The notes under the pieces were generated by a model, which was given only the letters and a program-made list of their open reading frames with translations, had not been told where the DNA came from and did not search any database. A stretch of 64,000 nucleotides of DNA from Deltaproteobacteria bacterium (lineage in GTDB: Bacteria > Desulfobacterota > GWC2-55-46): NCBI GenBank assembly GCA_016234935.1, contig JACRNL010000011.1, forward strand, positions 62,001 through 126,000. Reading direction: 5' to 3'. Made by a program: the position numbers and the translations under genes. Numbering within the stretch: the stretch's first letter is position 1; the number at the start of each line of letters is the position of its first letter. Positions 1 to 64,000 of the stretch are shown here, piece by piece.

Positions 1-1
1 T

Positions 2-721
2 GAGGAAGATGGCTACACAGAAGGTTCTGCAGATGACCCCGCGTTTATAAATGCATTTTCAAAATTTAAACAGTTTATACATTTAGGTATTATAAACAAA
101 TTATTCATTGAAGCATTAAGAGCTCCTATTATACTGGGCTCTTCATTTTCAAAGGGGTTACGTACAGTTGTTTTTGATAAGGCTGAACCAGACAGTGCAT
201 CTTGTCATGTTTCGATTCCAGAACATACAGCCAAGTATTTAGAAAAGATATCCTTTAGTGCGGATTTTATCGCAGAAATGAAAACAAAAGAAGGAGTAGA
301 ATATAACCAACACAAATTGGAGCCTACAATCAATTTGATAACGGCCCCAGCTGATAATGAAGATGCTAATGCGATCAAAAGCGCGGTTGAATGGGCTTTT
401 GAAGCATCAATAAATTCTGATGAGACAGTAGCATTCCTTCAGATATGTATCGGCATCGAAGCTATTTTAGGTGATATAGATAACGAAAAAGAACCGCTGA
501 CAACAAGATTAGCCGATAGATGTGCCTACATCCTTGGGAAAAACATGGTAGATAGGAAAGAAATAAGAGATATGTTTGAAAAGTTATATAAAGTGCGTTC
601 CAAACTTGTTCATGGCAGGCGTGTAAGATTAAAGAAGGACGATGAGCGTTATCTTTTTTGGGGTCGGAGAATTCTTGATAGGCTTATTCGAAAGGAGATG
701 AATTTTTTAAAAATTGATTAA
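2..721 (+). CDS. HEPN (Apea-like) domain protein, 5' truncated by window
   Basis: The frame is open from base 2, so the gene starts before the window; the first internal Met is at 278. The C-terminal ~100 residues read like an Apea-like HEPN domain: a helical segment (FLQICIGIEAILGD), an LADRCAYILG helix, then RSKLVHG, which fits the R-x4-H HEPN motif (often a catalytic RNase site). HEPN proteins are commonly RNases in toxin-antitoxin or phage-defence loci; a role here is inference, since the upstream partner is not visible. The gene is clearly more AT-rich than the housekeeping genes that follow and uses AT-ending codons, a sign of recent acquisition. The upstream ~90 residues (FINAFSKFKQFIHLG and so on) are not recognised. 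Confidence 0.7.
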   Translation, partial: EEDGYTEGSADDPAFINAFSKFKQFIHLGIINKLFIEALRAPIILGSSFSKGLRTVVFDKAEPDSASCHVSIPEHTAKYLEKISFSADFIAEMKTKEGVEYNQHKLEPTINLITAPADNEDANAIKSAVEWAFEASINSDETVAFLQICIGIEAILGDIDNEKEPLTTRLADRCAYILGKNMVDRKEIRDMFEKLYKVRSKLVHGRRVRLKKDDERYLFWGRRILDRLIRKEMNFLKID

Positions 722-743
722 ATGTAAGAGCTTGTAGCTATTT

Positions 744-834
744 TGGGGGGCTGTGCCCACCCTACGGAACTGCAAAACAGCAACAGGACGCTGAAGCGTC
801 CGGGGCCGCGTTCCCACGCCGGGGCGTGGGAACG
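744..834. repeat. Short intergenic hairpin repeats (families E and F)
   Basis: In the 722-1042 gap, 744-766 holds a GGGCTGTGCCCACCCTACG-type repeat, 788-801 holds GACGCTGAAGCGTC, and 809-834 is a hairpin with arms CGTTCCCACGCC and GGCGTGGGAACG. Relatives lie at 15663-15688, 15925-15948 and 17117-17165. No gene is seen in this gap. Confidence 0.75.
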
Positions 835-872
835 ATAATAAAGGCATTCCGGTGGAGTGAAGGGGTGGGTAT

Positions 873-904
873 GGCATGGCCGCGGCGCGCGCCGCGGCCA
901 TGCC
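873..904. repeat. Perfect 32-bp palindrome
   Basis: The arm GGCATGGCCGCGGCGC (873-888) is followed directly by its exact reverse complement (889-904) with no spacer. It is pure G/C apart from two A/T pairs and lies 3' of the HEPN gene and 3' of ald. It could extrude as a cruciform or act as a terminator stem, but no T-run follows on either strand. Confidence 0.8.
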
Positions 905-1042
905 GGAGGAAGTTTTTTTAAAAACGGGATTTGCGGCAGGTTGATTATGTTATTTCCTTCCCCCTGATGGGGGATGATTCGCAATGCTCTCTTGTTATAA
1001 ATGTAGGTATGCGGTTTGCCTTTGTCAAGCGGAACCGGGAAT

Positions 1043-2149
1043 TTACAGGACGGCAAGGGGACGCCAGTCATTGTCGGTGGCAATGGCTGCGGCGCGGTGG
1101 GTGACCATGCCCTGATGGACGTTGATGCCTTTTTTGAGGGCAGGGTCGCTGTTTGCGGCGTCTTTAAGGCCGAGGGTTGCTATTTTAAGCAGATAGGGAA
1201 GCGTGACGTTCGTAAGGGCAAAGGTGGATGTCCTAGGGACTGCGCCGGGCATGTTGGCCACGCCGTAATGAAGAACGCCGCCAACTTCATAGACGGGGTC
1301 TGAATGGGTGGTCGGTTTGATGGTCTCCACGCACCCGCCCTGATCAACGGATACGTCAACGATGACCGAGCCTTTTTTCATGGAGGCGACCATCTCCCGC
1401 GTGACGAGTTTGGGCGTCCTTGCGCCGGGGACGTGGGCGGCGCCGATAAGAAGGTCTGCGGCCTTTACCGCCTGTCCGATATTGTATGAATTGGAATAAA
1501 GGCTCTTTATCCGCGCTCCGAACATGCCTTCCAGACGCCTGAAGCGGCCGGCATCGGCGTCAAGGACCGTCACTTCCGCGCCGAGGCCGACGGCTATGCG
1601 CGCGGCGTTTGTGCCGACCATGCCCGCGCCGAGTATCGTCACGACGCCGCATGGAACTCCGGGCACGCCGCTTAAAAGCAGGCCCTGTCCGCCGTTTGAT
1701 TTTAAAAGATAGTTCGCGCCGATTTGAACGGAAAGCCTTCCTGCCACTTCGCTCATGGGCGCGAGGATGGGCGTCATCCGGTCATCTGTTTCTATTGTTT
1801 CATAGGCAATGGCCGTCACGTTGCCTTTTACGAGCGCGCTTGTAAGCGCAGGCTCCGCCGCAAGGTGCAAAAAGGTGAATATGACGAGGCCGTCACGGAG
1901 ATATTTGTATTCCTCCGGCCTCGGCTCCTTGACCTTTACGATAAGCTCCGCGGCTTTCCACACTTCTTCCGCTGAGGATATCTCGGCGCCCGCCTTGCGG
2001 TATTCCTCGTCGTCAAACGAGCTTCCAGCCCCGGCGTTGGTTTCCACCAGCACCCTGCAACCAGCCTCTTTCAGGGCAACGACGCCGGACGGGGTGACGG
2101 AAACCCGGTATTCGTTGTCTTTTATCTCTTTTGGCACGCCGATGACCAT
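1043..2149 (-). CDS. ald: Alanine dehydrogenase
   Basis: NAD-dependent oxidative deamination of L-alanine to pyruvate and ammonia (EC 1.4.1.1). The protein begins [17 protein letters not shown], the conserved substrate-domain start of this family, so I place the start at 2149 although the frame stays open to 2185 (an ATG at 2170 is an alternative; neither has a strong Shine-Dalgarno). A Rossmann stretch [21 protein letters not shown] is near residue 170, [19 protein letters not shown] follows, and [16 protein letters not shown] is the family signature. Length (368 residues) is typical. It is divergent from the M50 protease gene and stands alone. Confidence 0.93.
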
Positions 2150-2220
2150 GAAATAACTTATACTGCGCATATACTTGCCTGTCAAGGAGCGAATGAGTCA
2201 GGTTTTTTACAATATTAGCG

Positions 2221-2250
2221 TTGACGCAGATAGACGGCATCTGATAAAAT
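2221..2250 (+). promoter_or_regulatory. Sigma70-like promoter for the M50 protease-trpS-scpA run
   Basis: TTGACG (2221-2226), an 18-base spacer, and TAAAAT (2245-2250), about 25 bases before the likely start at 2275. It lies in the ald divergent gap. AAGGA at 2259-2263 may be the ribosome binding site. Confidence 0.5.
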
Positions 2251-2274
2251 TATGTGTTAAGGAACGGAACCTAT

Positions 2275-2916
2275 ATGTTTGAAGATACAATACAACGCAT
2301 TATTTTAACCGCGCCGCCGATACTATTCGCGCTTACGGTGCATGAATGCGCGCACGCGTGGGTCGCGGACAGGCGGGGAGACCCGACGGCAAGGATGCTC
2401 GGCAGGGTGACTCTAAACCCCTTGAAGCACCTTGACCCCATAGGAACTCTGGCGCTTTTCTTTTCAGGGATGTTCGGCTGGGCAAGGCCGGTTCCGGTAA
2501 ATCCCCGCAACTTCAGGAATCCTTCAAAGGACATGATGCTGGTCGCCCTTGCCGGGCCAGCCTCTAACCTGATGCTTGCGGCGCTCTCAGCCATGCTTTT
2601 CAAGCTCCTTCACGCAGGCATGTTTGATTTTCTTTCCGGGATGCCGGGGGTCTTCAGGCCGCTTTACATTATGGTTCAATTGAGCATAATCATGAACGTA
2701 TCTCTCGCCATATTCAACATGGTCCCGGTCCCGCCGCTTGACGGCAGCAAGGTGTTAGCGCATTTTTTGCCCGCTAACCAGGCATTCGCCTTTGCGAGGC
2801 TTGAGCGTTACGGTTTTTTAATCCTCATAGTTCTTATAATGACGGGCGCTATCAACAGGGTTGTCTCCCCGCTGGTTTACTTCATGGCCGGACTTCTCAC
2901 GGGAGGCGGGGTTTAG
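2275..2916 (+). CDS. Site-2 protease family membrane metallopeptidase (M50)
   Basis: Intramembrane zinc protease of the short M50B type. The zinc motif HECAH (HExxH) lies in the first membrane helix near residue 22, and the third ligand region is NMVPVPPLDGSK near residue 155. At least four hydrophobic segments are present. The frame also offers a Met at 2254, but MFEDTIQRII at 2275 is preferred because the hydrophobic N-terminus begins there. The physiological substrate is unknown. In many bacteria this gene precedes trpS and scpA/scpB, as here; its stop codon abuts the trpS ATG. Confidence 0.88.
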   Translation: MFEDTIQRIILTAPPILFALTVHECAHAWVADRRGDPTARMLGRVTLNPLKHLDPIGTLALFFSGMFGWARPVPVNPRNFRNPSKDMMLVALAGPASNLMLAALSAMLFKLLHAGMFDFLSGMPGVFRPLYIMVQLSIIMNVSLAIFNMVPVPPLDGSKVLAHFLPANQAFAFARLERYGFLILIVLIMTGAINRVVSPLVYFMAGLLTGGGV

Positions 2917-3906
2917 ATGGCCAAAAAGAGGATTTTAAGCGGCATGAGGCCCACCGGAAAGCTCCATCTGGGCCATTACTACGGGGTTATACAAAACTGG
3001 CTCAAGCTCCAGAAGGAATATGACTGCTATTTCTTTGTGGCCGACTGGCACGCCCTCACGACCGACTACGCCAGCCCCGGCGCGATAAAAGAGAGCACGC
3101 GCGAGATGGTGCTTGACTGGCTTGCCGCCGGGATTGATCCGAATGAGGCCGTCCTTTTCCGCCAGTCCGCGGTAAAGGAGCACGCGGAGCTCTTTGTGCT
3201 CCTTTCGATGATAACCCCCCTTTCGTGGCTTGAGAGGAACCCGACATACAAGGAACAGCTCCACGAGGTAAGTGATAAAGACCTTCACACATTCGGTTTT
3301 TTGGGATATCCTGTGCTTCAGACGGCGGATATCATCATCTACAAGGCCGAGGTCGTTCCGGTCGGCATTGACCAGGCCCCGCACCTTGAGCTTTCAAGGG
3401 AGATAACGCGGCGTTTCAACTTTCTCTACGGCGAGGTCTTTCCTGAGCCGCAGACCATGTTGACGGAAGTGCCGAAGATACTCGGCACTGACGGCAGGAA
3501 GATGAGCAAAAGCTACAATAACGCGGTATTCCTGTCGGACAGCCCCAAGGTCATTGAGCAAAAGCTCCTTTCCATGGTCACGGACACGGCGAGGAAAAGA
3601 AGGACAGACCCGGGCAGCCCGGATCTGTGCCCTTTTTACCTGACCTACCACGTCCTTTTCTCGGATTTACAGACAAAGGAATGGGTGCGCCAGGGCTGCG
3701 CCGCCGCAGGCATAGGATGCATCGAATGCAAGAAGTCCGTGGTGCCCAGGGTGCTGGCCGACCTTGAACCTATACAGGCAAGGCGCGCGGAGCTTGAGAA
3801 AGACCCTGAGATGGTGAACGCGATTCTCGGCGCAGGCGGCGCCCTGGCCTCGGCCGTTGCCGGCGTTACGATGGCAGAGGTAAGAAAGGCCATAAGGCTG
3901 GAGTAA
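2917..3906 (+). CDS. trpS: Tryptophanyl-tRNA synthetase
   Basis: Class Ic aminoacyl-tRNA synthetase that charges tRNA-Trp. The HIGH-type motif appears as GKLHLGHYYG near residue 14 and the KMSKS loop as GRKMSKSYNNAV near residue 195. GIDQAPHLELSREI, which lines the tryptophan/adenylate pocket, is intact. Length is 329 residues, normal for the bacterial enzyme. The ATG follows the upstream stop codon directly, so translation is probably coupled. Confidence 0.97.
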   Translation: MAKKRILSGMRPTGKLHLGHYYGVIQNWLKLQKEYDCYFFVADWHALTTDYASPGAIKESTREMVLDWLAAGIDPNEAVLFRQSAVKEHAELFVLLSMITPLSWLERNPTYKEQLHEVSDKDLHTFGFLGYPVLQTADIIIYKAEVVPVGIDQAPHLELSREITRRFNFLYGEVFPEPQTMLTEVPKILGTDGRKMSKSYNNAVFLSDSPKVIEQKLLSMVTDTARKRRTDPGSPDLCPFYLTYHVLFSDLQTKEWVRQGCAAAGIGCIECKKSVVPRVLADLEPIQARRAELEKDPEMVNAILGAGGALASAVAGVTMAEVRKAIRLE

Positions 3907-3914
3907 ATCGTCAT

Positions 3915-4664
3915 ATGACCTACAACGTCAAACTTGAAGTATTCGAAGGCCCGCTGGATCTGCTCCTTCATCTCATAAAGAAGAACGAGGTGGATATCTA
4001 TTCCATCCCCATAGCGGTGATAACTGACCAGTATATCGAGTACATTGACGTGATGAAGGAGATGAATCTGGACTTTGCAGGCGAGTTTCTTGTAATGGCC
4101 GCCACCCTTGTGCATATAAAGAGCAGGATGCTCCTGCCGGTGGAGGTTAAGCACGAGGGTCTGGAGGAAGAAGGCGCTGACCCGCGTGAAGAGCTCGTCA
4201 AAAGGCTCCTTGAATACCAGAGGTACAGGGACGCGGCGGCGGAGCTTAACGCAAGGGTCATGCTCGGCAGGGACGTCTTCCCAAGGGGGCTCGGCGTTGC
4301 CCCGGAGGCGGAGGAGCCGGGCCTCGTGAACGTATCGGTGTTTGACCTGATGGAGGCGATAAAGGGCATCCTTCGGAGGGCGCCCAGGGACGCTGGGCTT
4401 AATCTTACCGTCGAAAGGTTCAAGATAGCCGACAAGATAAACTACGTCCTTGAACGCCTCGGCTCTGAAAAGAGCGCGGCCTTTGCCTCCTTGTTCGCGG
4501 ACAGGGCGATGCGCGGCGAGATAATAGTCACCTTCCTCGCCATACTCGAGCTTGCCAAGCTTCAGCTTATAAAGATACACCAGACGGACGACGGCATCAT
4601 CCGGGTATATTCGCGCGACGGGAGCAAGGAGCAGGAGGCCGCGGTCAATGATCCGGTAAATTAA
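3915..4664 (+). CDS. scpA: Segregation and condensation protein A
   Basis: Kleisin subunit of the SMC-ScpAB chromosome condensation complex. It opens with the family hallmark FEGPLDLLLHLIKKNEVDIY, and the C-terminal winged helix includes EIIVTFLAILELAKLQLIK, which binds the SMC cap. It is 249 residues long, and its scpB partner follows after a 128-bp MITE-like insertion. Spacing to trpS is 8 bp. Confidence 0.96.
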   Translation: MTYNVKLEVFEGPLDLLLHLIKKNEVDIYSIPIAVITDQYIEYIDVMKEMNLDFAGEFLVMAATLVHIKSRMLLPVEVKHEGLEEEGADPREELVKRLLEYQRYRDAAAELNARVMLGRDVFPRGLGVAPEAEEPGLVNVSVFDLMEAIKGILRRAPRDAGLNLTVERFKIADKINYVLERLGSEKSAAFASLFADRAMRGEIIVTFLAILELAKLQLIKIHQTDDGIIRVYSRDGSKEQEAAVNDPVN

Positions 4665-4691
4665 CAGGTTTCTGACAAAATTCAAATTCTC

Positions 4692-4819
4692 AGCAGGTTG
4701 CTCAAAACGCCCCAGCTACAAGGCGACGAGGAGCGAAGAACGGAGGCGTGCTTTTGGGCACGTCGCAGTGATGAGTGACGAAGGCAACGCGGTAGATGGG
4801 GCGTTTTCAGCAGCCTGCT
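4692..4819. mobile_element. MITE-like element, family C copy 1
   Basis: Imperfect terminal inverted repeats: GGTTGCTCAAAACGCCCC on the left and GGGGCGTTTTCAGCAGCC on the right. The centre has a hairpin GCGTGC-TTTTGG-GCACG. It lies between scpA and scpB without disrupting either. Related copies are at 13488-13643, 24691-24880, 48215-48485 and 63170-63290; the last is nearly the same sequence in the opposite orientation. There is no coding capacity. Confidence 0.85.
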
Positions 4820-4833
4820 AAGTGAAGAGAGAC

Positions 4834-5730
4834 ATGATGGATAAAGACAATCTTAAACCGCTCATAGAGTCTTTGATATTCGCCTCTGAAGGCGTGCTCA
4901 CGATAAACGGCATCTGCGCCCTCATGCCGGATGAAGACAGGGCGGCCGTGAAGGCGGCGCTCGGCGAGCTTATAGAGGATTACAGGAACAGGGCGGGCGG
5001 CCTTTTGATAGAAGAGGTCGCGGGCGGTTATCAGTTCCGCACAAACCCGGAGTTCTCCGCGTGGGTAAGGCGGCTTTTCAAGTCGGGCGCGCAGAAGCTG
5101 AGCCGCCCCGCTCTGGAGACCCTCGCCATAGTCGCGTACAAACAGCCGGTCATGAGGGCGGAGCTTGAGGCCGTAAGGGGCGTTGATTCAGGCGGCGTGC
5201 TCGCCACCCTCATGGACAAGAGGCTCATAAAGATAGTCGGCAAAAAAGAGGTTCCGGGAAGGCCCGTTGTCTACGGCACGACAAAGGAGTTTCTGGAGAC
5301 CTTTGACCTTAAAGACCTCGGGTGCCTCCCGAGTTTAAAGGACATACAGGCGCTGGAGGAGGAAAATGCAGGACAGGGGCAGAAAATCGAGCAGGCCGCA
5401 GGCGCGCCTGAAGAAGGAACAGACGAAGGGCCTGAAGCCAAGAAAGACGAGGAGTCTGAGGCAGGAACAGACGAAGGCCCCGGCGCCGATCCTGAAGGAC
5501 GGCCGGAAACAGGAACAGAAACCGGAGCCGAAGACAGAGCCGAAGACGAAGCTGACGCCGGGCATGAAGCTCCGGCTGAGGCCGGAGGAGAGGCGGCTGA
5601 AGAGGAAAAAGACCCCTCGGCAGGGGGCTCTTTTGAAGACGCCAAAACCGGCGGCGGCGAAGGCGGGCGCGCCCCAGAGGCTCCAGAAGGTGATAGCAAC
5701 GGCCGGGGTGACGTCAAGAAGGAAGGCTGA
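4834..5730 (+). CDS. scpB: Segregation and condensation protein B with long acidic tail
   Basis: Winged-helix subunit of SMC-ScpAB. The core (about residues 1-178) shows PLIESLIFASEGVLT, LSRPALETLAIVAYKQPV and GRPVVYGTTKEFLETF. The core ends near DLGCLPSLKDIQ, where ScpB proteins usually stop. About 120 further residues are low complexity, rich in Glu, Asp, Gly and Ala. That tail lies entirely over the start of rluB in another frame (5366-5730). The start is placed at ATG 4834 (a second ATG is at 4837); GTG 4822 is possible but overlaps the edge of the MITE. Confidence 0.9.
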   Translation: MMDKDNLKPLIESLIFASEGVLTINGICALMPDEDRAAVKAALGELIEDYRNRAGGLLIEEVAGGYQFRTNPEFSAWVRRLFKSGAQKLSRPALETLAIVAYKQPVMRAELEAVRGVDSGGVLATLMDKRLIKIVGKKEVPGRPVVYGTTKEFLETFDLKDLGCLPSLKDIQALEEENAGQGQKIEQAAGAPEEGTDEGPEAKKDEESEAGTDEGPGADPEGRPETGTETGAEDRAEDEADAGHEAPAEAGGEAAEEEKDPSAGGSFEDAKTGGGEGGRAPEAPEGDSNGRGDVKKEG

Positions 5731-6394
5731 GGAGTTGATATTAGAGGGCTTGGTAAAGGTGAACGGCGTTGTGGTGACGGAATTAGGGGTAAAGATTGAC
5801 CCGGCAAAAGACCGCGTGACCGTTGACGGCAGGGGCATACACTCCGATACGAACAAGGTATATATACTTCTTAATAAGCCAAAGGGATATATAAGCGCGG
5901 TATCAGACCCGCAAAAAAGGCCGGTCGTTGTTGACCTCGTAAGGAACGTGAAGGAGAGGGTCTATCCGGTGGGCAGGCTTGACTTCGACGCTGAAGGCGC
6001 GCTCATACTTACGAATGACGGCGAGCTTTCGCATATGCTCATCCACCCGGCCTTTCACGTCCCCAAGAAGTATCTCGTGAAGGTCAAGGACGTGCCTTCG
6101 CCGGAAGACCTTGAAAAGCTCGCTAAAGGCGTCTGGCTTGAAGACGGCAGGACCTTTCCGGCAAAGGCCAAGTTCATAAGGCAGACAAAGGAAAATTCGT
6201 GGATAGAGCTTACCGTTTTTGAGGGCAGGAACAGGCTTGTTAAAAGGATGTGCATGGCCATAGGCCATCCCGTGTCCAAGCTTAAAAGAATAGAATTCGC
6301 AGGGATAAAGCTCGACATCGAGACCCCCGGCGCGTACAGGATGCTCACGCCGGACGAGATCCGGGGCCTTAAAAACCTGCAATCAACCTCCTGA
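5366..6394 (+). CDS. rluB: 23S rRNA pseudouridine synthase RluB/RsuA family with basic N-terminal extension
   Basis: Converts a uridine of ribosomal RNA to pseudouridine. An S4 RNA-binding domain starts near residue 104 (QRLQKVIATAGVTSRRKAEE), and the catalytic motif is GRLDFDAEGALILTNDGEL, with the first Asp as nucleophile. The first ~100 residues are an unusual Lys/Arg/Pro-rich extension encoded over the scpB tail. ATG 5366 is preceded by GGAGGAGG (5355-5362), a strong ribosome binding site. An internal ATG at 5564 would still overlap scpB by 167 bp. No ATG exists just before the S4 domain, so some overlap is unavoidable. Confidence 0.92.
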   Translation: MQDRGRKSSRPQARLKKEQTKGLKPRKTRSLRQEQTKAPAPILKDGRKQEQKPEPKTEPKTKLTPGMKLRLRPEERRLKRKKTPRQGALLKTPKPAAAKAGAPQRLQKVIATAGVTSRRKAEELILEGLVKVNGVVVTELGVKIDPAKDRVTVDGRGIHSDTNKVYILLNKPKGYISAVSDPQKRPVVVDLVRNVKERVYPVGRLDFDAEGALILTNDGELSHMLIHPAFHVPKKYLVKVKDVPSPEDLEKLAKGVWLEDGRTFPAKAKFIRQTKENSWIELTVFEGRNRLVKRMCMAIGHPVSKLKRIEFAGIKLDIETPGAYRMLTPDEIRGLKNLQSTS

Positions 6395-6397
6395 GAG

Positions 6398-7063
6398 ATG
6401 CACTGCGTAAAGGATAACGGTAAAAAGGCCATTTCCGCCTGGTACGAATCCCTCTTTGGCGCCTTCGGGCCGCAGGGCTGGTGGCCGGGCCGCACCCGCT
6501 TTGAGGTAATCGTCGGGGCCATCCTCACGCAGAACACCGCCTGGATTAACGTCGAAAAGGCCATAACCCGCCTTAAAAGGGCGCGCCTCCTTGTCCCTCG
6601 GCGCATGCACGCCGTTGACGTAGCCGAGCTTGCGGAGCAGATACGCCCGGCAGGATACTTTAACGTCAAGGCAAAGCGTCTTAAAAACTTCACCGCGCAT
6701 CTATTTGAAAAACACGATGGAAGCCTTGACAGGCTGCTTCGCGGGAATACCGCCGGACTAAGGGCCGGGCTGCTATCTGTCAGCGGCATAGGCCCGGAGA
6801 CTGCGGACTCGATACTCCTTTACGCGGGCGGCCATCCGGAGTTCGTCGTTGACGCCTACACCAGGCGGATAGCCGTTCGCCACGGCCTTGCCGGAGAGGA
6901 CGCCGGCTACGAGGAGCTTAAATCCCTGTTCATGGAAAACCTCCGCGAGGACGCGCGCGTCTTCAACGAATACCACGCGCTCATCGTGAAGACGGGCAAG
7001 GACTTTTGCAAGACAAAAAAACCCCTGTGTGAAAGTTGCCCGTTGAAAAAATTTCTAAATTAA
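6398..7063 (+). CDS. HhH-GPD family DNA glycosylase (endonuclease III-like)
   Basis: Base-excision repair glycosylase. The helix-hairpin-helix reads LLSVSGIGPETADSILLYAG and the catalytic Asp lies in FVVDAYTRR. At the position of the endonuclease III Schiff-base lysine (GVGRKTA in E. coli Nth) this protein has GIGPETA, so a Nth-type lyase activity is not expected; it is closer to the COG2231/MagIII-like 3-methyladenine glycosylase group. Three Cys of the usual four-Cys iron-sulfur loop are present (C-x6-C-x2-C), but the chain ends at CPLKKFLN before the fourth. It lies 3 bp before mutL. Confidence 0.85.
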   Translation: MHCVKDNGKKAISAWYESLFGAFGPQGWWPGRTRFEVIVGAILTQNTAWINVEKAITRLKRARLLVPRRMHAVDVAELAEQIRPAGYFNVKAKRLKNFTAHLFEKHDGSLDRLLRGNTAGLRAGLLSVSGIGPETADSILLYAGGHPEFVVDAYTRRIAVRHGLAGEDAGYEELKSLFMENLREDARVFNEYHALIVKTGKDFCKTKKPLCESCPLKKFLN

Positions 7064-7066
7064 ATA

Positions 7067-8836
7067 ATGGCCCAAAAGATAAACATACTCGATCCCATGC
7101 TTGCCGGGAAGATAGCCGCCGGCGAGGTCGTCGAAAGGCCGGCCTCGGTCGTAAAGGAGCTTATAGAGAACTCCATTGACGCCGGCGCGAAGAACGTCTC
7201 GGTGTGGCTTGCCGAGGGCGGAAGGCGCCAGATAAAGGTCGTTGACGACGGCGGGGGCATGTGCCGTCAGGACGCGCTCATCGCCTTCATGCGCCATTCG
7301 ACGAGCAAGGTCGCAAGCGAGGAAGACCTGTCGCGCATAACGAGCTACGGTTTTCGCGGAGAGGCGCTTGCGAGCATAGCGGCGGTGGCAAAGGTCTGCC
7401 TTCGCACTAGGGAGCGGGATGCGTTGTCCGGCACGAAGGTGGCTATCGGAGGAGAAGGCGGAGCCGAGCCGTTGGCGGCTGACGACGGATGCCCGGAGGG
7501 CGCGTCCATAGAGGTGAAAGACCTTTTTTACAGCACCCCTGCGCGCTTTAAGTTCATGCGCTCGGCTGAAAACGAATACGGCAGGACGCTTGAGGTGCTG
7601 CGGCGCATCGCGCTTTCAAATCCTGACGTGAGTTTCACGCTCTTTCATGGCTCGACCAAATCCATTGACACGAAGGCCGGGACGCTGCGCGACAGGATAT
7701 TCGACCTCTTTGGCGATGAGGTTCTTAAAAATATCATCGAGGTGAACTCGCCGCTTGTCACGGGTTTTATCGGCTCTCATGAGCAGAGCTACGCCACGCT
7801 AAAGGGCGTGAACACCTTCGTGAATGGCAGGTGGATAAGGGATAAGGGCATAACGCGCGCGGTTATCGACGGCTACGGGACTATCCTTGAAACATCGAGG
7901 TTCCCGTTTGCCGTCCTTGATATAAGGATAAGTCCTGAAGACGTTGACGTAAACATCCACCCTGCAAAGAGCGAGGTAAGGTTTAAAAGCCCCGGCTTTG
8001 TCTATGACATCGTAAAGGCCGCGGTAAGGGGCGCGCTCGGCATGGGCGCGGCGCCGGCGGCATTTCCGTATGCCCCGATAGGCCGTATGTCCGGCTGGAC
8101 GCAAGCCGCCGGCGCGCACGCAGGCGAGAGGCCGGCGGCGTATGGCGGCCTGCGGGAGGCAGAGGACGGCTTGCCCTTTTTCAATGAGGCGGCATCCGGC
8201 GGCGCGCAAGAGGTCAAAAACCCTGAATTCCTCGGCCTGCGCGCGGTGGGGCAGTTATGGGCCGAGTTCCTCATCGCTGAGTCCCCTTCAGGCGCAAACG
8301 CTTTTTTTTACGTAATAGACCAGCACGGAGCCGAGGAGCGGTCCGCGTTTGAGAGGCTTAAAAGAGCGGTATGCGGCGGAGCCGCGCTTAACAGGCAGAT
8401 GCTCCTTGTGCCCGAGCGCATCGAGACGACCCCTGAGGAGAAGGACGCGCTCAGCGCGGCTATGGAGCATCTCGGCAGGTTCGGCTTTGAGCTTACGCCC
8501 TTCGGGCCGTCCATCAAGGAGGGCGGGGAGACATTTTTGATAAGATCGGTTCCGGATATGCTTGCGTCAAGAAGCTGCGCTAATTTGCTTAAGGATATTG
8601 CCGAGGAGCTGTCGGATGAAAGCGCAAGTTCGCGGCTTGAAGACAGGATAGAGGCCGCGCTCATGAGGATAGCCTGCCACAGCGTCATACGCGGGGCGCG
8701 CCCGCTTGAGCAGGCAGAGGCCGACGCCCTCGTAGGGAAACTCGCGTATATCGACTTTGCCGGTTTTTGCCCGCACGGCAGGCCAGTGGTGAAGAAGTTT
8801 TTGAGAAAAGAGATAGAAGCGGTCTTCAAGAGATGA
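7067..8836 (+). CDS. mutL: DNA mismatch repair protein MutL
   Basis: GHKL ATPase of mismatch repair. The N-terminus has IAAGEVVERPASVVKELIENS, then DDGGGM and RGEALASIAA, the ATP-binding motifs. The C-terminal domain contains DQHGAEERSAFE, which fits the metal-binding DQHA-x2-E-x4-E endonuclease motif with Ala replaced by Gly. A CPHGRP-type motif (FCPHGRPVV) near the C-terminus also belongs to endonuclease-type MutL. A Pro/Ala/Gly-rich linker spans roughly residues 325-385. No mutS or mutH is in the window. The stop overlaps the miaA start (ATGA). Confidence 0.97.
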   Translation: MAQKINILDPMLAGKIAAGEVVERPASVVKELIENSIDAGAKNVSVWLAEGGRRQIKVVDDGGGMCRQDALIAFMRHSTSKVASEEDLSRITSYGFRGEALASIAAVAKVCLRTRERDALSGTKVAIGGEGGAEPLAADDGCPEGASIEVKDLFYSTPARFKFMRSAENEYGRTLEVLRRIALSNPDVSFTLFHGSTKSIDTKAGTLRDRIFDLFGDEVLKNIIEVNSPLVTGFIGSHEQSYATLKGVNTFVNGRWIRDKGITRAVIDGYGTILETSRFPFAVLDIRISPEDVDVNIHPAKSEVRFKSPGFVYDIVKAAVRGALGMGAAPAAFPYAPIGRMSGWTQAAGAHAGERPAAYGGLREAEDGLPFFNEAASGGAQEVKNPEFLGLRAVGQLWAEFLIAESPSGANAFFYVIDQHGAEERSAFERLKRAVCGGAALNRQMLLVPERIETTPEEKDALSAAMEHLGRFGFELTPFGPSIKEGGETFLIRSVPDMLASRSCANLLKDIAEELSDESASSRLEDRIEAALMRIACHSVIRGARPLEQAEADALVGKLAYIDFAGFCPHGRPVVKKFLRKEIEAVFKR

Positions 8837-9747
8837 AGATAAAGATAATCGTCATCTGCGGGCCGACCGCCGCGGGGAAAAGCTCTCTGGCCGTGGAGCT
8901 TGCCGGGCTTTTTAACGCGGAGATAATCAGCGCGGACTCCATGCAGGTCTACAGGCACATGGACATCGGCGCCGCGAAGCCGTCAAAGGCCGAAAGGGAC
9001 GGGGCAAGGCATCATATGATAGACGTCGTAAATCCTGACGCGGATTACAACGCCGCGCGTTTCAGGGATGACGCCGCCACGCTGGTGGAGGAGATAACGA
9101 ATAGGCGCAAAAACGTCATCGTTTCCGGCGGCACCGGCCTTTACATCAAGGCGCTCACCGAGGGTATTTTCGAGGGGCCGCAGGCGGATGAGGCCATGAG
9201 GCGCGGGCTTGTCGAGTATGCGGAGGCAAACGGCCGCGAGGCGCTCTATGAAAGGCTTAAAGAGGCCGACCCGGTTGCCGCGCTGTCCATGCACCCGAAT
9301 AATCTAAGGCGCGTTGTGCGCGCCATCGAGGTCTGTTATCTTGCAAAGCGCCCGGTGTCGGAGCTTCACCGCGAGCATAACTTTTCCGCCAGACCATACG
9401 ATACGCTCAAGATCGGTCTTTGCAAGGAGAGAGAGGCCCTTTACGCGGACATTGAAAAGCGGGTGGATGACATGATGGCCGCCGGTCTTGTTGGAGAGAC
9501 AAGGGCTTTAATCGCAATGGGATATCAGGCCGGTTTGAAGCCTATGCGCGGTCTGGGTTATAAGGAAATGGCCGGGTTCTTAAACAAGGAGTATCCCCTT
9601 GACGAGGCCGTGCGCCTTTTGAAAAGGAACACCAGACATTACGCGAAACGCCAGCTCACGTGGTTCAGGAAAGATGCGGAAATAAGATGGTTTAATCCCG
9701 CGCTGAAAAAAGATATAATAAAACAAATCGAGGTATTTTTGAATTGA
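8833..9747 (+). CDS. miaA: tRNA dimethylallyltransferase
   Basis: Transfers dimethylallyl to A37 of tRNAs reading UNN codons. The P-loop is GPTAAGKSSLA at the N-terminus; SADSMQVYRHMDIGAAKPS and SGGTGLYIKAL follow, then KRNTRHYAKRQLTWFRKD near the C-terminus. The start at 8833 gives the canonical N-terminus MKIKIIVICGPTAAGK and overlaps the mutL stop by four bases; an upstream in-frame start at 8767 would lie within mutL. 304 residues, typical. Confidence 0.97.
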   Translation: MKIKIIVICGPTAAGKSSLAVELAGLFNAEIISADSMQVYRHMDIGAAKPSKAERDGARHHMIDVVNPDADYNAARFRDDAATLVEEITNRRKNVIVSGGTGLYIKALTEGIFEGPQADEAMRRGLVEYAEANGREALYERLKEADPVAALSMHPNNLRRVVRAIEVCYLAKRPVSELHREHNFSARPYDTLKIGLCKEREALYADIEKRVDDMMAAGLVGETRALIAMGYQAGLKPMRGLGYKEMAGFLNKEYPLDEAVRLLKRNTRHYAKRQLTWFRKDAEIRWFNPALKKDIIKQIEVFLN

Positions 9748-10496
9748 AGAAGTTTTTTTTGTCATTGACGTTTTGCACGGCGGTTCTTTTGGCGTTCCCT
9801 TTGAATTCTCCCGCCGAGGTGATGACCGTAAGGGCCGAAGGTCAGGCGGTGAAGTATGACGAGGCCGCGGACGTAAAGAAGCTCGCCATAGAAGACGCCT
9901 TGCAAAAGGCGGCCAGGGAGGTCTTTGCCGCGGTCATCAAGGGCGAGCGCGCCGCGGTCCAGCCGTCCGAATACCCGGGCCTTTATTCCAGCCTGACGGA
10001 TTATGTCCTGACGTATAAGATATTGTCCGAGGGGTGGCTGGTCCCCGAAGCCCCGCCCTTGCCGAAGGAGCCGGCGTTGCCCCCTGGGCCGCCGGGGCCG
10101 GAGGCCGCGCCGGTCATAGAGACCTATCAGGTGAAGCTCGAGGCTTCGATAGACATGGACCAGATGAAAACAGCCCTGGCCCGCGCCATTGCCTCGAAAG
10201 GGACTGCCGGCCTTAATGCCTATACCCTCGTCATGCTCGATATCCCCGGCTACGACGCGTATAGGTCTTTAATGGAAACCTTCTCGCGCATACCAACGGT
10301 AAAGGATGTTTCCTACGCTTCTTTTTCGAGCTCCCGGTATGTTTTTACCGTAAAAAGCACGGATACCCAGGCGGCCCTTGTGGAAAGGCTTGGCGCCGAG
10401 GCCGGAGATGATTACTCCGTATTTGCCGCTGACGCGCAGACGATAGCGATAAAATATTTTGCGCCCCTTGAAGGGGTTCAACCCCAAAAGGAATGA
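9744..10496 (+). CDS. Exported protein of unknown function, C-terminus ends in repeat A
   Basis: Starts at TTG 9744, overlapping the miaA stop (TTGA). A signal peptide spans about residues 1-24 (FFLSLTFCTAVLLAF then SPAE). The next stretch, MTVRAEGQAVKYDEAADVKKL, resembles the N-terminal domain of FlgT/LPP20-like outer-membrane-associated proteins; I would not assign more. A proline-rich linker (PPLPKEPALPPGPPGPE) separates two domains. The last residues, PLEGVQPQKE, are encoded by a family A palindrome (10464-10485), so the element has provided the C-terminus. The stop overlaps the next start. Confidence 0.75.
   Translation: MKKFFLSLTFCTAVLLAFPLNSPAEVMTVRAEGQAVKYDEAADVKKLAIEDALQKAAREVFAAVIKGERAAVQPSEYPGLYSSLTDYVLTYKILSEGWLVPEAPPLPKEPALPPGPPGPEAAPVIETYQVKLEASIDMDQMKTALARAIASKGTAGLNAYTLVMLDIPGYDAYRSLMETFSRIPTVKDVSYASFSSSRYVFTVKSTDTQAALVERLGAEAGDDYSVFAADAQTIAIKYFAPLEGVQPQKE
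10464..10485. repeat. Palindromic repeat A1, in frame at the 3' end of a CDS
   Basis: CCCCTTGAAGGGG joined to TTCAACCCC. It is the exact reverse complement of A2 (19401-19422), which lies in an unrelated gene. Read here as P-L-E-G-V-Q-P. Confidence 0.9.
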
Positions 10497-11140
10497 TGGA
10501 AGGAATGATTAAAGGGATGATGAACGGACATTTGCCCCGCCTCGCGGCGGCGCTGGCGCTTATGATGCTCCTTTCCGGGTGTGCCGCAGGCGTCACGCAT
10601 ACGCTTTACGATGAATATGGCAGGTCAAAGCCATACACCTCGGCGGCGCTGCCCGTCGTGTGGGACGGCGGGCCTGAGGATAAGAAAGAAGCCGACGCCG
10701 TAACGGGCCTTTTCAGGAAGATGTCGCTTGAGAAGATGTCGCTGATGAATTACAGGATGCTGCCGCTTGATGAGACCGACAGGCGGCTCGCCGGCGCGGC
10801 GAATGCCGATAAACTCTCGAAAGAGGAACTTGCCGCCCTGAAGACGGACTCAGCCCTGCGCGTGCGCATCGTCAAATGGAACAGCTCAAAGATTGCGGCT
10901 TATTCGGCTTTGACCGTGAAGGCCCTTTTCAGCCTCTATTCGAAAGACGGAGAGCTTCTTTGGGAGGCCGCATACGCCACGAAGGAATCGGACTTGAAGC
11001 TCGACGCGGAGCCGATGGAGCTTGCCATCTTAAAGGCATATGAGCCGCGCGTGCAGCGTTTTGTTGACATGGTGCTCTCAACGCTTCCCGTCGCCGAGGA
11101 GCCGTCCGGCAGTGAGACCTTCTTTCAGTGGCTCCCGTAA
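10493..11140 (+). CDS. Putative outer-membrane or periplasmic lipoprotein
   Basis: An N-terminal hydrophobic segment ends in the lipobox LLSGC (Cys near residue 29), so the product should be lipidated by Lgt, itself encoded at 23221. The mature part (about 185 residues) contains TDSALRVRIVKWNSSKIAAYSA and a C-terminal FVDMVLSTLP; I do not recognise a family with certainty. It overlaps the preceding exported protein by four bases, so the two probably act together at the envelope. Internal ATGs at 10505, 10517 and 10520 are alternative starts. Confidence 0.7.
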   Translation: MMEGMIKGMMNGHLPRLAAALALMMLLSGCAAGVTHTLYDEYGRSKPYTSAALPVVWDGGPEDKKEADAVTGLFRKMSLEKMSLMNYRMLPLDETDRRLAGAANADKLSKEELAALKTDSALRVRIVKWNSSKIAAYSALTVKALFSLYSKDGELLWEAAYATKESDLKLDAEPMELAILKAYEPRVQRFVDMVLSTLPVAEEPSGSETFFQWLP

Positions 11141-11202
11141 CGGCCGTCCGGCATGTTCATGCACAGCGTCATAAATGAACGCGCATACAGAGTTATGACG
11201 CT

Positions 11203-11766
11203 ATGTATAGAAATATCCCCAATATACTCACCGCGTTAAGGATAGCGCTCGTCCCGGTATTCGCCATGCTCGTGCTTACCGGCATGTCCGGCTACGCCGC
11301 GGCGGTGTTTGCCGTTGCCGGGGCCACGGACGTGATTGACGGCCTTATCGCGAGAAGGTTTAACCTCCAGAGCCACCTCGGAGAGCTCCTCGACCCCCTT
11401 GCCGACAAGTTCCTCCTTACCGCCTCCTACCTCGTCCTTACCTATAAGGGCGCCATACCCCTGTGGCTGTGTGTCCTTGTCGCGGTGCGCGACCTGCTCA
11501 TGCTCGGCGGCATCGCGGTAATTCGCTATTACGGAAAAACGCCAAACGTCTCCCCGGCGTTTGCTGGAAAGCTCAATACGCTGCTTCAGACAGCAACAGT
11601 CCTTTATGTGCTGTTCATAGGCGGCAGGCTTTCCAGCGCGTGGTTTACGGCCCTTGCGGCGTTAACGGCGTTTATCACCGTCTACAGCGGCCTTTATTAC
11701 GCGTGGAGGCATTTTAGCGGCGGCGGGGATAAACATTTCCCCTCTTTTTTAAAGAGGGGAAATTAG
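11203..11766 (+). CDS. pgsA: CDP-diacylglycerol-glycerol-3-phosphate 3-phosphatidyltransferase
   Basis: Integral membrane enzyme making phosphatidylglycerol phosphate, the committed step to PG and cardiolipin. The CDP-alcohol phosphotransferase motif D-G-x2-A-R-x8-G-x3-D-x3-D is complete in DGLIARRFNLQSHLGELLDP plus LAD near residues 46-68. It has several membrane helices and 187 residues, typical length. The last ten codons (HFPSFLKRGN) lie over the terminator stem, so the C-terminal tail is set by that hairpin. Confidence 0.95.
   Translation: MYRNIPNILTALRIALVPVFAMLVLTGMSGYAAAVFAVAGATDVIDGLIARRFNLQSHLGELLDPLADKFLLTASYLVLTYKGAIPLWLCVLVAVRDLLMLGGIAVIRYYGKTPNVSPAFAGKLNTLLQTATVLYVLFIGGRLSSAWFTALAALTAFITVYSGLYYAWRHFSGGGDKHFPSFLKRGN
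11736..11762. terminator. Rho-independent terminator between convergent pgsA and prfC
   Basis: A 12-bp perfect stem (TTTCCCCTCTTT and AAAGAGGGGAAA) with a TTT loop. The T-run lies within the stem and loop. It is placed between two convergent genes and could serve both; it overlaps the end of pgsA. Confidence 0.65.
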
Positions 11767-11777
11767 AGGGAGCCTCT

Positions 11778-13361
11778 TTAGTTGTGTTCCTGGGTTTTAT
11801 GGAAGGTTATGTCGGGCCACTGCTCCATGACGTAGTTAAGCTGCCACTCGCTCGGCGCGAGGAACGCGAGGCTCCCGCCGGAGTCGCAGGCAAGCCTTGC
11901 GATATTTTCCTTTTCAAACTCAGCGAGTTTTTTCTTGTTATCCGAGCTTATCCAGCGCGCCCTCGCGTATGCCGTTGATTCGTAAACGGCGTCTACTCCG
12001 TACTCGTCCTTGAGCCTTGCCATGGTGACGTCGAACTGAAGCGCGCCGACCGCGCCGAGGATGTAGTCGTTCCCCTGAATGGGCCTGAAGACCTGCACTG
12101 CCCCCTCTTCGGTAAGCTGCTGAAGCCCCTTTTGGAGCTGTTTTATCTTCAGAGGGTTTTTAAGGTACGCCCTTCTGAAGTGCTCCGGCGCGAAGCTCGG
12201 TATGCCGGTGAACTTCAGCGGCTCCTTGTCTGTGAATGTGTCGCCTATCTTTATCGTCCCGCGGTTGTGTATGCCTATTATGTCGCCGGGGTATGCTTCT
12301 TCTATGTTCGTCCTGTCCTGCGCCATGAAGATGGTTGCGTTTGAGAAGGCTATCTCCCTGCCTGTTCTGTGGTGGATGACCTTCATGCCCCTTGTGAATT
12401 TGCCTGAGCATATCCTCATGAAGGCTATCCTGTCCCTGTGCGCCGGGTCCATGTTCGCCTGTATCTTGAAGGCAAAGCAGGAAAACTGCTCTTCGTAAGG
12501 AGAGACCTCTCTTGAGACCGCCGCCCTCGGCATCGGGCAGGGGGCCATCTCCACGAAGGCGTCGAGAAGCTCTTTTACCCCGAAGTTGTTTATCGCACTG
12601 CCGAAAAATACGGGCGTCTGGCTGCCCTTCAGGTAATGCTCGTATTCAAACGGGTTGGCCGCGCCCTTGAGGAGTTCTATATCCTCGCGCAGTTCATCGG
12701 CCTGCCTTCCGAGGAGTTCATCGAGCTTCGGGTCGCCTAGGTCGGTTATGGTGACGACCTCCTGCTTCCTTGTATCCTCGCCCGGAGTAAAGAGGTTTAA
12801 TTCCTTCCGGTACAGGTTATAGACCCCTTTAAAACCCTTGCCGGAGCCGATGGGCCAGGAAAGCGGCGTGCATTCTATCTGGAGCTTTTCCTCGATGTCG
12901 TGCATCAGGTCAAGCAGCGGCAGACCCTCTCTGTCGAGCTTGTTGATGAAGGTTATTATCGGGATATTCCTCATGCGGCAGACGGCCATGAGCTTTTCCG
13001 TCTGCGTCTCCACGCCCTTCGCGCTGTCTATGACCATCAGGGCGCTGTCCACGGCGGTTAAAACCCTGTAGGTGTCCTCGGAAAAGTCCTGATGGCCCGG
13101 CGTATCAAGAAGGTTTATGTCGAAGTCACGGTAATTGAACTTCATCACCGAGGTCGTGACCGAGATGCCCCTTTCCCGCTCTATCGCCATCCAGTCGCTT
13201 GTGGCGTGGCGCGACGCCTTCTTCGCCTTCACGGCGCCCGCCATCTGTATCGCGCCTCCGAACAAAAGTAGCTTTTCCGTAAGCGTGGTCTTTCCCGCGT
13301 CAGGGTGGCTTATAATGCCGAATGTGCGCCTGCGCCGAACCTCTTTTTCCTGTCTGCTCAT
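11778..13361 (-). CDS. prfC: Peptide chain release factor 3
   Basis: Translational GTPase that recycles RF1/RF2. G1 is [15 protein letters not shown], the effector region contains [14 protein letters not shown]3 is DTPGHQDF, and G4 is [10 protein letters not shown]3-type domain III is at the C-terminus ([10 protein letters not shown]). 527 residues, normal. Encoded alone, convergent with pgsA. Confidence 0.97.
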
Positions 13362-13487
13362 CTTTGAATTCCTGCTGTTGGTTAGATATTATCGGTCTTT
13401 TACTTAAACCTTATATTTTACAGTAAAAGGCAGGCGGGGTCAACGAATTAACAAATCACAATCTTCTTGTGATATGATAATTAATTG

Positions 13488-13643
13488 ACAGGCTGCGGAA
13501 AAACTCAAAATCTGGTCAGGCTGCTCAAAAAGTTCCAGATGCAAGGCGTCGAGGAGTGAGGAGCGAGGCGCACTTTGTTGTGCGCCGTTCGTTCCGAACG
13601 ACGAAGACAACGCCGCAGATGGGACTTTTTCAGCAGCCTGTTA
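13488..13643. mobile_element. MITE-like element, family C copy 2
   Basis: Left end ACAGGCTGCGGAAAAACTCA, an inner TCAGGCTGCTCAAAAAGT, and right end ACTTTTTCAGCAGCCTGT. The central hairpin is GCGCAC-TTTGTT-GTGCGC. Compared with copy 1 (GCGTGC/GCACG), both arms have changed together, which keeps the stem. It lies just upstream of the ABC-F gene and creates a false N-terminal extension of that reading frame. Confidence 0.85.
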
Positions 13644-13666
13644 ATAAATTCGGCGCACGGGGACAG

Positions 13667-15568
13667 ATGGCCTTAATAAACTTGAAGCAGATAGCGGTCG
13701 GTTTTGGAAACCCGCTCCTTATGGACGGGATAGACTTGCAGATTGAAAAGGGCGAGCGGGTCTGCCTTGTCGGGCGTAACGGGGCGGGCAAATCAACCCT
13801 TATGAAACTGATTAGCGGCGAAGTCAAGCCAGACGGCGGGGAGATTATCCGCGCGCCGGGGCTGAAGGCTACGATGCTCTCGCAGGAGGTTCCGGGCGAG
13901 GGCGCGCTTACAGGCACTGTCTTTGACGTTGTAACCGGCGGGCTTGGCGACATCTGCGGGCTGCTTGCCGCGTATCATGCGGCGGCAAAGAAGCTCGGCG
14001 AAGGCGACAGCAGCGTCATGCCGGAGTTTGAGAGGATTCACCATGAGCTTGATGTCAAGGACGGCTGGCAGGCAAGCCAGCGGGCAGAGACTGTTATATC
14101 GCAATTGAAACTTCCGGCGGACGCCGGGTTTTCCGGCCTCTCCGGCGGCTATAAAAGAAGGGTTCTCCTTGGCAGGGCGCTTGCCGCCGAGCCGGATTTG
14201 CTGCTCCTTGACGAGCCTACAAACCACCTTGACCTTGATTCCATCGGCTGGCTTGAGGACTTTTTGCTAAGCTACCGCGGCACGCTCCTTTTTATAACAC
14301 ATGACAAGATGCTCCTTGAAAGGCTTGCCACGCGCATAATCGAGCTTGACAGGGGGAGGTTAATCAGCTGGCCGTGCGGTTACAGGCAGTACCTTGAAAG
14401 AAAGGAACTGCTCCTTCATTCCGAGGCGCGGGAGAACGCGCTTTTTGACAAGCGCCTCTCGGAGGAAGAGGTCTGGATACGTCAGGGCGTCAAGGCAAGG
14501 AGGACGCGGAACGAAGGCAGGGTGCGCGCGCTGATGGAGGCCAGAAAGATACGCAGTGAGCGGCGCGAGATAGAAGGCGGCCCGCGCATGAAGGTGCAGA
14601 CGGCCGATATTTCCGGCAAGCTCGTCATAGAGGCCAAAGGCGTAAGCTATGCCTATGATAACGCCGGGCCTGTTATAAATGATTTTTCAACGCGCATAAT
14701 GCGCGGCGACAAGGTCGGCATCATCGGCCCGAACGGCTCCGGCAAGACGACCCTTTTAAAGCTCCTGCTTGGGGAGCTTACGCCTACGGCCGGGAGCACG
14801 CGCCTCGGCACGCGCCTTGAGGTATCTTATTTTGACCAGCACAGGAGAGTCCTTGATGAGGAGCGCACCGTGCAGGATAATATCGGCGAAGGCAACGACA
14901 ATGTAATCATAAACGGCCAGCCCCGCCATGTAATCGGCTATCTTCAGGATTTTCTCTTTTCTCCGTCAAGGGCGCGCACGCCCGTAAAGGCGCTTTCAGG
15001 CGGCGAGAGGAACAGACTGCTTCTTGCAAAGCTCTTCGCGAGGCCGTCAAATGTCCTCGTCATGGACGAGCCGACAAACGACCTTGACAGCGAGACGCTT
15101 GACCTCCTTGAGGAGCTTCTTTCGGAATACACGGGCACCGTGCTCCTTGTCAGCCACGACAGGGCGTTTTTAAATAACGTGGTCACGAGCACGATAGTGT
15201 TTGAAAAGAGCGGCCTGAATGAATACATCGGCGGCTACGACGACTGGCTGGCTCAGAGGCCGAAGCAGATAACGGACAAAGCCGAAAAAAAACAAAAGCA
15301 GCTGCAGAAAAAGGACAAACCTTTAAGGCTGAGTTTTAAAGAAGAGCGTGAACTTGAGGAAATGCCCGAAAGGATAGATGCCATCGAGGCCGAGCAGAAG
15401 GCGCTTTTCGAGACCACATCAAACCCCGACTTCTACAAACAAGGCCCCCAAAAAGCCGCCGAGGCAAATGCGCGGATGCAGGAGATAGAACAAAAGCTAA
15501 AAGCGGCCTGCAAGAGATGGGAGGAGCTTGAGGCGGTGAAGGCGGCAGGGGAGCAAGAATTAAGATAA
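13667..15568 (+). CDS. uup: ABC-F family ATPase, Uup-like
   Basis: Soluble tandem ABC ATPase without membrane domains; ABC-F proteins act on ribosomes, and Uup also binds branched DNA. Two Walker A motifs (GRNGAGKSTL, GPNGSGKTTL) and two signatures (LSGGYKRRVLLGRAL, LSGGERNRLLLAKLF) each lead into a Walker B (LLLLDEPTNHLDL, LVMDEPTNDLDS). A charged linker and a C-terminal coiled-coil (residues ~565-633) match Uup. The frame opens at 13556, but its first 37 codons lie in the MITE, so ATG 13667 (MALINLKQIAVGFG) is the start. Confidence 0.93.
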   Translation: MALINLKQIAVGFGNPLLMDGIDLQIEKGERVCLVGRNGAGKSTLMKLISGEVKPDGGEIIRAPGLKATMLSQEVPGEGALTGTVFDVVTGGLGDICGLLAAYHAAAKKLGEGDSSVMPEFERIHHELDVKDGWQASQRAETVISQLKLPADAGFSGLSGGYKRRVLLGRALAAEPDLLLLDEPTNHLDLDSIGWLEDFLLSYRGTLLFITHDKMLLERLATRIIELDRGRLISWPCGYRQYLERKELLLHSEARENALFDKRLSEEEVWIRQGVKARRTRNEGRVRALMEARKIRSERREIEGGPRMKVQTADISGKLVIEAKGVSYAYDNAGPVINDFSTRIMRGDKVGIIGPNGSGKTTLLKLLLGELTPTAGSTRLGTRLEVSYFDQHRRVLDEERTVQDNIGEGNDNVIINGQPRHVIGYLQDFLFSPSRARTPVKALSGGERNRLLLAKLFARPSNVLVMDEPTNDLDSETLDLLEELLSEYTGTVLLVSHDRAFLNNVVTSTIVFEKSGLNEYIGGYDDWLAQRPKQITDKAEKKQKQLQKKDKPLRLSFKEERELEEMPERIDAIEAEQKALFETTSNPDFYKQGPQKAAEANARMQEIEQKLKAACKRWEELEAVKAAGEQELR

Positions 15569-15580
15569 GAAACTCGTAGT

Positions 15581-15598
15581 GCGAGGCTTTAGCCTCGC
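15581..15598. repeat. Hairpin repeat D1
   Basis: GCGAGGC-TTTA-GCCTCGC. Other copies are at 26195-26212, 26246-26263, 42443-42460 and 48259-48276. It is the first element of the 15569-15962 gap, which holds only repeats. Confidence 0.8.
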
Positions 15599-15662
15599 TT
15601 TGTCGGCAATCAGGCAAGGGTGCTGCAAAACAGCTCGGTAGAAGTCTCGCACTACTTTCCGT

Positions 15663-15740
15663 CGTTCTCACGCCGGAGCGTGGGAACGCTAAAATGTTTT
15701 TTTCTCTTCTCCCCTCGCGGGAGAGGGTAGGGTGAGGGGA
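15663..15740. repeat. Hairpin repeats E2 and G
   Basis: 15663-15688 is CGTTCTCACGCC paired with GGAGCGTGGGAACG (family E). 15704-15740 holds CTCCCCTCGCGGGAGAGGG followed by TAGGGTGAGGGG, a type of repeat also seen in part at 49740-49760. Confidence 0.7.
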
Positions 15741-15766
15741 AAAAGGTTACGCAGCACTTCCGCGTT

Positions 15767-15890
15767 ATGCGGGTTCAGGTTTGTAACCAGAACCCTTTTG
15801 ATTCGTAGCTATAATGAACGGTCATACCTGCCAACTATTCGCGATCCTCGCACGAACTTATGGGTTCAAGTTGCAAACTTGAACCCGCAT
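15767..15890. mobile_element. Small inverted-repeat element (possible MITE)
   Basis: Arms ATGCGGGTTCAGGTTTGTAAC (15767-15787) and its near reverse complement (15870-15890) match at about 19 of 21 positions and enclose ~82 bp. An internal GGGTTCAAG/CTTGAACCC hairpin lies in the right part. It has no coding capacity and sits beside the AT-rich XRE/lipoprotein pair. Confidence 0.55.
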
Positions 15891-15924
15891 AGGGTTCTAA
15901 TCGGGAATCTGATTTTGATTTATT

Positions 15925-15948
15925 GTTCTCACGTTTCAGCGTGGGAAT
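15925..15948. repeat. Hairpin repeat E3
   Basis: GTTCTCACG-TTTCA-GCGTGGGAAT, a diverged member of family E directly 3' of the XRE regulator gene. Confidence 0.6.
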
Positions 15949-15962
15949 GATAAAAATTATCT

Positions 15963-16283
15963 TTACCGCACCATCGTCCTTAAAACTCTTACAGCGTCCT
16001 TGAGTTTTTCTTCATCAATATCACTTACAAATCTCTTGAGCATCTCCCGCAGTTCTCTTGGGCTTGCTTCATGTTCGAAGTCAAAAAGCTCCCACATGTC
16101 AACCTTAAGCGCGTCTGAAAACTTCATCAACATGTCGAATGTAGGGTTCTCCTTGCCACGCTCAATACTGCTAATATAGTGCGCGCTTATATCCATTCTT
16201 TCGGCCAAAACTTCCTGCGTCCATTCTTTGTTCTCTCTGAGGCTTTTTATTCTTATGCCGAAGAGTTTCTTTGAATTCACCAT
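15963..16283 (-). CDS. XRE-family transcriptional regulator
   Basis: Small DNA-binding protein with a Cro/CI-type helix-turn-helix in its first 60 residues: RIKSLRENKEWTQEVLAERM, then SAHYISSIERGKENP as recognition helix. The C-terminal part (SPRELREMLKRFVSDID) is probably for dimerisation. Start 16283 (MVNSKKLFG) is favoured by GGGAGGGTGAAGGAA just upstream; the longer frame to 16364 would read through the candidate operator. It is AT-rich and divergent from a lipoprotein gene, with an inverted repeat between them that may be its operator. Confidence 0.85.
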   Translation of the reverse strand: MVNSKKLFGIRIKSLRENKEWTQEVLAERMDISAHYISSIERGKENPTFDMLMKFSDALKVDMWELFDFEHEASPRELREMLKRFVSDIDEEKLKDAVRVLRTMVR

Positions 16284-16340
16284 TTCCTTCACCCTCCCTG
16301 AAGGAAATGATGCATCTTTTGCTGCCATCCTTGAATGATG

Positions 16341-16385
16341 CAATACACACATTTTTATTGACAATTAGTATGTATTGGATATAGT
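16341..16385 (+). promoter_or_regulatory. Promoter with overlapping candidate operator
   Basis: Rightward promoter TTGACA (16358-16363), 16-base spacer, TATAGT (16380-16385). CAATACACAC (16341-16350) and GTATGTATTG (16368-16377) form an inverted repeat matching at 9 of 10 positions and flank the -35 box. Binding of the divergent XRE protein here would repress the lipoprotein gene; that is inference. Confidence 0.5.
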
Positions 16386-16524
16386 ATTAATAACTAATGC
16401 CTTTAATTTATAGTAATTTTTAATGGCAATAGAGTTACTTTCAACGCTTTTGTTCGTGGCGATGGCGCGAGTCAGTTCACTCCATCATAGAGGAAAAAAC
16501 AACATTTTGAAAAGGGGGCATTGT

Positions 16525-17085
16525 ATGAAGGGAATGACAGGAATGAAAAGATTATTGGCTACGACCGCTCTTTTGCGGGTACCATTAGTGCGGGCACCAT
16601 TAGTCATAATGATGCTCCTTTTATCAACCGGATGTGCTTCTATCATCGCCGGTAAGACTCAGCTTATCGGAATTAACAGTAACCCTGACTCTGCGCAGAT
16701 TTCCATTAAAGACGAATATGGACAGGCGGTTTTTAGTGGGACAACACCGACATCCATACTTCTTGCAAAAGGGGATGGGTATTTTCATGGTAAGGATTAC
16801 ACAGTAGATATCGCAAAAGATGGTTATTCAAAGCAAGTTGTTACCATAAAGAGCAGTGCGGGTGGATGGTATCTGTTCGGTAATATTATATTTGGCGGGT
16901 TGATAGGCTGGTTTATTGTTGACCCACTTACCGGGGCGATGTGGACCTTATCGCCGGAGAAGGTAAATGCCGGGCTTAGTAAGAATATAGTGAATGGCAA
17001 CAGGCAAAATCCAAGCGAGTTGTACATAGTCCTTTTGAACGATGTTCCGATAAACTTAAGAGATCAAATGGTACGGGTTAAGTAG
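16525..17085 (+). CDS. Putative lipoprotein with PEGA-like domain
   Basis: Hydrophobic N-terminus followed by the lipobox STGC (Cys near residue 34), then ASIIAGKTQLIGINSNPDSA, a PEGA-like start (N-P-D-S-A-x-I-x-I). A glycine-rich hydrophobic stretch (FGNIIFGGLIGWFIVDPL) in the middle could be membrane associated and is typical of small lipoproteins with a PEGA fold. Start 16525 is chosen because AAAGGGGG precedes it. GCGGG-ACCATTAGT-type sequence is duplicated at about 16576-16605 within the signal peptide. AT-rich; probably acquired together with the XRE gene. Confidence 0.65.
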   Translation: MKGMTGMKRLLATTALLRVPLVRAPLVIMMLLLSTGCASIIAGKTQLIGINSNPDSAQISIKDEYGQAVFSGTTPTSILLAKGDGYFHGKDYTVDIAKDGYSKQVVTIKSSAGGWYLFGNIIFGGLIGWFIVDPLTGAMWTLSPEKVNAGLSKNIVNGNRQNPSELYIVLLNDVPINLRDQMVRVK

Positions 17086-17116
17086 CAATGTGTAATATTC
17101 TGATGTCTTTTATCGT

Positions 17117-17165
17117 TTCCACGCTCCAGCGTCCAGCCTCGTAGGGCGGGCTGTGCCAGCCATTC
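17117..17165. repeat. Intergenic repeats E4 and F2
   Basis: TTTCCACGCTCCAGCGT followed by CTCGTAGGGCGGGCTGTGCC. They are fragments of the E and F families that also lie at 744-834, in the opposite order and strand. Confidence 0.6.
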
Positions 17166-17191
17166 GCTGAGGCCAGCTGAGATACCCTCCT

Positions 17192-17740
17192 TCATATCCT
17201 CGCCATCACTCCTTTGTTCACCTCCGTTGCTTTTTCCGGGCCATAGAGCAGCTCCACGAGCTTGAAGGCGAATTCTATGGCGGTGCCCGGGGACTGGCTG
17301 GTGACGATGTTGCCGTCTACGACTACGCGCTCGTCGCTGATTTTTGCGGCTATCAGCTCGGCGCGCACGCTTGGGTGGCTTGTTATGGTGCGGTATTTTG
17401 TGATGCCTGTTTTAGACAATACCGCGGGCGCGGCGCAGATGGCCGTGACGAATTTACCCTTTTCGAATAGATCATGGACTATCTTCCTGACGCGCTCGTC
17501 TTTTTTCAGGTTCTCCGTGCCTGCGGCTCCGCCCGGCAGGACGATCATGTCAAACGTGTCATTTGCCACCGCGTCAAGCTCGGCATCGGCGAGGACCTGT
17601 ATCCTGCTCCTGCCTTCGATGGCGCCTTTGATTGTTCCCGCGATAATTACTTCAGCCCCGGCGCGCCTCAGTATATCCACCACTGCAAGGGCTTCTATTT
17701 CCTCAAACCCGGGGGCAAGCGGCATAAGAACTTTTTTCAT
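17192..17740 (-). CDS. DJ-1/PfpI family protein (YajL/ThiJ type)
   Basis: Begins MKKVLMPLAPGFEEIEALAV, the canonical DJ-1 start with a conserved Glu, and has the nucleophile elbow VTAICAAPAVL (reactive Cys near residue 106). Family members act as protein/nucleotide deglycases, chaperones or oxidative-stress proteins; the historical name ThiJ does not imply a role in the thiamine operon downstream. A strong AAGGAGG lies 8 bases before the ATG. 182 residues, typical. Confidence 0.92.
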   Translation of the reverse strand: MKKVLMPLAPGFEEIEALAVVDILRRAGAEVIIAGTIKGAIEGRSRIQVLADAELDAVANDTFDMIVLPGGAAGTENLKKDERVRKIVHDLFEKGKFVTAICAAPAVLSKTGITKYRTITSHPSVRAELIAAKISDERVVVDGNIVTSQSPGTAIEFAFKLVELLYGPEKATEVNKGVMARI

Positions 17741-17769
17741 AAAGGTCCTCCTTATTGATATATCACTGG

Positions 17770-17797
17770 ATTATACACGCTCTTTTTAATTTTGGAA
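17770..17797 (-). promoter_or_regulatory. Promoter-like sequence for the DJ-1 gene
   Basis: On the minus strand TTCCAA (17797-17792), a 16-base spacer, and a perfect TATAAT (17775-17770), about 30 bases before the start codon. Confidence 0.45.
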
Positions 17798-17832
17798 GTT
17801 GTTTTGCGGGGTTTTTGGTATAAAATAAAAGT

Positions 17833-19656
17833 ATGGCAGAGCGCGCGCATAAGCAGAACCGTCTTATCAACGAGAAAAGTCCGTACCTGCGCCAGCACGC
17901 GGAAAACCCGGTGGACTGGTATCCATGGTCGGATGAGGCGATTGAAAGGGCAAGGCGCGAGGACAAGCCCATGCTCGTCAGCATCGGGTATTCGAGCTGT
18001 CACTGGTGCCACGTGATGGAAAGGGAGTCCTTCGAGGACGCTGATACGGCGCGGATAATGAACGAGAACTTCATTAATATAAAAGTGGACAGGGAAGAGA
18101 GGCCTGACATAGACAGCCTCTACATGAAGGCCGTGCAGGCCATGACCGGAAGCGGCGGATGGCCGCTGAATGTGTTTACCACGCCGGACGGTGTGCCTTT
18201 TTTCGGCGGGACATATTTTCCTCCGGATGAGAATTACGGCATGGCGCCTTTTAAAAAAGTGCTTCTGGCCGCAAGCGAGGCGTACAGGAAGAATAAGGCG
18301 AGGATAGACGCCGTTGGAAAGGATATAACCGAGGCGCTTGCGCACAGGAAGATTACGGAGCCGGTCGCGATAAGCAGGGGTTTGGCGGATGCGGCTTTTG
18401 AAGCGGCAAGGCGGCGCTTTGACAATCTCTATGGCGGCTTTGGCTCCGGCGCGAAGTTTCCCCATGCCATGTTTTTAAAGTTTCTCTATATGTATTATAA
18501 ACGCACCGGCGAGCAGGAGGCCCTTGCCATTGTGAAAAAGTCCCTTTCGGCAATGGCGTCCGGCGGGATGTATGATCATCTTGGAGGCGGCTTCCACCGT
18601 TATTCAGTGGATGAGCGCTGGGAAGTGCCGCATTTTGAAAAGATGCTTTACGACAACGCGCTTTTGCTTGAGCTGTGCGCGTTCGCGCACAGGGGGACCG
18701 GTTTGGAGTTTTTTAAGGAAACCGCGCTTGAGACGGCAGACTATCTCTTCAGGGAGATGCGCGACCCGTCCGGCGGGTTTTACTCATCCCAGGATGCGGA
18801 CGTCGAGGGGGAGGAGGGCGGCTGCTATCTGTGGGACGCGGCTGAGATACGGGCGGTTTTGAGCGAGGCCGGCGCGAAAAGGTTCATGCGGTTTTTTTCC
18901 GTGACAGAAGAGGGCAACCTTGAAGGGAAGAACGTCCTGCGCATAGACAACTTCTTTAAAAGGCCGGGCGAACCGCTGCCCGAAGACATAAAAAACATGA
19001 AGAAGGTTCTGCTTGAGGCGCGCCTTAAAAGGCGGCGGCCAAATACCGACAAAAAGATAATCGCCGCGTGGAATGGCCTTGTGATAAGCGCCCTTGCGGA
19101 GGCTGGCCGCGCCTTCGGAAGAAAGGACCTTCTCGACGCCGCTGAAAAATGCGCCCGGTTCATCCTTGGCTCATTGAGGGATGAAGAAGGCAGGCTCTTT
19201 CGCTATCATCTCGGCGGCAAGGCCGGCGCGGCCGGCGGGCTTGAGGATTATGCGCTCACGGGATGCGCCCTGCTTTCGCTCCATGATGCCACAGGAGAGG
19301 AAATATGGCTCAAGGAGAGCCTTGGATTGGCCCGGACGATGACAGACCTTTTTTATGACAGCGGCGAGGCCCTGTTTTTCGACTGCGCCTCAGACCGCAA
19401 GGGGTTGAACCCCTTCAAGGGGCTGTTCGTCAGGGAAAGAGACCTTTTTGACAATGACGTGCCTTCAGGCAACTCCGCCGCGGCGGAGCTGTTTCTAAGA
19501 CTTTCCGTACTTGCCGGCAATAACGCATACAGGGCAATGTCCGAGGAGATACTTAAGTCGGTTGAAGGCATAAATGAAGAGCCCATTATGTACGGGAATT
19601 TCCTGTGCGTTCTTGAAAGGTTTTTAAGCGTAAGGGAACTTCCCGTGCGTTCCTGA
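17833..19656 (+). CDS. Thioredoxin-domain protein, YyaL/SSP411 (DUF255) family
   Basis: About 607 residues. The N-terminal thioredoxin-like domain contains [16 protein letters not shown], the hallmark of DUF255, and [16 protein letters not shown]. The rest is an alpha-alpha barrel like N-acylglucosamine 2-epimerases ([27 protein letters not shown]). The precise reaction of this family is not established. A family A palindrome (19401-19422) is inserted in frame as [12 protein letters not shown]. The 3' end lies in a tandem 40-bp repeat, which sets the last residues (PVRS). No clear Shine-Dalgarno precedes 17833. Confidence 0.9.
19401..19422. repeat. Palindromic repeat A2, inside the YyaL-type CDS
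   Basis: GGGGTTGAACCCC followed by TTCAAGGGG, the exact reverse complement of A1. Read here as K-G-L-N-P-F-K-G without breaking the frame. Confidence 0.9.
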
Positions 19657-19711
19657 AAGGTTTTTAAGCATAAGGGAACTCCCGTGCGTTCCTGAAAGTT
19701 TTTTAAGCGGC
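19605..19711. repeat. Tandem ~40-bp repeat, 2.7 copies, at a gene 3' end
   Basis: Units start at GTGCGTTC at 19605, 19645 and 19684 (periods 40 and 39). Each reads GTGCGTTC(C/T)TGAAAG followed by TTTTTAAGC; the first two continue TAAGGGAACT. Because 40 is not a multiple of 3, the second unit is read in a new frame and stops at TGA 19654. Confidence 0.9.
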
Positions 19712-19817
19712 AGCGCAATGTTGGACTGTATCGCCTCGGAATGCAAAAAAACCTGCCTGACCCATTGCTGATTTCAAGGCCTGCGCTTTTATTTTTTTAA
19801 AACAGCACATAAACATG

Positions 19818-19847
19818 TTGACTAAGTGACATATTTTATATTATTCT
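19818..19847 (+). promoter_or_regulatory. Promoter-like sequence for the ANTAR regulator
   Basis: TTGACT (19818-19823), an 18-base spacer, TATTCT (19842-19847). A transcript starting near 19854 would exclude the GTG at 19851 and support ATG 19881 as start codon. Confidence 0.4.
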
Positions 19848-19880
19848 TGTGTGATAGTCACGAAGGCTATACTTGTCAAG

Positions 19881-20483
19881 ATGGCAAAAACAAACATCAT
19901 AGAAAAAAACCTCCATAAAGTCCTGATCGCCGAGGACAACGCAAAAACAAGGCTATTTCTCAAAAATCAGCTTGAGCTTTTGGGTTATTCGGTTGTGGGA
20001 GCGGCATCGAACGGCAAGGATGTCGTAGAGATGGCCGTAGAGCTTAAACCGACCCTTGTGATCATGGACGTTAAGATGCCGCAGATGGACGGCATCGAGG
20101 CCGCGAGGGCTATAACCGCAAAGACCGTCGTTCCCATAATACTCATCACGGGGATATCCTCCGATGACATGGCATTAAAGGCCATAGACGCGGGGGTTTT
20201 TGCGTATCTCGTCAAACCTGTCACCAAGAAGCAGCTTGAGCCCGCTATAAGGCTTGCGCTGGCGCGTTACGAAGAGTTTAAAAGCCTCAAGAGCGAGGTA
20301 AGCGACCTCAAGGATGCGATAGAAACGCGCAAAGTCGTAGAGAAGGCAAAGGGCATCCTGATGAAAAGGAGCAACCTTTCCGAGGAAGACGCCTTCAAGA
20401 TGATGCAGACCCATTCGCAAAAGGAAAACAAAAAGATGCGTGAAATCGCCGACGCGATAATTTCCGCGAGCAAACTTATCTGA
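19881..20483 (+). CDS. Response regulator with ANTAR RNA-binding domain
   Basis: The receiver domain starts HKVLIAEDNAKTRLFLK; phosphoacceptor Asp in TLVIMDVKMPQMDGIE, with Thr/Ser and Lys positions in LITGIS and YLVKPVTKK. The C-terminus is an ANTAR domain (VEKAKGILMKRSNLSEEDAF, then MREIADAIISAS), which binds paired hairpins in leader RNA to block termination. No histidine kinase is adjacent. It is the gene directly before the thiamine riboswitch, but I see no ANTAR-type double hairpin in that leader, so a link is speculative. The frame opens at GTG 19851; ATG 19881 is preferred. Confidence 0.9.
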   Translation: MAKTNIIEKNLHKVLIAEDNAKTRLFLKNQLELLGYSVVGAASNGKDVVEMAVELKPTLVIMDVKMPQMDGIEAARAITAKTVVPIILITGISSDDMALKAIDAGVFAYLVKPVTKKQLEPAIRLALARYEEFKSLKSEVSDLKDAIETRKVVEKAKGILMKRSNLSEEDAFKMMQTHSQKENKKMREIADAIISASKLI

Positions 20484-20514
20484 CAAAGGGATTGAGGTTG
20501 CTGAAAAACATATA

Positions 20515-20602
20515 GCGCTGGGGGAGCCGCAAGGCTGAGAGTTCTCCGAATGGAGATGACCCCGACGACCTGAACCGGGTAATGCCGGCGTAGGAAAGCG
20601 GC
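20515..20602 (+). ncRNA. TPP riboswitch (THI element)
   Basis: Contains the conserved sequence blocks of the thiamine pyrophosphate aptamer in order: GGGGGAGCC, GGCTGAGAG, GATGACCCCGACGACCTGAA, CCGGGTAATGCCGGCGTAGG and AAAGCGG. A terminator follows at 20645, so high TPP should stop transcription of the thiamine operon. Confidence 0.97.
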
Positions 20603-20644
20603 TGAAGGTTGTTTGAATTAAAGACGTTCCATTGCATTATCAGC

Positions 20645-20677
20645 AAAGCCGCCGGTATTTTCGGGCGGCTTTTTTTA
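20645..20677 (+). terminator. Riboswitch-controlled terminator
   Basis: Stem AAAGCCGCC (20645-20653) pairing with GGCGGCTTT (20664-20672), followed by TTTTTA. It is placed between the TPP aptamer and the first gene of the operon, as expected for a transcription-attenuating riboswitch. Confidence 0.9.
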
Positions 20678-20724
20678 TTGCCCTTGACGAGGGGTTGCGC
20701 CCCCGGCGATGGAAAGGGATTCAG

Positions 20725-22113
20725 ATGCGCATAGACGGCAAAAATATAGAGACGCTCCTTGAAAACGGCCCTGCATCAAGGGACGCGGTCTTTGACGTCA
20801 TCAAAAAGGCGCGCGAGGCAAAGGGGCTTGCCATTGAAGAGGCCGCCGTGCTTTTAAGGGCCGGGGACCATGACGCGGTCAGCGCTATCCTTGACGCGGC
20901 AGGCGCGGTAAAGGAGCGCGTCTTCGGCAAAAGGGTCGTCCTTTTCGCGCCGCTTTATCTTTCGAACTTCTGCACGAACGGATGCCTCTACTGCGGCTTC
21001 AGGAGCGCGAACAAAACCGTGGCGCGCAAGGCCCTTGAAATCGAAGAGGTCGTGAAGGAGGCCGCCGCCCTTGTCGAGATGGGTTTTAAAAGGGTATTGC
21101 TCGTCACAGGGGAAGACCCCCGCTGGGGGCTCGATTATATAATCGCCTGCGTAAGGGCCGTCTACGAAAAGACCGGCATGAGGATAGTCCACGTGAACGC
21201 CCCGCCGATGGACGTGGCGGGCTTTCGGGAGCTTAAAAAGGCCGGCGTCGGCGTGTTTCAGGCCTTTCAGGAGACCTATCACAGCGAGACTTATGGAAAG
21301 ATGCACCCGTGGGGCATGAAAAAGGAGTTCGCGTTCAGGCTCGGCGTTATGGACAGGGCGCTGGAAGCCGGGTTTGAAGACGTCGGCATAGGCCCGCTCC
21401 TGGGGCTGTATGACTTTAAATTTGAGATATTATCTTCCATCGCGCACTCGCTGCATTTATATGAAAGGTTCGGCGCGCACGCGCATACCATTTCCGTGCC
21501 TAGGCTCCGCCCGGCTGAAGGCGGCGCTCTTGGCGCTCCGCCGTATCCCGTAAATGACGATGAATTCAAAAAGGCCGTAGCCGTGCTTCGTTTAACCGTC
21601 CCGTCAGCCGGCGTGGTTATCTCGACGAGGGAGCCTGCAGGTCTGCGCAGGGAACTGCTCCATATCGGCGCAACGCAGCTGAGCGCGGCCTCGCGCACCA
21701 ACCCCGGCGGCTATACGAACGGCGGCGGCAAGGAAATCCTTGAACAGTTTTCAACGAACGACCACAGGACGCTTAGCGAGGTGATGGCGTCAATCGTCGA
21801 GGAGGGAGGCCTGCCGAGCCTTTGCACCTCGTGCTACCGCTCCGGCAGGGTGGGCGGCAACTTCACGGAAAAGACCGTTAAAGGCGAGATGGAAAGGTTT
21901 TGCCACGCCAACGCGATACTGACGCTGAAGGAATACATCGCGGACAGTTCAAGCCCCCGCTTCAGGCACGCGAGGGCAGGAAACGGCGTTAAGGGGCTTT
22001 TCCAGGGCGCGCTTAACGCCGCGCTGGATGAGATAAAGGACGAGGCAATGAAAAAGGCCGTTATGGAAAAGCTCAAGGAGCTTGAAAACGGCAAGAGGGA
22101 TGTCTATTTTTGA
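20725..22113 (+). CDS. HydG/ThiH-type radical SAM tyrosine lyase in the thiamine operon
   Basis: Radical SAM enzyme of about 462 residues, expected to cleave tyrosine to p-cresol and dehydroglycine, the thiazole precursor. The SAM-cluster motif is CTNGCLYC (C-x3-C-x2-C). The C-terminal half has CTSCY through ERFC, exactly C-x2-C-x22-C, the auxiliary-cluster signature of HydG, the FeFe-hydrogenase maturase, which ordinary ThiH lacks. Location behind a TPP riboswitch and before thiS/thiG argues for a thiamine role. ATG 20725 follows AAAGGG; the longer frame crosses the terminator. A family B repeat is inserted in frame (SPRFRHARAG). No hydE or hydF is in the window. Confidence 0.9.
   Translation: MRIDGKNIETLLENGPASRDAVFDVIKKAREAKGLAIEEAAVLLRAGDHDAVSAILDAAGAVKERVFGKRVVLFAPLYLSNFCTNGCLYCGFRSANKTVARKALEIEEVVKEAAALVEMGFKRVLLVTGEDPRWGLDYIIACVRAVYEKTGMRIVHVNAPPMDVAGFRELKKAGVGVFQAFQETYHSETYGKMHPWGMKKEFAFRLGVMDRALEAGFEDVGIGPLLGLYDFKFEILSSIAHSLHLYERFGAHAHTISVPRLRPAEGGALGAPPYPVNDDEFKKAVAVLRLTVPSAGVVISTREPAGLRRELLHIGATQLSAASRTNPGGYTNGGGKEILEQFSTNDHRTLSEVMASIVEEGGLPSLCTSCYRSGRVGGNFTEKTVKGEMERFCHANAILTLKEYIADSSSPRFRHARAGNGVKGLFQGALNAALDEIKDEAMKKAVMEKLKELENGKRDVYF
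21954..21980. repeat. Palindromic repeat B1, inside the HydG/ThiH-like CDS
   Basis: CCCCCGCTTCAGGCACG followed by CGAGGGCAGG. Read as S-P-R-F-R-H-A-R-A-G, shortly after the last cluster cysteine. Confidence 0.88.
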
Positions 22114-22123
22114 GGTAACTCCG

Positions 22124-22324
22124 ATGATTATCAGGATAAACGGCATCGAAAGAGAGGTCGAAGACGGCATGACGCTAAAGACGCTTCTTGACTTTCTTAA
22201 AATAAAGACGCATGGCATCGCCGTTGAACTCAATAAAGAGGTTGTTTTGAAAAGACTTTATGCCGGCACGATTATCAAGGAGCGCGACGTGCTGGAGATA
22301 ATACGCATGGCAGGGGGCGGATAA
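22124..22324 (+). CDS. thiS: Sulfur carrier protein ThiS
   Basis: Ubiquitin-fold carrier of the thiazole sulfur as a C-terminal thiocarboxylate. 66 residues; starts MIIRINGIEREVEDG at ATG 22124 with GAGGT upstream and ends in MAGGG, the Gly-Gly tail to be activated by ThiF (not seen here). Shorter than the frame, which opens at 22082 inside the upstream gene. Confidence 0.95.
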   Translation: MIIRINGIEREVEDGMTLKTLLDFLKIKTHGIAVELNKEVVLKRLYAGTIIKERDVLEIIRMAGGG

Positions 22325-22382
22325 TTTTATCGAAGGCCTTAACTTTGATACGAGAGAGATATAATCAACAGGAGAAGAAAAA

Positions 22383-23153
22383 ATGGCGGACAGTTTTAAA
22401 ATAGGAACAAGGGAGTTCACCTCCCGTCTGATGGTCGGCACAGGCAAATATCCGTCGAATGAAATAATGAAAAAGGCGCTGGATGCGTCCGGGGCTGAGA
22501 TAGTCACGGTTGCCGTGAGAAGGGTGAATCTCGACAGGACCGGCGAGTCCATGCTCGACCACATTGACGCTGAGAGGTATACGCTTCTGCCCAATACCGC
22601 GGCCTGTTACACCGCGGATGAGGCCATACGCACGGCGCGCCTTGGCCGCGAGGCCCTTGAGACCGACCTCGTGAAGCTGGAGGTCATCGGCGATCAAAAG
22701 ACGCTCTTTCCGGACAACGAGGCGCTTTTAGAGGCCGCGCGGGTTCTGGTAAAAGAGGGCTTTCAGGTCATGCCATACACAAACGACGACCCCGTTATGG
22801 CGAAAAAACTCGAAGAGGCCGGCTGCGTCGCCGTCATGCCGCTTGCCGCGCCCATAGGGAGCGGCCTTGGCATAAGAAATCCCCATAACATCATGATCAT
22901 CCTTGAGTCAGCGCGCGTGCCGGTGATAGTCGACGCGGGCGTGGGCACGGCGTCTGACGCGGCCGCGGCAATGGAGCTTGGTTGCTGCGGCATACTGATG
23001 AACACGGGGATAGCCTCGGCTAAAGACCCTGTCTCCATGGCAAGGGCCATGAACCTTGCGGTAGAGGCCGGGCGGCTTGCTTATTTGTCAGGCAGGATAC
23101 CGAGGAAGCTCTATGGAGCGGCGTCGAGCCCGCTGACGGGTTTGATAGAGTAG
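22383..23153 (+). CDS. thiG: Thiazole synthase
   Basis: TIM-barrel enzyme that joins ThiS thiocarboxylate, dehydroglycine and 1-deoxyxylulose 5-phosphate into the thiazole phosphate. Motifs [47 protein letters not shown] and [19 protein letters not shown] are all present. 256 residues, typical. It starts 58 bp after thiS behind GGAGAAGAAAAA. Confidence 0.97.
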
Positions 23154-23220
23154 GCAGGCCGACCCATCCTTCGGATGGGTGCCCCGAAAAGCTCAATTTA
23201 TCGCCGGGAAAGGAGACGCC

Positions 23221-24027
23221 GTGCACCCGATACTTTTTAAATACGGTTTTATCGAAATACGCTTTTACGGCCTCATGTATGTCGTGGCGATACTTTTTGC
23301 AACGTATATCATTAAGCGGGAGGTCGTGCGTAAGGCGATAGGCCTTACTGCCGATGAAGTCGTAAACTTCATAACGTGGACGGTCATCGCCGGCGTCGTC
23401 GGCGCGAGGATATACTATGTTCTGTTTACCTTGGATTATTACACGGCAAATCCCGCCGAGATACCGGCCATATGGCACGGAGGGCTTGCCATACACGGCG
23501 GGCTTATCGGCGGCGCGGCCGCGGCGTGGGTCTACCTTAGAAGGCACGGCGTTGCGTTCTGGCGCATGGCTGACGCGGTGGCGCCGGCGTTGATATTAGG
23601 GCAGACATTCGGCAGGCTGGGCAACTTCATGAACGGCGACGCGCACGGAAGGCCCACCACCATGCCCTGGGGCGTTGTCTTCCCGCCGGGCAGCATCGCG
23701 GGATCCCAGTTTCCCGGCATCCCGCTTCATCCGACCATGCTCTACGAGATGGCTGTCAATTTCTGCATCTTTCTATTCCTGTGGCTGTCCTTGAGGAAGA
23801 GGGATCACAAAGACGGCTTTATATTCGCGGCCTACATCGCGCTCTATTCGTCCGGCCGGTTCGTGGTAGAGGGCTTCAGGGCGGACTCTCTGATGCTCGG
23901 CCCCATCAGGGTGGCCCAGCTTGTAAGCGCGTTCATAGCCGTATCAGTCGCCGTTTTTATCATCAATAGAAGGCTCTGGCAGCCTCAGACAATAGAAGCA
24001 AAAAAAACCAGGAGAAAAAGAAGCTGA
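23221..24027 (+). CDS. lgt: Prolipoprotein diacylglyceryl transferase
   Basis: Inner-membrane enzyme that adds diacylglyceryl from phosphatidylglycerol to the lipobox Cys. Signatures HGGLAIHGGLIGG and GRLGNFMNGDAHGRPT (the Lgt motif) are intact, with about seven membrane segments. Start is GTG 23221 after AAAGGAG; the frame from 23179 includes an intergenic hairpin (23162-23180). It lies inside the thiamine operon between thiG and thiE, so its transcription is probably subject to the TPP riboswitch unless an internal promoter exists. 268 residues. Confidence 0.96.
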   Translation: MHPILFKYGFIEIRFYGLMYVVAILFATYIIKREVVRKAIGLTADEVVNFITWTVIAGVVGARIYYVLFTLDYYTANPAEIPAIWHGGLAIHGGLIGGAAAAWVYLRRHGVAFWRMADAVAPALILGQTFGRLGNFMNGDAHGRPTTMPWGVVFPPGSIAGSQFPGIPLHPTMLYEMAVNFCIFLFLWLSLRKRDHKDGFIFAAYIALYSSGRFVVEGFRADSLMLGPIRVAQLVSAFIAVSVAVFIINRRLWQPQTIEAKKTRRKRS

Positions 24028-24030
24028 CGC

Positions 24031-24702
24031 ATGGCTGATATTTTTAAAGGCTCGCCGCTTTACCTCGTGACGGACAGGCGGCTTTGCAAGGGCAAGGGGT
24101 TGAACCCTCTCAGAGGGTTGAACCCTTTCAAAGGGCTTGTTGCCGCAGTGGAAAAGGCAGTCAGCGCGGGCGTAAGGTTTGTTCAGCTCAGGGAAAAGGA
24201 TTTACCGGCTGGCGAGCTGCTTGCCGTTGCCATGGAGCTCCGCGCGGTTACGTCAAGGCGCGGCGCGATATTTATTATAAACGGCAGGCTTGACGCCGCG
24301 CTCCTTGCGGATGCCGACGGTGTTCATCTGGGGCAGGCTGATTTCGCGCCTGAAGACGCGCGGCCCTTTCTCGCAAAGGGTAAGCTCATCGGCGTTTCGA
24401 CGCATTCGCTGAAAGAGGCCCTGCAGGCCGAAGCAGACGGGGCTGACTACATCACCTTTGGCCCTGTCTGTCATACGCCCTCTAAGGCCGCCTACGGGCC
24501 GCCGGCAGGTTTTGTGGAATTGAAAAAGGCCGCGGACGCCGTTAAGATACCGGTCTTTGCGATAGGCGGCATGAAAAGAGAGACAATAAAAGATGCCCTT
24601 AGCGCAAGTGCAAAGGGCGTTGCCGTTATCACCGCGATACTTGACGGCAATGACGTCGGCGGCAATGTGAAAGAGTTGATGACGGAGCTAACAGGCTGCT
24701 GA
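24031..24702 (+). CDS. thiE: Thiamine-phosphate synthase
   Basis: Couples HMP pyrophosphate and thiazole phosphate. LYLVTDRR opens the barrel; VRFVQLREKDLPAGELL, ADGVHLGQADF, GVSTHSLKEA, YITFGPVCHTPSKA and VFAIGGM are conserved substrate and Mg sites. After the first strand a double family A repeat is inserted in frame (KGLNPLRGLNPFKG, 24096-24135), lengthening a surface loop. The last codons and TGA stop (T-G-C-stop) come from the left end of MITE copy 3. 223 residues. Confidence 0.95.
   Translation: MADIFKGSPLYLVTDRRLCKGKGLNPLRGLNPFKGLVAAVEKAVSAGVRFVQLREKDLPAGELLAVAMELRAVTSRRGAIFIINGRLDAALLADADGVHLGQADFAPEDARPFLAKGKLIGVSTHSLKEALQAEADGADYITFGPVCHTPSKAAYGPPAGFVELKKAADAVKIPVFAIGGMKRETIKDALSASAKGVAVITAILDGNDVGGNVKELMTELTGC
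24096..24135. repeat. Palindromic repeat A3 (two units), inside thiE
   Basis: GGGGTTGAACCC-TCTCAGAGGG joined to TTGAACCC-TTTCAAAGGG. The two units differ at paired positions (CTCTCAGAG versus CTTTCAAAG), so the stem is kept in both. Confidence 0.88.
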
Positions 24703-24880
24703 AAAAGTCCCATCTGCGGCGTTGTCTTTGTCATTCGTCACTGCGGCGCACAACAAAGTGCGCCTCGTTCCTCACTCCTCGACGCTTTGCATCTGGCTGG
24801 GTTCCCATTGCGTCTTTATTATTGCAATGGGAAGATTTGAGCAGCCTGACCATGTTTTGAGTTTTTTCGCAACTTGCTAA
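24691..24880. mobile_element. MITE-like element, family C copy 3 (long form)
   Basis: Left end ACAGGCTGCTGAAAAAGTCC, right part GATTTGAGCAGCCTGACCAT and outer end TTTTTTCGCAACTTGCTAA. Central hairpin GGCGCAC-AACAAA-GTGCGCC, then a segment CTGGGTTCCCATTGCGTCTT shared with copy 5 at 48405. It lies between thiE and thiC inside the operon and provides the thiE stop codon. Confidence 0.85.
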
Positions 24881-24896
24881 ACCGTAAGGAGCTAAC

Positions 24897-26168
24897 ATGA
24901 CCCAGCTTGAAGCCGCCCGCAGGGGCATTATAACCGGGGAGATGAAGGATGCCGCGCTCAAGGAACGCGTCGCGCCGGAACAGATGCGGGCCATTGTCGA
25001 AGAGGGCGTTGCGGTCATCGTTAAAAACAGGCTGCACCGGAAGATTCCCGCTCTGGCCGTGGGCCGAGGGCTCAAGACAAAGGTGAACGCCAACATCGGC
25101 ACCTCGCAGGACATGATGGACGTCGGCGTGGAGCTTGAAAAGCTCCGTGCCGCCGTGGAGGCCGGGGCGGACGCGGTGATGGACCTTTCAACTGGCGGCG
25201 ACGTGGATAAGATACGAAGGGAGATATTGAAGGAGTCGCCCATCCCGCTTGGAACAGTGCCCATCTACCAGGCCGCCCTCGAAAGCGTTAAAAAAGGCAG
25301 GTCATTCGTCGAGCTTACGGCGGATGAGATTTTCGACGTGATAGAGCGTCAGGCCGAGGACGGCGTTGACTTCATGACCGTTCATTCCGGCATCTCGTTT
25401 GCCTCGCTTGAGCGCGTGAAAAAAGAAGGCCGCATAATGGGAATCGTCAGCAGGGGCGGGGCGCTTACGGCCGAGTGGATGCGGCACAATAAAAAGGAAA
25501 ACCCGCTCTTTGAGGAATTCCCACGCCTTTTGAAGATAGCCAAAAAATACGACGTCGTTCTGAGCCTCGGCGACGGGCTTCGTCCGGGGTGCCTTGCCGA
25601 CGCGACCGACAGGGGGCAGATAGCGGAGCTTATTACCCTCGGAGAACTGGCCGACGTGTGCCGCGCCGGCGGCGTCCAGGTGATGATCGAAGGCCCCGGC
25701 CACATGCCCATTGACCAGATAAAGGCGAATATGCTCCTTCAGAAAAGGCTTTGCAAGGGCGCGCCGTTCTACGTCCTCGGCCCGCTTGTCACGGACATCG
25801 CGCCGGGCTACGACCACATAACATCGGCCATCGGCGGGGCGATAGCGGCATCCGCCGGGGCGGACTTTCTTTGCTACGTGACGCCGTCCGAGCATCTAAG
25901 GCTTCCGGCGGTTGACGACGTAAGGGAAGGCGTCATTGCCGCCAGGATTGCCGCGCACGCCGGAGACATCGCAAAGGGCGTAAGCGGGGCCATGGAAATG
26001 GACTCAAGGCTCGCAAGGGCAAGAAAGGCGCTTAACTGGGAAGAGCAGATAAGACTTTCGATAAACCCGGAAAGGTCGCGCCTGCTGCGCGATTCAAGCC
26101 CCCCGTCGGACTCATCCGTGTGCACCATGTGCGGGAGCCTTTGCGCTTACAAGATGACGGAGGGGTAG
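24897..26168 (+). CDS. thiC: Phosphomethylpyrimidine synthase
   Basis: Radical SAM enzyme that rearranges aminoimidazole ribotide to HMP phosphate. The C-terminal 4Fe-4S motif is CTMCGSLC (C-x2-C-x4-C) in SVCTMCGSLCAYKM. VNANIGTSQ, DLSTGGD, MTVHSGI, VSRGGA, LSLGDGLRPG and EGPGHMP are the conserved active-site blocks. 423 residues, the length of the short bacterial form lacking the N-terminal extension. AAGGAG precedes the ATG by 6 bases. Confidence 0.97.
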   Translation: MTQLEAARRGIITGEMKDAALKERVAPEQMRAIVEEGVAVIVKNRLHRKIPALAVGRGLKTKVNANIGTSQDMMDVGVELEKLRAAVEAGADAVMDLSTGGDVDKIRREILKESPIPLGTVPIYQAALESVKKGRSFVELTADEIFDVIERQAEDGVDFMTVHSGISFASLERVKKEGRIMGIVSRGGALTAEWMRHNKKENPLFEEFPRLLKIAKKYDVVLSLGDGLRPGCLADATDRGQIAELITLGELADVCRAGGVQVMIEGPGHMPIDQIKANMLLQKRLCKGAPFYVLGPLVTDIAPGYDHITSAIGGAIAASAGADFLCYVTPSEHLRLPAVDDVREGVIAARIAAHAGDIAKGVSGAMEMDSRLARARKALNWEEQIRLSINPERSRLLRDSSPPSDSSVCTMCGSLCAYKMTEG

Positions 26169-26194
26169 GGAGTTTCGGCGGTTTGCAACGTAGC

Positions 26195-26263
26195 GCGAGG
26201 CTTCAGCCTCGCTGTTTTTGCGGCCTCTTTGTCTGATTCCAGCAGGCGAGGCTAAAGCCTCGC
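26195..26263. repeat. Hairpin repeats D2, two copies
   Basis: GCGAGGC-TTCA-GCCTCGC (26195-26212) and GCGAGGC-TAAA-GCCTCGC (26246-26263). They lie between the convergent thiC and response-regulator genes and could work as bidirectional transcription barriers. Confidence 0.75.
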
Positions 26264-26274
26264 AGTACGTTCCT

Positions 26275-27732
26275 CTAAGCGATGTCGTCTTCCTCTTCAG
26301 TGTCCATGCAGACCCGGTTCTTGCCGTTCCACTTCGCCTTGTATAGCGCGTTGTCGGCGCGGTTCACGAGTTCTCCTGAGTTCATGACGCCGTTTGGGTA
26401 TGCGGCAACGCCGAGGCTCATGGTGATCCGCGTTTTCAAAAGCCCGGCGTAGGTGTGGCTTTCTATGAGATGGCGAAGCCTCTCGGCCTCGTCAAAGGAG
26501 CCCTTTAGCGTGGTGTGCGGCAGTATCACCGCGAACTCCTCCCCGCCGTAGCGGGCGACGATGTCGGTCTTTCTGCCGCTCTTTTTTATCAACGCGGAGA
26601 TGTCTTTAAGCACGCCGTCTCCGGCGCGGTGGCCGTAGGTGTCGTTTATCTTCTTGAAGTCGTCAATGTCCATCATGATCAGCCCAAGCGGCAGTTCGTA
26701 GCGAACAGCCCGCTCAAACTCCTCTTCAAGCCTCGTATAGAAGAAGTTGTGGTTATAGAGCGAGGTGAGCTGGTCTTTTATGGCCATTTCCCGAAGGTGT
26801 TCCTTCTCGCGCGTGACCTTTTCGAACAGGCGGGCGTTTTTGATGGCGTGGAAAGAGGCGTTTGCGACGACGTTGCAAAATGTCTTTTCCTTATCGCTGA
26901 ACCGCCTGCCCCCGCGCCTTGTCCGCAGTATTATGGTGCCCAGCACGTCGTCGTTGAAGACTATGGGCATTATAAGGACGCTCATGCCCTTAAGCCCCTT
27001 GACCTGCTCTTTTATTTTTTCCGTCAGCGGATGCGCGGCCATGTCGTCTATCGTAAGGACCTTCTTCGTGGCCACCGCTTCTCTTATTTCCGGGTATTTG
27101 GAAAGGTCCAGCCTCAGATCCTTCACGCCGGGGTCGTCGTGCGAGGCAAGCACGTAGCCTTCATCATCCTTAACGATAAGAACGATGGAACAGCGCACGG
27201 CATTGGTGGCCTCCGCGACCTCCTTCACGATAATGCCGAGGACTTCGCTGGGGTCAAGCGTCGAGGATATGGCGTTCGTTATGGATAGTATTTTTTCCAA
27301 ATTTTTCTTGTCTTCCTCTATTCCTTTGTAAAACTCCGCTATCCTTAATTGCGCGTTTATCCGCGACAGGAGCTCCCCTTCGTGGATGGGCTTCACTATG
27401 AAGTCGTCAGCGCCGCTTTGAAGCGCCTCGACCATCGCGTCCTTGCCGTTCTTCACGGACACGACGATGATGGACGGCCTCAGCGGAAGGTTTAGCCCGC
27501 GAATTTTCCGGCATACGGCTATTCCGTCCATGCCCGGCATGATGAGGTCAAGCAGTATTACCGCAGGGTTAAATTCCGCTGCCGCGCCGATGCCGTCAGG
27601 CCCGTTGCAGGCCGAGAGCGCCTCGAAGCCGTTTGCAAGAAGCACGTCTTTGACCATTGCCGTATTGGTGCGGTTATCGTCTATGATAAGGATTCTGCCC
27701 TTTGAAAGTCCGGCGGCGGCGTTGTTTGGCAT
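26275..27732 (-). CDS. Response regulator with GAF and GGDEF domains (diguanylate cyclase)
   Basis: About 485 residues. Receiver domain: GRILIIDDNRTNTAMVK, phosphoacceptor Asp in AVILLDLIMPGMDG, and FIVKPIHEGE. A GAF-like domain spans roughly residues 150-310 (IVLIVKDDEGYVLASHDD). The C-terminal GGDEF domain has YNHNFFYTRLEEEFERA, LGLIMMDIDDFKKINDTYGH and the active site RYGGEEFAVILP. RKTD lies five residues before GGEEF, a complete RxxD inhibitory site, so product inhibition by c-di-GMP is expected. No EAL domain; the partner kinase is not visible. Confidence 0.94.
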   Translation of the reverse strand: MPNNAAAGLSKGRILIIDDNRTNTAMVKDVLLANGFEALSACNGPDGIGAAAEFNPAVILLDLIMPGMDGIAVCRKIRGLNLPLRPSIIVVSVKNGKDAMVEALQSGADDFIVKPIHEGELLSRINAQLRIAEFYKGIEEDKKNLEKILSITNAISSTLDPSEVLGIIVKEVAEATNAVRCSIVLIVKDDEGYVLASHDDPGVKDLRLDLSKYPEIREAVATKKVLTIDDMAAHPLTEKIKEQVKGLKGMSVLIMPIVFNDDVLGTIILRTRRGGRRFSDKEKTFCNVVANASFHAIKNARLFEKVTREKEHLREMAIKDQLTSLYNHNFFYTRLEEEFERAVRYELPLGLIMMDIDDFKKINDTYGHRAGDGVLKDISALIKKSGRKTDIVARYGGEEFAVILPHTTLKGSFDEAERLRHLIESHTYAGLLKTRITMSLGVAAYPNGVMNSGELVNRADNALYKAKWNGKNRVCMDTEEEDDIA

Positions 27733-27917
27733 GATGTTTAAGATGTTGTGGTTTTTGGTCCCGATGAATCCTATGGCAATATAAGATTCAAATATTGGAT
27801 ATTTATCAAAAGGGCATTTTTAAGGCAACTTAAGTCCCGTCAAGCCAATTTAGAAAAGTTATCTTTTCTCCAAAATAGAAATGCCGCCTTTTGGCGTTAC
27901 AAAAGCAAACTTAAGTC
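27733..27917. other. Intergenic gap without gene
   Basis: AT-rich and without coding signal. ACTTAAGTC occurs twice (about 27828 and 27909), each followed by a CCGTCAA or TTGACAA sequence. The only functional signal I see is the tRNA promoter that follows. Confidence 0.5.
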
Positions 27918-27946
27918 TTGACAAATTTACCGGCATGGCTTACATT
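27918..27946 (+). promoter_or_regulatory. Promoter of the tRNA-Thr gene
   Basis: TTGACA (27918-27923), exactly 17 bases, TACATT (27941-27946); the tRNA begins 36 bases later. A consensus -35 box at optimal spacing suits a stable RNA gene. Confidence 0.75.
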
Positions 27947-27981
27947 TTTCTATTAGCCGTTAGATGTGACTTCTCGCCATC

Positions 27982-28056
27982 GCCGGCGTAGCTCAGTGGT
28001 AGAGCAGCTGATTCGTAATCAGCAGGTCGTGGGTTCAACTCCCTCCGCCGGCTCCA
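27982..28056 (+). tRNA. tRNA-Thr (anticodon CGT)
   Basis: The acceptor stem GCCGGCG pairs with CGCCGGC, then discriminator T and an encoded CCA. The anticodon stem-loop GCTGA-TTCGTAA-TCAGC gives anticodon CGT, reading ACG threonine codons. D-arm GCTC-AGTGGTA-GAGC. The T-stem GTGGG/CCCTC carries one T-T mismatch at its second pair. It stands alone between leftward genes. Confidence 0.95.
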
Positions 28057-28134
28057 GATTTAAGCGTATCTAAATCCGCGCGCCAAGCGATGGAAAACAG
28101 CTGAATTCAGGCTATGCGGCATTCATATCCATAT

Positions 28135-28162
28135 AAAGTATATCACAGATGTGATATACTTT
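28135..28162. repeat. 13-bp inverted repeat, GA centre
   Basis: AAAGTATATCACA-GA-TGTGATATACTTT, followed by ATTATTTT. It could be a weak terminator of the tRNA transcript or a binding site for a dimeric regulator. Confidence 0.6.
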
Positions 28163-28196
28163 ATTATTTTAAAAGTCAAGATGATTGTATATACAC

Positions 28197-28230
28197 AAAA
28201 GGCCGCCCGCTTATAAGCGGGCGGCCTTTT
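28197..28230. terminator. Bidirectional terminator after tRNA-Thr and the DsbC-like operon
   Basis: A perfect 16-bp stem (AAAAGGCCGCCCGCTT and its complement) with an AT centre; the arms begin with A4 and end in T4 on both strands. It closes the leftward lysine operon and could also stop rightward transcription. Confidence 0.9.
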
Positions 28231-28249
28231 GTTTAATGGTTTTATGATG

Positions 28250-29170
28250 TCATTTGCCTGAAGATGGCTGCTGCGGCTTGGCCGTTGCAGGAGTTTCGGC
28301 CTTGTCCGGGGCCTTTTCATCGGGCCTGGCGGCAGTCGGAGTTTCGGCCTTCTCCGGAGGCTTTTCATCGGGTTTGGCCGCTGCCGGAGGGTTGTCTATC
28401 ATATTCAAGAGCACGTCCGCCGGCACGTAGCCGGGTATCAACCTGCCGTCGGGAAGTATTATCGCAGGCGTTCCGTGCAGGCCAAGCTCCTTGCCGAGCT
28501 TAAGGTTGTTATCAACCTCGTCGGTCTTGCAGGAGGCCTTTGCCTTGGGGAGCTTCTTGCCGGCATAGGCCATTTCAAGGAGCTTATTTGATTTATTGCA
28601 GGTGATGGCCGTGCTGGATTTATAGGCGTTTGGGTGCGTCTCAAGCGGAAACATCTTTATGTAAAAGGCCACGTCCGGCCTGTCCTTGATTATGTTCTTT
28701 ATTTCCGTGTGCAGTTTTACGCAATACGGGCATTCCGGGTCTGAAAAGATGATGACCTTCTTTGTTGCGGCCGGGCTGCCGAATAGCAGCGCCTTGTCGA
28801 GCGGTATCCTGCTGATGTCTATCTTCTGGGCGGGAGGCTCTTCCCCGAGTTTTTCAAGCGGGGTGAAGGTCGCGCGCTCTATCAGGAACTTCTTGGCGAA
28901 GTCTATGTAGACCACGCCGCTTCCCGGTTTTCCTTCCATCGTGAATTCCACTTCCCATATGCCCTTGACCGGGCTCATGCGGATGTCTTTTATATTAGCC
29001 TTGAACTTGTCCGCTTTCAGCAGTTTTCCGGCCTCTTCTTTGTTGATGCTGTGGCAGTCAGTGCAGGTGCCCATGCACCCTTGCCCCTGGAAGGCCGCGG
29101 CGTTGTCCGCCGCCGGCGATGAAAAGGCTAACGTGAGAAGAAAGATTGAGGCAAGCAGGTATTTAAGCAT
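28250..29170 (-). CDS. DsbC-like periplasmic thioredoxin-fold protein with N-terminal CxxCH
   Basis: Signal peptide at residues 1-21 (LLASIFLLTLAFSSPAA). Residues ~32-41 hold CMGTCTDCHS, which includes a CxxCH heme-c attachment motif. A DsbC-type domain follows: VIIFSDPECPYCVKLH with the redox CPYC, and the cis-Pro loop GLHGTPAIILPDGRLIPGY. The C-terminal tail repeats a Pro/Lys/Glu-rich unit of 14 residues twice (AKPDEKPPEKAETP, then ARPDEKAPDKAETP). Likely a disulfide isomerase or reductase used in cytochrome c or envelope protein folding; whether heme binds is open. It is the last gene of the lysine operon direction, 32 bp after dapB. Confidence 0.88.
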   Translation of the reverse strand: MLKYLLASIFLLTLAFSSPAADNAAAFQGQGCMGTCTDCHSINKEEAGKLLKADKFKANIKDIRMSPVKGIWEVEFTMEGKPGSGVVYIDFAKKFLIERATFTPLEKLGEEPPAQKIDISRIPLDKALLFGSPAATKKVIIFSDPECPYCVKLHTEIKNIIKDRPDVAFYIKMFPLETHPNAYKSSTAITCNKSNKLLEMAYAGKKLPKAKASCKTDEVDNNLKLGKELGLHGTPAIILPDGRLIPGYVPADVLLNMIDNPPAAAKPDEKPPEKAETPTAARPDEKAPDKAETPATAKPQQPSSGK

Positions 29171-29202
29171 CTGATGGTCTCCTTTTCCGGTTAAGGTGAT
29201 GT

Positions 29203-30018
29203 CTATTTAAGCCCGAGCACGTCCTGCATGTCGTAAATCCCGCTTTCCCTGTCGGCTATCCATATGGCGGCCTTGACGGCGCCCTGGGCAAAGGTCTCTC
29301 TTGAGGACGCCTTGTGGGTAAGTTCTATCCTTTCGCCCGGCGCGCCGAAGATGACCGTGTGGTCGCCGACGACGTCTCCGGCACGGATGGACTGTATGCC
29401 TATCTCCTCCGGACGCCTTTCCCCTATGATGCCCTTTCTCGCGTAGACGGCCACCTTTTCAAGGTCGCGGTCAACGGCAGCGGCGATGACTTCGGCTATG
29501 CGCACGGCGGTGCCTGAGGGCGCGTCCTTTTTGTGCCTGTGATGGCATTCTATTATCTCTATGTCATATTCGCTGCCGATGGCCTTGGCCGCGTCGTGGA
29601 CAAGCTTTAAAAGGAGGTTCACCCCGACGCTCATGTTCGGCGACATGACCACGCGCGCGCTGCCGGAGAGCTCTTTTATCCGCTCCCTCTGGTGGTGCGA
29701 AAAACCGGTCGTGCCGATTACGAGTGCCTTTTTAAGGTGGACGGCCTCTTCCAGCGTCATCATCGAGGCCTCCGGCGTTGAGAAGTCTACGATGACCGCG
29801 GCCTTTTTAAAGGCCCTGTCCCGGTCATCCGTTATCTTCACGCCGGTCCTGCCTATGCCTGCGGCCTCTCCGGCATCCATGCCGAGGGCGGGCGAACCTG
29901 ATACCTCAAGCGCTCCGGAAAGGGCCGTATGGGGGTTTGTCTGGACCGCCGCGACGATGGCCTTGCCCATCCTGCCGGCGGCGCCTGTGACGGCTATGTT
30001 TATCAATATTTCCGGCAT
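29203..30018 (-). CDS. dapB: 4-hydroxy-tetrahydrodipicolinate reductase
   Basis: NAD(P)H-dependent reduction in the lysine/diaminopimelate pathway. The Rossmann motif is VTGAAGRMGKAIVAAV; the conserved substrate site ECHHRHKKDAPSGTA contains the catalytic His/Lys. GERIELTHKASSRETFAQGA lies near the C-terminus. 271 residues. It starts one base after the dapA stop. Confidence 0.97.
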   Translation of the reverse strand: MPEILINIAVTGAAGRMGKAIVAAVQTNPHTALSGALEVSGSPALGMDAGEAAGIGRTGVKITDDRDRAFKKAAVIVDFSTPEASMMTLEEAVHLKKALVIGTTGFSHHQRERIKELSGSARVVMSPNMSVGVNLLLKLVHDAAKAIGSEYDIEIIECHHRHKKDAPSGTAVRIAEVIAAAVDRDLEKVAVYARKGIIGERRPEEIGIQSIRAGDVVGDHTVIFGAPGERIELTHKASSRETFAQGAVKAAIWIADRESGIYDMQDVLGLK

Positions 30019-30019
30019 G

Positions 30020-30916
30020 TCAACTCCTGGAGCCTGAGATTGAAAGGCCGAGCCCGTAGGCGGCCAATGTGCCGGAAAGTTTTGCCCTGTTTGACGCGTC
30101 CATCGTCACGAGAGGCAGCCTGAATTCCTCATCTATCATGCCCATGAGCGCAAGGGCGGTCTTGACCGGAAGAGGGTTTGTCTCGATGAACATCGCGCGG
30201 TGCAGGGGCTGGAGCTTGTAGTGCAGCTTCCTAGCCTCGTCGTGCTTGCCGGCGCGCCAGAAGCGCACCATGTCCGAGACGTCCTTCGGGGCGACGTTCG
30301 ACGTGACGGAGATGACCCCGTGGCCGCCGATGGCCATTAATGGAAGCGTCGTGAAGTCGTCGCCTGAGAGCACGATAAAACCTTTTTTTGAGTATTCGAT
30401 GACGTCGCTTGCCTGCTGGAGGTTTCCGGTGGCCTCTTTGATGCCTGCGACGTTCTTTAACTGCGAAAGGCGCGCGACTGTCTCGGGAAGCAGGTTTACG
30501 CCTGTCCTTGAGGGCACGTTGTAAAGAATAATGGGAAGCGACGTTTCCTCCGCTATTTTTTTGTAATGCTCGTAGAGGCCCTGCTGAGTGGGCTTGTTGT
30601 AGTACGGGGTGATGAGGAGCGCGGCGTCGGCCCCGGCCTTTTCCGCGTGCTTCGTAAGCGAGAGCGTCTCCGCCGTGGAGTTCGACCCGGTGCCGGCTAT
30701 GACCGGCACCCTCTTTGCCGCGGTTTCAACGGCAAGCTCCACCACGCGGTCATGCTCTTCATATGTGAGAGTGGCTGATTCGCCCGTAGTGCCGCACGGC
30801 ACGATGCCGTCAGAGCCGTTTTCTATCTGGAAGTTTATAAGCTTCTTAAATGCCGCTTCGTCTACGCCGCCGTTTTTAAACGGCGTGACAATGGCGGTTA
30901 TCGAACCTTTGAACAT
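30020..30916 (-). CDS. dapA: 4-hydroxy-tetrahydrodipicolinate synthase
   Basis: Condenses pyruvate with aspartate semialdehyde. The TIM barrel starts GSITAIVTPFKNGGVDE; GTTGESATLTYEEH is the substrate site, LYNVPSRTGVNL carries the catalytic Tyr, and VAGIKEATGN the Schiff-base Lys. 298 residues. Lies 57 bp after dapF in the leftward lysine operon. Confidence 0.97.
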   Translation of the reverse strand: MFKGSITAIVTPFKNGGVDEAAFKKLINFQIENGSDGIVPCGTTGESATLTYEEHDRVVELAVETAAKRVPVIAGTGSNSTAETLSLTKHAEKAGADAALLITPYYNKPTQQGLYEHYKKIAEETSLPIILYNVPSRTGVNLLPETVARLSQLKNVAGIKEATGNLQQASDVIEYSKKGFIVLSGDDFTTLPLMAIGGHGVISVTSNVAPKDVSDMVRFWRAGKHDEARKLHYKLQPLHRAMFIETNPLPVKTALALMGMIDEEFRLPLVTMDASNRAKLSGTLAAYGLGLSISGSRS

Positions 30917-30973
30917 AAAAGTGCCTCCTCAAATATATTAAAACAAAATAGAAAGATTTTCCAGCTCGTCAAG

Positions 30974-31801
30974 TTAAATGTCCACGCTGCCCTCGTAGAC
31001 CTCTTGGGCCGGGCCTGTCATGTAGACGCGGCCTTGCCTGGACCATTCTATCTTCAGCGTGCCGCCTTTAAGGGAGACGCTTATTTTCGTTCCTGTGAAG
31101 CCGTTCAGGTTGGAGGCCACCGCCGCGGCGCACGCGCCGGTGCCGCAGGCCGGAGTTTCTCCGCTGCCCCTTTCCCATACGCGCATCTTTATGCGCCTTG
31201 AGCTTGTCACCTCTATGAACTCGACGTTCGTCCTCCTGGGAAAGAACCTGCTGTTTTCGATAAGCGGGCCGTACTTTTCAACGGGGAATGAGTCTGCGTC
31301 CCGTACGAATATCACGGCATGGGGGTTGCCCATGGACACGCAGGTCATTCTGAAGGTTTTATCACCGGCCATAAAGGGGTAGTCCTTTATCAGTCCGTCC
31401 TTTGCAACGGGTATGTCCCTGCCTTCAAGCACAGGCTCGCCCATGTCCACGCGCACGAGCTTGCCGTCCATCTCCGGCCTGATTATGCCCGCGAGGGTCT
31501 CTATGTCGAGGCGCGGTTTTTTGGAGAGTTTCTTTTTCCAAATATAACTGGCGAGACACCTTATTCCGTTGCCGCACATCTCCACGCGCGCGCCGTCGTT
31601 GTTGTAGATGTCCATGCGGAAGTCCGCATTTATACCCTTTGACGGCTTTTTGAGGATCATGGCCTGGTCAAACCCTATGCCAAAGCGTCTGTCGGAGAGC
31701 CTCTTTAAGGCCTTGCCGGGCGAGGGGATGTCCCTTTCCCGGCAGTCAACGACGATGAAGTCGTTGCCAAGGCCGTGCATCTTCGTGAACGGTATCTTCA
31801 T
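30974..31801 (-). CDS. dapF: Diaminopimelate epimerase
   Basis: Interconverts LL- and meso-diaminopimelate without cofactor. FTKMHGLGNDFIVVD opens the fold. The two catalytic Cys lie in MCGNGIRCLA and GETPACGTGACAAAVA. 275 residues. It overlaps the lysA stop by four bases (ATGA). Confidence 0.97.
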   Translation of the reverse strand: MKIPFTKMHGLGNDFIVVDCRERDIPSPGKALKRLSDRRFGIGFDQAMILKKPSKGINADFRMDIYNNDGARVEMCGNGIRCLASYIWKKKLSKKPRLDIETLAGIIRPEMDGKLVRVDMGEPVLEGRDIPVAKDGLIKDYPFMAGDKTFRMTCVSMGNPHAVIFVRDADSFPVEKYGPLIENSRFFPRRTNVEFIEVTSSRRIKMRVWERGSGETPACGTGACAAAVASNLNGFTGTKISVSLKGGTLKIEWSRQGRVYMTGPAQEVYEGSVDI

Positions 31802-33042
31802 GCCTTTTCGCCCCTTATCAGGTCTTCGAGGGTCTCGCGCTTCCTGATGATTTTATACTTATTCCCATCCGCCATGACCTCGGCGGCCCTGGGTCTCGCG
31901 TTGTAGTTGCTTGACATCGAAAAACCGTATGCCCCGGCGCTCATGACCGCGAGGAGTTCGCCGGATTTGACCTCCGGCAGGAGCCTGTCCTTTGCAAGAA
32001 AGTCGCCGGATTCGCAGATGGGGCCGACGACGTCCGCGGTTATCTCAGGCCTGCCGGTCTCCTTCACAACCTTTATGGCGTGGTATGCGCCGTAAAGGCT
32101 CGGCCTCGCGAGGTCGTTCATCGCGGCGTCCACGATGATGAATTTTTTCGACGGGGTGTCCTTTGTGTAGATTACTTTTGTTACGAGTATCCCTGCGTTG
32201 CCGACCATCGCCCTGCCAGGCTCGAATATGAGCGTGACGTCAAGGCCCGTCGTTTCCTTTATTATTGCCTCGCCGTATTTGCTCGGTTGCGGCGGGGCCT
32301 CCGTGTCATACGTTATTCCAAGCCCGCCGCCCATGTCGAGGTATTTTATGGCGAGCCCTTCCGCCCGCAGTTTTTTGAGAAGCTCTTTTGTCTTTTTGAG
32401 CGCGTCCGCAAAGGGCGGCATCTCCGTTATCTGCGACCCTATATGGCAGTCTATGCCGATGGGGTCGAGGTTTCTAAGGTTTTTGCGCGCGTAGACGTAT
32501 TCTTCAATGGCCGTTTCAAAGGGGATGCCGAACTTGTTCTTCTTCAGCCCTGTTGAAATATACGGGTGCGTTTTGGGATCTACGTCCGGGTTCACCCTTA
32601 TGGCGAAGCCGGCCCGTTTTTTGAGCCTCTTTGCCGCCGCGTTCAATGCCCTTAGTTCCCCGGGCGACTCGGCGTTGAACATGAGGATGTTTTTCCTGAG
32701 GGCGTATTCCAGCTCGTCCGTCCTTTTGCCCACGCCTGAAAAGACGATCTTGCGTGGGTCGGCGCCGGCCTTCAAGGCGCGGAAAAGCTCTCCAGCCGAG
32801 ACGATGTCAAAGCCGCCGCCCTCATCGGCGAACGTCTTCAAGACAGCGATGTTGGAGTTTGCCTTTATCGAGTAGCAGATAATGTGCGCCGCGGTTTTAA
32901 ACGCCGCGTCAAAGGCATGGTAGTGGCGTTTGAGCGTCTTATTGCTGTAAATGTATACCGGCGTGCCGGCTTCTTTCGCGATCTTTTCTATGCTTACGCC
33001 TTCGGCGTAGAGCGTCTTTCCTTTTCTCGTGAAAAAGTGCAT
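31798..33042 (-). CDS. lysA: Diaminopimelate decarboxylase
   Basis: PLP enzyme making lysine from meso-diaminopimelate. The PLP lysine is in ICYSIKANSNIAVLK; DIVSAGELFRALKAG, GIDCHIGSQIT, DMGGGLGI and EPGRAMVGNAGILV are cofactor contacts; CESGDFLAKDR carries the substrate Cys. 414 residues. The start is 3 bp beyond the stop of the small lipoprotein gene upstream. Confidence 0.97.
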   Translation of the reverse strand: MHFFTRKGKTLYAEGVSIEKIAKEAGTPVYIYSNKTLKRHYHAFDAAFKTAAHIICYSIKANSNIAVLKTFADEGGGFDIVSAGELFRALKAGADPRKIVFSGVGKRTDELEYALRKNILMFNAESPGELRALNAAAKRLKKRAGFAIRVNPDVDPKTHPYISTGLKKNKFGIPFETAIEEYVYARKNLRNLDPIGIDCHIGSQITEMPPFADALKKTKELLKKLRAEGLAIKYLDMGGGLGITYDTEAPPQPSKYGEAIIKETTGLDVTLIFEPGRAMVGNAGILVTKVIYTKDTPSKKFIIVDAAMNDLARPSLYGAYHAIKVVKETGRPEITADVVGPICESGDFLAKDRLLPEVKSGELLAVMSAGAYGFSMSSNYNARPRAAEVMADGNKYKIIRKRETLEDLIRGEKA

Positions 33043-33045
33043 CGG

Positions 33046-33171
33046 TCAAACCCTCCGCGCTCTCTGCGCTGCTGAACTGCCTTCATCCGGCGGCACCAAA
33101 GGCGTTTTCTTTCCGCATGAGACTGCGGCGGCGGAGCAGATGATTAAAAATATGATGAAAAACCCCTTCAT
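33046..33171 (-). CDS. lptM: Small LptM/YifL-like lipoprotein
   Basis: A 41-residue gene: ATG at 33171-33169, TGA ending at 33046, GAGGA just upstream. The peptide has a signal stretch GFFIIFLIICSAAAVSC followed by CGKKTPLVPPDEG, matching the family pattern CGxKGPLxxPP after the lipidated Cys. In E. coli and Pseudomonas the counterpart (YifL/LppL, now LptM) lies next to dapF/lysA and helps LptD maturation in the outer membrane; the same position here, between argH and lysA, supports the call. The residue at -3 of the lipobox is Ala rather than Leu, which is less usual. Confidence 0.85.
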   Translation of the reverse strand: MKGFFIIFLIICSAAAVSCGKKTPLVPPDEGSSAAQRARRV

Positions 33172-33182
33172 TTGTTCCTCTG

Positions 33183-34571
33183 TTAAATGCCTTGCCGCAG
33201 TTCGGCCTTGACCGTGTTAAGGCGTTTTTTTACCGAGGCAAGGGACGTGCCGCCGTGAATCTTTCTTGCGTTGAGCGAGTTCATTATGTTTACGGCTTCT
33301 TTTATGTCATTTTTAAAGAGTTTGGAAAAACGCAGCCATTCGTCCATCTCCATCTCTTCGAGGGTCACGCCCTTTTTGATGCAGTATGCAACGATAGCTC
33401 CGCTTACCCCGTGCGCCTCTCTGAACGGCATCCCTTTTTTCACGAGATAATCCGCCGCGTCCGTCGCGTTAAGGAAGCCCTTTCTCGCGGCGTTCATCAT
33501 GGCCTCTTTGTTCACACGCATCGTTTTTATCATGGGCGGGTATACCCGAAGGACCTGCTTCAGGGTGTCAATGGTGTCAAACAGGGGCTCCTTATCTTCC
33601 TGCATGTCTTTGTTATAGGCAAGCGGCAGACCCTTCATCAGGGTGAGGAGCGCAATTAGATTTCCGTAGACCCTGCCGGTCTTGCCCCTGCCAAGCTCGG
33701 CGATGTCAGGGTTCTTCTTTTGCGGCATGACCGACGAGCCGGTCGTGAAGGCGTCGGAAAGCTCTATGAAGCCGAACTCCTGCGAGCTCCAGAGTATAAT
33801 CTCTTCCGACAGCCTCGACAGGTGCATCATTATCAGCGCCGAGGCCGAGAGGAACTCTATAACGAAGTCCCTGTCGCTCACGCTGTCAAGGCTGTTTTCA
33901 GTCACGCTGGAAAAGCCGAGGAGCTTGGCGCAGTACCGCCTGTCAAGGTCATACGGGCTTCCGGCAAGCGCGCCGGCCCCAAGGGGCATGGAGTCCGCGC
34001 GGTCAAGGCAGTCAAAAAGCCTGCCGCTGTCGCGCCTCAGCATTTCGTAATACGCCAGCAGGTGATGGCTGAGAAGAACGGGCTGGGCCCTTTGAAGGTG
34101 CGTGTAGCCGGGCATTACGCAGCCGATGTTTCTTTCGGCCACTTCCACGAGACAGAGCTTGAATGCGTGGATAAGTGATATTATTTCGTATATCTCGTCC
34201 TTGAGGTAAAGCCTCATGTCGAGGGCGACCTGGTCGTTTCTGCTCCTTCCGGTGTGGAGCTTGCCGCCGAGCGGGCCGATAAGCGAGGTCAGCCGCTGTT
34301 CGATAGCCATGTGTATGTCTTCAAGGTCCGGCGAGAAACGAAAGCGGCCGCCGCTGATCTCCTTTTCAACGGCCCGAAGCCCGTTGATTATCTTTTTGCA
34401 TTCGCTGACGGTGATTATCCCTGCCCTGGCGATAACCCCGGCGTGGGCGATGGAGCCGCGTATGTCGTGTCTGAAAAGCCGTTTGTCAAAGGAGATGGAC
34501 GCGTTCATCTCCTCCGCCAGAGTGTCCGTATCTTCGGAAAAACGGCCAGACCATGGTTTTTGTTTTTTCAT
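33183..34571 (-). CDS. argH: Argininosuccinate lyase
   Basis: Last step of arginine synthesis. KKQKPWSGRFSEDTD at the N-terminus, HTGRSRNDQVALDMRLYL, and the fumarase/aspartase signature GSSVMPQKKNPDIAE with the catalytic Ser. 462 residues. First gene of the leftward argH-lptM-lysA-dapF-dapA-dapB run; 11 bp separate it from the small lipoprotein. Confidence 0.97.
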   Translation of the reverse strand: MKKQKPWSGRFSEDTDTLAEEMNASISFDKRLFRHDIRGSIAHAGVIARAGIITVSECKKIINGLRAVEKEISGGRFRFSPDLEDIHMAIEQRLTSLIGPLGGKLHTGRSRNDQVALDMRLYLKDEIYEIISLIHAFKLCLVEVAERNIGCVMPGYTHLQRAQPVLLSHHLLAYYEMLRRDSGRLFDCLDRADSMPLGAGALAGSPYDLDRRYCAKLLGFSSVTENSLDSVSDRDFVIEFLSASALIMMHLSRLSEEIILWSSQEFGFIELSDAFTTGSSVMPQKKNPDIAELGRGKTGRVYGNLIALLTLMKGLPLAYNKDMQEDKEPLFDTIDTLKQVLRVYPPMIKTMRVNKEAMMNAARKGFLNATDAADYLVKKGMPFREAHGVSGAIVAYCIKKGVTLEEMEMDEWLRFSKLFKNDIKEAVNIMNSLNARKIHGGTSLASVKKRLNTVKAELRQGI

Positions 34572-34619
34572 AATATGAGTCCCAATTTTATACCATTCCT
34601 GTATTCCCGATTAAAACTT

Positions 34620-34646
34620 CCCCCGCTTCTAACACGCGAGGGCAGG
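34620..34646. repeat. Palindromic repeat B2, intergenic
   Basis: CCCCCGCTTCTAACACG followed by CGAGGGCAGG and then CGGGAATGACAG. It lies upstream of argH; the flanking GGGAATGACA is also present next to B5. Confidence 0.8.
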
Positions 34647-34669
34647 CGGGAATGACAGTATATAAAAAC

Positions 34670-35621
34670 TTAAAGCGATTCGATTATTGCCGCGTAAAGG
34701 AGCGGCACCATTATCTCGTGATGGCCCGTGAGGCTGTAGCCTGCCCCCTGAGGGGGTTCAACCCCTTGAAGGGGCTGAGCCCCCGCGCCGGCAGTCGGCC
34801 TTCTGACGACGTTCGTAAGGGGCCTGTACTGCTGGATGAAGTCCATATTCACCGTGGTGAAGCCGCTTACGTCGCGGCCGAGGTTCCTTGCAAGCGTGAC
34901 GGTCTTTAAAAAGACCTCCGGTAAAATCACGGCGGAGCCGATGTTAAGGTATACGCCATGCTTAAGCGTCGAGACAACTCCGGCGAAGAGCTGAAAATCC
35001 CTCATGGAGGCGCCGCCCGTGGCGGCGCCGTCCATCCGGGGGTGGATGTGCAGGATGTCCGTTCCGAGCGCGACATGGACTGTCACCGGGATATCGAGCC
35101 GCGCGCCCGCGGCAAGGATGCTCTTGTCCCTGTGCGGGAACTTCGACCTTGCTATCATCTCGCCAATCGCCCTGCCGAGCCCTTTTTTCGCGCCCTTTTT
35201 TATCGCCTTGTTCAGTATGGAGCCGGTCTCCTCGGCCATGCCGAACGCGCCGGTTTTCAGCTCTTTGTCAACGTCTTCGGACGTGCAACCGGCGTATGCC
35301 GTTTCAAAATCGTGGACAACGCACGCGCCGTTCATGGCCACCGCGTTGACGACGCCCCGCTCCATCAAATCAATGATGAGCGGGGAAAGTCCGCATTTTA
35401 TTACGTGCGCGCCCATGCCCGCGGCTACGGTCTTTTTGCCGCGATGTGCGGCTGCTATTGCCGAGGCAACGGCCTTCAGGCTGCGCGCGGCGAGTATGTC
35501 CGGGAGTTTATCGAGAAAGCCTTTGAGCGTGCCGCCCTTTGGCGGGATGCCCGCGAAGTCGCTTACGCTGACCTTGCTGGCCCTGTCCTTGATGGAATAT
35601 GTCTTCAAGCCTTTTGACGAC

Positions 35622-35638
<17 letters not shown>
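34670..35638 (-). CDS. Deoxyhypusine-synthase-like protein (tentative)
   Basis: 322 residues of Rossmann-like character: KTVAAGMGAHVIKCGLSP, VNAVAMNGACVVHDFETAYA, DIPVTVHVALGTDILHIHP, GVYLNIGSAVILPEVFLK. I associate this with bacterial proteins annotated as deoxyhypusine-synthase-like, without a known hypusine substrate in bacteria, so the function is uncertain. A double family A repeat is inserted near the C-terminus (GAQPLQGVEPPQGAGYS) just before a conserved-looking LTGHHEIMVPLL. The start region is part of a 40-bp tandem duplication shared with the end of gmhA. Confidence 0.6.
34744..34783. repeat. Palindromic repeat A4 (two units), inside a CDS
   Basis: CCCCCTGAGGGGGTTCAACC joined to CCTTGAAGGGGCTGAGCCCC. 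Read on the minus strand as G-A-Q-P-L-Q-G-V-E-P-P-Q-G-A. Confidence 0.88.
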
Positions 35639-36274
<636 letters not shown>

Positions 36275-36380
36275 TTACCGGAAATTTGCCGGTAAAAATA
36301 CTGATTTCAGATGATATCTTCTGCATAAAACCGTGTCAAGGTTTTATTGATTGCGGAAAAAAAGCGGCAAGACGTTTTTT

Positions 36381-37451
36381 TCAGATAAGGAACTTGCCGT
36401 TTTTCTGTATAATTTTTCCGTCGAGGTATAGGGCCCCGCCTTGCCGCAGATCCTTTATCATGTCCCAGTGGATGGCGGATTGGTTCTTGCCGCCGGCCTC
36501 CGCGTATGAACGGCCCACGGCAAGGTGCACCGTGCCGCCTATCTTCTCGTCAAAAAGGATGTCCTTTGAAAACTGCTGTATGCCGTAGTTGACGCCTATG
36601 CCGAGCTCGCCCAGAAACCTCGCGCCTTTGTCGGTGTCGAGCATGGCAAGAAGGAACGCCTCGTTCTTGTCGGCGTGCGCCTCGACCACCTTGCCCTTTT
36701 TGAATTTGAGACGTATGCCCAGAACCTCTTTACCCTGATAGATGGCGGGCATTTCGTAGTATATATGGCCTTCAGCCGAGTTCTCCAGAGGAGATAAAAA
36801 GACCTCTCCGTCGGGCATGTTTCTTTCTCCGTAACATGGAATGGCCTTTCTCCCCCTGATGCCTATGGTGAGGTCGGTGTCCTTGCCGGCTATCCTGACC
36901 ACGCCGGCCTTGTCGAGGGCGGCCTTCAGCTTCATTTCTTTCTGCTTCACCTTTGTCCAGTCTACGTTGGTGGCGTTGTAGAGGAAGTCTTCGTACTCCT
37001 CAAGGCTCATGTCCGCCTCCTGCGCAAGGGCGTTTGTCGGGTAGTTGCAAAGCACCCAGCGTTTGCGGTTGACTATCTCCTCGCTTATGGGCTTCAAGAC
37101 CTTTGCCCGCGCGCTCATGGGCGCCGGGTCGATGCCGGCAAGCGCCTTTTTGTTGACCGAGGCCCTGATATTGACGAAGCAGTCTATGTTTTTTGCCTCG
37201 TAGAGGCGCGTCTTTGGAAAATTTTCAATCTGCGCCTTTGTGGCGGACGAGTAAAAGATATTGAGCGTCTCTTCGAAGGCGACGCTCGTCAGGGGGTTGC
37301 CGCCCGCCTTCAGCGCCTCCCTGAAGACCTCAAGCACAAGCGGCTTGGCAAGCTCTGATGACGCGCCTATAAGGACGTTATCCCCTTTTTTTACGCCGAG
37401 CGAATGGTTTACAAGGATGCCTGCGAGTTTCCCGACCCTTGGGTCTGTCAT
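36381..37451 (-). CDS. Aminopeptidase, M29 (thermophilic) family
   Basis: Metal-dependent aminopeptidase of the AmpS/PepS type. DNVLIGASSELAKPLVLEV is the N-terminal domain; CYGERNMPDGEVFLSPLENS carries a metal-binding Glu, NYGIQQFSKDILFDEKIGGT and NQSAIHWDMIKDLR (His-x-Asp) further metal ligands. 356 residues, about the usual size. It starts directly after the stop of the YhcC gene. Confidence 0.92.
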   Translation of the reverse strand: MTDPRVGKLAGILVNHSLGVKKGDNVLIGASSELAKPLVLEVFREALKAGGNPLTSVAFEETLNIFYSSATKAQIENFPKTRLYEAKNIDCFVNIRASVNKKALAGIDPAPMSARAKVLKPISEEIVNRKRWVLCNYPTNALAQEADMSLEEYEDFLYNATNVDWTKVKQKEMKLKAALDKAGVVRIAGKDTDLTIGIRGRKAIPCYGERNMPDGEVFLSPLENSAEGHIYYEMPAIYQGKEVLGIRLKFKKGKVVEAHADKNEAFLLAMLDTDKGARFLGELGIGVNYGIQQFSKDILFDEKIGGTVHLAVGRSYAEAGGKNQSAIHWDMIKDLRQGGALYLDGKIIQKNGKFLI

Positions 37452-38402
37452 CTAATCTCCTTTTTTACCCGCCGATGCGGGCGTGAATTTGGCGCCCTGA
37501 AAGGTCTTGCGCTCTGAAAGAAGCCTCAGCACCTTTTCCATGACCATGAACTTGTTCGCGCCCCACTTCGGGGCGATAAGATAACGCTCAGGGGAGTCGC
37601 CGCAGAGCCTGTGTATGACCATGTCCGGCGGCAGAAGTTCGAGGCATTCTACCACGATATCCGCGTATTCTTCAAGGGGCAGCGCCCTGACGCCGCCGGT
37701 ATTGTACATCTGCTCAAGGGGCGTGCCTTTCAATACCTGCAACTGGTGGAACTTTATCCCCCACACCGGCCTGGAGGATATGAACCTCGCGGTGCCGAGC
37801 ATGTCATCCTTTGATTCTCCCGGAAGGCCCAGGATGACGTGCGCGCAGACGTCTATGCCCCGCTTATGCGCGCGCATGAGTGCGTCGTCAAAGTCCGCGG
37901 CGGTGTGGCAGCGGTTTACCTTCGTGAGCGTTGCGTCGCTTGAGGACTGCAGTCCAAGCTCTATCCAGAGCGGCTTTTTTTTCCGTATCTCGCAAAGGAG
38001 GTCAAGGACGGCTTCGTCAAGGCAGTCCGGCCTTGTGGACACCGCTACGCACAGTACGTCCGCAAAGCAAAGGGCGCCGGATAAGATGTTTTTAAGCCGC
38101 TTGACAGGGGCGTGGGTGCTTGAGCCGAGCTGGAAGTATGCGATGAAATTTTCGGCCTTGTGGCGCTTTCGTATGCGCTCCCTGCCGGCGGTTATCTGCT
38201 CTATTACGGAGGAAGACGCGGGAGAGTCTTTTGGCAAAAGCGCGCCCTCGGCGCAGTAGACGCACCCGCCCGTCCCCTTTGTGCCGTCCCTGTTGGGACA
38301 GGTCAGCCCGGCGTTGACCGTTATCTTGAAGACCTTTTGCCCGAAGCGTTCCTTGAGCCAGTCGGATAGCTGATTGTAGGGCCGGTTACAGGCAGTGTTC
38401 AT
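37452..38402 (-). CDS. Radical SAM protein, YhcC (TIGR01212) family
   Basis: 316 residues. The cluster motif sits in TCPNRDGTKGTGGCVYCAEG, the long-spaced Cys pattern typical of this family. ELGLQSSSDATLTKVNRCHT and GIDVCAHVILGLPGESKDDM are SAM-domain segments. The reaction is not established for this family. The frame is open up to 38717, but ATG 38402 overlaps the NFACT gene stop (ATGA) and gives the conserved N-terminus YNQLSDWLKERFG. Confidence 0.92.
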   Translation of the reverse strand: MNTACNRPYNQLSDWLKERFGQKVFKITVNAGLTCPNRDGTKGTGGCVYCAEGALLPKDSPASSSVIEQITAGRERIRKRHKAENFIAYFQLGSSTHAPVKRLKNILSGALCFADVLCVAVSTRPDCLDEAVLDLLCEIRKKKPLWIELGLQSSSDATLTKVNRCHTAADFDDALMRAHKRGIDVCAHVILGLPGESKDDMLGTARFISSRPVWGIKFHQLQVLKGTPLEQMYNTGGVRALPLEEYADIVVECLELLPPDMVIHRLCGDSPERYLIAPKWGANKFMVMEKVLRLLSERKTFQGAKFTPASAGKKGD

Positions 38403-39868
38403 TCCATGGCCCGCGGCTTCACGACGATTGTCCTGTATTCCTTTAATGTCACCATGCCGGGCTTGGCGCCTCCGGGCTTTCTGACGTTGCGGGCCTCGGT
38501 GTAGACGACCGCCGCCTTTGCGGCAGTCTGGGCCTTGGAGTGCCACGCGGCCAGCGCCGCGGCCTCTTCGATGGTCTTCTTTGTGACCTCTTTTGCCCTG
38601 CCCGCGGTTTTTATGAGCACGTGAGAGCCTGGGACCCCTTCGGCGTGAAACCAGATGTCCGCGCCGGAGGCGTGCCTCTTTACGATAAGGTCGTTGCCTG
38701 CCGCGTTCTTTCCGCAAAGCATCTCGAAGCCGTCGCTTGAGGTAAACCTTCTTACCGGCTCGGCCTGTTCCTGCTCCGGTTTTGTTTTATGGCCGGCATC
38801 CGGCGCTTTTTTCAGATATCCCTCGTTCATAAGCTCATCCTCGATCGCCCGTAACTCCTCCGGCGCCGTTGCGTTTTCCCATTCGTACTCAAGCTCGGCA
38901 ATGTAGTCAAGCTCGCGCCCGGTCTGCGGCAGCCTGTCCCTGAGCAGCGCCAGCGCGGCCTTGGCCTTTTTTGACCGTTTGAAAAATTTTTCAAGGTTTT
39001 CCTTCGGGCCGAGCTTCGGGTCAAGCGGGATTTTCACCTCTTCCGGCGGCTCCTTGGCGTAGTTGACCGCGGCGACTTCAGCATCCCCGCGCTTTATCCT
39101 GCCGAGATTTTGCGCGACGAGCTGGCCGAGCATCTCGGCGCAGAGGTTCTCCTCGGCATGTTTTTTGTCGTTATTGAGGTTTTCAATCTTCCGTTTGAGC
39201 CTTTTTGCCGCATCGTTGATGGCGCGCCTGAGGCGGCTTCGCCGAAGCCCCGTTATTTCTTCGTCTGATAATTCGGAGTAACGCCGGTCAACGGCGCTGT
39301 TCCATGTGACGCCTTCTTCTTTCAGAATCGGCTCTTCATCGGAAGGCGTTGTCCCCCGCTTAAAGCCTGCGAGGGCGGGCCTTGGCGCAAGGGGGGCGAG
39401 TTTAAGCCCCGGCATTACCGCGCGTTGAGATGATTCCGGCTGGAAGTATTTTAAGCTGTCAAGAACGACGCCGTCGCCGTCCGTAAGTATTACATTGGCC
39501 GATTTGCCGGTAAGCTCCGCGGTAAGGATGAATGTCTCATCCGCCCTGTCGGCGTGTTTTAAAAGGCCGATGCGCGCTATGCGCTGGCCCGGCTCCGCCG
39601 TAATGCAGGTTATCCGCGCGTTCGTTATCCTGCTCCGTAAAAATGCGCAGAAGCGGGGCGGGGTGGGCGGGTTTTCAAACTCCCGCTCAGTCAGGTGCAG
39701 CCTTGCGAGCCTGTGGTGCGCCGAGATGAGGAGGCGCAGGTCCGCGCCCCGTGCGAATACCGTAAGGATTATCTCCTTATCATCCGGCTGGTGGATCTTT
39801 GATATTATCCCGCCGGTCAAAAGCGCGCCGAGTTCCTCTATGACAAGTTTAAGCAGGGCAGGCCCCAT
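38399..39868 (-). CDS. NFACT family protein (RqcH/FbpA-like)
   Basis: NFACT-N domain first (IISKIHQPDDKEIILTVFARG, LLISAHHRLARLHLTERE), then a coiled-coil (RLKRKIENLNNDKKHAEENL), then NFACT-R (FTSSDGFEMLCGKNAAGNDL, VPGSHVLIKT). In Bacillus the homologue RqcH recruits tRNA-Ala to stalled 50S subunits. The usual Asp-Arg pair of NFACT-N appears as GQR here, by eye. A family B repeat is in frame (RPALAGFKRGTTP). The frame extends to 40102; MGPALLKLV at 39868 is chosen because it starts the conserved region. About 489 residues. Confidence 0.88.
   Translation of the reverse strand: MGPALLKLVIEELGALLTGGIISKIHQPDDKEIILTVFARGADLRLLISAHHRLARLHLTEREFENPPTPPRFCAFLRSRITNARITCITAEPGQRIARIGLLKHADRADETFILTAELTGKSANVILTDGDGVVLDSLKYFQPESSQRAVMPGLKLAPLAPRPALAGFKRGTTPSDEEPILKEEGVTWNSAVDRRYSELSDEEITGLRRSRLRRAINDAAKRLKRKIENLNNDKKHAEENLCAEMLGQLVAQNLGRIKRGDAEVAAVNYAKEPPEEVKIPLDPKLGPKENLEKFFKRSKKAKAALALLRDRLPQTGRELDYIAELEYEWENATAPEELRAIEDELMNEGYLKKAPDAGHKTKPEQEQAEPVRRFTSSDGFEMLCGKNAAGNDLIVKRHASGADIWFHAEGVPGSHVLIKTAGRAKEVTKKTIEEAAALAAWHSKAQTAAKAAVVYTEARNVRKPGGAKPGMVTLKEYRTIVVKPRAME
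39353..39379. repeat. Palindromic repeat B3, inside the NFACT CDS
   Basis: CCCCCGCTTAAAGCCTG followed by CGAGGGCGGG. Read on the minus strand as R-P-A-L-A-G-F-K-R-G. Confidence 0.85.
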
Positions 39869-39956
39869 AATCCGATAATATAGCATACTGCGCCGCAAAA
39901 TGGGAAATGGGATTGCATTGCCAGAGTCCGTTCCAGGCAACGTCAAATATTTTGTG

Positions 39957-40162
39957 CCTGCCCCCGCATGTCTAAAGCGGAGGTCAGAATATGTAAAGAC
40001 ATTAAAGTTTTTTGGCCGCCTGCGGCGGGGCAAAGCTAAGGGATTGTATTCAGGCTTTAGCCGTGCGCAGCACCTGCGGTGAGCAATGCTTAGAGCGTTC
40101 ATTGTGCCTCAATTGCAAATTCACGGTAACTTGCTACATTTAGTCCTTTAGCCGTGCGCAGC
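39957..40162. repeat. Repeat B4 and a 17-bp direct repeat in the NFACT-waaF gap
   Basis: 39957-39982 is a B-family copy (CCTGCCCCCGCATGTC, TAAAGCGG). CTTTAGCCGTGCGCAGC occurs at 40055-40071 and again at 40146-40162. A CCTTTTTTT/AAAAAAGG stem follows at 40164-40180. The 39869-40286 gap holds only these and the waaF promoter. Confidence 0.7.
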
Positions 40163-40186
40163 GCCTTTTTTTCAAAAAAGGTAAGT

Positions 40187-40216
40187 TTGGTTTGCAAACA
40201 AACGGGCTTTTATAAT
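40187..40216 (+). promoter_or_regulatory. Promoter for the LPS cluster
   Basis: TTGGTT (40187-40192), an 18-base spacer, and a perfect TATAAT (40211-40216), about 70 bases before waaF. This would start the long rightward transcript. Confidence 0.5.
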
Positions 40217-40286
40217 ATAATAATAAATTCGAACATCGTGTATTTACGATGAAAATTCAGGAGTTTTTTATATAGCGGCAAATATA

Positions 40287-41399
40287 ATGAGTAAGACAAA
40301 AGAGCCTAAGGAGATAAAAAGGATACTCGTGAGGGCGCCTAATTGGATAGGCGACGCCGTCATGTGCCTTCCTGCGGTTGCCGCCCTGAAGGCGGCCTAT
40401 CCTGACGCCGAAATAACGGCGCTCACAAGGGGCAGGGCCGTGCCGGTCTTTGAAAATAATCCGGCCATAGCCGAGGTGATGGAATACGACGCCAACGGCA
40501 GACATAAGGGCGTGACCGGAAGGCTCCGGCTTAGAAAAGAGATAAAGGCGCGCGGTTTTGACATGGCCGTGCTTTTTCAGAACGCGTTTGACGCCGCGTT
40601 TGTCTCCTTTATCTCCGGCATACCTGAGAGGATCGGCTACGTAAGGGATTTAAGAAGGCGTTTCCTTACGAGGCCGGTAGCCGCAACGGCTGAGATAAAA
40701 AAAAGGCATCAAGTCTTTTATTATTTGAATATCATAAAGGAGCTTGACGCCGCGGAGGCCTCAAAGCCGCCGACGCCCGTTATCAGGCTTAAGGACGAGG
40801 AAATCAGATGGGCGGATGAGTTCCTCAGGCAAAACGGCATTAAAAAAGAGGCTGAACCCCCTGAGGGGGCTCAGCCCCTTCAAGGGGCGCTTATCGGCGC
40901 CGCCCCGGGGGCAAGCTACGGCCCGGCAAAGAGGTGGCCTGCCGCAGGCTTTGCCGAGGTATTAAGGCGCTTGTCAGAGGAATATAACGGAGTGCCGGTG
41001 ATCTTCGGCGGCGTGGACGATGCCGGGGCGTGCAGGGACGCGGCGGAGCTTATCGCCGGAAGGGTCATAAACCTCGCCGGCAGGACGACGCTGAGGCAGT
41101 GCATGGCGCTTCTTTCGCGGTTAAAGGTCTTTGTGACGAACGATTCGGGCCTCATGCACGTGGCGGCGGCCCTTGGCGTGCCAACCGTGGCCGTCTTCGG
41201 CTCAACGGACGCGGCGCTTACCGGGCCCGTGGGCAGGGCGGCAAGGGTGGTCGAAAAAAAGATAGAATGCGCCCCGTGCTTTAAACGTGAATGTGCGTAT
41301 GGCCATTACAGATGCCTGAAGGGCGTGGACGCCGCGGATGTAATAAAGGCGGCGCGTTCGCTTCTGAAAGAAGCCGGCAAGAACGGCGCCTGTGATTGA
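40287..41399 (+). CDS. waaF: LPS heptosyltransferase II (GT9)
   Basis: Adds the second heptose to the inner core from ADP-heptose. The GT-B N-domain opens RILVRAPNWIGDAVMCLPAV, typical of WaaF. The C-domain has the ADP-heptose site VTNDSGLMHVAAALGVPTVA and FGSTD. A family A repeat is inserted in the inter-domain region (AEPPEGAQPLQGALIGAAPG), directly before the conserved IGAAPGASYGPAKRWP strand. 370 residues. Overlaps the frame of waaC; a Cys-rich tail CAPCFKRECAYGHYRC follows. Confidence 0.93.
   Translation: MSKTKEPKEIKRILVRAPNWIGDAVMCLPAVAALKAAYPDAEITALTRGRAVPVFENNPAIAEVMEYDANGRHKGVTGRLRLRKEIKARGFDMAVLFQNAFDAAFVSFISGIPERIGYVRDLRRRFLTRPVAATAEIKKRHQVFYYLNIIKELDAAEASKPPTPVIRLKDEEIRWADEFLRQNGIKKEAEPPEGAQPLQGALIGAAPGASYGPAKRWPAAGFAEVLRRLSEEYNGVPVIFGGVDDAGACRDAAELIAGRVINLAGRTTLRQCMALLSRLKVFVTNDSGLMHVAAALGVPTVAVFGSTDAALTGPVGRAARVVEKKIECAPCFKRECAYGHYRCLKGVDAADVIKAARSLLKEAGKNGACD
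40851..40888. repeat. Palindromic repeat A5, inside waaF
   Basis: GGCTGAACCCCCTGAGGGG joined to GCTCAGCCCCTTCAAGGGG. Read as E-P-P-E-G-A-Q-P-L-Q-G-A. Confidence 0.88.
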
Positions 41400-41419
41400 A
41401 TAGGGATGCGGCCTACGGG

Positions 41420-42454
41420 ATGAAGGTATTAATAATAAAATTGTCGTCCATCGGCGACGTCGTTCAGACGCTGCCCGCGCTCTACGCGCTTAGGAAGGGC
41501 TTTGAAAAAAAGGGGGTCAAGGCCCGGATAGATTGGCTTGTGGAGGAGGCCTCCTCGGCGGTCATTTCGGGAAATCCGCTTATTGATAATGTCATCATTG
41601 TCAAGAACCGGGGATGGAAGACGCATTTTATTGAAAATATAAGGACCGCGCGCATGCTGGCCTCGGTCCGCTATGACATGGTGCTGGACTTTCAGGGGCT
41701 TTTGAAAAGCGGCGTGTGGGTCTGGCTCTCAAAGGGCAGGCGCAGGATCGGCTTTTCAAACGCGAGGGAGCTGAGCCATATTTTCCTGAACGAAAAGGCC
41801 GCGCCCTATGACCCTGACAGGCACGCGGTTGACAGATACCTTGATCTGGCCGTATACGCCGGCGGGGAAAGCGGCGAGGCTGTTTTTCCGCTGCACATAA
41901 GCGGACAGGAAAGAAAGAAGGCTGAAGGCATCCTGAAGGGCGGCGGCATATCCGTCAGGACGCCCTTTTTCGTGATAGCCGCGCGCGCGAGGTGGCGGAC
42001 AAAGCACTGGAACGACGACGCCTTTGCCGGGGCGGCAAAGGCCATAATTGAAAAAAGAGGCATGCACGCCGTGCTCATAGGCGGCAGGGCCGACAAAGAC
42101 GGGCTTGACGGTCTAAAAGAGCGCATAGGAAAAATGGCCGTAAACCTCGCGGGACAAACGACGCTAAAGGAGCTTGCGGCGCTTGAGAAGATGTCAAGGT
42201 TCGTCCTCACCGTGGATTCCGGCCCAATGCACATAGCCTCGGCAGTCGGCGCAAAGACGGTCGCGCTCTTTGGCCCCACCGCGCCGTGGAGGACGGGGCC
42301 TTACGGCAGGCAGCACATAATAATAAGAAAAGAATTGAAATGCTCGCCATGCTTTAAAAAGAGATGTTCCGGGGCAAGGTGCATGACGGAGATAACGGCT
42401 GAAGAGGTCGTCATGGCCGTTGATAAGATGCTCGAACGCAGCGCGAGACTTTAG
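41420..42454 (+). CDS. waaC: LPS heptosyltransferase I (GT9)
   Basis: Transfers the first heptose onto Kdo. Starts MKVLIIKLSSIGDVVQTLPA, the WaaC-type N-terminus; IDWLVEEASS and FQGLLKSGVWVWLS follow. The donor site is LTVDSGPMHIASAVGAKTVA, then FGPTAPWRTGPYG. A Cys cluster CSPCFKKRC is near the C-terminus. ATG 41420 is chosen by homology; the frame opens at 41396 within the waaF end. The TAG stop and last residues (SARL) lie inside hairpin D3. 344 residues. Confidence 0.92.
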   Translation: MKVLIIKLSSIGDVVQTLPALYALRKGFEKKGVKARIDWLVEEASSAVISGNPLIDNVIIVKNRGWKTHFIENIRTARMLASVRYDMVLDFQGLLKSGVWVWLSKGRRRIGFSNARELSHIFLNEKAAPYDPDRHAVDRYLDLAVYAGGESGEAVFPLHISGQERKKAEGILKGGGISVRTPFFVIAARARWRTKHWNDDAFAGAAKAIIEKRGMHAVLIGGRADKDGLDGLKERIGKMAVNLAGQTTLKELAALEKMSRFVLTVDSGPMHIASAVGAKTVALFGPTAPWRTGPYGRQHIIIRKELKCSPCFKKRCSGARCMTEITAEEVVMAVDKMLERSARL

Positions 42455-42528
42455 TCTCGCTTGACAGGACGGCGACACTGAAGCCTGCCCTTTGAAAGGG
42501 TTCAACCCTCGCATATCTGAAGCGGGGG
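42443..42528. repeat. Hairpin D3 (provides the waaC stop) and a composite A/B element
   Basis: 42443-42460 is GCGAGAC-TTTA-GTCTCGC; relative to D1 both arms changed at the same pair. 42488-42528 joins a family A half (CCCTTTGAAAGGGTTCAACC) to a family B half (ATCTGAAGCGGGGG). Confidence 0.8.
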
Positions 42529-42626
42529 TGTTGCGCTGCGATAATGATATGCGCGCCGCTGGTTGGGATAAAATCGACTGCCGCTTGAAAAGGCCGGTAT
42601 GACTAAAACAGAGCGAGGATTTGTAA

Positions 42627-43193
42627 ATGGGCATGATCCAGAGTTTTGACGCCGACGCCTTTCGCGCTATAAACGGGGCCGTATATCCCGTGCTTGACGT
42701 GGTGATGCCGTTTATAACCAACAAGGGCAATTTTTACGGGGTCATAATATTCGCCGTAGCCGTCATACTCATCAAAGAGAGGAAAAGAGGCGCGCAGGGC
42801 CTGGCCCTTCTCATAATGGCGGTCTTGCTGAGCGATTTTATCGCAAACCTTCTGAAGCACGCGGTCGGCAGGATACGGCCGTGCAATGCCTTTGACGGTG
42901 TGCGGCTTCTCGTGGGATGCACCGAATCCTTTTCATTCCCGTCCGGCCATGCCGCGACTATCTTCACCGCGATGGTTTTTCTTTCGGTGAGATACAGGAG
43001 ATACGCGCCGGCGTTCATGGCGATGGCCGTGTCCGTCGCGTATTCGAGGGTCTACGTAGGCGTGCACTATCCGCTTGACACCGTCGGAGGGGCGCTCCTT
43101 GGCGCGAGCGTGGCCTTTGTATTTGCCGAGGCTGACAGGCGGTATGGAGGCGCGCTTTTCGGCCGGCGCGTGAAGACTGAAAATGAACCATGA
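42627..43193 (+). CDS. PAP2-family membrane phosphatase
   Basis: Six-helix phosphatase with the full three-part active site: KHAVGRIRP (K-x6-RP), SFSFPSGHAATIF, and SRVYVGVHYPLD (SR-x5-H-x3-D). 188 residues. Family members dephosphorylate undecaprenyl pyrophosphate, PGP or lipid A. Given the LPS setting, and the GT39 gene that overlaps its end by 11 bp, a role in polyprenyl carrier recycling or lipid A 1-/4'-dephosphorylation is likely but not decided by sequence. Confidence 0.9.
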   Translation: MGMIQSFDADAFRAINGAVYPVLDVVMPFITNKGNFYGVIIFAVAVILIKERKRGAQGLALLIMAVLLSDFIANLLKHAVGRIRPCNAFDGVRLLVGCTESFSFPSGHAATIFTAMVFLSVRYRRYAPAFMAMAVSVAYSRVYVGVHYPLDTVGGALLGASVAFVFAEADRRYGGALFGRRVKTENEP

Positions 43194-44718
43194 CGGCCGC
43201 GTTCCGGCGCAAAAAAACAGGCTCGTTATAATAATCCTCGCGCTCTCGCTTCTGAGGCTGCTGTATATCGGCCTTACGCCCCTGGACCTTTCTCCGGACG
43301 AGGCGCATTACTGGGAATGGTCGCGCCATCTGGACTGGAGCTATTACAGCAAAGGCCCCGCGGTCGCCTACGTTATCGCCATGACCACGGCTGTTTTCGG
43401 CCAGACCGCCTTTGGCGTCCGTGCCGGGGCCGTTTTTTTCTCGGCCCTTGCGTCGTATCTGATATATCTTTTCGGAAAAGATATTTTTGACGATGAAAAG
43501 ACGGGCTTTTACGCCGCCCTGCTGTCCATGGCAATCCCGTTTTTTTCCATAGGCGGGATACTCATCACAACGGACGTTCTTTTCATATTTTTCTGGACTG
43601 CGGCCTTTTTTTGCATTAAAAGGGGGCTTGACACCGAAAAGCAGCTGTGGTGGTGCCTTGCGGGCGCGGCAACCGGGTTTGGCTTTTTGAGCAAATACAC
43701 GATGGTATTCATCTATCCGGCGCTGTTTTTTTTCCTTCTGGCGTCACGCGGCGATAAGCGCTGGCTTAAAAGGAAGGAGCCGTATATCGCCTTTGCCATA
43801 AGCCTTGTCTTCATGATTCCGGTTATATACTGGAATCTAACGCATGGAGAGGTTACAATAAGGCATACTATGGGGCAGGCCCATCTTGGAGAAGGCGGTT
43901 TTTCACTGACCTCGCCCCTTGAGTTCCTTGGCTCGCAGTTTTTGCTCATTACGCCTCTTTTGTTCATCGGCCTTGTTTACGCAGCGTGGAAGGCGGGGGT
44001 TGACGGTTTTAAGGGGAAAAACAGCGGGCTTTTATTCGTCTTTTTTTCATCCGTCCCGCTGTTTCTGTTTTTTCTTGCCAAGAGCGTTCATGGCAAAGTG
44101 CAGGCCAACTGGGCGGTAGCCGCCTATGTGCCGCTGTTGCCCGCCGTTGTATTTTTATTTCTAAGGCTCTTTAAGGAGTCCGGCAGGAGCGCAAGGCGGC
44201 GGCTTCGCGCCGTCGCCGGGCTTGCCATAGGCCTCGGCGTCGGGGCGTCTTTTGTGGCCTACTTCCCGTGGACTGTCGAGATGTTAACCGGCAGGGACGC
44301 CATGAAGGGCGCGCCGTTCAACAGGGTCACGGACTGGAGAGAGCTCGGAGAAAAGGTCTCGGACGTCAGGGACGCGATGGGGCGCGCGTTTGTAATGAGC
44401 GACACGTATCAGATAACGAGCGAGCTTGCGTTTTATACGCGGGGCAATCCGTCTGCCTACAACGTGGACACAGGCCAGAGGCGCATGAACCAATACGACC
44501 TCTGGCCGGGGTTTGACGGTCTTACCGGCCAGAACGCCGTCTACGTCAAGGGAGGCGACGCTTCCATCGAGCCGATGGTAGCGGAGGCGTTCGACAGCTG
44601 CGGCAGGGAGCTCTTTACCATCTACAGGGGCGGCAGGGCGGACAAAGACTTTTCCATATTCAGCTGTTATAATTTCAAGGGTATGAAGGGGCAGGCGTCC
44701 GGACACGGCAGGTTTTGA
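43183..44718 (+). CDS. Glycosyltransferase family 39 / ArnT-like membrane transferase
   Basis: 511 residues with about 11 membrane helices. The first periplasmic loop has LDLSPDEAHYWEWSRHLD, the Asp-Glu motif of PMT/ArnT-type enzymes that use polyprenyl-phosphate sugars. DRKxx-type chain-length features are not evident. With the GT2 polyprenyl-phosphate sugar synthase that follows, it would decorate lipid A, core or a protein in the periplasm. The acceptor is unknown. Confidence 0.88.
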   Translation: MNHDGRVPAQKNRLVIIILALSLLRLLYIGLTPLDLSPDEAHYWEWSRHLDWSYYSKGPAVAYVIAMTTAVFGQTAFGVRAGAVFFSALASYLIYLFGKDIFDDEKTGFYAALLSMAIPFFSIGGILITTDVLFIFFWTAAFFCIKRGLDTEKQLWWCLAGAATGFGFLSKYTMVFIYPALFFFLLASRGDKRWLKRKEPYIAFAISLVFMIPVIYWNLTHGEVTIRHTMGQAHLGEGGFSLTSPLEFLGSQFLLITPLLFIGLVYAAWKAGVDGFKGKNSGLLFVFFSSVPLFLFFLAKSVHGKVQANWAVAAYVPLLPAVVFLFLRLFKESGRSARRRLRAVAGLAIGLGVGASFVAYFPWTVEMLTGRDAMKGAPFNRVTDWRELGEKVSDVRDAMGRAFVMSDTYQITSELAFYTRGNPSAYNVDTGQRRMNQYDLWPGFDGLTGQNAVYVKGGDASIEPMVAEAFDSCGRELFTIYRGGRADKDFSIFSCYNFKGMKGQASGHGRF

Positions 44719-44775
44719 TATCCGCGGGCCGGCAACACCGCTTGCGGGCCGGCAGGCCAACACCCCGCCCTGCCC

Positions 44776-44810
44776 TCCCCCGTGAAGGGGCTCAGCTCCC
44801 TCAGGGGGGG
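44776..44810. repeat. Palindromic repeat A7, intergenic
   Basis: CTCCCCCGTGAAGGGGCTCA followed by GCTCCCTCAGGGGGGG. It lies between the GT39 and GT2 genes. Confidence 0.75.
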
Positions 44811-44876
44811 AGGAGAAAAGGAAGGGATCGTCTTCATGAAAATGAAAAAGCGGAGGCTACGTTGAGAGGATCGGTT

Positions 44877-45839
44877 GTGGAGTTCAGGAAAAGTTCAGAA
44901 GAGACCGTTTCCATAGTAATTCCGGTATTCGAGGAGGAAGAGAGTCTGCCGCACCTTTATAAGTCCATAAAGGCCGTGATGGACGCCGTCCCGAACAAAT
45001 ACGAAATCGTCTTTGTCGACGACGGCAGCAAGGACGGCACGATGAAGGTCCTTGAAGAGCTTCACGCGAAGGACAAGAACGTCGTGGTCGTAGCCTTCAG
45101 GCGGAACTTCGGCCAGACGGCCGCGATGGCCGCGGGGTTTGAGTACGCGCAGGGCGATATCATCATCACGATGGACGCGGATCTGCAAAACGACCCGAAA
45201 GACATTCCGAAGTTTCTTGAGAAGATAAAGACCTGCGACGTGGTGAGCGGCTGGAGGAAGAACAGGCAGGATAAGTTCATCTCCAGAAGGCTCCCCTCGA
45301 TGATAGCCAACGGCCTCATATCAAAGGTCACCGGCGTGCGTCTGCATGATTACGGATGCACGCTCAAGGCTTATAGAAAAGAGGTCATAAAGAACGTCAG
45401 ACTCTACGGCGAGATGCACCGTTTCATCCCTGCGCTGGCGAGCTGGGTGGGCGCTTCGATAGAAGAGGTTGAGACCGCGCACCACGCCAGACAGTTCGGC
45501 AGATCGAAGTACGGTATTTCAAGGACGGTGCGCGTGATACTCGACCTTATCACCGTAAAGTTCCTTCAGAGCTTTTCCACGCGGCCTATCCACGCCTTCG
45601 GGGGGCTGGGCATGGGGTTTGGGCTTGCCGGCTTTTTGATAGGGCTTTACTTGAGCATCCTGAAGATCTTTTTCGGTCAGAGCATAGGCGCAAGGCCGCT
45701 TCTTTTCCTGGGGGTTCTCCTTATCATCATCGGCGTTCAGCTCGTCGTCATGGGGCTTCTTGGCGAGATGCTCGCCCGCGTCTACCATGAATCACAGGGT
45801 AAACCCATATTCACGGTGAAAAAGGTCTTGAAACGGTAA
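44877..45839 (+). CDS. GT2 polyprenyl-phosphate sugar transferase (ArnC/DPM-like)
   Basis: Catalytic domain: VSIVIPVFEEEESLPHLY, YEIVFVDDGSKDGTMKVLEE, and the Mg site ITMDADLQNDPKDIP (DxD). Two C-terminal membrane helices (LGMGFGLAGFLIGLYLSILK, LLFLGVLLIIIGVQL) fit the ArnC/GtrB group, which loads sugars on undecaprenyl phosphate. The long frame from 44715 runs through repeats; GTG 44877, 7 bases after GAGAGGA, is the best start (TTG 44862 is an alternative). 320 residues. Confidence 0.9.
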   Translation: MEFRKSSEETVSIVIPVFEEEESLPHLYKSIKAVMDAVPNKYEIVFVDDGSKDGTMKVLEELHAKDKNVVVVAFRRNFGQTAAMAAGFEYAQGDIIITMDADLQNDPKDIPKFLEKIKTCDVVSGWRKNRQDKFISRRLPSMIANGLISKVTGVRLHDYGCTLKAYRKEVIKNVRLYGEMHRFIPALASWVGASIEEVETAHHARQFGRSKYGISRTVRVILDLITVKFLQSFSTRPIHAFGGLGMGFGLAGFLIGLYLSILKIFFGQSIGARPLLFLGVLLIIIGVQLVVMGLLGEMLARVYHESQGKPIFTVKKVLKR

Positions 45840-45840
45840 C

Positions 45841-45978
45841 GGCTTGAAGGGGCTCAGCCCCCTCAGGGGCCGAGCCCCTTCAAGGGGTTTGACCCCCCGC
45901 GCGGCGCGCCGCCTTAAACACGCAGGAATGACAGGAAAAATGTCATTCCTGCCTGCCCTCGCGTGCTTGAAGCGGGGG
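45841..45978. repeat. Composite A and B repeat cluster
   Basis: Family A units (CTTGAAGGGGCTCAGCCCCC, TCAGGGGCCGAGCCCCTTCA) followed by a B-related CGCGCGGCGCGCCGCCTTAA, a 10-bp hairpin AGGAATGACA/TGTCATTCCT, and B5 (45952-45978, CCTGCCCTCGCGTGCTTGAA). Both families next to each other between two genes. Confidence 0.8.
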
Positions 45979-46006
45979 ATGACAGAAAAGGGACGTTTTT
46001 ACATAG

Positions 46007-46975
46007 ATGAAAAAAGCCATCTCCGTAATAATAAAGATAGCCGTAAGCGGCGCCATACTGTATGCCCTTTTTAGCCGCATGGACCCCGGCGCCTTCTGGA
46101 AAACGCTCCGCGCGGTGGACCTGCCGCTCGCGGTGCTTTCCGGTTTCATCTTTACCTTTTCGCAGTTTGTTTCAACCTACCGGTGGTCGGTAATCCTTAA
46201 AAAGGATATAGGCACCTCGTATTTGAAGCTCCTTTCCATCTACTTCATCGGGATGTTTTTCAATAACTTCCTGCCCACGGCCGTAGGGGGTGACGTGGTG
46301 AAGGGTTATTACCTCTATCGGGAGTCCAAAAGGGGCGATATCTCGCTGGCCTCGATATTCATGGACAGGTATGTCGGGTTTGCCGCGCTGATATTAATGG
46401 CCGCTATGGCCGTTATTCCCGGTTATGCGCTTATAGAGGGCGCGGGGATCGGCTGGTTACTGGTCGTCCTTATCGGCGGCTTCACAGCGATGAGCCTTGT
46501 CATCTGGGTGGGGCCTTTGCACAGCTGGGTAATGGCGATACTGGCAAAGGTGCATTTTTACGGGATAAACAGGAAGATAGACACGTTCTACAAGGTGCTC
46601 ATGGGGTATAAGAGGCGCCCTCAGCTGCTCGTGAGGATATTCATCCTGTCTTTTGTCGTGCAGGGCAGCGTCATTCTCGGTTATTTTATCCTCAGCAGGG
46701 GTCTGGGCATGAACGTGGGTTTTGGCTACTTCTTTCTTTTTATACCGCTTACCACCACGGTGTCGATGCTGCCGGTGTCGGTCTCCGGTCTGGGGCTGCG
46801 TGAGAGCGCGTTTGTTTTTCTTTTCATGAAGGCCGGCGCGCGCGCGGAGGAGGCATTTACCCTATCCATCCTGTGGTTTGGCATAAACGCTGTCGTGAGC
46901 ATGATCGGCGGCGTAGAATACCTCAGGATGGGCGGCAAGGCGGGAGATGCCGCGGCGGAGATCTCCCCGGAATAA
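46007..46975 (+). CDS. Flippase-like YbhN/UPF0104 membrane protein
   Basis: 322 residues with about seven membrane helices, of the lysylphosphatidylglycerol synthase TM-region (YbhN, AglD/MprF-like) family. FFNNFLPTAVGGDVVKGYYLYRE-type sequence near residues 85-107 and PVSVSGLGLRESAFVFLFMKA near 265 are its two conserved blocks. Proposed for such proteins: lipid-linked substrate flipping. Next to a polyprenyl sugar GT2 and a GT39 this fits translocating the lipid-sugar, as inference. No clear ribosome binding site precedes 46007. Confidence 0.85.
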   Translation: MKKAISVIIKIAVSGAILYALFSRMDPGAFWKTLRAVDLPLAVLSGFIFTFSQFVSTYRWSVILKKDIGTSYLKLLSIYFIGMFFNNFLPTAVGGDVVKGYYLYRESKRGDISLASIFMDRYVGFAALILMAAMAVIPGYALIEGAGIGWLLVVLIGGFTAMSLVIWVGPLHSWVMAILAKVHFYGINRKIDTFYKVLMGYKRRPQLLVRIFILSFVVQGSVILGYFILSRGLGMNVGFGYFFLFIPLTTTVSMLPVSVSGLGLRESAFVFLFMKAGARAEEAFTLSILWFGINAVVSMIGGVEYLRMGGKAGDAAAEISPE

Positions 46976-47051
46976 ACCTATTTTTCCTGTTAAAATATAC
47001 GATTAAAAAGATGACAGCTGCGGTGGAAAGTTTGAATAACCGGAGGTTAAC

Positions 47052-47225
47052 ATGGCTGTGGACAAAGAGCTTCTTGAGATACTTGCCTGTCCCGTATGCA
47101 AGGGCGCGGTGAAGTTGAACAAGAAAAAAGACGGTCTTGCCTGCGAGAAGTGCCGGGTCGTGTATCCGATAAAAGACGACATTCCGGTGATGCTTGTTGA
47201 TGAGGCGGTTAAAGACGCCGGTTGA
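47052..47225 (+). CDS. Trm112 family zinc-ribbon protein
   Basis: A 57-residue gene: ATG 47052 after CGGAGGTTAAC, TGA at 47223-47225. It starts AVDKELLEILACPVCKGAVK and has a second Cys pair CEKC, followed by VYPIKDDIPVML, the Trm112/YcaR pattern. In Proteobacteria this gene often lies beside LPS genes such as lpxK. Bacterial role not firmly known; in other organisms Trm112 activates methyltransferases, and an unassigned methyltransferase is encoded at 49800. Confidence 0.92.
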   Translation: MAVDKELLEILACPVCKGAVKLNKKKDGLACEKCRVVYPIKDDIPVMLVDEAVKDAG

Positions 47226-47457
47226 CAGGGTTAACGCGGAAGGCGGTTTGGTCCACCCCCACCCGGCCCTCCCCCCTCAGGGGGAGGAGACAGGGAAGAT
47301 GCCATCGAGCGGCCCGAATGCGTTGATTTTTCAGGAAATCCTGTTGAATACGCCCGCTTTGAATGAACGGATCCGTGGGGCCTGTTTATCCGCGCACGGC
47401 ATGGAAAAGGCAGATAACAAAAACCCGTTTTAGCACGCCTGCCGCGGCCAAGGCCGC
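47226..47457. other. Repeat-containing intergenic stretch
   Basis: Contains CCACCCCCACCCGGCCCTCC followed by CCCTCAGGGGGAGGAGACAG (about 47252-47296), a type also present at 49715-49799. No coding signal seen. Confidence 0.5.
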
Positions 47458-47481
47458 ATGGCGGGATTATTAGAGGACCTC

Positions 47482-48216
47482 TTGAAGGTATCCGTCACCA
47501 TAATAACGCTTAACGAAGAGGCCAACATACGCCGGTGCCTTGAGAGCGTCAGATGGGCCGACGAGATAATTGTCTCCGATTCCGGCAGCGTTGACAAGAC
47601 CGTCTCCATATGCCGCGAATACGGCGCGCGGGTCTATGAAGACGCATGGCGCGGCTACGGGAAGCAGAAAAACCTCTGCGCCGGGCGCGCGAAGAACGAA
47701 TGGATTTTAAATGTGGACGCGGATGAACAGATAACGCCTGAGTTGAAAGACGAGCTGCAAAGGGCGGTTGAAGACGGCGCGAAGGCGGGCTGCTACGTCG
47801 CAAGAAAAAATTACTTCGGCGCGCGGTGGATAAGACACTGCGGCTGGTATCCCGATTACAACCTCAGGCTTTACAGGAAGGATAAGGGCTCTTTTAACGA
47901 GGCAAGGGTTCACGAGGCCGTGACGGTTGACGGCCTGACCAGCAGGCTTAAAAACCCGCTCGTGCACCGGACGTACAGGGACATAACGGATTATTTCACG
48001 AGGATGCAGCGGTACTCGACCCTTGCCGCCGAGGAGTTGAAGGACAAAGGAAAACGGGCGGGCGTTGCCGATATCCTTCTGAGGCCGCCCCTGACGTTTC
48101 TAAAGATGTACATCCTCAAGCTGGGTTTCCTTGACGGGGCGATGGGGCTTACCCTGTCAATGCTCTACGCCTGCTATACTCTTGCGAAGTACGCAAAGCT
48201 CCGCGAAATGCAGTAA
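47482..48216 (+). CDS. GT2 LPS-core transferase, WaaE/KdtX-like
   Basis: Catalytic GT2 domain starting KVSVTIITLNEEANIRRCLE, then DEIIVSDSGSVDKTVSICR, WILNVDADEQITPELK (DxD) and WYPDYNLRLYRKDKGSF, the pattern of the beta-1,4-glucosyltransferase WaaE family that acts on the first heptose. Start: TTG 47482 with GAGGA upstream gives the canonical N-terminus; ATG 47458 would add eight residues. 244 residues. Confidence 0.88.
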   Translation: MKVSVTIITLNEEANIRRCLESVRWADEIIVSDSGSVDKTVSICREYGARVYEDAWRGYGKQKNLCAGRAKNEWILNVDADEQITPELKDELQRAVEDGAKAGCYVARKNYFGARWIRHCGWYPDYNLRLYRKDKGSFNEARVHEAVTVDGLTSRLKNPLVHRTYRDITDYFTRMQRYSTLAAEELKDKGKRAGVADILLRPPLTFLKMYILKLGFLDGAMGLTLSMLYACYTLAKYAKLREMQ

Positions 48217-48485
48217 CAGGCTGCTGAAAACATGTCCTCGCAGGCTTTAAGCGGGGAAGCGAGGCTGAAGCCTCGCACTACGATATATGACTCTTGACAA
48301 CACAGTTGCTCATTCGTTGCTTCCTCCCCAGCACCACTTTCTGCCTCATATATTTGGGATGTGGCGTTAATTTATGCCAGAAAGTGGTGCTGGGCTTGCA
48401 TCTGGCTGGGTTCCCATTGCGTCTTTATTATTACGATGGGAAGATTTGAGCAGCCTGATTGGATTCATGTTTTTTAGTAACCTTC
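48215..48485. mobile_element. MITE-like element, family C copy 5, interrupted by other repeats
   Basis: Left end AACAGGCTGCTGAAAACATG; right end GATTTGAGCAGCCTGATTGG. Inside are a B fragment (CAGGCTTTAAGCGGGGAAG), hairpin D4 (48259-48276), and a separate inverted repeat with perfect 17-bp arms CCCAGCACCACTTTCTG (48327-48343) and its complement (48378-48394). The segment 48395-48460 matches the right part of MITE copy 3. Confidence 0.8.
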
Positions 48486-48517
48486 TAACGCATAAGCCCG
48501 GACGAGGCAGCATCAAG

Positions 48518-49714
48518 TTGAACGAATTCAAGGACGTAAAAAAGATACTTGTTATCAAGCTCCGGCATATCGGGGACGTGCTTTTGGCCGTTCCTGCCGT
48601 AAGGGCGCTTAAAGAGAGCTTTCCCGGCGCGCGGGTCTCGGCCCTCGTAAATTCCGGAACAGAAGACATGCTCACGTTAAATCCGCTCATTGAAGAGGTC
48701 ATTACGTTTAACAGGTCAGTCAAGGGCCTGTCCATCGCCGGCAGGACGCCTGCCCTCGCGTGCCTGAAGCGGGGGATGGGGGAGCTGAAGTTCGTTAAGG
48801 ATCTTCGCGCGCGCGGCTTTGACATGACGGTTGACCTTACCGGCGGCGACAGGCCGGCGCTCATGGGCTTTCTCATCGGCGCGCGGTACCGCCTCGGCTG
48901 CGACCCGATGGGCAAGGGGTTTGCCGGAAAAAAATATCTATACACCCACCTCGCCGGAAGGCCGGCGGGCAGGTTGCATACGGTCTTAAGAGACCTGGCC
49001 CTTGTCAGGAGCTTTGGTATTGACACGGCGGATCTCACGGTGGACATCTTCACCTCTGCCGCGGACGATTCATTTGTCAAAAGGCTTTTGGAGGAAAATG
49101 GCGTTAAGCCCCTTGAAGGGGTTCAACCCCCTGAGGGGGTTCAACCGGGCGAGCCTTTCGTCCACGTGCATCCGACCTCGCGCTGGTTCTTTAAGTGCTG
49201 GAAGGATGAGGCAATGGCCGAGGTCATGGACATGCTCCAGATGAACGGCTTTAAGACCGTGATCACCGCCGCGCCGGACGACAGGGAGATGAAAAGGGCA
49301 GCGTCCGTCATTTCGCGCATGAGGACCCGCCCGATAGACCTTTCAGGCAAATTGAATTTAAAGCAGATGGCGGCGCTTTCAAGGTCGTCCGTGATGTTTT
49401 TAGGGGTTGACTCCGCCCCCATGCACATAGCCGCCGCGTGCGGCGCGCGGGTCGTCGGCATATTCGGCCCGTCGGGCGCGTTCGACTGGGGGCCGTGGGA
49501 CAACAAGGCGGCCAGTGAAGACCCGTCTGCGGCCTATCCGCAAAAAAACGGCGTTCAGTGTTTCGGCGCTAATACGGTGATCCAGAAGGACTGGGACTGC
49601 GTCCCCTGCGGCAAGGACGGATGCAAAGGCACGAAAAAGAGCGACTGCCTTGACGCCATCGAGGCGGCCGAGGTCTGGAAGATGTTGAAAGACAAACTTG
49701 GCGTTGTGCGTTAG
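48518..49714 (+). CDS. GT9 heptosyltransferase, WaaQ-like
   Basis: VKKILVIKLRHIGDVLLAVP opens a GT9 fold; the donor site is LGVDSAPMHIAAACGARVVG and FGPSGAFDWGPWD. Resembles heptosyltransferase III (WaaQ). It carries both repeat families in frame: B6 as TPALACLKRGMGEL (48748-48775) and double A9 as KPLEGVQPPEGVQPGEP (49108-49146). The first ~30 codons of the open frame from 48374 lie in the MITE; TTG 48518 is the likely start (ATG 48467, inside the MITE end, is the alternative). About 398 residues. Confidence 0.88.
   Translation: MNEFKDVKKILVIKLRHIGDVLLAVPAVRALKESFPGARVSALVNSGTEDMLTLNPLIEEVITFNRSVKGLSIAGRTPALACLKRGMGELKFVKDLRARGFDMTVDLTGGDRPALMGFLIGARYRLGCDPMGKGFAGKKYLYTHLAGRPAGRLHTVLRDLALVRSFGIDTADLTVDIFTSAADDSFVKRLLEENGVKPLEGVQPPEGVQPGEPFVHVHPTSRWFFKCWKDEAMAEVMDMLQMNGFKTVITAAPDDREMKRAASVISRMRTRPIDLSGKLNLKQMAALSRSSVMFLGVDSAPMHIAAACGARVVGIFGPSGAFDWGPWDNKAASEDPSAAYPQKNGVQCFGANTVIQKDWDCVPCGKDGCKGTKKSDCLDAIEAAEVWKMLKDKLGVVR
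48748..48775. repeat. Palindromic repeat B6, inside a GT9 CDS
   Basis: GCCTGCCCTCGCGTGCC followed by TGAAGCGGGGG. Read as P-A-L-A-C-L-K-R-G. Confidence 0.88.
49108..49146. repeat. Palindromic repeat A9 (two units), inside the same GT9 CDS
   Basis: GCCCCTTGAAGGGGTTCAA joined to CCCCCTGAGGGGGTTCAACC. Read as P-L-E-G-V-Q-P-P-E-G-V-Q-P. Confidence 0.88.
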
Positions 49715-49799
49715 GGTGGGAGATGACCCTCTCCTTATCTCCTCCCCCTTCACGGGGGAGGGCAGGGTGGTGGGGGTGGGCGGGGGCTGAATAATAACA

Positions 49800-50510
49800 G
49801 TGAAAAGGCATCAGAGCGCGGCAATAGAGATGATAACCGGGCTTCGTCCCGGCAGGATACTTGACGCCGGCTCAGGCGGCGAATCCATAGGCAGGGCTTT
49901 GAAGGAAAGGGGGTTCTCCGTATTCCCCATAGACCTTTTTGAGGCGCCGTTTTTGAAGGAGACCTTCGTGCGCGCGGACATGAACCGGCCGCTGCCGTTT
50001 GCGGCAAACGCATTCGACTATGTCCTTTGCAGCGAGACGCTTCAGTATCTTGACAACCACGCCCTTGTCTTCAGTGAGTTTGAAAGGGTTTTAAAGAAAG
50101 ACGGGCAGATGATCCTCAGCACGCCGAATGTGCTCAGCGCGAATTCGAGGATTTATTTTTTCCAAAGGGGATGGTTTCCGCACTTCAAGCCCTTCAGGAC
50201 GGTTGATGAAAGCAAGGGCTGGGACATGGCGGTATACAACCCGATTTCCCTTATCGAGATAATAGGCCGCATGAAAAAGAACGGCTTTGAGATGAAGGCG
50301 CTGAAGGCGTCGAGGTTAAAGGCCGCGAATGTGCCGCTTTATCTCTTTCTAAAGACGCTCTATTGGGCAGGGCTGCTTTTTGAGAGGAACGCCGAAAAGG
50401 CCGCGCTCTTAAGGGCGATTTCATCAAAAGAGGCGCTTTTGGGCGACCACCTCATAATGCGGTTTGCCAGGCCATCGCCGCGGCCGCCGGCAGGCCGGGC
50501 AAAATGCTGA
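49800..50510 (+). CDS. Class I SAM-dependent methyltransferase
   Basis: Motif I is GRILDAGSGGESIGRALKERG; the acidic end of strand 2 is FPIDLFEA; motif post-I NAFDYVLCSETLQYLDNH and LKKDGQMILSTPNVLS complete a Rossmann methyltransferase of the Methyltransf_11 type. GTG start at 49800. 236 residues with a Pro-rich tail. Substrate unknown; a sugar or lipid of the LPS is plausible from context. The stop overlaps the next GT4 gene by 7 bases. Confidence 0.85.
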   Translation: MKRHQSAAIEMITGLRPGRILDAGSGGESIGRALKERGFSVFPIDLFEAPFLKETFVRADMNRPLPFAANAFDYVLCSETLQYLDNHALVFSEFERVLKKDGQMILSTPNVLSANSRIYFFQRGWFPHFKPFRTVDESKGWDMAVYNPISLIEIIGRMKKNGFEMKALKASRLKAANVPLYLFLKTLYWAGLLFERNAEKAALLRAISSKEALLGDHLIMRFARPSPRPPAGRAKC

Positions 50511-51619
50511 CGATACTCCATACCGAGTCGTCCGCCGGCTGGGGCGGGCAGGAAAACAGGACCCTGCATGAATGTCTGGGGCTTAAAAAGCTCGGAGACA
50601 GGGTCATGATACTCTGCAAGCCCGGCAGCAAACTGAGCGAGAGGGCCGGGGCCGCAGGCATCGAGGTCTTAACGCACACCATGCGCGGCTCTTATGATAT
50701 GTGCGCCGTTTGGCGGATAATGGATATTATAAAAAAAGAAAATGTTGACATAGTCAACACACACAGCGGCGTTGACAGTTTCTTAGGGGCCGTTGCCGGA
50801 AGGCTTTCCCTTAAAAGGCCGCGCATCGTGAGGACAAGGCATCTGGCCCTGCCCATCACGTCGCGGGCGAGCTACGCGCTCCTTCCCCACAGGGTGGTCA
50901 CGGTCAGCCAGTACGTGAGAAGCTATCTTGTGAAGGATAAAGGCATACCCGCGGCAAAGGTCACAGCCATACCCACGGGCATAGACCTTGCGAGGTTCGA
51001 CCCGGACAAAACTCCCGACACCCTGCGCGCCGGGCTTGGATTAAAGGACGGCGCGTTAATCGTCGGCACGGTCGCCATATTAAGGCGTAAAAAAGGGCAT
51101 CACGTCCTCCTTGACGCCATCCCGCGCGTCCTTGCCGCCGTGCCGGAGGCCGTTTTCGTATTTGCCGGAAACGGCCCGCAAAGGGAAAATATCGAGGCAA
51201 GGATACAGGAATTAGGCATAGAAAACAGCGTGCGGCTGCTCGGCCTGAGGAGCGACGTGCCGTCGGTCATAAAGGGGCTGGACATCTTCGTGCTGCCGAC
51301 ATTGCAGGAGGCCCTCGGCACTTCGATATTGGAGGCCTCGGCCATGGGTATATCCGTCATCGCGACGCGCGTCGGGGGCGTGCCGGAGGCCGTCATCGAA
51401 GGAAAGACCGGCATCCTCGTAGAGCCCCAAGACAGCGCAGGGCTTGCGGATGCCATTATAAGACTGCTGAAGGACGCGTCCTTAAGAAAGCGCATGGGTA
51501 AAGAGGGCAGGCGCACGGCCGTTGAAAATTATTCAACCGACACCATGTCAAAGCGCATGAGAAGCCTCTACGAAGAGCTTATGAACTTGAAAAAATGCGG
51601 CGGCGGCCTATGCCGATAA
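50504..51619 (+). CDS. GT4 glycosyltransferase
   Basis: GT-B fold. The N-domain starts LTILHTESSAGWGGQENRTL with the Gly-Gly-x-Glu loop. The C-domain has LIVGTVAILRRKKGHHVLL, FVFAGNGPQRENIEA and the donor-binding E-x7-E region FVLPTLQEALGTSILEASAM. 371 residues. Role in LPS core or O-chain assembly from context. Confidence 0.9.
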   Translation: MLTILHTESSAGWGGQENRTLHECLGLKKLGDRVMILCKPGSKLSERAGAAGIEVLTHTMRGSYDMCAVWRIMDIIKKENVDIVNTHSGVDSFLGAVAGRLSLKRPRIVRTRHLALPITSRASYALLPHRVVTVSQYVRSYLVKDKGIPAAKVTAIPTGIDLARFDPDKTPDTLRAGLGLKDGALIVGTVAILRRKKGHHVLLDAIPRVLAAVPEAVFVFAGNGPQRENIEARIQELGIENSVRLLGLRSDVPSVIKGLDIFVLPTLQEALGTSILEASAMGISVIATRVGGVPEAVIEGKTGILVEPQDSAGLADAIIRLLKDASLRKRMGKEGRRTAVENYSTDTMSKRMRSLYEELMNLKKCGGGLCR

Positions 51620-52416
51620 TCCCGGTCTTCATGTACCATCATGTAAACCCCAATAAGGGCGACATGCTGACCATTACGCCGGAGGTCTTTGAAAGCCAGC
51701 TCCAGCACATCAGGCACTCCGGCTACAAGACGCTGTCCCTTGACGACGTAGTGGGCTTCATGCAGGGGACAAAGCCGCATGTGGACAAGGGCATCGCCCT
51801 TACGTTCGACGACGGGTATCTTGATAACTACGTCTTCGCGTATCCGATCCTAAAGCATTACGGCCTGAAGGCGACCATATTTACAGTAAGCAACTGGGCC
51901 GGGGCGGCCACGGCCGCGCCGGCTGTTGACAGGCTTCAGGCTCTCAAAGATTACAGGGAAAATACGCCTACCCACAACGGCACGAAGAAGATAATCGCCG
52001 AGGGGCGGTTCCATGAAGCGGTCATGGACTGGGAGATGATAAAAGAGGCCGACGCATCCGGCCTGGTCAGGTTTTACTCCCACACGGCGGCGCACAAGGA
52101 CTGCGATACGCTCGAAGGCGCGGAGCTTATGACCGAACTCAGGGATTCAAAAGAGGCCATGGAGAAAAATCTCGGCAAGCCGTGCGATTACCTCTGCTGG
52201 CCAAAGGGACGCTATACGGCCGCCGCGGTAAAAGCCGCGAAAGAGGCCGGATATAAGGCGCTGTTCACCACGGAGCACGGCGTGGCGAAGGAAGGGGCCG
52301 ACCCGTTTGGGATACGCAGGATAGTGATAAAGGACGGCGCCCAGTGGTTCCGTTCAAGGGTCAAGGTCTACACAAGCCCCATCCTCGCGGAACTCTACCT
52401 GAAGGTAAAAGGCTGA
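51610..52416 (+). CDS. Polysaccharide deacetylase family protein (CE4)
   Basis: NodB-type fold: IPVFMYHHVNPNKGDML, catalytic IALTFDDGYLDNYVFAYPIL, metal His pair in FYSHTAAHKDCD, and YLCWPKGRYTAAAVKAAKE. No signal peptide, so probably cytoplasmic. ATG 51610 overlaps the GT4 stop by 10 bp; the frame start at 51595 is less likely. 268 residues. Would remove N-acetyl groups from a precursor sugar. Confidence 0.9.
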   Translation: MPIIPVFMYHHVNPNKGDMLTITPEVFESQLQHIRHSGYKTLSLDDVVGFMQGTKPHVDKGIALTFDDGYLDNYVFAYPILKHYGLKATIFTVSNWAGAATAAPAVDRLQALKDYRENTPTHNGTKKIIAEGRFHEAVMDWEMIKEADASGLVRFYSHTAAHKDCDTLEGAELMTELRDSKEAMEKNLGKPCDYLCWPKGRYTAAAVKAAKEAGYKALFTTEHGVAKEGADPFGIRRIVIKDGAQWFRSRVKVYTSPILAELYLKVKG

Positions 52417-52493
52417 CCTGCCTTTCTTGAGAGAAAGGCAGGCCCAAAGAACTTTACTTCTTTTGACGGCGATGGAAAAAACACGGAACGAAT

Positions 52494-53636
52494 TTGAAAC
52501 CTTTGGAAACGCTTTTATATCTGTCGATGAGGCTTTTGAAGGCCTTTGACAACAGGCGGACGGACGTCGGGCATCTGAAGCCGGATGCGGTGAGAAACAT
52601 CCTTATCGTCTCATCAACGGCCGTCGGCGATACGCTTCTTTCGACTCCGGCCATAAGGGCGGTGAGAAAGAGCTACCCGAAGGCGCGCATCATCGCGCTC
52701 TTTAACGCGGCCAACATGGAACTGTTCGCGAATAATCCGAACATAGACGCCATCATTCCGTATTACGGCGGATACAGGCGGTTTTTTTCCACGATAAGAA
52801 AAGTTCGCGCCTATTCGCCTGACCTTGCGCTGATACTGCACGGCAATGAGCCGCAGGCGACCCCCATGAGCTATCTCGCCGGCGCGTCTTTTATTTTAAA
52901 ACTGCCGAACGTAAGTCCGTTCGCCTTTCTTCTTTCAAACCGACCCCCGCTTCAGACATGCGAGGGCAGGAACGGCGCGGCTGCGTGGAAGGATGTGCCG
53001 CACGGCATCGAGGCCCGGCTGAAGACCGCCGGGCTGGCGCTCTGCAAGGCCGACGGCCTGAAGATGGATATATTCACCGACGAGTGCGACGAGGCGGCGG
53101 CAAACGGATTCCTTAAAGAGGCGGGCGTGAAGGATGGAGACGTCATCATCGGTTTTCAGCCGGGCGCGTCGACCCTTTCAAGACAGTGGTTCCCGGAGCG
53201 CTTCATAGAGCTTGGCAAAAGGCTCAGGGAAAATTCGCGGCGCGTGCATATAGTCCTTACCGGATCACCGGCGGAGAGGCGCATGTGCGAGGATATTGCC
53301 GAGGGCATCGGCGGGCGTGAGATAGTCGCCGCTGGAAGGCTGCCTCTCAGGCAGGTCGCGCCGCTCATAAAGCGGTTTAACGTGTTCGTAACCGGGGACA
53401 CCGGCCCCATGCATATCGCCTTTGCCGTGGGCACGCCCGTTGTGGCGCTCTTCGCGGTGTCAGACCCGCGGGTGACCGGCCCCCTTTATGACGCCCACAG
53501 GCACAGGGTGATAAAAAAGCCGCGCACCTGCGACCCGTGCGTGAGCAAGAAGTGCGCCTACCAGAAGTGCATGGAGGCGATAACGGTGGACGAGGTCTGC
53601 GAGGCGGTAAGGTATATTACGGGGATAACGCGGTGA
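52494..53636 (+). CDS. GT9 heptosyltransferase-like protein
   Basis: ILIVSSTAVGDTLLSTPAIR at the N-domain; FQPGASTLSRQWFPERF, then the donor site VTGDTGPMHIAFAVGTPVVA. A Cys cluster CDPCVSKKCAYQKC is near the end. Family B repeat B7 is in frame (NRPPLQTCEGRNG). Start is TTG 52494; ATG 52527 is an alternative. 380 residues. The stop overlaps the next GTG (GTGA). Confidence 0.88.
   Translation: MKPLETLLYLSMRLLKAFDNRRTDVGHLKPDAVRNILIVSSTAVGDTLLSTPAIRAVRKSYPKARIIALFNAANMELFANNPNIDAIIPYYGGYRRFFSTIRKVRAYSPDLALILHGNEPQATPMSYLAGASFILKLPNVSPFAFLLSNRPPLQTCEGRNGAAAWKDVPHGIEARLKTAGLALCKADGLKMDIFTDECDEAAANGFLKEAGVKDGDVIIGFQPGASTLSRQWFPERFIELGKRLRENSRRVHIVLTGSPAERRMCEDIAEGIGGREIVAAGRLPLRQVAPLIKRFNVFVTGDTGPMHIAFAVGTPVVALFAVSDPRVTGPLYDAHRHRVIKKPRTCDPCVSKKCAYQKCMEAITVDEVCEAVRYITGITR
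52943..52970. repeat. Palindromic repeat B7, inside a GT9 CDS
   Basis: ACCCCCGCTTCAGACATG followed by CGAGGGCAGG. Read as P-P-L-Q-T-C-E-G-R. Confidence 0.88.
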
Positions 53637-54832
53637 AGATAGGCATCGTCTGGGATAACGGCGTGTCGAAATGGATGGCGCAGATGTTTGAGCCGCTTGC
53701 GGATATCAACGGGGCAGACGCGACCCTTTTCGTCGGCGAGAAGAACAAACATGACGTAAAAGACATAAAGCTGAAGATGCAGCGTCTTACCCACAGGGAG
53801 GAGATTTTGCTGGGCGCGGCAAGGCCTGCCGAGTCCATCGGCAGGCTCGTCGGCGCCCCTTTCAAGAAGATGGATTTTTATTATAACTCCCTCGGCAAAT
53901 ACCTCGAAGGCATGGACGTGGTCGAAAGCTCGGAGGCGTCGAGGACACTTTACACGGCCGCATGCCTTAAAAAACGCGGCATGCGCTTCAAGCTCATCAT
54001 GAGCTGCGCGGAGAACATCCCTTACAGGCAGGTTTTCGACGACAAGAGCATCTACGTGAAGCGGAGCTGCTACGGCGCGGTAGATCACTTCATCCCCTGG
54101 TGCGACACCATAAAAAAAACGATGCTCCTTGAGGGCTTCCCTGAGGAAAAGATAACGACGGTCTATACGGGCCTCGACACAGAGCTTTTCAAGCCGGTAG
54201 ACAGGGACGCGGCGCTTTTGAGGGAGTTTGACGTTCCCGCAGGCGATATGGTCATCCTCTATGTCGGCAAGCTCGCCACATGGAAGGGCGTGCAGATGCT
54301 GCCGTACGCGGCCAAGGCGCTCCTGCAAAGGGGATATAAGGCATTTACTTTCCTCATCGCGGGCAAGGGCGCGCAGTTTGACAATATTCAAAAGATCATT
54401 AAAGAGGCCGGAATTGAAAGGCACTTCCGCTACGCGGGCTTTGTGCCGTATATGGAAATGCGGCGGCTTTACAGCTCGGCGGACATCTTTGTAATGCCGA
54501 GCTTCCCCACCATGCTCATGCAGGAGCAGTTCGGCATGGTGCTCGTGGAGGCGATGGCATGCAAGGTTCCTCCCGTAGCGTCCGCAACCGGTTCTATTCC
54601 TGAGATAGTCGGCGACGCGGGGCTGACATTCATTCCTGGGGATTTTTTCGGTCTTGCCGATAAGATCGCGTTTCTTATGGATAACGCCGCGCTAAGGAAG
54701 GAGCTTGGCGAAAAGGGCCGGAGGCGCTCTCTGGCGCATTTTGACGCAAAAAAGAACGCGCTTAAGATTTACGGGATATACGAGAAGGCGCTTGCCTGCC
54801 CCCGCGTGCCTTCAGCGGGGGGCGGAAAATGA
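53633..54832 (+). CDS. GT4 glycosyltransferase
   Basis: Starts at GTG 53633 (KIGIVWDNGVSKWMAQMF). The C-domain has MVILYVGKLATWKGVQML, FLIAGKGAQFDNIQ and donor site FVMPSFPTMLMQEQFGMVLV. 399 residues. Its last residues (CPRVPSAGGGK) come from a family B repeat at 54793-54821, which therefore forms the C-terminus; the stop overlaps the next ATG. Confidence 0.88.
   Translation: MKIGIVWDNGVSKWMAQMFEPLADINGADATLFVGEKNKHDVKDIKLKMQRLTHREEILLGAARPAESIGRLVGAPFKKMDFYYNSLGKYLEGMDVVESSEASRTLYTAACLKKRGMRFKLIMSCAENIPYRQVFDDKSIYVKRSCYGAVDHFIPWCDTIKKTMLLEGFPEEKITTVYTGLDTELFKPVDRDAALLREFDVPAGDMVILYVGKLATWKGVQMLPYAAKALLQRGYKAFTFLIAGKGAQFDNIQKIIKEAGIERHFRYAGFVPYMEMRRLYSSADIFVMPSFPTMLMQEQFGMVLVEAMACKVPPVASATGSIPEIVGDAGLTFIPGDFFGLADKIAFLMDNAALRKELGEKGRRRSLAHFDAKKNALKIYGIYEKALACPRVPSAGGGK
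54793..54821. repeat. Palindromic repeat B8, forming the 3' end of a GT4 CDS
   Basis: TGCCTGCCCCCGCGTGCC followed by TTCAGCGGGGG. Read as C-P-R-V-P-S-A-G-G. Confidence 0.85.
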
Positions 54833-56061
54833 CGAAAAAGACGATAGCGATACTCGACACGGGCAGGGAATGGGGCGGCGGCACAAACAGCATGCTTGAG
54901 CTCGTGGCGAGGATTGACAAAAAGAGATACCGCTTAAAGGCCCTCTTTTATGATAATTATCCAAAGGGAAAATCCTCAACTGTCAAGGCAGAGCTTGAAA
55001 GGCTGGGCGTAGAATTCATACTGCTCAGGCGTCCCCAAAGGCTGCCTTATTCAAAGGCCGTGCGCGAGGCCGGAAGGGCGCTGTTTTTTTTCAGCCCTTC
55101 GCTTAAAAAGAGGTTTGTCTTTTCCCGCGATTACAGGGAAAGGATAGTTCCTGCGGCCATTGATATCGCGGATGTGCTGAAAAAAACCGGCGCAGACCTG
55201 CTTTATCTGAACAACCAGCCTTCTTCAAACCTCGAAGGCATACTGGCCGCCGGTTCCTTGGGTCTGCCCTGCGTTCAGCACTCAAGGGCGGTGGCGCGGC
55301 TGAACGCATCCGAGGCAGGGGCCGTGAACGCGGCCGTCTCAAAGATCATCTGCGTGTCAAGCGGGGTCAGGGACGCCCTCGTTGAAAGCGGGGTGGAGGC
55401 AGGCAGGTGCGTTGTCGTTTACAACGGGATAGACAAGGACGCCGGGCCGCTGCGGGATGCGCGGGAGGTGAGAAGTTCTCTTGGCATCGTCGCGGATACG
55501 TTTTTGATAGGCACGGTGGGTTCGCTTTTAAAAAGGAAAAGGACTGCCCTGCTCATTGACGCGCTGCCTTTTTTAAAAAAGGGCGGTAAAAATGCCTGCC
55601 CCCGCATGTCTTCAGCGGGGGTCAGATGCCTCATCGTCGGCGACGGCCCTGAGATGGTGCGGCTCAAGGAAAAGGCGAAAAGGCTCGGCGTGGAGGACAT
55701 GGTCGTGTTCGCCGGTTTTTCAAACGACGCCCTCTCGCTTGCAAACTGCCTTGACCTGTTCATTCTTCCCTCGGAGGGCGAAGGGCTTCCGCGCGTGATA
55801 CTTGAGGCCATGCTTTTGTCCAAGCCGGTCGTCGCCTTTGACGTAAGCGGCGTCAGAGAGGTCGTGGATGACGGCGTAACCGGCCTTATTTTGAAAAAAG
55901 AAGGGGGCGAGGCCATCGCCTCATCCGTAAAGGAATTAATGTCCGGCGCGGCGCGCATGAAGGCCATGGGCGAGGCGGGCAGGGCGCGTGTCATAAAGGA
56001 GTTCGCAATAGACAGATACGCCGCCGGGGTAATGCGGGTCTTTGAAGAGGTAGTCCCTTGA
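54829..56061 (+). CDS. GT4 glycosyltransferase
   Basis: N-domain TIAILDTGREWGGGTNSMLE; C-domain FLIGTVGSLLKRKRTALLID, LIVGDGPEMVRLKEKAK and donor site FILPSEGEGLPRVILEAMLL. 410 residues. Family B repeat B9 lies in frame as KNACPRMSSAGVRC, in the loop between two Rossmann strands of the C-domain, directly before LIVGDGP, so the protein must tolerate a longer loop there. Confidence 0.9.
   Translation: MTKKTIAILDTGREWGGGTNSMLELVARIDKKRYRLKALFYDNYPKGKSSTVKAELERLGVEFILLRRPQRLPYSKAVREAGRALFFFSPSLKKRFVFSRDYRERIVPAAIDIADVLKKTGADLLYLNNQPSSNLEGILAAGSLGLPCVQHSRAVARLNASEAGAVNAAVSKIICVSSGVRDALVESGVEAGRCVVVYNGIDKDAGPLRDAREVRSSLGIVADTFLIGTVGSLLKRKRTALLIDALPFLKKGGKNACPRMSSAGVRCLIVGDGPEMVRLKEKAKRLGVEDMVVFAGFSNDALSLANCLDLFILPSEGEGLPRVILEAMLLSKPVVAFDVSGVREVVDDGVTGLILKKEGGEAIASSVKELMSGAARMKAMGEAGRARVIKEFAIDRYAAGVMRVFEEVVP
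55594..55622. repeat. Palindromic repeat B9, inside a GT4 CDS
   Basis: GCCTGCCCCCGCATGTC followed by TTCAGCGGGGG. Read as A-C-P-R-M-S-S-A-G. Confidence 0.88.
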
Positions 56062-57248
56062 TATACGTCCTGCTGGCATACATATCGTATCCGCTGGTTT
56101 TTTTGATGTCTAAACTCTCCGGTCCCCGCTTTAGCCTGCCCCTTGAAGGGGTTCAACCCCCGCGCGTTTTAAGCGGGGGGCGCGCGAGGGCAGGCGGCGC
56201 GCAAGGTGAATCCTTCGTCGTATTCCAGACCGCGAAGCTTGGCGACATGATATGCAGTACGCCCGTGTTCAGGGAGATAAAGCGGGCCTATCCCGCAAGC
56301 CGCCTCGGCGTTGTCATCCACCCGGCAACGCGTCCGCTTTTAAAGCATAATCCTCATATTGACGAGATAATCGAATTCGACCCAAGGCTCTACCGCGGCG
56401 TCGCCGGAAAGATCAGGTTTGCCTTTGCCCTCGGAAAGAGGGGATATTCATCCGCGCTGATACTCATGCCGAATGCGGCGAACATACTTGCCGCATTCTG
56501 GGCATTGATACCAAAGAGGGTTTGCGTATATCCGAATTTTACAGGCCCGACCCTGAGGCGGCTCCTCGCCCTTAACACGCATCTTGAGTATCACGGCGAA
56601 GGCCGCATGTCTATGGAGACGTATCTTGGCGCGCTCCGGCAGTTCGGGATAAAAAACTGCGGCATGCAAAAAGAGGTCTATGCGCCGAAAGAGGCCGATG
56701 CAAAGGCCGCCGCCTACTTGAAGGGAGACGGCCCTTTTGCGGGCGTGGCCCCTGGCACGGCAAATGTCATGAAGGAATGGGGCAGGGAGAAGTTCCTTGA
56801 ACTCTCGAAAAGGATATCAGACGAGACAACGGCCACGGTAGTTGTCATTGGCTCTGAAAAGGAAAGGGCAGCCGGCGAGGAAATAGTGGGCGCATGCCGG
56901 GCATCCGGCGGCAGGCGGCGCGCGATAAACGCCTGCGGGGCTTTTTCGCTTGAGGAGGCCCCTGCGCTTTTAAAAAGGCTTTCCGTTGTCATAGGCGTTG
57001 ACACCGCGCTTATCTACATGGCCGACGCGCTTGACGTCCCGGCCGTTGACATTGCCGGGCCGTGCGACATGAACGACCAGAGGCCGATTGGCAAAGGCAG
57101 CGTTATCATCCAAAAAAAAAGCCTGCCATGCGTGCCGTGTTCGCACACCTTCCGCGTGCCGTATGAATGCCGGGAAGGGCACAGAAGTTGCGTGGCTGAC
57201 GTGACGGTGGAAGAGGTTTTTTCAGCCGCGGTAAAAATCATCCAATAG
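56058..57248 (+). CDS. GT9 heptosyltransferase-like protein
   Basis: Starts at TTG 56058, overlapping the previous stop. A hydrophobic N-terminus (YVLLAYISYPLVFLM) precedes the GT9 fold FVVFQTAKLGDMICSTPVFR; donor site VIGVDTALIYMADALDVPAV; Cys-rich CVPCSHTFRVPYEC. Between the N-terminal helix and the fold lies a composite A+B element read in frame as PLEGVQPPRVLSGGRARAGG. 396 residues. Acceptor unknown. Confidence 0.87.
   Translation: MIYVLLAYISYPLVFLMSKLSGPRFSLPLEGVQPPRVLSGGRARAGGAQGESFVVFQTAKLGDMICSTPVFREIKRAYPASRLGVVIHPATRPLLKHNPHIDEIIEFDPRLYRGVAGKIRFAFALGKRGYSSALILMPNAANILAAFWALIPKRVCVYPNFTGPTLRRLLALNTHLEYHGEGRMSMETYLGALRQFGIKNCGMQKEVYAPKEADAKAAAYLKGDGPFAGVAPGTANVMKEWGREKFLELSKRISDETTATVVVIGSEKERAAGEEIVGACRASGGRRRAINACGAFSLEEAPALLKRLSVVIGVDTALIYMADALDVPAVDIAGPCDMNDQRPIGKGSVIIQKKSLPCVPCSHTFRVPYECREGHRSCVADVTVEEVFSAAVKIIQ
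56122..56198. repeat. Composite A+B palindromic element, inside a GT9 CDS
   Basis: CCCCGCTTTAGCCTG, then A-unit CCCCTTGAAGGGGTTCAACC, then CCCCGCGCGTTTTAAGCGGG and GCGCGCGAGGGCAGGC. A B element appears split by, or fused to, an A unit. Confidence 0.82.
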
Positions 57249-57256
57249 GGATTGTA

Positions 57257-58528
57257 ATGGGTTTGACTAAAGAAAGACAGATTGAATACATCGACGCGGC
57301 GATCCTCTGGTGCTTCACGGGACTTGTCGTCGTGCTGCCGATTGCCCACGTCATCACGGTGCGCGAGTTTCTCATCTACATCCCGGTGGCGCTCTGGCTC
57401 TGCAAGATGGCGCTCAAAAGAGGGCCGGTCTTCGCGGACAACCATCTGATTCTGCCCATGCTCCTATTTGCCTTTGTTGCCGCGCTCTCGCTCTTCACGG
57501 CGGTCGACTTCGATTACAGCCTCCGCCAGTTCCTGTCGAAGTTGACCGTTGACTTCATGCTTTTCTTTCTTGCCTTCAACAACGTGCGGGAGATTAAGGA
57601 CGTCCGAAAAATCCTGTTTGCCCTTATTATAGGCTCCACTGCCCAGGGCGTTTACAGTTTTGCCAGGTTCTTTTTCATTGATAACGGCAGCCTCGCGAGC
57701 TTCGCCGTGAAGGCCGGCGGTCTTACGGGCGGCTACATCACATACAGCGTGCTCATTATCACCGTTTTGCCGTTCATCGCGTATATGGTTCTCACCTCCG
57801 CCGGCGGCAGCAGGCGGCTTTTTTTCGCGGCCCTCCTGCTCTTTAACACGTTCATGCTTTATCTGACCTTTCAAAGGGGGGCGCTCGTGGCGCTCTTCGT
57901 GCAGGTGATGATATTCCTCGGATTTTTGCGCCGGTGGTGGATATGCGCCGCGCTTGCGGCCGCGGTGGTCCTGGCCGTTTACGCGCTGCCCGCAAACCTC
58001 GTCTATCACGGCTCCAAGGGGGTGGATCTCGGAAACGAGAAGATAAGGGATTACGGCAATACTATAAACAGCCGCGTCGCGGTGTGGAAGTTCGCGTTAA
58101 GGGAGATAGCGGAGCATCCATTTAAGGGCGCGGGTCTGGGCAGATACTCCTTTGCAGCCAGGCACAGCCAGTTCAGACGCACGGATCTATGGCACGCGCA
58201 TAATACTTTTCTGAACACGGCCGTGCAGCTCGGCCTGCAGGGGCTTGCCGCGCTGCTCTTTGTCCTCTGGAGGGTGGGGCGGACGCACTGGCTCGGCGTT
58301 AAGGAAAGTGAAGGGGACGCGCGGATATTCTTTATGGCGTCTTTTGTTTTTATTTCCGGTTTCTTTGTGAGGAATATGTTCGATGACCTCTTCGTGGACG
58401 ACAATTCCGAGATGTTCTGGTTTTTGACCGGCCTTGCCTTTGCCGTGTTTCTGAGGTTTGAGAGGCTTTCTTACAAAGGCGTGTTTTCTAAATGCCCGGC
58501 AGCGCGCGTAAAAGAGGGGCGTGAATAA
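57257..58528 (+). CDS. waaL: O-antigen ligase family protein
   Basis: 423 residues with about 11 membrane helices. The long periplasmic loop ends in LWHAHNTFLNTAVQLGLQGL, the His-containing ligase signature (H-N-x-F/Y-L). An Arg-rich LYLTFQRGALVALFVQ segment is also conserved in Wzy/WaaL proteins. Expected to join a polyprenyl-linked glycan to the core; related polymerases look alike, so WaaL versus Wzy is not certain. Overlaps the next GTG start by 8 bp. Confidence 0.85.
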   Translation: MGLTKERQIEYIDAAILWCFTGLVVVLPIAHVITVREFLIYIPVALWLCKMALKRGPVFADNHLILPMLLFAFVAALSLFTAVDFDYSLRQFLSKLTVDFMLFFLAFNNVREIKDVRKILFALIIGSTAQGVYSFARFFFIDNGSLASFAVKAGGLTGGYITYSVLIITVLPFIAYMVLTSAGGSRRLFFAALLLFNTFMLYLTFQRGALVALFVQVMIFLGFLRRWWICAALAAAVVLAVYALPANLVYHGSKGVDLGNEKIRDYGNTINSRVAVWKFALREIAEHPFKGAGLGRYSFAARHSQFRRTDLWHAHNTFLNTAVQLGLQGLAALLFVLWRVGRTHWLGVKESEGDARIFFMASFVFISGFFVRNMFDDLFVDDNSEMFWFLTGLAFAVFLRFERLSYKGVFSKCPAARVKEGRE

Positions 58529-59579
58529 GATTCTCTTCATACGCCGTGACAACATCGGCGATCTCGTCTGCACGACCCCGGCGATAAGGGCCGTCCGCCT
58601 TAAATTTCCCCAGGCGCGGATAGCCGTCCTTGTTAATTCCTACAATGCGGGGGCGGTCGCTGATAATCCCGACATAGACGAGGTATATGTCTATGAAAAG
58701 GAGAAGCACGCGCTTTCAAAGGGCAGGCTCCGGGTGTTTATGGAAAACCTCGGCGTCATAAGGCGCATCAGGAAAGAAAGGTTTGACGCCGTTGTCGGCT
58801 GCGGTTACGGATACTCGGCAAGGGTCGCGCGGTTTGCCTGCTTGACCGGCGCCGGGCACAGGGCCGGTTTCGTTTCCGGCAAAAAGCCCATGTCGCGGTT
58901 TTTATACAACCTGCGCGCCGAGGAGCCGCAGGAGGCCATTCACGAGGTCGAGGCCGTGATGAGGCTTGTCGCGTTGCTCGGCGTAAGCGGCCCCGCTCCG
59001 CCGCTTTGCGTAAGGCCCTCTGAAGGCGAGGTGAAAAAAGTTATAAGCCATCTTAAGGGGTTGAACCCCCTCAGGGGGCAGGGATACGCGGGCAAGGCCG
59101 GGCTTGTGGTATTTCACATAAGCTCAAGGAAGCCCAAAAACAGATGGCCGAAGGAGAGTTTCAGGGAACTCGGCGGCATGATTCAAAAGGCAACCGGCGC
59201 CGAGATACTGCTGCTCTGGTCGCCGGGCTCTTTCGGCAACGTCCTGCATCCGGGCGATGACGAGGCGGCCGAATGGATGTCATTGTCAATGGATAAACGC
59301 CCTTTTACATTCAGGACAAAAAGCCTCGCGGAGCTTATCGCCGCCATGAGCCTTGCCTCATCCGTCGTGTGCTGCGACGGCGGGGCCATGCACATTGCCG
59401 CGGGCCTTGGCAAGCCCATTGTCACGGTATGGGGAACGACCGAGAGAAAAAGATGGGCGCCGTGGGGCGTGCCGCATGTCATCCTGCAAAAGGAAGACGG
59501 CCTTGCCTCCGCGGTCAACGCAAAGGAGGCGTTTGACGCGTTTATGGACCTTACGCACAGGGAAGGCAGCGGCAGATGA
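58521..59579 (+). CDS. GT9 heptosyltransferase-like protein
   Basis: GTG start. N-domain KILFIRRDNIGDLVCTTPAI, then VRLKFPQARIAVLVN; donor site VVCCDGGAMHIAAGLGKPIV and WGTTERKRWAPWG. Family A repeat A11 is in frame as LKGLNPLRGQGYAG (59056-59078), in the linker before LVVFHISSRKPKNRWP. 352 residues. The stop overlaps the following ATG. Confidence 0.9.
   Translation: MNKILFIRRDNIGDLVCTTPAIRAVRLKFPQARIAVLVNSYNAGAVADNPDIDEVYVYEKEKHALSKGRLRVFMENLGVIRRIRKERFDAVVGCGYGYSARVARFACLTGAGHRAGFVSGKKPMSRFLYNLRAEEPQEAIHEVEAVMRLVALLGVSGPAPPLCVRPSEGEVKKVISHLKGLNPLRGQGYAGKAGLVVFHISSRKPKNRWPKESFRELGGMIQKATGAEILLLWSPGSFGNVLHPGDDEAAEWMSLSMDKRPFTFRTKSLAELIAAMSLASSVVCCDGGAMHIAAGLGKPIVTVWGTTERKRWAPWGVPHVILQKEDGLASAVNAKEAFDAFMDLTHREGSGR
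59056..59078. repeat. Palindromic repeat A11, inside a GT9 CDS
   Basis: GGGGTTGAACCCCC followed by TCAGGGGG. Read as K-G-L-N-P-L-R-G. Confidence 0.88.
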
Positions 59580-60721
59580 GGATCGGCTTAATACGGATGC
59601 GCTACACCCCGTACGGCGGGGCCGAGGTCTTCATGGCCCGCTTCGTGGACGAGCTCTTGAGGCTCGGCCACACGGTAGACGTCTTTGCCGCGGACTGGCA
59701 GGAGAAAAAGGGCGTAGCCGTGCACAGGGTGAAGACATGGGGGCCGTCTTTTTTGAGGCCGCTTGTCTTTGCGGCTAACGCGGCAAAGGCGGTCGAAAGG
59801 GTCAGGCCCGACGTTGTCATAAGCCTTGAGAGGACGGCGTGCCAAGATATCTACCGGGCAGGCGACGGCGTCCACAAGGAGTGGCTTTTGCAAAGGAAAA
59901 AGGCGGCACAGGGATTGACAGCGGGACTAAAGGGCGTTCTTACCGGCCTTAACCCCCTGAGGGGGTTCAACCCCCTGCACGCGGTGCTCCTTAACCTTGA
60001 AAAAAGGCTCTTCAGCGATAAAAGGCTTAAAAAGGTCGTGGCGAATTCAAACAGGGTGAAGCAGGAGATAATAAGGCATTATGGTTTGCCTGAGAAAAAG
60101 ATATGTGTTATATATAACGGGATAAACGCGGATGAGTTCGCCGGGCGCGTAGCCGCCGCGGACAGGGCGGGCGTGAGGAAGGAACTCTCTGTTTCAGAGG
60201 ATGAATGCCTCCTTCTTTTCATCGGCTCAGGTTTTGAAAGAAAGGGCCTTGTCTACCTTATCCGCGCTTTAAAGCCTTTGATGGAGGCCGGTAAAAAACC
60301 AAGGCTGCTTGTCGTTGGCAAGGGGAGAGCGGCGGGATACCTGAAAGAGGCCGAGGCTCTGGGTGTAGCAGACAGGGTCATATTCAAGGGCGCGGTAAAG
60401 GATGCGGCAAGGTTTTACGCCGCGGCCGACATCTTTGTCCTGCCGAGCATCTACGAGCCGTTTTCTAACGCCTGCCTTGAGGCCATGGCCGCCGGTCTGC
60501 CTGTCGTCACTTCAAGGATAAACGGCGCGTCCGAGATAATAACCGAGCCGGTAAACGGCGCGGTCATTGAAGAGCCGGCGGACCACCTTGAAATAGCAAA
60601 AAAAATCGCCTTCTTCCTTGATGGACAAAAGAGAAAGCTCTCAGGCGAGGCCGCGAGGCGGACTGCCTTTGAATATACCATAGAGAAAAACGTGAGCGAA
60701 TTTCTGAGGTTGATAGTCTGA
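59576..60721 (+). CDS. waaG: LPS core glucosyltransferase WaaG-like (GT4)
   Basis: RIGLIRMRYTPYGGAEVFM opens the fold; VISLERTACQDIYRAGDGVH is characteristic of WaaG, which adds glucose to the second heptose. C-domain LLFIGSGFERKGLVYLIRAL, LLVVGKGRAAGYLKEA, donor site FVLPSIYEPFSNACLEAMAA (E-x7-E). Family A repeat A12 is in frame as TGLNPLRGFNPLHAV, at the inter-domain linker region before LLNLEKRLFSDKRLKKVVANS. 381 residues. Confidence 0.92.
   Translation: MRIGLIRMRYTPYGGAEVFMARFVDELLRLGHTVDVFAADWQEKKGVAVHRVKTWGPSFLRPLVFAANAAKAVERVRPDVVISLERTACQDIYRAGDGVHKEWLLQRKKAAQGLTAGLKGVLTGLNPLRGFNPLHAVLLNLEKRLFSDKRLKKVVANSNRVKQEIIRHYGLPEKKICVIYNGINADEFAGRVAAADRAGVRKELSVSEDECLLLFIGSGFERKGLVYLIRALKPLMEAGKKPRLLVVGKGRAAGYLKEAEALGVADRVIFKGAVKDAARFYAAADIFVLPSIYEPFSNACLEAMAAGLPVVTSRINGASEIITEPVNGAVIEEPADHLEIAKKIAFFLDGQKRKLSGEAARRTAFEYTIEKNVSEFLRLIV
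59951..59977. repeat. Palindromic repeat A12, inside waaG
   Basis: AACCCCCTGAGGGGGTTCAA followed by CCCCCTG. Read as L-N-P-L-R-G-F-N-P-L. Confidence 0.88.
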
Positions 60722-60723
60722 AC

Positions 60724-61713
60724 ATGGAAAGATACCTGAAGCCCAAAAGGGCGCACGCTATAATAGAACGTTTCAAGAAGGCGCGGGTGCTCGTCATCGG
60801 CGACCTGATAATGGACCACTTCATCTGGGGAAAGGTAAGGCGCATCTCCCCGGAGGCCCCTGTGCCTGTGGTGGAGGTCACGTCGGAGAGCCTGATGCTC
60901 GGCGGCTCGGCAAATGTCGTCAATAACATATTCAGCATGGGCGGCCACGCCCTTGTCACCGGCGTGGCGGGCAGGGACGACGACGGCAAAAAACTTTTGA
61001 AAATGCTCGAGGACAGGAAGATACCCTCCGGGGGCGTGATCATAGACGCGAAAAGGCCGACGACCATCAAAACGCGCGTCATCGCGCACAGCCAGCAGGT
61101 CGTGCGCTTTGACCGCGAGAAAAAGGACAGGGTCGGCCAGGCCACCGCCGGGAAGGTCATGGACTACATCAGAAAGAGCGCGAAGAATGTTGACGTCATA
61201 GTGATATCGGACTACGCCAAGGGCCTCATAACCGAAACCCTCGTTGAGGAGACCGGTGAGATATGCCGCAGGCTTGATAAGCCGGTTGCCGTTGATCCCA
61301 AGGTCGAGCACTTTGATTACTACAAGGGCGTTACCATCGTTACGCCCAATAATCAGGAGGCGTCGCTTGCCTCCGGCGTGGAGATAACCGGCGATGCGTC
61401 GCTCCGCAGGGCAGGGGAGATTCTCCTTAACAGGCTTGAATGCGCCGCCCTGCTCATCACGCGTGGAGAAAGCGGGATGAGCCTCTTTGAGGACAACGCC
61501 GACACGCACATACCGACCGTCGCAAGAGAGGTCTTTGACGTAAGCGGCGCCGGAGACACCGTTATCGCCACGCTCTCTCTCGCGCTTGCCGCAGGGGCGA
61601 GCTTCAAGGAGGCTGCCGTCCTTGCGAACTTCGCCGCGGGCATCGTCGTCGGCAAGATCGGCACGGCCACGCTTACCACCGCAGAGCTTGCCGAGGCGGT
61701 AGCGCGCGGGTGA
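60724..61713 (+). CDS. hldA: D-glycero-beta-D-manno-heptose-7-phosphate kinase
   Basis: PfkB-type kinase (HldA, or the N-domain of HldE/RfaE1). VIGDLIMDHFIWGKVRRISP and LGGSANVVNNIFSMGG at the N-terminus; catalytic FDVSGAGDTVIATLSLALAAG near residue 280. 329 residues, with no C-terminal nucleotidyltransferase, so a separate HldC is needed elsewhere. Lies 2 bp after waaG and acts after GmhA (35678). Confidence 0.95.
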   Translation: MERYLKPKRAHAIIERFKKARVLVIGDLIMDHFIWGKVRRISPEAPVPVVEVTSESLMLGGSANVVNNIFSMGGHALVTGVAGRDDDGKKLLKMLEDRKIPSGGVIIDAKRPTTIKTRVIAHSQQVVRFDREKKDRVGQATAGKVMDYIRKSAKNVDVIVISDYAKGLITETLVEETGEICRRLDKPVAVDPKVEHFDYYKGVTIVTPNNQEASLASGVEITGDASLRRAGEILLNRLECAALLITRGESGMSLFEDNADTHIPTVAREVFDVSGAGDTVIATLSLALAAGASFKEAAVLANFAAGIVVGKIGTATLTTAELAEAVARG

Positions 61714-61723
61714 CGTCTAAGAT

Positions 61724-62266
61724 ATGAGAACAAGGGAACCGGACAAGGTGAAACTTTTTGCAAGCCTTTTTACGGCTGACCCGGCGCTTTTCGCGGAGGC
61801 GCTCCGTAGGCTTGAGGACAGGTTCGGGCCGGTTGACGTCCTGAGCGGGCCGCTGGACTTCACCAATACCGATTATTACGAAGAGGAGTTCGGACAGGGG
61901 CTTGTAAGAAAGGCCGTGTCCTTCGAGCGGCATGTCTGCGCGGACGAACTGGCCGAGATAAAGCTCTTTACCAATTCCATTGAGGACGGTTTTCTTTCGC
62001 CTGCTAAAAAGAGGCGCGTAAACATCGATCCGGGGCTTCTTTCGCTTGAGAGGCTTGTCCTTGCCTCGTGCAAGAACTTCGCGCACAGGATATATCTCGG
62101 CTCAGGCGTCTACGGCGACATCACGCTCATCTACACGAGGAGCGGCTGGAAGCCGCTTGAGTGGACGTATCCGGATTATAAAGACGAACGTATGCGCAGG
62201 ATATTGACGCAGATGCGGATGCGCTATGCGTTCAGGACGGGCAAGCGTCTTTCAAGCCATTTCTGA
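61724..62266 (+). CDS. DUF4416 family protein
   Basis: 180 residues, soluble. Conserved features: KVKLFASLFTADPALFAEAL, SGPLDFTNTDYYEEEFG, NIDPGLLSLERLVLASCKNF, AHRIYLGSGVYGDITLIY, WTYPDYKDE. The family is found mostly in Deltaproteobacteria and related phyla; function unknown, sometimes labelled GTP-binding without evidence visible here (no P-loop). Between hldA and yicC. Confidence 0.88.
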   Translation: MRTREPDKVKLFASLFTADPALFAEALRRLEDRFGPVDVLSGPLDFTNTDYYEEEFGQGLVRKAVSFERHVCADELAEIKLFTNSIEDGFLSPAKKRRVNIDPGLLSLERLVLASCKNFAHRIYLGSGVYGDITLIYTRSGWKPLEWTYPDYKDERMRRILTQMRMRYAFRTGKRLSSHF

Positions 62267-62281
62267 AGGGAGATTACGGGT

Positions 62282-63169
62282 TTGATTAAAAGCATGACAG
62301 GCTATGGCCGGAGCGATTTTCAGGCGGCCGCTCCGGAGGGCGAGGCGAAGGAGGGTTTTTATATAGAGATAAAGTCCCTTAACCACCGCTTTCTCGACAT
62401 CAGCAGCCGCCTGCCGGAGCGTTTCTTCGCCCTTGAGCACCGCTTAAGGGACGAGATAAAGAAAAGATTTTCGCGCGGCGCCGTTACGCTTATTTTGAAC
62501 TCCGACGGCGCGCAGCGGCAGGAGCTGAAGCTGAACCTCGACGTCGCCAAGACGTATCTCGATGCCGCCGAAACGCTGCAGGAAGATCTTGACGTTGACG
62601 GCGAGCTTGACGCGCAGTTTTTTTTGAAGCTGAAGGATATCTTCACCGCGGGCAGGAAGGAGCTTGACGCCGAGGCGCTCTGGGAGCCGCTGAAGAACGG
62701 CCTTTACGCGGCCTTTGAGCAGATGGATGCGTGGCGCGTCAAGGAAGGCCGGGCGCTCAGGGACGACCTTGAAAAAAGGCTCTGCGCGCTCGAAGGGTTT
62801 ATCGCGAAGGTTGAAGCGCTTTCCCCTCAGTCCCTTGCCGCTTACAGGGAGCGGCTGAAGACCGAGATGGAAAGGATATTGGGCGGCAGGGTGGACGAGG
62901 CGAGGCTCCTTCAGGAGGCCGCCGTCTTTGCCCAGAGGAGCGATTTCAGCGAAGAAACGGTCAGGATAAAAAGCCACGTGGAGATGTTCAGGAACTACCT
63001 GAAGGCCGATGAACCGGTCGGTAAAAGGCTTGACTTCCTCTGTCAGGAGTTTTTGCGCGAGGCCAACACCATCGCATCCAAGGCCAACGACGCGCCTATA
63101 ACGCAGACGGTCGTAGAGATAAAGGGCGAGCTTGAGAAGATACGGGAGCAGGTGCAGAACGTGGAGTAG
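62282..63169 (+). CDS. yicC: YicC family endoribonuclease
   Basis: Starts at TTG 62282 with the canonical IKSMTGYGRSDFQ; IEIKSLNHRFLDISSRLPER near residue 30, and C-terminal EETVRIKSHVEMFRNYLKAD, LDFLCQEFLREANTIASKAND plus EIKGELEKIREQVQNVE. YicC of E. coli and YloC of Bacillus have been described as RNases. 295 residues. The usual partner gmk follows, separated here by a MITE. Confidence 0.95.
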   Translation: MIKSMTGYGRSDFQAAAPEGEAKEGFYIEIKSLNHRFLDISSRLPERFFALEHRLRDEIKKRFSRGAVTLILNSDGAQRQELKLNLDVAKTYLDAAETLQEDLDVDGELDAQFFLKLKDIFTAGRKELDAEALWEPLKNGLYAAFEQMDAWRVKEGRALRDDLEKRLCALEGFIAKVEALSPQSLAAYRERLKTEMERILGGRVDEARLLQEAAVFAQRSDFSEETVRIKSHVEMFRNYLKADEPVGKRLDFLCQEFLREANTIASKANDAPITQTVVEIKGELEKIREQVQNVE

Positions 63170-63290
63170 CGGCTGCTGAAAACGCCCCATCTACGTCGTT
63201 GTCCGCGTCGTTCGTCACTGCGGCGTGCCCAAAAGCACGCCTCATTCCTCTCTCCTTGACGCCTAGTAGTTGGGGCGTTTTGAGCAGCCT
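63170..63290. mobile_element. MITE-like element, family C copy 4 (inverse of copy 1)
   Basis: Left end CGGCTGCTGAAAACGCCCC, right end GGGGCGTTTTGAGCAGCC. Central hairpin GCGTGC-CCAAAA-GCACGC. Most of its length matches copy 1 (4692-4819) in the opposite orientation. It starts one base after the yicC stop. Confidence 0.85.
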
Positions 63291-63322
63291 TACCTTTGAG
63301 CAGGCCTATAAAAAGGCCCCAT

Positions 63323-63349
63323 CCCCCGCTTCAAACATGCGAGGGCAGG
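63323..63349. repeat. Palindromic repeat B10, intergenic
   Basis: CCCCCGCTTCAAACATG followed by CGAGGGCAGG, between the MITE and gmk. Confidence 0.82.
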
Positions 63350-63419
63350 CTGCGGCGTAGCGGCAATTTTCTTGCGGCAACATCCGCCGCGTTTAACGGC
63401 AGTGAGGAAAATTATAAAC

Positions 63420-64000
63420 ATGAAGGGCATTCCGTTCATAGTGTCGGCCCCGTCGGGCGCGGGCAAGACAACGCTTTGCGCGAAGGCGGTTGCTTTTTTC
63501 GCGGATTTAAGGCATTCTGTATCCTACACCACAAGGCTGCCTCGTTTGGGCGAGGTTGACGGGGTTGACTATCGTTTCGTTGACAATGCAGAGTTCGACC
63601 GTATGGTAAAGGCCGGAGAATTCCTTGAATATGCCGGAGTCCACGGAAAAAGATACGGCACGTCAAGGGGTGACCTTGACCGGCTTTTGTCCGGCGGCTA
63701 TGACGCGATGCTCGACATAGACGTGCAGGGCGCAAAGAGCGTCAGGGAGAAGATCGGCGGCGGCGTCTATATCTTCATCCTTCCGCCTTCGGTCGAGGCA
63801 TGCAGGCAGAGGCTCAATTCCCGCGGCAAGGACAGCGCCGAGGAGATAGAAAAGAGGCTGGCCATCGCCATCGAGGAAATAAAAAAGGCCTCTGATTACG
63901 AGTATGTCATCATCAACGACGATATAAACGACGCATTCGAGAGGCTCAAGGCGGTAATCATAGCGGAAAAGTCAAAGAAGGCTTGCAGCAGGGAGAAGGT
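63420..64000 (+). CDS. gmk: Guanylate kinase, 3' end cut by the window
   Basis: Phosphorylates GMP to GDP. ATG 63420 follows GAGGAAAATTATAAAC. The P-loop is FIVSAPSGAGKTTLC; SVSYTTRLPRLGEVDGVDY and FLEYAGVHGKRYGTS bind GMP; LDIDVQGAKSVRE and IFILPPSVEACRQRLNSRGKD follow, with the Arg of the lid. 193 codons are visible without a stop; the family is about 205 residues, so only the C-terminal tip is missing. The RLG in place of the common RPGE-type sequence after TTR is a small departure. Confidence 0.95.
   Translation, partial: MKGIPFIVSAPSGAGKTTLCAKAVAFFADLRHSVSYTTRLPRLGEVDGVDYRFVDNAEFDRMVKAGEFLEYAGVHGKRYGTSRGDLDRLLSGGYDAMLDIDVQGAKSVREKIGGGVYIFILPPSVEACRQRLNSRGKDSAEEIEKRLAIAIEEIKKASDYEYVIINDDINDAFERLKAVIIAEKSKKACSREK

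Follow-up and report, generated by a model that had tools for sequence, protein, structure and literature searches.

The radical SAM tyrosine lyase gene in the thiamine operon of the window (the whole stretch of DNA analysed, 64,000 nt) belongs to a third lineage, here called THIW, which lies outside ThiH, is sister to HydG, and is thiamine-linked wherever its context is visible. This form occurs in dozens of bacteria from several lineages, where it takes the place of ThiH across many genomes. Its function appears to be that of ThiH and its build that of HydG, and it falls outside both families as now delimited. The product of the window gene is a predicted 2-iminoacetate (dehydroglycine) synthase. 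Taken as a whole, it is likely a thiazole-pathway tyrosine lyase in the role of ThiH, from a lineage sister to HydG, with a second site that probably passes dehydroglycine to ThiG. Computation shows the genomic setting, the riboswitch, the clade, the conserved residues, the substitution for ThiH and the lack of hydrogenases. The features of the operon and of the gene are as follows.

20510..20613 (+): TPP riboswitch aptamer, RF00059 (cmscan 64.1 bits, E 2.8e-10; gathering threshold 54.3)
about 20645..20676 (+): terminator-like hairpin, then a T run, read from the sequence (AAAGCCGCC...GGGCGGCTTTTTTT)
20725..22113 (+): THIW gene, HydG-type radical SAM tyrosine lyase, an ORF of 462 aa (TIGR03955, TIGR02351, phylogeny, AF2 model)
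20971..20994 (+): radical SAM cluster motif C83-x3-C87-x2-C90, invariant in the THIW, HydG and ThiH groups
21190..21192 (+): His156, residue characteristic of THIW (HydG has Asn; ThiH has Ser, Ala or Gly)
21484..21486 (+): His254, putative equivalent of the HydG dangler-iron histidine, mapped by numbering offset
21823..21903 (+): C-terminal auxiliary-cluster motif C367-x2-C370-x22-C393 (CX2CX22C), residues 367-393
22115..22324 (+): thiS, sulfur carrier (TIGR01683, 65.5 bits; PF02597)
22383..23153 (+): thiG, thiazole synthase (PF05690, 376.6 bits; ThiG phylogeny)
23179..24027 (+): lgt-like gene, called Lgt from sequence alone; relatives carry a homologue in the corresponding place of the operon
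24031..24702 (+): thiE, thiamine phosphate synthase (TIGR00693, 171.8 bits)
24897..26168 (+): thiC, phosphomethylpyrimidine synthase (TIGR00190, 617.9 bits)

The operon thus runs THIW gene, thiS, thiG, (lgt), thiE, thiC, and the placement of the lyase gene between a TPP riboswitch and thiS-thiG in the original prediction is borne out. The hairpin and T run probably form the expression platform, and the riboswitch would control the whole THIW operon. Elsewhere, thiS and thiG adjoin the THIW gene at every locus on a long enough contig, usually followed by thiE and thiC. In 22 of the 24 THIW genomes of the phylum, one TPP riboswitch per genome precedes the HydG-model match by 70-221 nt, and TPP riboswitches are also present in the THIW operons of five public loci, including that of Moorella mulderi. 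In the window and its class the lgt-like gene separates thiG from thiE; in more distant THIW operons it was not seen at that position.

By family models, the window protein scores 410.2 bits against the HydG model TIGR03955, over its curated cut-off of 312.15, and 306.2 bits against the ThiH model TIGR02351, under its curated cut-off of 380. The AF2 model (pLDDT 88, pTM 0.91) was compared with PDB structures in a second pass over Foldseek matches. It matches HydG (PDB 4wcx) with a Z of 51.5 over 446 residues at 43% identity, C-terminal domain included, while the match to ThiH structures ends at about residue 375. HydG (TIGR03955; PDB 4wcx, 4rtb) is like THIW in its full-length fold with C-terminal domain, and also in the CX2CX22C motif, His254 and Asn158; it differs in having Asn156 and Thr177 where THIW has His156 and Val177, in forming a separate clade, and in that THIW sits in a TPP-riboswitch thiamine operon with no hydrogenase partner. 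ThiH (TIGR02351; PDB 7pd1, 7pd2) shares gene context, riboswitch control and tyrosine-binding residues with THIW, and presumably its reaction and its partner ThiG, but lacks the C-terminal cluster domain (14/14) and His254, has Glu158 instead of Asn, and is about 36% identical in the core. NosL, a tryptophan lyase (PDB 4r33, 6htk), likewise folds as a radical SAM aromatic amino acid lyase (Z about 35), but is about 26% identical to THIW in the structural alignment and differs at tyrosine-specific residues that THIW keeps (PMC9046217).

Residue conservation was counted in an alignment of 27 THIW, 83 HydG and 14 ThiH sequences. The original prediction of a HydG-type lyase with a C-terminal C-x2-C-x22-C at 20725-22113 is confirmed in both coordinates and motif: C367, C370 and C393 are present in 27/27 THIW, and no ThiH has the motif (0/14). 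All eight THIW members from the Moorellia keep it as well, so a chance arrangement of cysteines is ruled out. H254 is found in 27/27 THIW, 78/83 HydG and 0/14 ThiH; by numbering offset it lines up with entry residue 265 of 4wcx, which we take to be the dangler-iron ligand of HydG. The THIW signature is H156, present in 27/27 THIW and in neither HydG (0/83; Asn in 83/83) nor ThiH (0/14), and position 177 is Val in THIW as against Thr in 82/83 HydG. In the AF2 model H156 shares a strand with N158, which in 27/27 THIW, as in HydG, occupies the tyrosine-carboxylate position; this is Glu in 14/14 ThiH, corresponding to E158 of TcThiH (PMC9046217). T301, R302, R308, S320 and S323 are invariant in THIW and match the tyrosine-binding residues T299, R300, R306, S318 and S321 of ThiH (PMC9046217). 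Near the cysteine motif, S365, Y371, R375, G377, N396 and E403 are likewise invariant in THIW across several lineages, and within-THIW identity is 0.57 for the motif region and 0.57 for the catalytic core. The Glu128-compensation feature described for HydG (PMC9046217) has no clean mapping onto THIW, the column of P0001 V127 having Val in 52/83 HydG too.

Some other HydG-like sequences depart from this pattern. In a divergent group from one genus of the phylum (g73; L067-L073), most members have a CxxCP motif and Arg replacing the H254 histidine; the genomes mostly also carry HydG and/or ThiH, and the flanking regions retrieved showed no HydE. Five HydG variants (L038, L039, L074, L075, L076) have C-x2-G-x2-C, the second Cys having moved to give C-x5-C-x19-C, an arrangement reported for a Clostridium autoethanogenum HydG (PMC9431212). 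HydE is near three of the five, and the genome carrying one of them (G028, with L074) also has HydF and an [FeFe]-hydrogenase.

A lyase tree was built on the radical SAM core, omitting the C-terminal domain, and rooted on NosL. ThiH (100/99), THIW (95/83) and HydG (87/89) each form a clade, and THIW is joined to HydG at 82/83. Exclusion of THIW from the ThiH clade is strongly supported. The exact joining of THIW with HydG has moderate support, because the NosL outgroup branch is very long and in a larger quick tree the THIW branch itself received an SH-aLRT value of 41. The tree is compatible with either gain of the C-terminal domain by THIW and HydG or its loss by ThiH. A tree with ThiH, HydG and NosL had been proposed along with the original prediction, which would have been refuted by a place within ordinary ThiH and a motif common there; instead ThiH is separate and lacks the motif. 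The suggestion that a HydG had been recruited to thiazole synthesis in this genome also gives way, to a distinct sister lineage. In the ThiG tree, 33 THIW-linked and 21 ThiH-linked sequences separate at 100/100, also within the class of Moorella.

A scan of 297 genomes of the window's phylum found canonical ThiH in 64, THIW in 24, and both in none, against 5.2 expected to have both (P 0.002, about 0.009 by genus). Among 23 phylum genomes with neither, one had a full-strength ThiG match and 22 had no convincing ThiG, so ThiG accompanies THIW or ThiH rather than HydG; convincing ThiG was also absent from all six tested genomes carrying HydG alone. None of the 24 THIW genomes has an [FeFe]-hydrogenase. 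HydE over the cut-off is missing from 22 and present in two, both of which have a separate HydG, and HydF was absent from all six THIW genomes of the phylum tested for it (G000, G079, G119, G197, G090, G054). Beyond the phylum, a scan of public genomes gives a lower bound for the distribution: THIW is found in at least Moorella mulderi and contigs titled Nitrospiraceae, Deltaproteobacteria and Deferribacteres, although titles of records from uncultured genomes may mislead and the contig titled Deltaproteobacteria has a ThiG sequence identical to that of a phylum genome already counted. Of 22 genomes of Moorellia (Bacillota), eight have THIW plus a separate HydG, five have canonical ThiH, and none has both lyases; taken by itself, this class, with its few independent lineages, gives no significant exclusion (P 0.12). 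The separate HydG adjoins HydE in seven of the eight, and in the eighth its contig ends early.

The genome containing the window (2.15 Mb, rated 100% complete) was examined as a whole by family (profile) searches. The HydG model matches in three places: the window gene, a better-scoring HydG (540 bits) located on another contig, and, adjoining this HydG, a HydE-type protein with a HypC domain (PF01455) at its N terminus (269.6 bits).

9575..12446 of L005, contig C9 of the window's genome (-): true HydG and HypC-HydE fusion, with PF01455 at the fusion's N terminus

These searches found no [FeFe]-hydrogenase, HydF or HypD in the genome, and no further ThiH candidate. With no other HydG- or ThiH-type match, only the window gene, leaving aside the separate HydG, qualifies as a candidate tyrosine lyase for thiazole synthesis. 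That no hydE, hydF or [FeFe]-hydrogenase gene is visible, as first noted, is thus correct within the window; genome-wide it is incomplete, since another HydG and a HydE (as the HypC fusion) exist, while hydF, hydA and a second thiH, which it had been suggested to look for, are indeed missing. The contig C9 HydG (L005:9575-10987) has an enlarged loop in its auxiliary motif, C-x2-C-x29-C as against x22. A HypC-HydE fusion adjoining HydG also occurs in another genome of the phylum (G079, L081) without [FeFe]-hydrogenase, HydF or HypD, as well as in two records of Micrarchaeota (L163, L165) and one of Nitrospirae (L134). HydG with this fusion and no hydrogenase could possibly represent an uncharacterised Fe(CO)2CN-type pathway.

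For cluster content, the fate of dehydroglycine and docking with ThiG we infer the following course. At the radical SAM site, tyrosine would be cleaved to p-cresol and dehydroglycine, as the conserved tyrosine-binding residues suggest. Dehydroglycine would then travel down the barrel toward the C-terminal domain, a movement toward the C-terminal end that has been proposed for HydG and ThiH (PMC9046217). There the three cysteines would bind another [4Fe-4S] cluster, and His254 would probably mark a dangler-type site. HydG splits dehydroglycine into CO and cyanide at its second cluster (PMC11736057); unlike in HydG, dehydroglycine in THIW would not be split for export, and the second site would have to be silent for cleavage because the thiazole product needs dehydroglycine intact. 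It would be held near that site and then handed to the co-evolved ThiG. The second cluster site is retained and probably used in holding dehydroglycine or passing it to ThiG. A more specific form of this reading, a working second site that binds uncleaved dehydroglycine, shields it from hydrolysis and loads ThiG, with His156 among the residues setting the outcome, is proposed tentatively. A conserved HydG-like second site fits CO/cyanide formation in vivo equally well.

The main rival to the holding of dehydroglycine keeps the ThiH role and sees the second cluster as vestigial or as serving structure alone, by closing off the end of the barrel or offering ThiG a docking surface. It has in its favor that canonical ThiH catalyses without a C-terminal cluster (PMC9046217; domain absent in 14/14) and that a second cluster in HydE is reported to be dispensable (PMC9431212). 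However, H254, S365, Y371, R375, G377, N396 and E403 are invariant along with the cysteines, and the motif region is conserved as strongly as the catalytic core, which suggests that the second site is more than a remnant; we consider a purely structural role rather unlikely, if still a serious contender.

The remaining explanations give up either the ThiH role or the distinct lineage. That an ordinary ThiH is at hand, with a motif common in ThiH, agrees with the operon context only and is hardly conceivable given the separate ThiH clade (100/99), the domain missing from 14/14 ThiH and a score under the ThiH cut-off; nesting of the window protein in ordinary ThiH is ruled out by lyase tree, domain content and model scores. 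A true HydG, in the thiamine operon by chance and still supplying some organometallic cofactor with Fe(CO)2CN or free CO/cyanide, would account for the score over the HydG cut-off and for the retention of all second-site ligands, but is made very improbable by the position of THIW outside the HydG clade, by His in 27/27 THIW in place of the HydG-invariant Asn156, by the scarcity of partners in THIW genomes ([FeFe]-hydrogenase 0/24, HydE 2/24), and by the separate HydG in both HydE-bearing THIW genomes and all eight of the Moorellia. The other option raised originally, a single enzyme that serves thiazole synthesis as well as a pathway dependent on Fe(CO)2CN, could draw on the intact second site and on the orphan HydE-type protein, the HypC-HydE fusion, of the window's genome. 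Next to the fusion, however, lies a HydG of its own, so that dual use of THIW is unnecessary; HydE over the cut-off is missing from 22/24 THIW genomes and [FeFe]-hydrogenase from all 24, the eight Moorellia each have their own HydG, and under TPP control expression answers to nothing but thiamine demand. A bifunctional enzyme therefore seems about as improbable as the chance HydG.

No earlier description of a HydG-type ThiH was found in the open-access literature; subscription journals were mostly outside the search, and novelty is thus unproven. Every THIW of the 297-genome scan scores over the cut-off of TIGR03955, the NCBIfam HydG model, so automatic annotation would label them as hydrogenase maturases, and by this model alone hydrogenase-free genomes would be credited with a hydrogenase maturase.

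HydG and ThiH both make the reactive intermediate dehydroglycine, which HydG splits to CO and cyanide but ThiH has to leave whole. With the second-site ligands of HydG and apparently the job of ThiH, THIW is a natural comparison for finding the residues that commit dehydroglycine to CO and cyanide. It raises the question of what job the second site does where no hydrogenase gets built, and adds a third branch from which the divergence of the tyrosine lyases can be reconstructed.

Follow-up and report, generated by a model that had tools for sequence, protein, structure and literature searches.

Very small dispersed palindromes are common in bacteria, and we know of no explanation for how elements of 18-27 nt spread. 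The closest published kind to those considered here is the SDR elements of Nostoc; in Nostoc punctiforme and its relatives these were reportedly characterised by Elhai et al. in 2008 as hairpin repeats of 21-27 nt that are clade-dispersed, occupy precise sites and are in some cases nested in themselves. Another kind, the palindromic elements of Rickettsia and Wolbachia, lies in frame in protein-coding genes and is about 100 nt long or more. For one of the SDRs, SDR5, PMC4390886 gives the exact insertion point in HIP1, which lies between its nucleotides 3 and 4. Yeast mitochondria carry GC clusters, which PMC4478555 presents as mobile elements that are short, palindromic and GC-rich and end in direct repeats of AG or ACT; the most abundant is 42 nt long, and different clusters can merge.

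The DNA analysed here (the window) is a stretch of 64,000 nt, positions 62001-126000 of contig C10 in a genome of 2.15 Mb and 15 contigs (G000), and positions given below refer to it unless a contig is named. A base-by-base scan covered 858,468 bases, or about 40% of the genome (C5 1-354468, C7 1-380000 and C10 22001-146000; the 858-kb sample), and genome-wide counts come from pattern searches of all contigs of G000. The overall account that we regard as probable is that tiny palindromic insertion elements have built a nest three layers deep in a gene for a GT9-type glycosyltransferase, putatively by a copying process guided by a tetramer.

Short palindromic elements and their host genes

Element B is a hairpin repeat of 27 nt with the consensus CCTGCCCYCGCRYGYYTRAAGCGGGGG; the tetranucleotide CCTG stands at the foot of its hairpin, and it inserts without clear duplication. 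The full consensus has 153 genome-wide matches at up to 3 mismatches, against 0 in the control, and its 13-nt 5′ part has 224 at up to 1 mismatch, against 19 for the reversed control. Element E (CCTGCCCTCGAATGTYTCTATCGGGGG) is a cousin of B, also of 27 nt, in which one stem pair is altered and pairing is kept. Element A is an 18-nt repeat of the form YTGAR-rcN4-YTCAR-N4, which makes two overlapping triloop hairpins, and another copy of the tetramer N4 usually precedes it. This pattern is found 427 times genome-wide at up to 2 mismatches (0 in the control) and 246 times exactly, and stems of 5 bp that close a TGA or TCA triloop number 457 in the sample, against at most 43 for any other triloop and a median of 18 over all triloops.

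Other repeats are present in the window as well. A hairpin repeat with an A-like stem, CCTGCCCTCCCCCGTGAAGGGGGAGGAG, lies at 44767-44800 and 49746-49766, and some of its copies elsewhere have extra A units; a further small palindrome, GCGAGGC-TTTA-GCCTCGC, is found at 15574-15600, 42440-42465 and 48257-48283, one copy being just upstream of the A-bearing B at 42484. A 40-nt unit occurs in three tandem copies at 19590-19708, and a longer dispersed repeat is represented by pieces of about 40-130 nt, 74-97% alike and in both orientations, whose ends resemble GAGCAGCCTG.

Table 1. Features of the window, with contig positions (C10) in the last column where available
Feature	Position in window	Strand	Remarks
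Longer dispersed repeat with GAGCAGCCTG-like ends	4695-4820, 13489-13644, 24689-24876, 48396-48458, 63171-63294		
A array, three hairpins, in gene 40287-41399	40857-40887	+	about 10-12 aa extra vs 7 orthologues
B, first 8 nt (CCTGCCCT), intergenic	42484-42491	+	C10 104484
A unit, CCCT type (TTGAA-AGGG-TTCAA-CCCT), inside the B at 42484	42492-42509	+	
B begun at 42484, remaining 19 nt	42510-42528	+	
A-like array, partly degenerate	45838-45897 (about)	+	B neighbour, unfused
Intact, uninterrupted B of the third cited locus	45952-45978	+	
Two A units, 36 nt, 12 codons in frame, in gene 48374-49714	49109-49144	+	12 aa added vs orthologues
GT9-type glycosyltransferase ORF, TTG start, nest near N terminus, in frame	56058-57248	+	orthologues without the inserted stretch
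Outer B, 3′ part, 12 nt	56123-56134	-	C10 118123; outer B has 1 mismatch to the 27-nt consensus
Inner B, first 8 nt (CCTGCCCC), in the loop of the outer B	56135-56142	+	C10 118135
A unit, 18 nt (TTGAA-GGGG-TTCAA-CCCC), inside the inner B	56143-56160	+	
Inner B, remaining 19 nt	56161-56179	+	
Outer B, 5′ part, 15 nt	56180-56194	-	
A unit, 18 nt, 6 codons in frame, in gene 58521-59579	59058-59075	+	6 aa added vs orthologues
A unit, 6 codons in frame, in gene 59576-60721	59957-59974	+	6 aa added vs orthologues

In the GT9 gene, 56123-56194 is a nest of 72 nt (27+27+18), in which a minus-strand B holds a plus-strand B in its loop and the latter holds one A unit; the A unit can also be parsed as 56139-56156, because CCCC is repeated. 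A preliminary description of this DNA had read 56122-56198 as B-like pieces with an A unit, and a base-by-base parse finds the letters as it gave them, but it missed that the pieces make up two whole copies of B in opposite orientation, one within the other. The gene stands as a case of A in B, but it also records a further, different event that had been overlooked, in which a forward B came to lie within the loop of a reverse B. The same description counted three joinings of A and B, two of which are junctions: besides the GT9 gene, the intergenic pairing placed at 42488-42528 is a true A in B (42484-42528), with an 18-nt insert at the same base, but at 45841-45978 the A-like array and the intact B are merely neighbours, separated by about 54 nt and not fused.

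Orthologues of the GT9 protein lack the stretch 56123-56194, which is thus an in-frame insertion: the protein has about 24 aa more than its orthologues, matching the 72 nt, although the linker concerned varies in length. Its named relatives belong to groundwater MAGs labelled Deltaproteobacteria and are 51-55% identical to it. Comparison with orthologues finds in-frame insertion in four other coding genes (Table 1). The inserts at the insertion sites of A, B and E are all multiples of 9 nt, so that genes remain in frame. In gene 59576-60721 of G000, 18 nt separate AACCCC from CTGCAC, whereas in the orthologue L062 CTTCAT comes immediately after AACCCC, and since this empty site has AACCCC with no A, its CCCC predates the arrival of A. 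More generally, orthologous empty sites agree with steps of 18 nt.

These comparisons bear on a non-mobile origin, in which independent C- or G-rich hairpins would be held by selection for transcription, mRNA structure or protein binding and would be alike by coincidence. The stems are indeed conserved with coordinated changes, but such an origin is most improbable given that insertion is evident from the orthologous empty sites, that the same genes in relatives are without A, that the whole GT9 nest folds as one structure no better than shuffles (z -0.41 as DNA, -0.62 as RNA), and that the ORF calls, which are crude and span 87-89% of the 858-kb sample, contain 68 of its 117 A chains and 26 of its 54 B copies. 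The lack of A in ORF frame 1 is trivial, since a stop sits in that frame.

Fixed junctions and nesting

Copies of B split by 8-110 nt were searched for at up to 2 mismatches, which returned 74 candidates, against 0 in each of six trials with a permuted consensus; many of the 74 are an intact B with a stray half, and only those with a recognised insert were used. Six of these are A in B, and in each of them 18 nt interrupt B at p=5-8, where its 5′ arm has the CCCY. Nine more carry B or E, inverted, within the B loop (p=15/16); their inserts measure 27 (six cases), 45, 63 and 72 nt, the last three of which decompose into 27+18 (the GT9 locus), 27+36 and 27+27+18. In two further cases a 27-nt B lies in another B in the same orientation, at a position that is ambiguous by several bases (p 13-18).

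The reverse test consisted of excising each A unit, joining its flanks and looking for a B or E host at up to 4 mismatches. A host was rebuilt for 18 of the 316 strand-counted units, which correspond to 9 loci in the 858-kb sample, whereas the excision of 18 nt after random CCCY sites rebuilt one in 11 of 8,260 cases. The junction is the CCCY of the 5′ arm at eight of the nine loci; the ninth lies elsewhere and is weak (4 mismatches, two units removed). Over the whole genome, the A-in-B junction pattern is matched exactly 14 times and nearly, at up to 3 mismatches, 68 times, while its reversed control finds 0 matches. A occupies 7.2% of the CCCY sites in B-type arms (12/167, one of the 12 not being a true B) compared with 0.64% elsewhere (100/15,662; odds ratio 12).

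A inserts into B at a fixed base, and a chance origin of the A/B nests is excluded. The preliminary description had suspected as much, proposing insertion over chance neighbourhood and suggesting a search for copies of B interrupted at the same base: the eight rebuilt loci and the 14 exact junctions bear it out, the interrupted base lies in the CCCY of the 5′ arm, and the scatter of junctions at random positions that would have told against the proposal is not what the rebuilt loci present. At the junctions of B itself, flanking arms that are complementary across the junction over at least 6 bp are found for 26 of 53 copies but at only 12.3% of 3,000 points chosen at random (odds ratio 6.9, p 1.3e-10), the hosts including B and other palindromes. 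B tends to enter loops, and A enters at CCCY.

B is also seen in other surroundings. At C7:346255, the only such case among 53 B copies, an A hairpin has B in its loop (CCCCTTG / B / AAGGGG), so that the nesting described above is turned round, and copies near the loops of two other palindromes are present at C5:262560 and C7:283766 and at C7:308155 and C10:96620, the palindromes hosting B being GTTCCC(A/G)CG..CG(T/C)GGGAAC and GTCATTCCCG..CGGGAAT.

As a history, nested and successive precise insertion is almost certain. In the GT9 gene the outer B would have come first, the inner B would have entered its loop, and A would then have entered the CCCY of the inner B. A single 45-nt composite of A and B, formed once and spread whole, would also give a fixed junction, which would then reflect one event. 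The loop pair TTGAA/TTCAA, which is present in all 11 isolated A units in B or E arms compared with 13 of 40 elsewhere (p 5e-5), points in this direction, as does the A part of the 14 exact junctions, which is identical save for a coordinated T/C. This uniformity cuts against many fully independent insertions of A into B or E, and it hints that some A-in-B composites share descent, or else that a sub-type of A was selected or prefers B arms. We nevertheless consider one composite unlikely as the general explanation, because the host loops and flanks vary widely, B and E both serve as hosts, the CCCT and CCCC hosts occur roughly in the proportion of empty arms, and some A-in-B copies contain further nested elements.

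Tetramer concordance and possible routes of copying

The inner tetramer of A is the reverse complement of the flanking tetramer (GGGG/CCCC, AGGG/CCCT). In a table of 84 isolated A units with closed loops, taken in the G-rich inner orientation, inner GGGG has CCCC as its left flank 35 times and CCCT once, and inner AGGG has CCCC 0 times and CCCT 21 times (Fisher p 1e-14); rarer tetramers (CCTG, ACCC, GCCC and CCGG) are also concordant, as are all 14 exact A-in-B junctions, 10 of them CCCT and 4 CCCC. Empty B arms have T in 48 cases and C in 13, and the 12 arms filled by A, of which one is not a B, have T in 8 and C in 4, so A seems indifferent to the variable base of B and yet in agreement with it. 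N4 occurs once in B, in the 5′ arm, which accounts for the fixed junction of A.

The agreement has exceptions, since A units beside CAAT, CATG, TGCG and CGGC retain GGGG..CCCC; the interior therefore does not copy the target in every case, and the match reflects a preference. Two stricter schemes were discarded, namely the strict templating of the interior of A by its target, which these same units rule out, and a reading in which A is 14 nt long and duplicates 4 nt of its target, which is ruled out because the flanks differ at one-sided sites. An anti-correlation links the base just after the right tetramer to the base that opens the first loop of A (2/15 vs 8/4, p 0.0045); in isolated A units, T goes with CTGAG and C with TTGAA.

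A is added in exact steps of 18 nt beside the tetramer N4, mostly CCCC or CCCT, and B and E are added as exact blocks of 27 nt, often into the loop of another hairpin, B included. For the specific mechanism behind the steps of A we tentatively favour tetramer-guided copying via an enzyme, the likeliest of the routes considered, its nearest rival being template switching at microhomologies. Each insertion would copy a resident A unit, with target and copy matched via the tetramer, as the internal rcN4 of A can in principle pair with the N4 of the target, and the copying may proceed through a single-stranded or folded DNA intermediate together with an enzyme. Against this route count the units whose interior does not follow the target, the uniform loop pair of the A units in B or E arms, the homology that stops at the tetramer, the anti-correlated base next to it, the negative searches for candidate enzymes given below and the lack of a replication-strand bias.

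In template switching, the nascent CCCC or CCCT end would pair during replication with the tetramer of a distant A, copy one 18-nt unit and return, without any transposase, and quasi-palindrome correction would then homogenise the arms. Such switching accounts for the exact 18-nt steps, for the concordant tetramers and for the absence of a known transposase, and PMC8604942 and PMC3820800 describe how template switching homogenises the arms of inverted repeats. It would, however, be expected to use longer matches, while past the tetramer the homology does not exceed that at random CCCY sites (left 0.325 vs 0.349, right 0.30 vs 0.44); it also leaves the 27-nt loop insertions of B unaccounted for, and about 400 relatives are without such an expansion. 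We therefore judge it somewhat unlikely and retain tetramer-guided copying as the preferred route.

A more far-reaching proposal is that A is an 18-nt mobile element which finds its targets through a 4-nt internal guide (rcN4) that co-changes with the target, the guides AGGG, GGGG, CAGG, GGGT and GGGC leading to CCCT, CCCC, CCTG, ACCC and GCCC sites, and which, by means of an undescribed kind of enzyme, has multiplied to hundreds of copies within a single lineage. In this full form the proposal is doubtful; if true, it would make A a mobile element smaller than the Nostoc SDRs.

Distribution and comparison with known systems

Among the 395 genomes searched, A is abundant only in this one: two of the 394 other genomes of the phylum have one exact match each, loose matches amount to 1-3 in 13 of 39 relatives, and the pattern CCCCYTGARGGGGYTCARCCCC has 0 matches among viral contigs. 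Elsewhere in the order, 7 of 47 genomes have B, at 1-9 copies each. A low-copy B in the order and an A that is abundant only here fit an older B and a younger A.

Single-strand transposition of the IS200/IS605 or REP type, in which a Y1 transposase reads a hairpin and a guide tetramer and leaves no target duplication, could also be thought of, as the concordant tetramers are reminiscent of the way in which base pairing guides IS608 (PMC5934647), and B has CCTG at its hairpin foot and inserts without clear duplication. But Y1_Tnp (PF01797) has 0 matches in this genome, which is 100% complete, while 5 of 14 control genomes were positive, and neither A (19/14 vs 72/46, p 0.84) nor B (p 0.77) has a replication-strand bias when set against GC skew, so we hold this route to be decidedly unlikely. 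Searches of the genome for reverse transcriptase (RVT_1, PF00078) and the IS110 DEDD transposase (PF01548) gave 0 matches, and that for Cas1 gave none. The lack of these four enzymes, together with the lack of a skew bias, argues that A and B are neither REP elements nor IS200/IS605 derivatives nor retro-elements.

The genome offers a countable record, in which nests give the order of events and A-free copies of B serve as built-in empty sites. The exact match between inner and target tetramer makes the targeting rule testable, and the small insertions add whole codons to many genes within one lineage. A limited literature search found no publication on nested 18- or 27-nt palindromes in this lineage, which does not prove that there is none.

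With REP and REPIN sequences and their TnpA_REP (RAYT) transposase, A and B share the character of high-copy palindromes, which in those systems are of 20-40 nt, and B shares the tetranucleotide at the hairpin foot. They differ in belonging to a genome without a Y1 transposase and in the intragenic position of many copies; the CCTG tag of B is, moreover, neither GTAG nor CGTC, the tag classes given in the part of PMC3733652 used here. In the IS200/IS605 family (IS608) a target tetranucleotide is likewise complementary to an internal guide, but what is seen here is the complementarity only, at the concordance given above, with no enzyme, no coding element and no strand bias. The in-frame insertion in the GT9 gene and four others recalls the palindromic elements of Rickettsia and Wolbachia, although the units here are far shorter, at 18 and 27 nt. 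Yeast mitochondrial GC clusters are similar in being short, GC-rich palindromes of which different clusters merge, and dissimilar in being organellar, in their AG or ACT terminal direct repeats and in the 42-nt length of the most abundant. With the Nostoc SDRs the present elements share dispersal within one clade and, in B, self-nesting at a precise site (nine cases in which the B loop holds B or E at p=15/16, and two of direct B-in-B); the 27 nt of B and E lie within the SDR range of 21-27 nt, with A at 18 nt below it. The present elements are set apart from the SDRs, as these are described, by another phylum and presumably other sequences, and A in particular by its 18-nt length, its target-matched tetramer, its in-frame presence in many genes and its fixed site in the arm of a second family, B.
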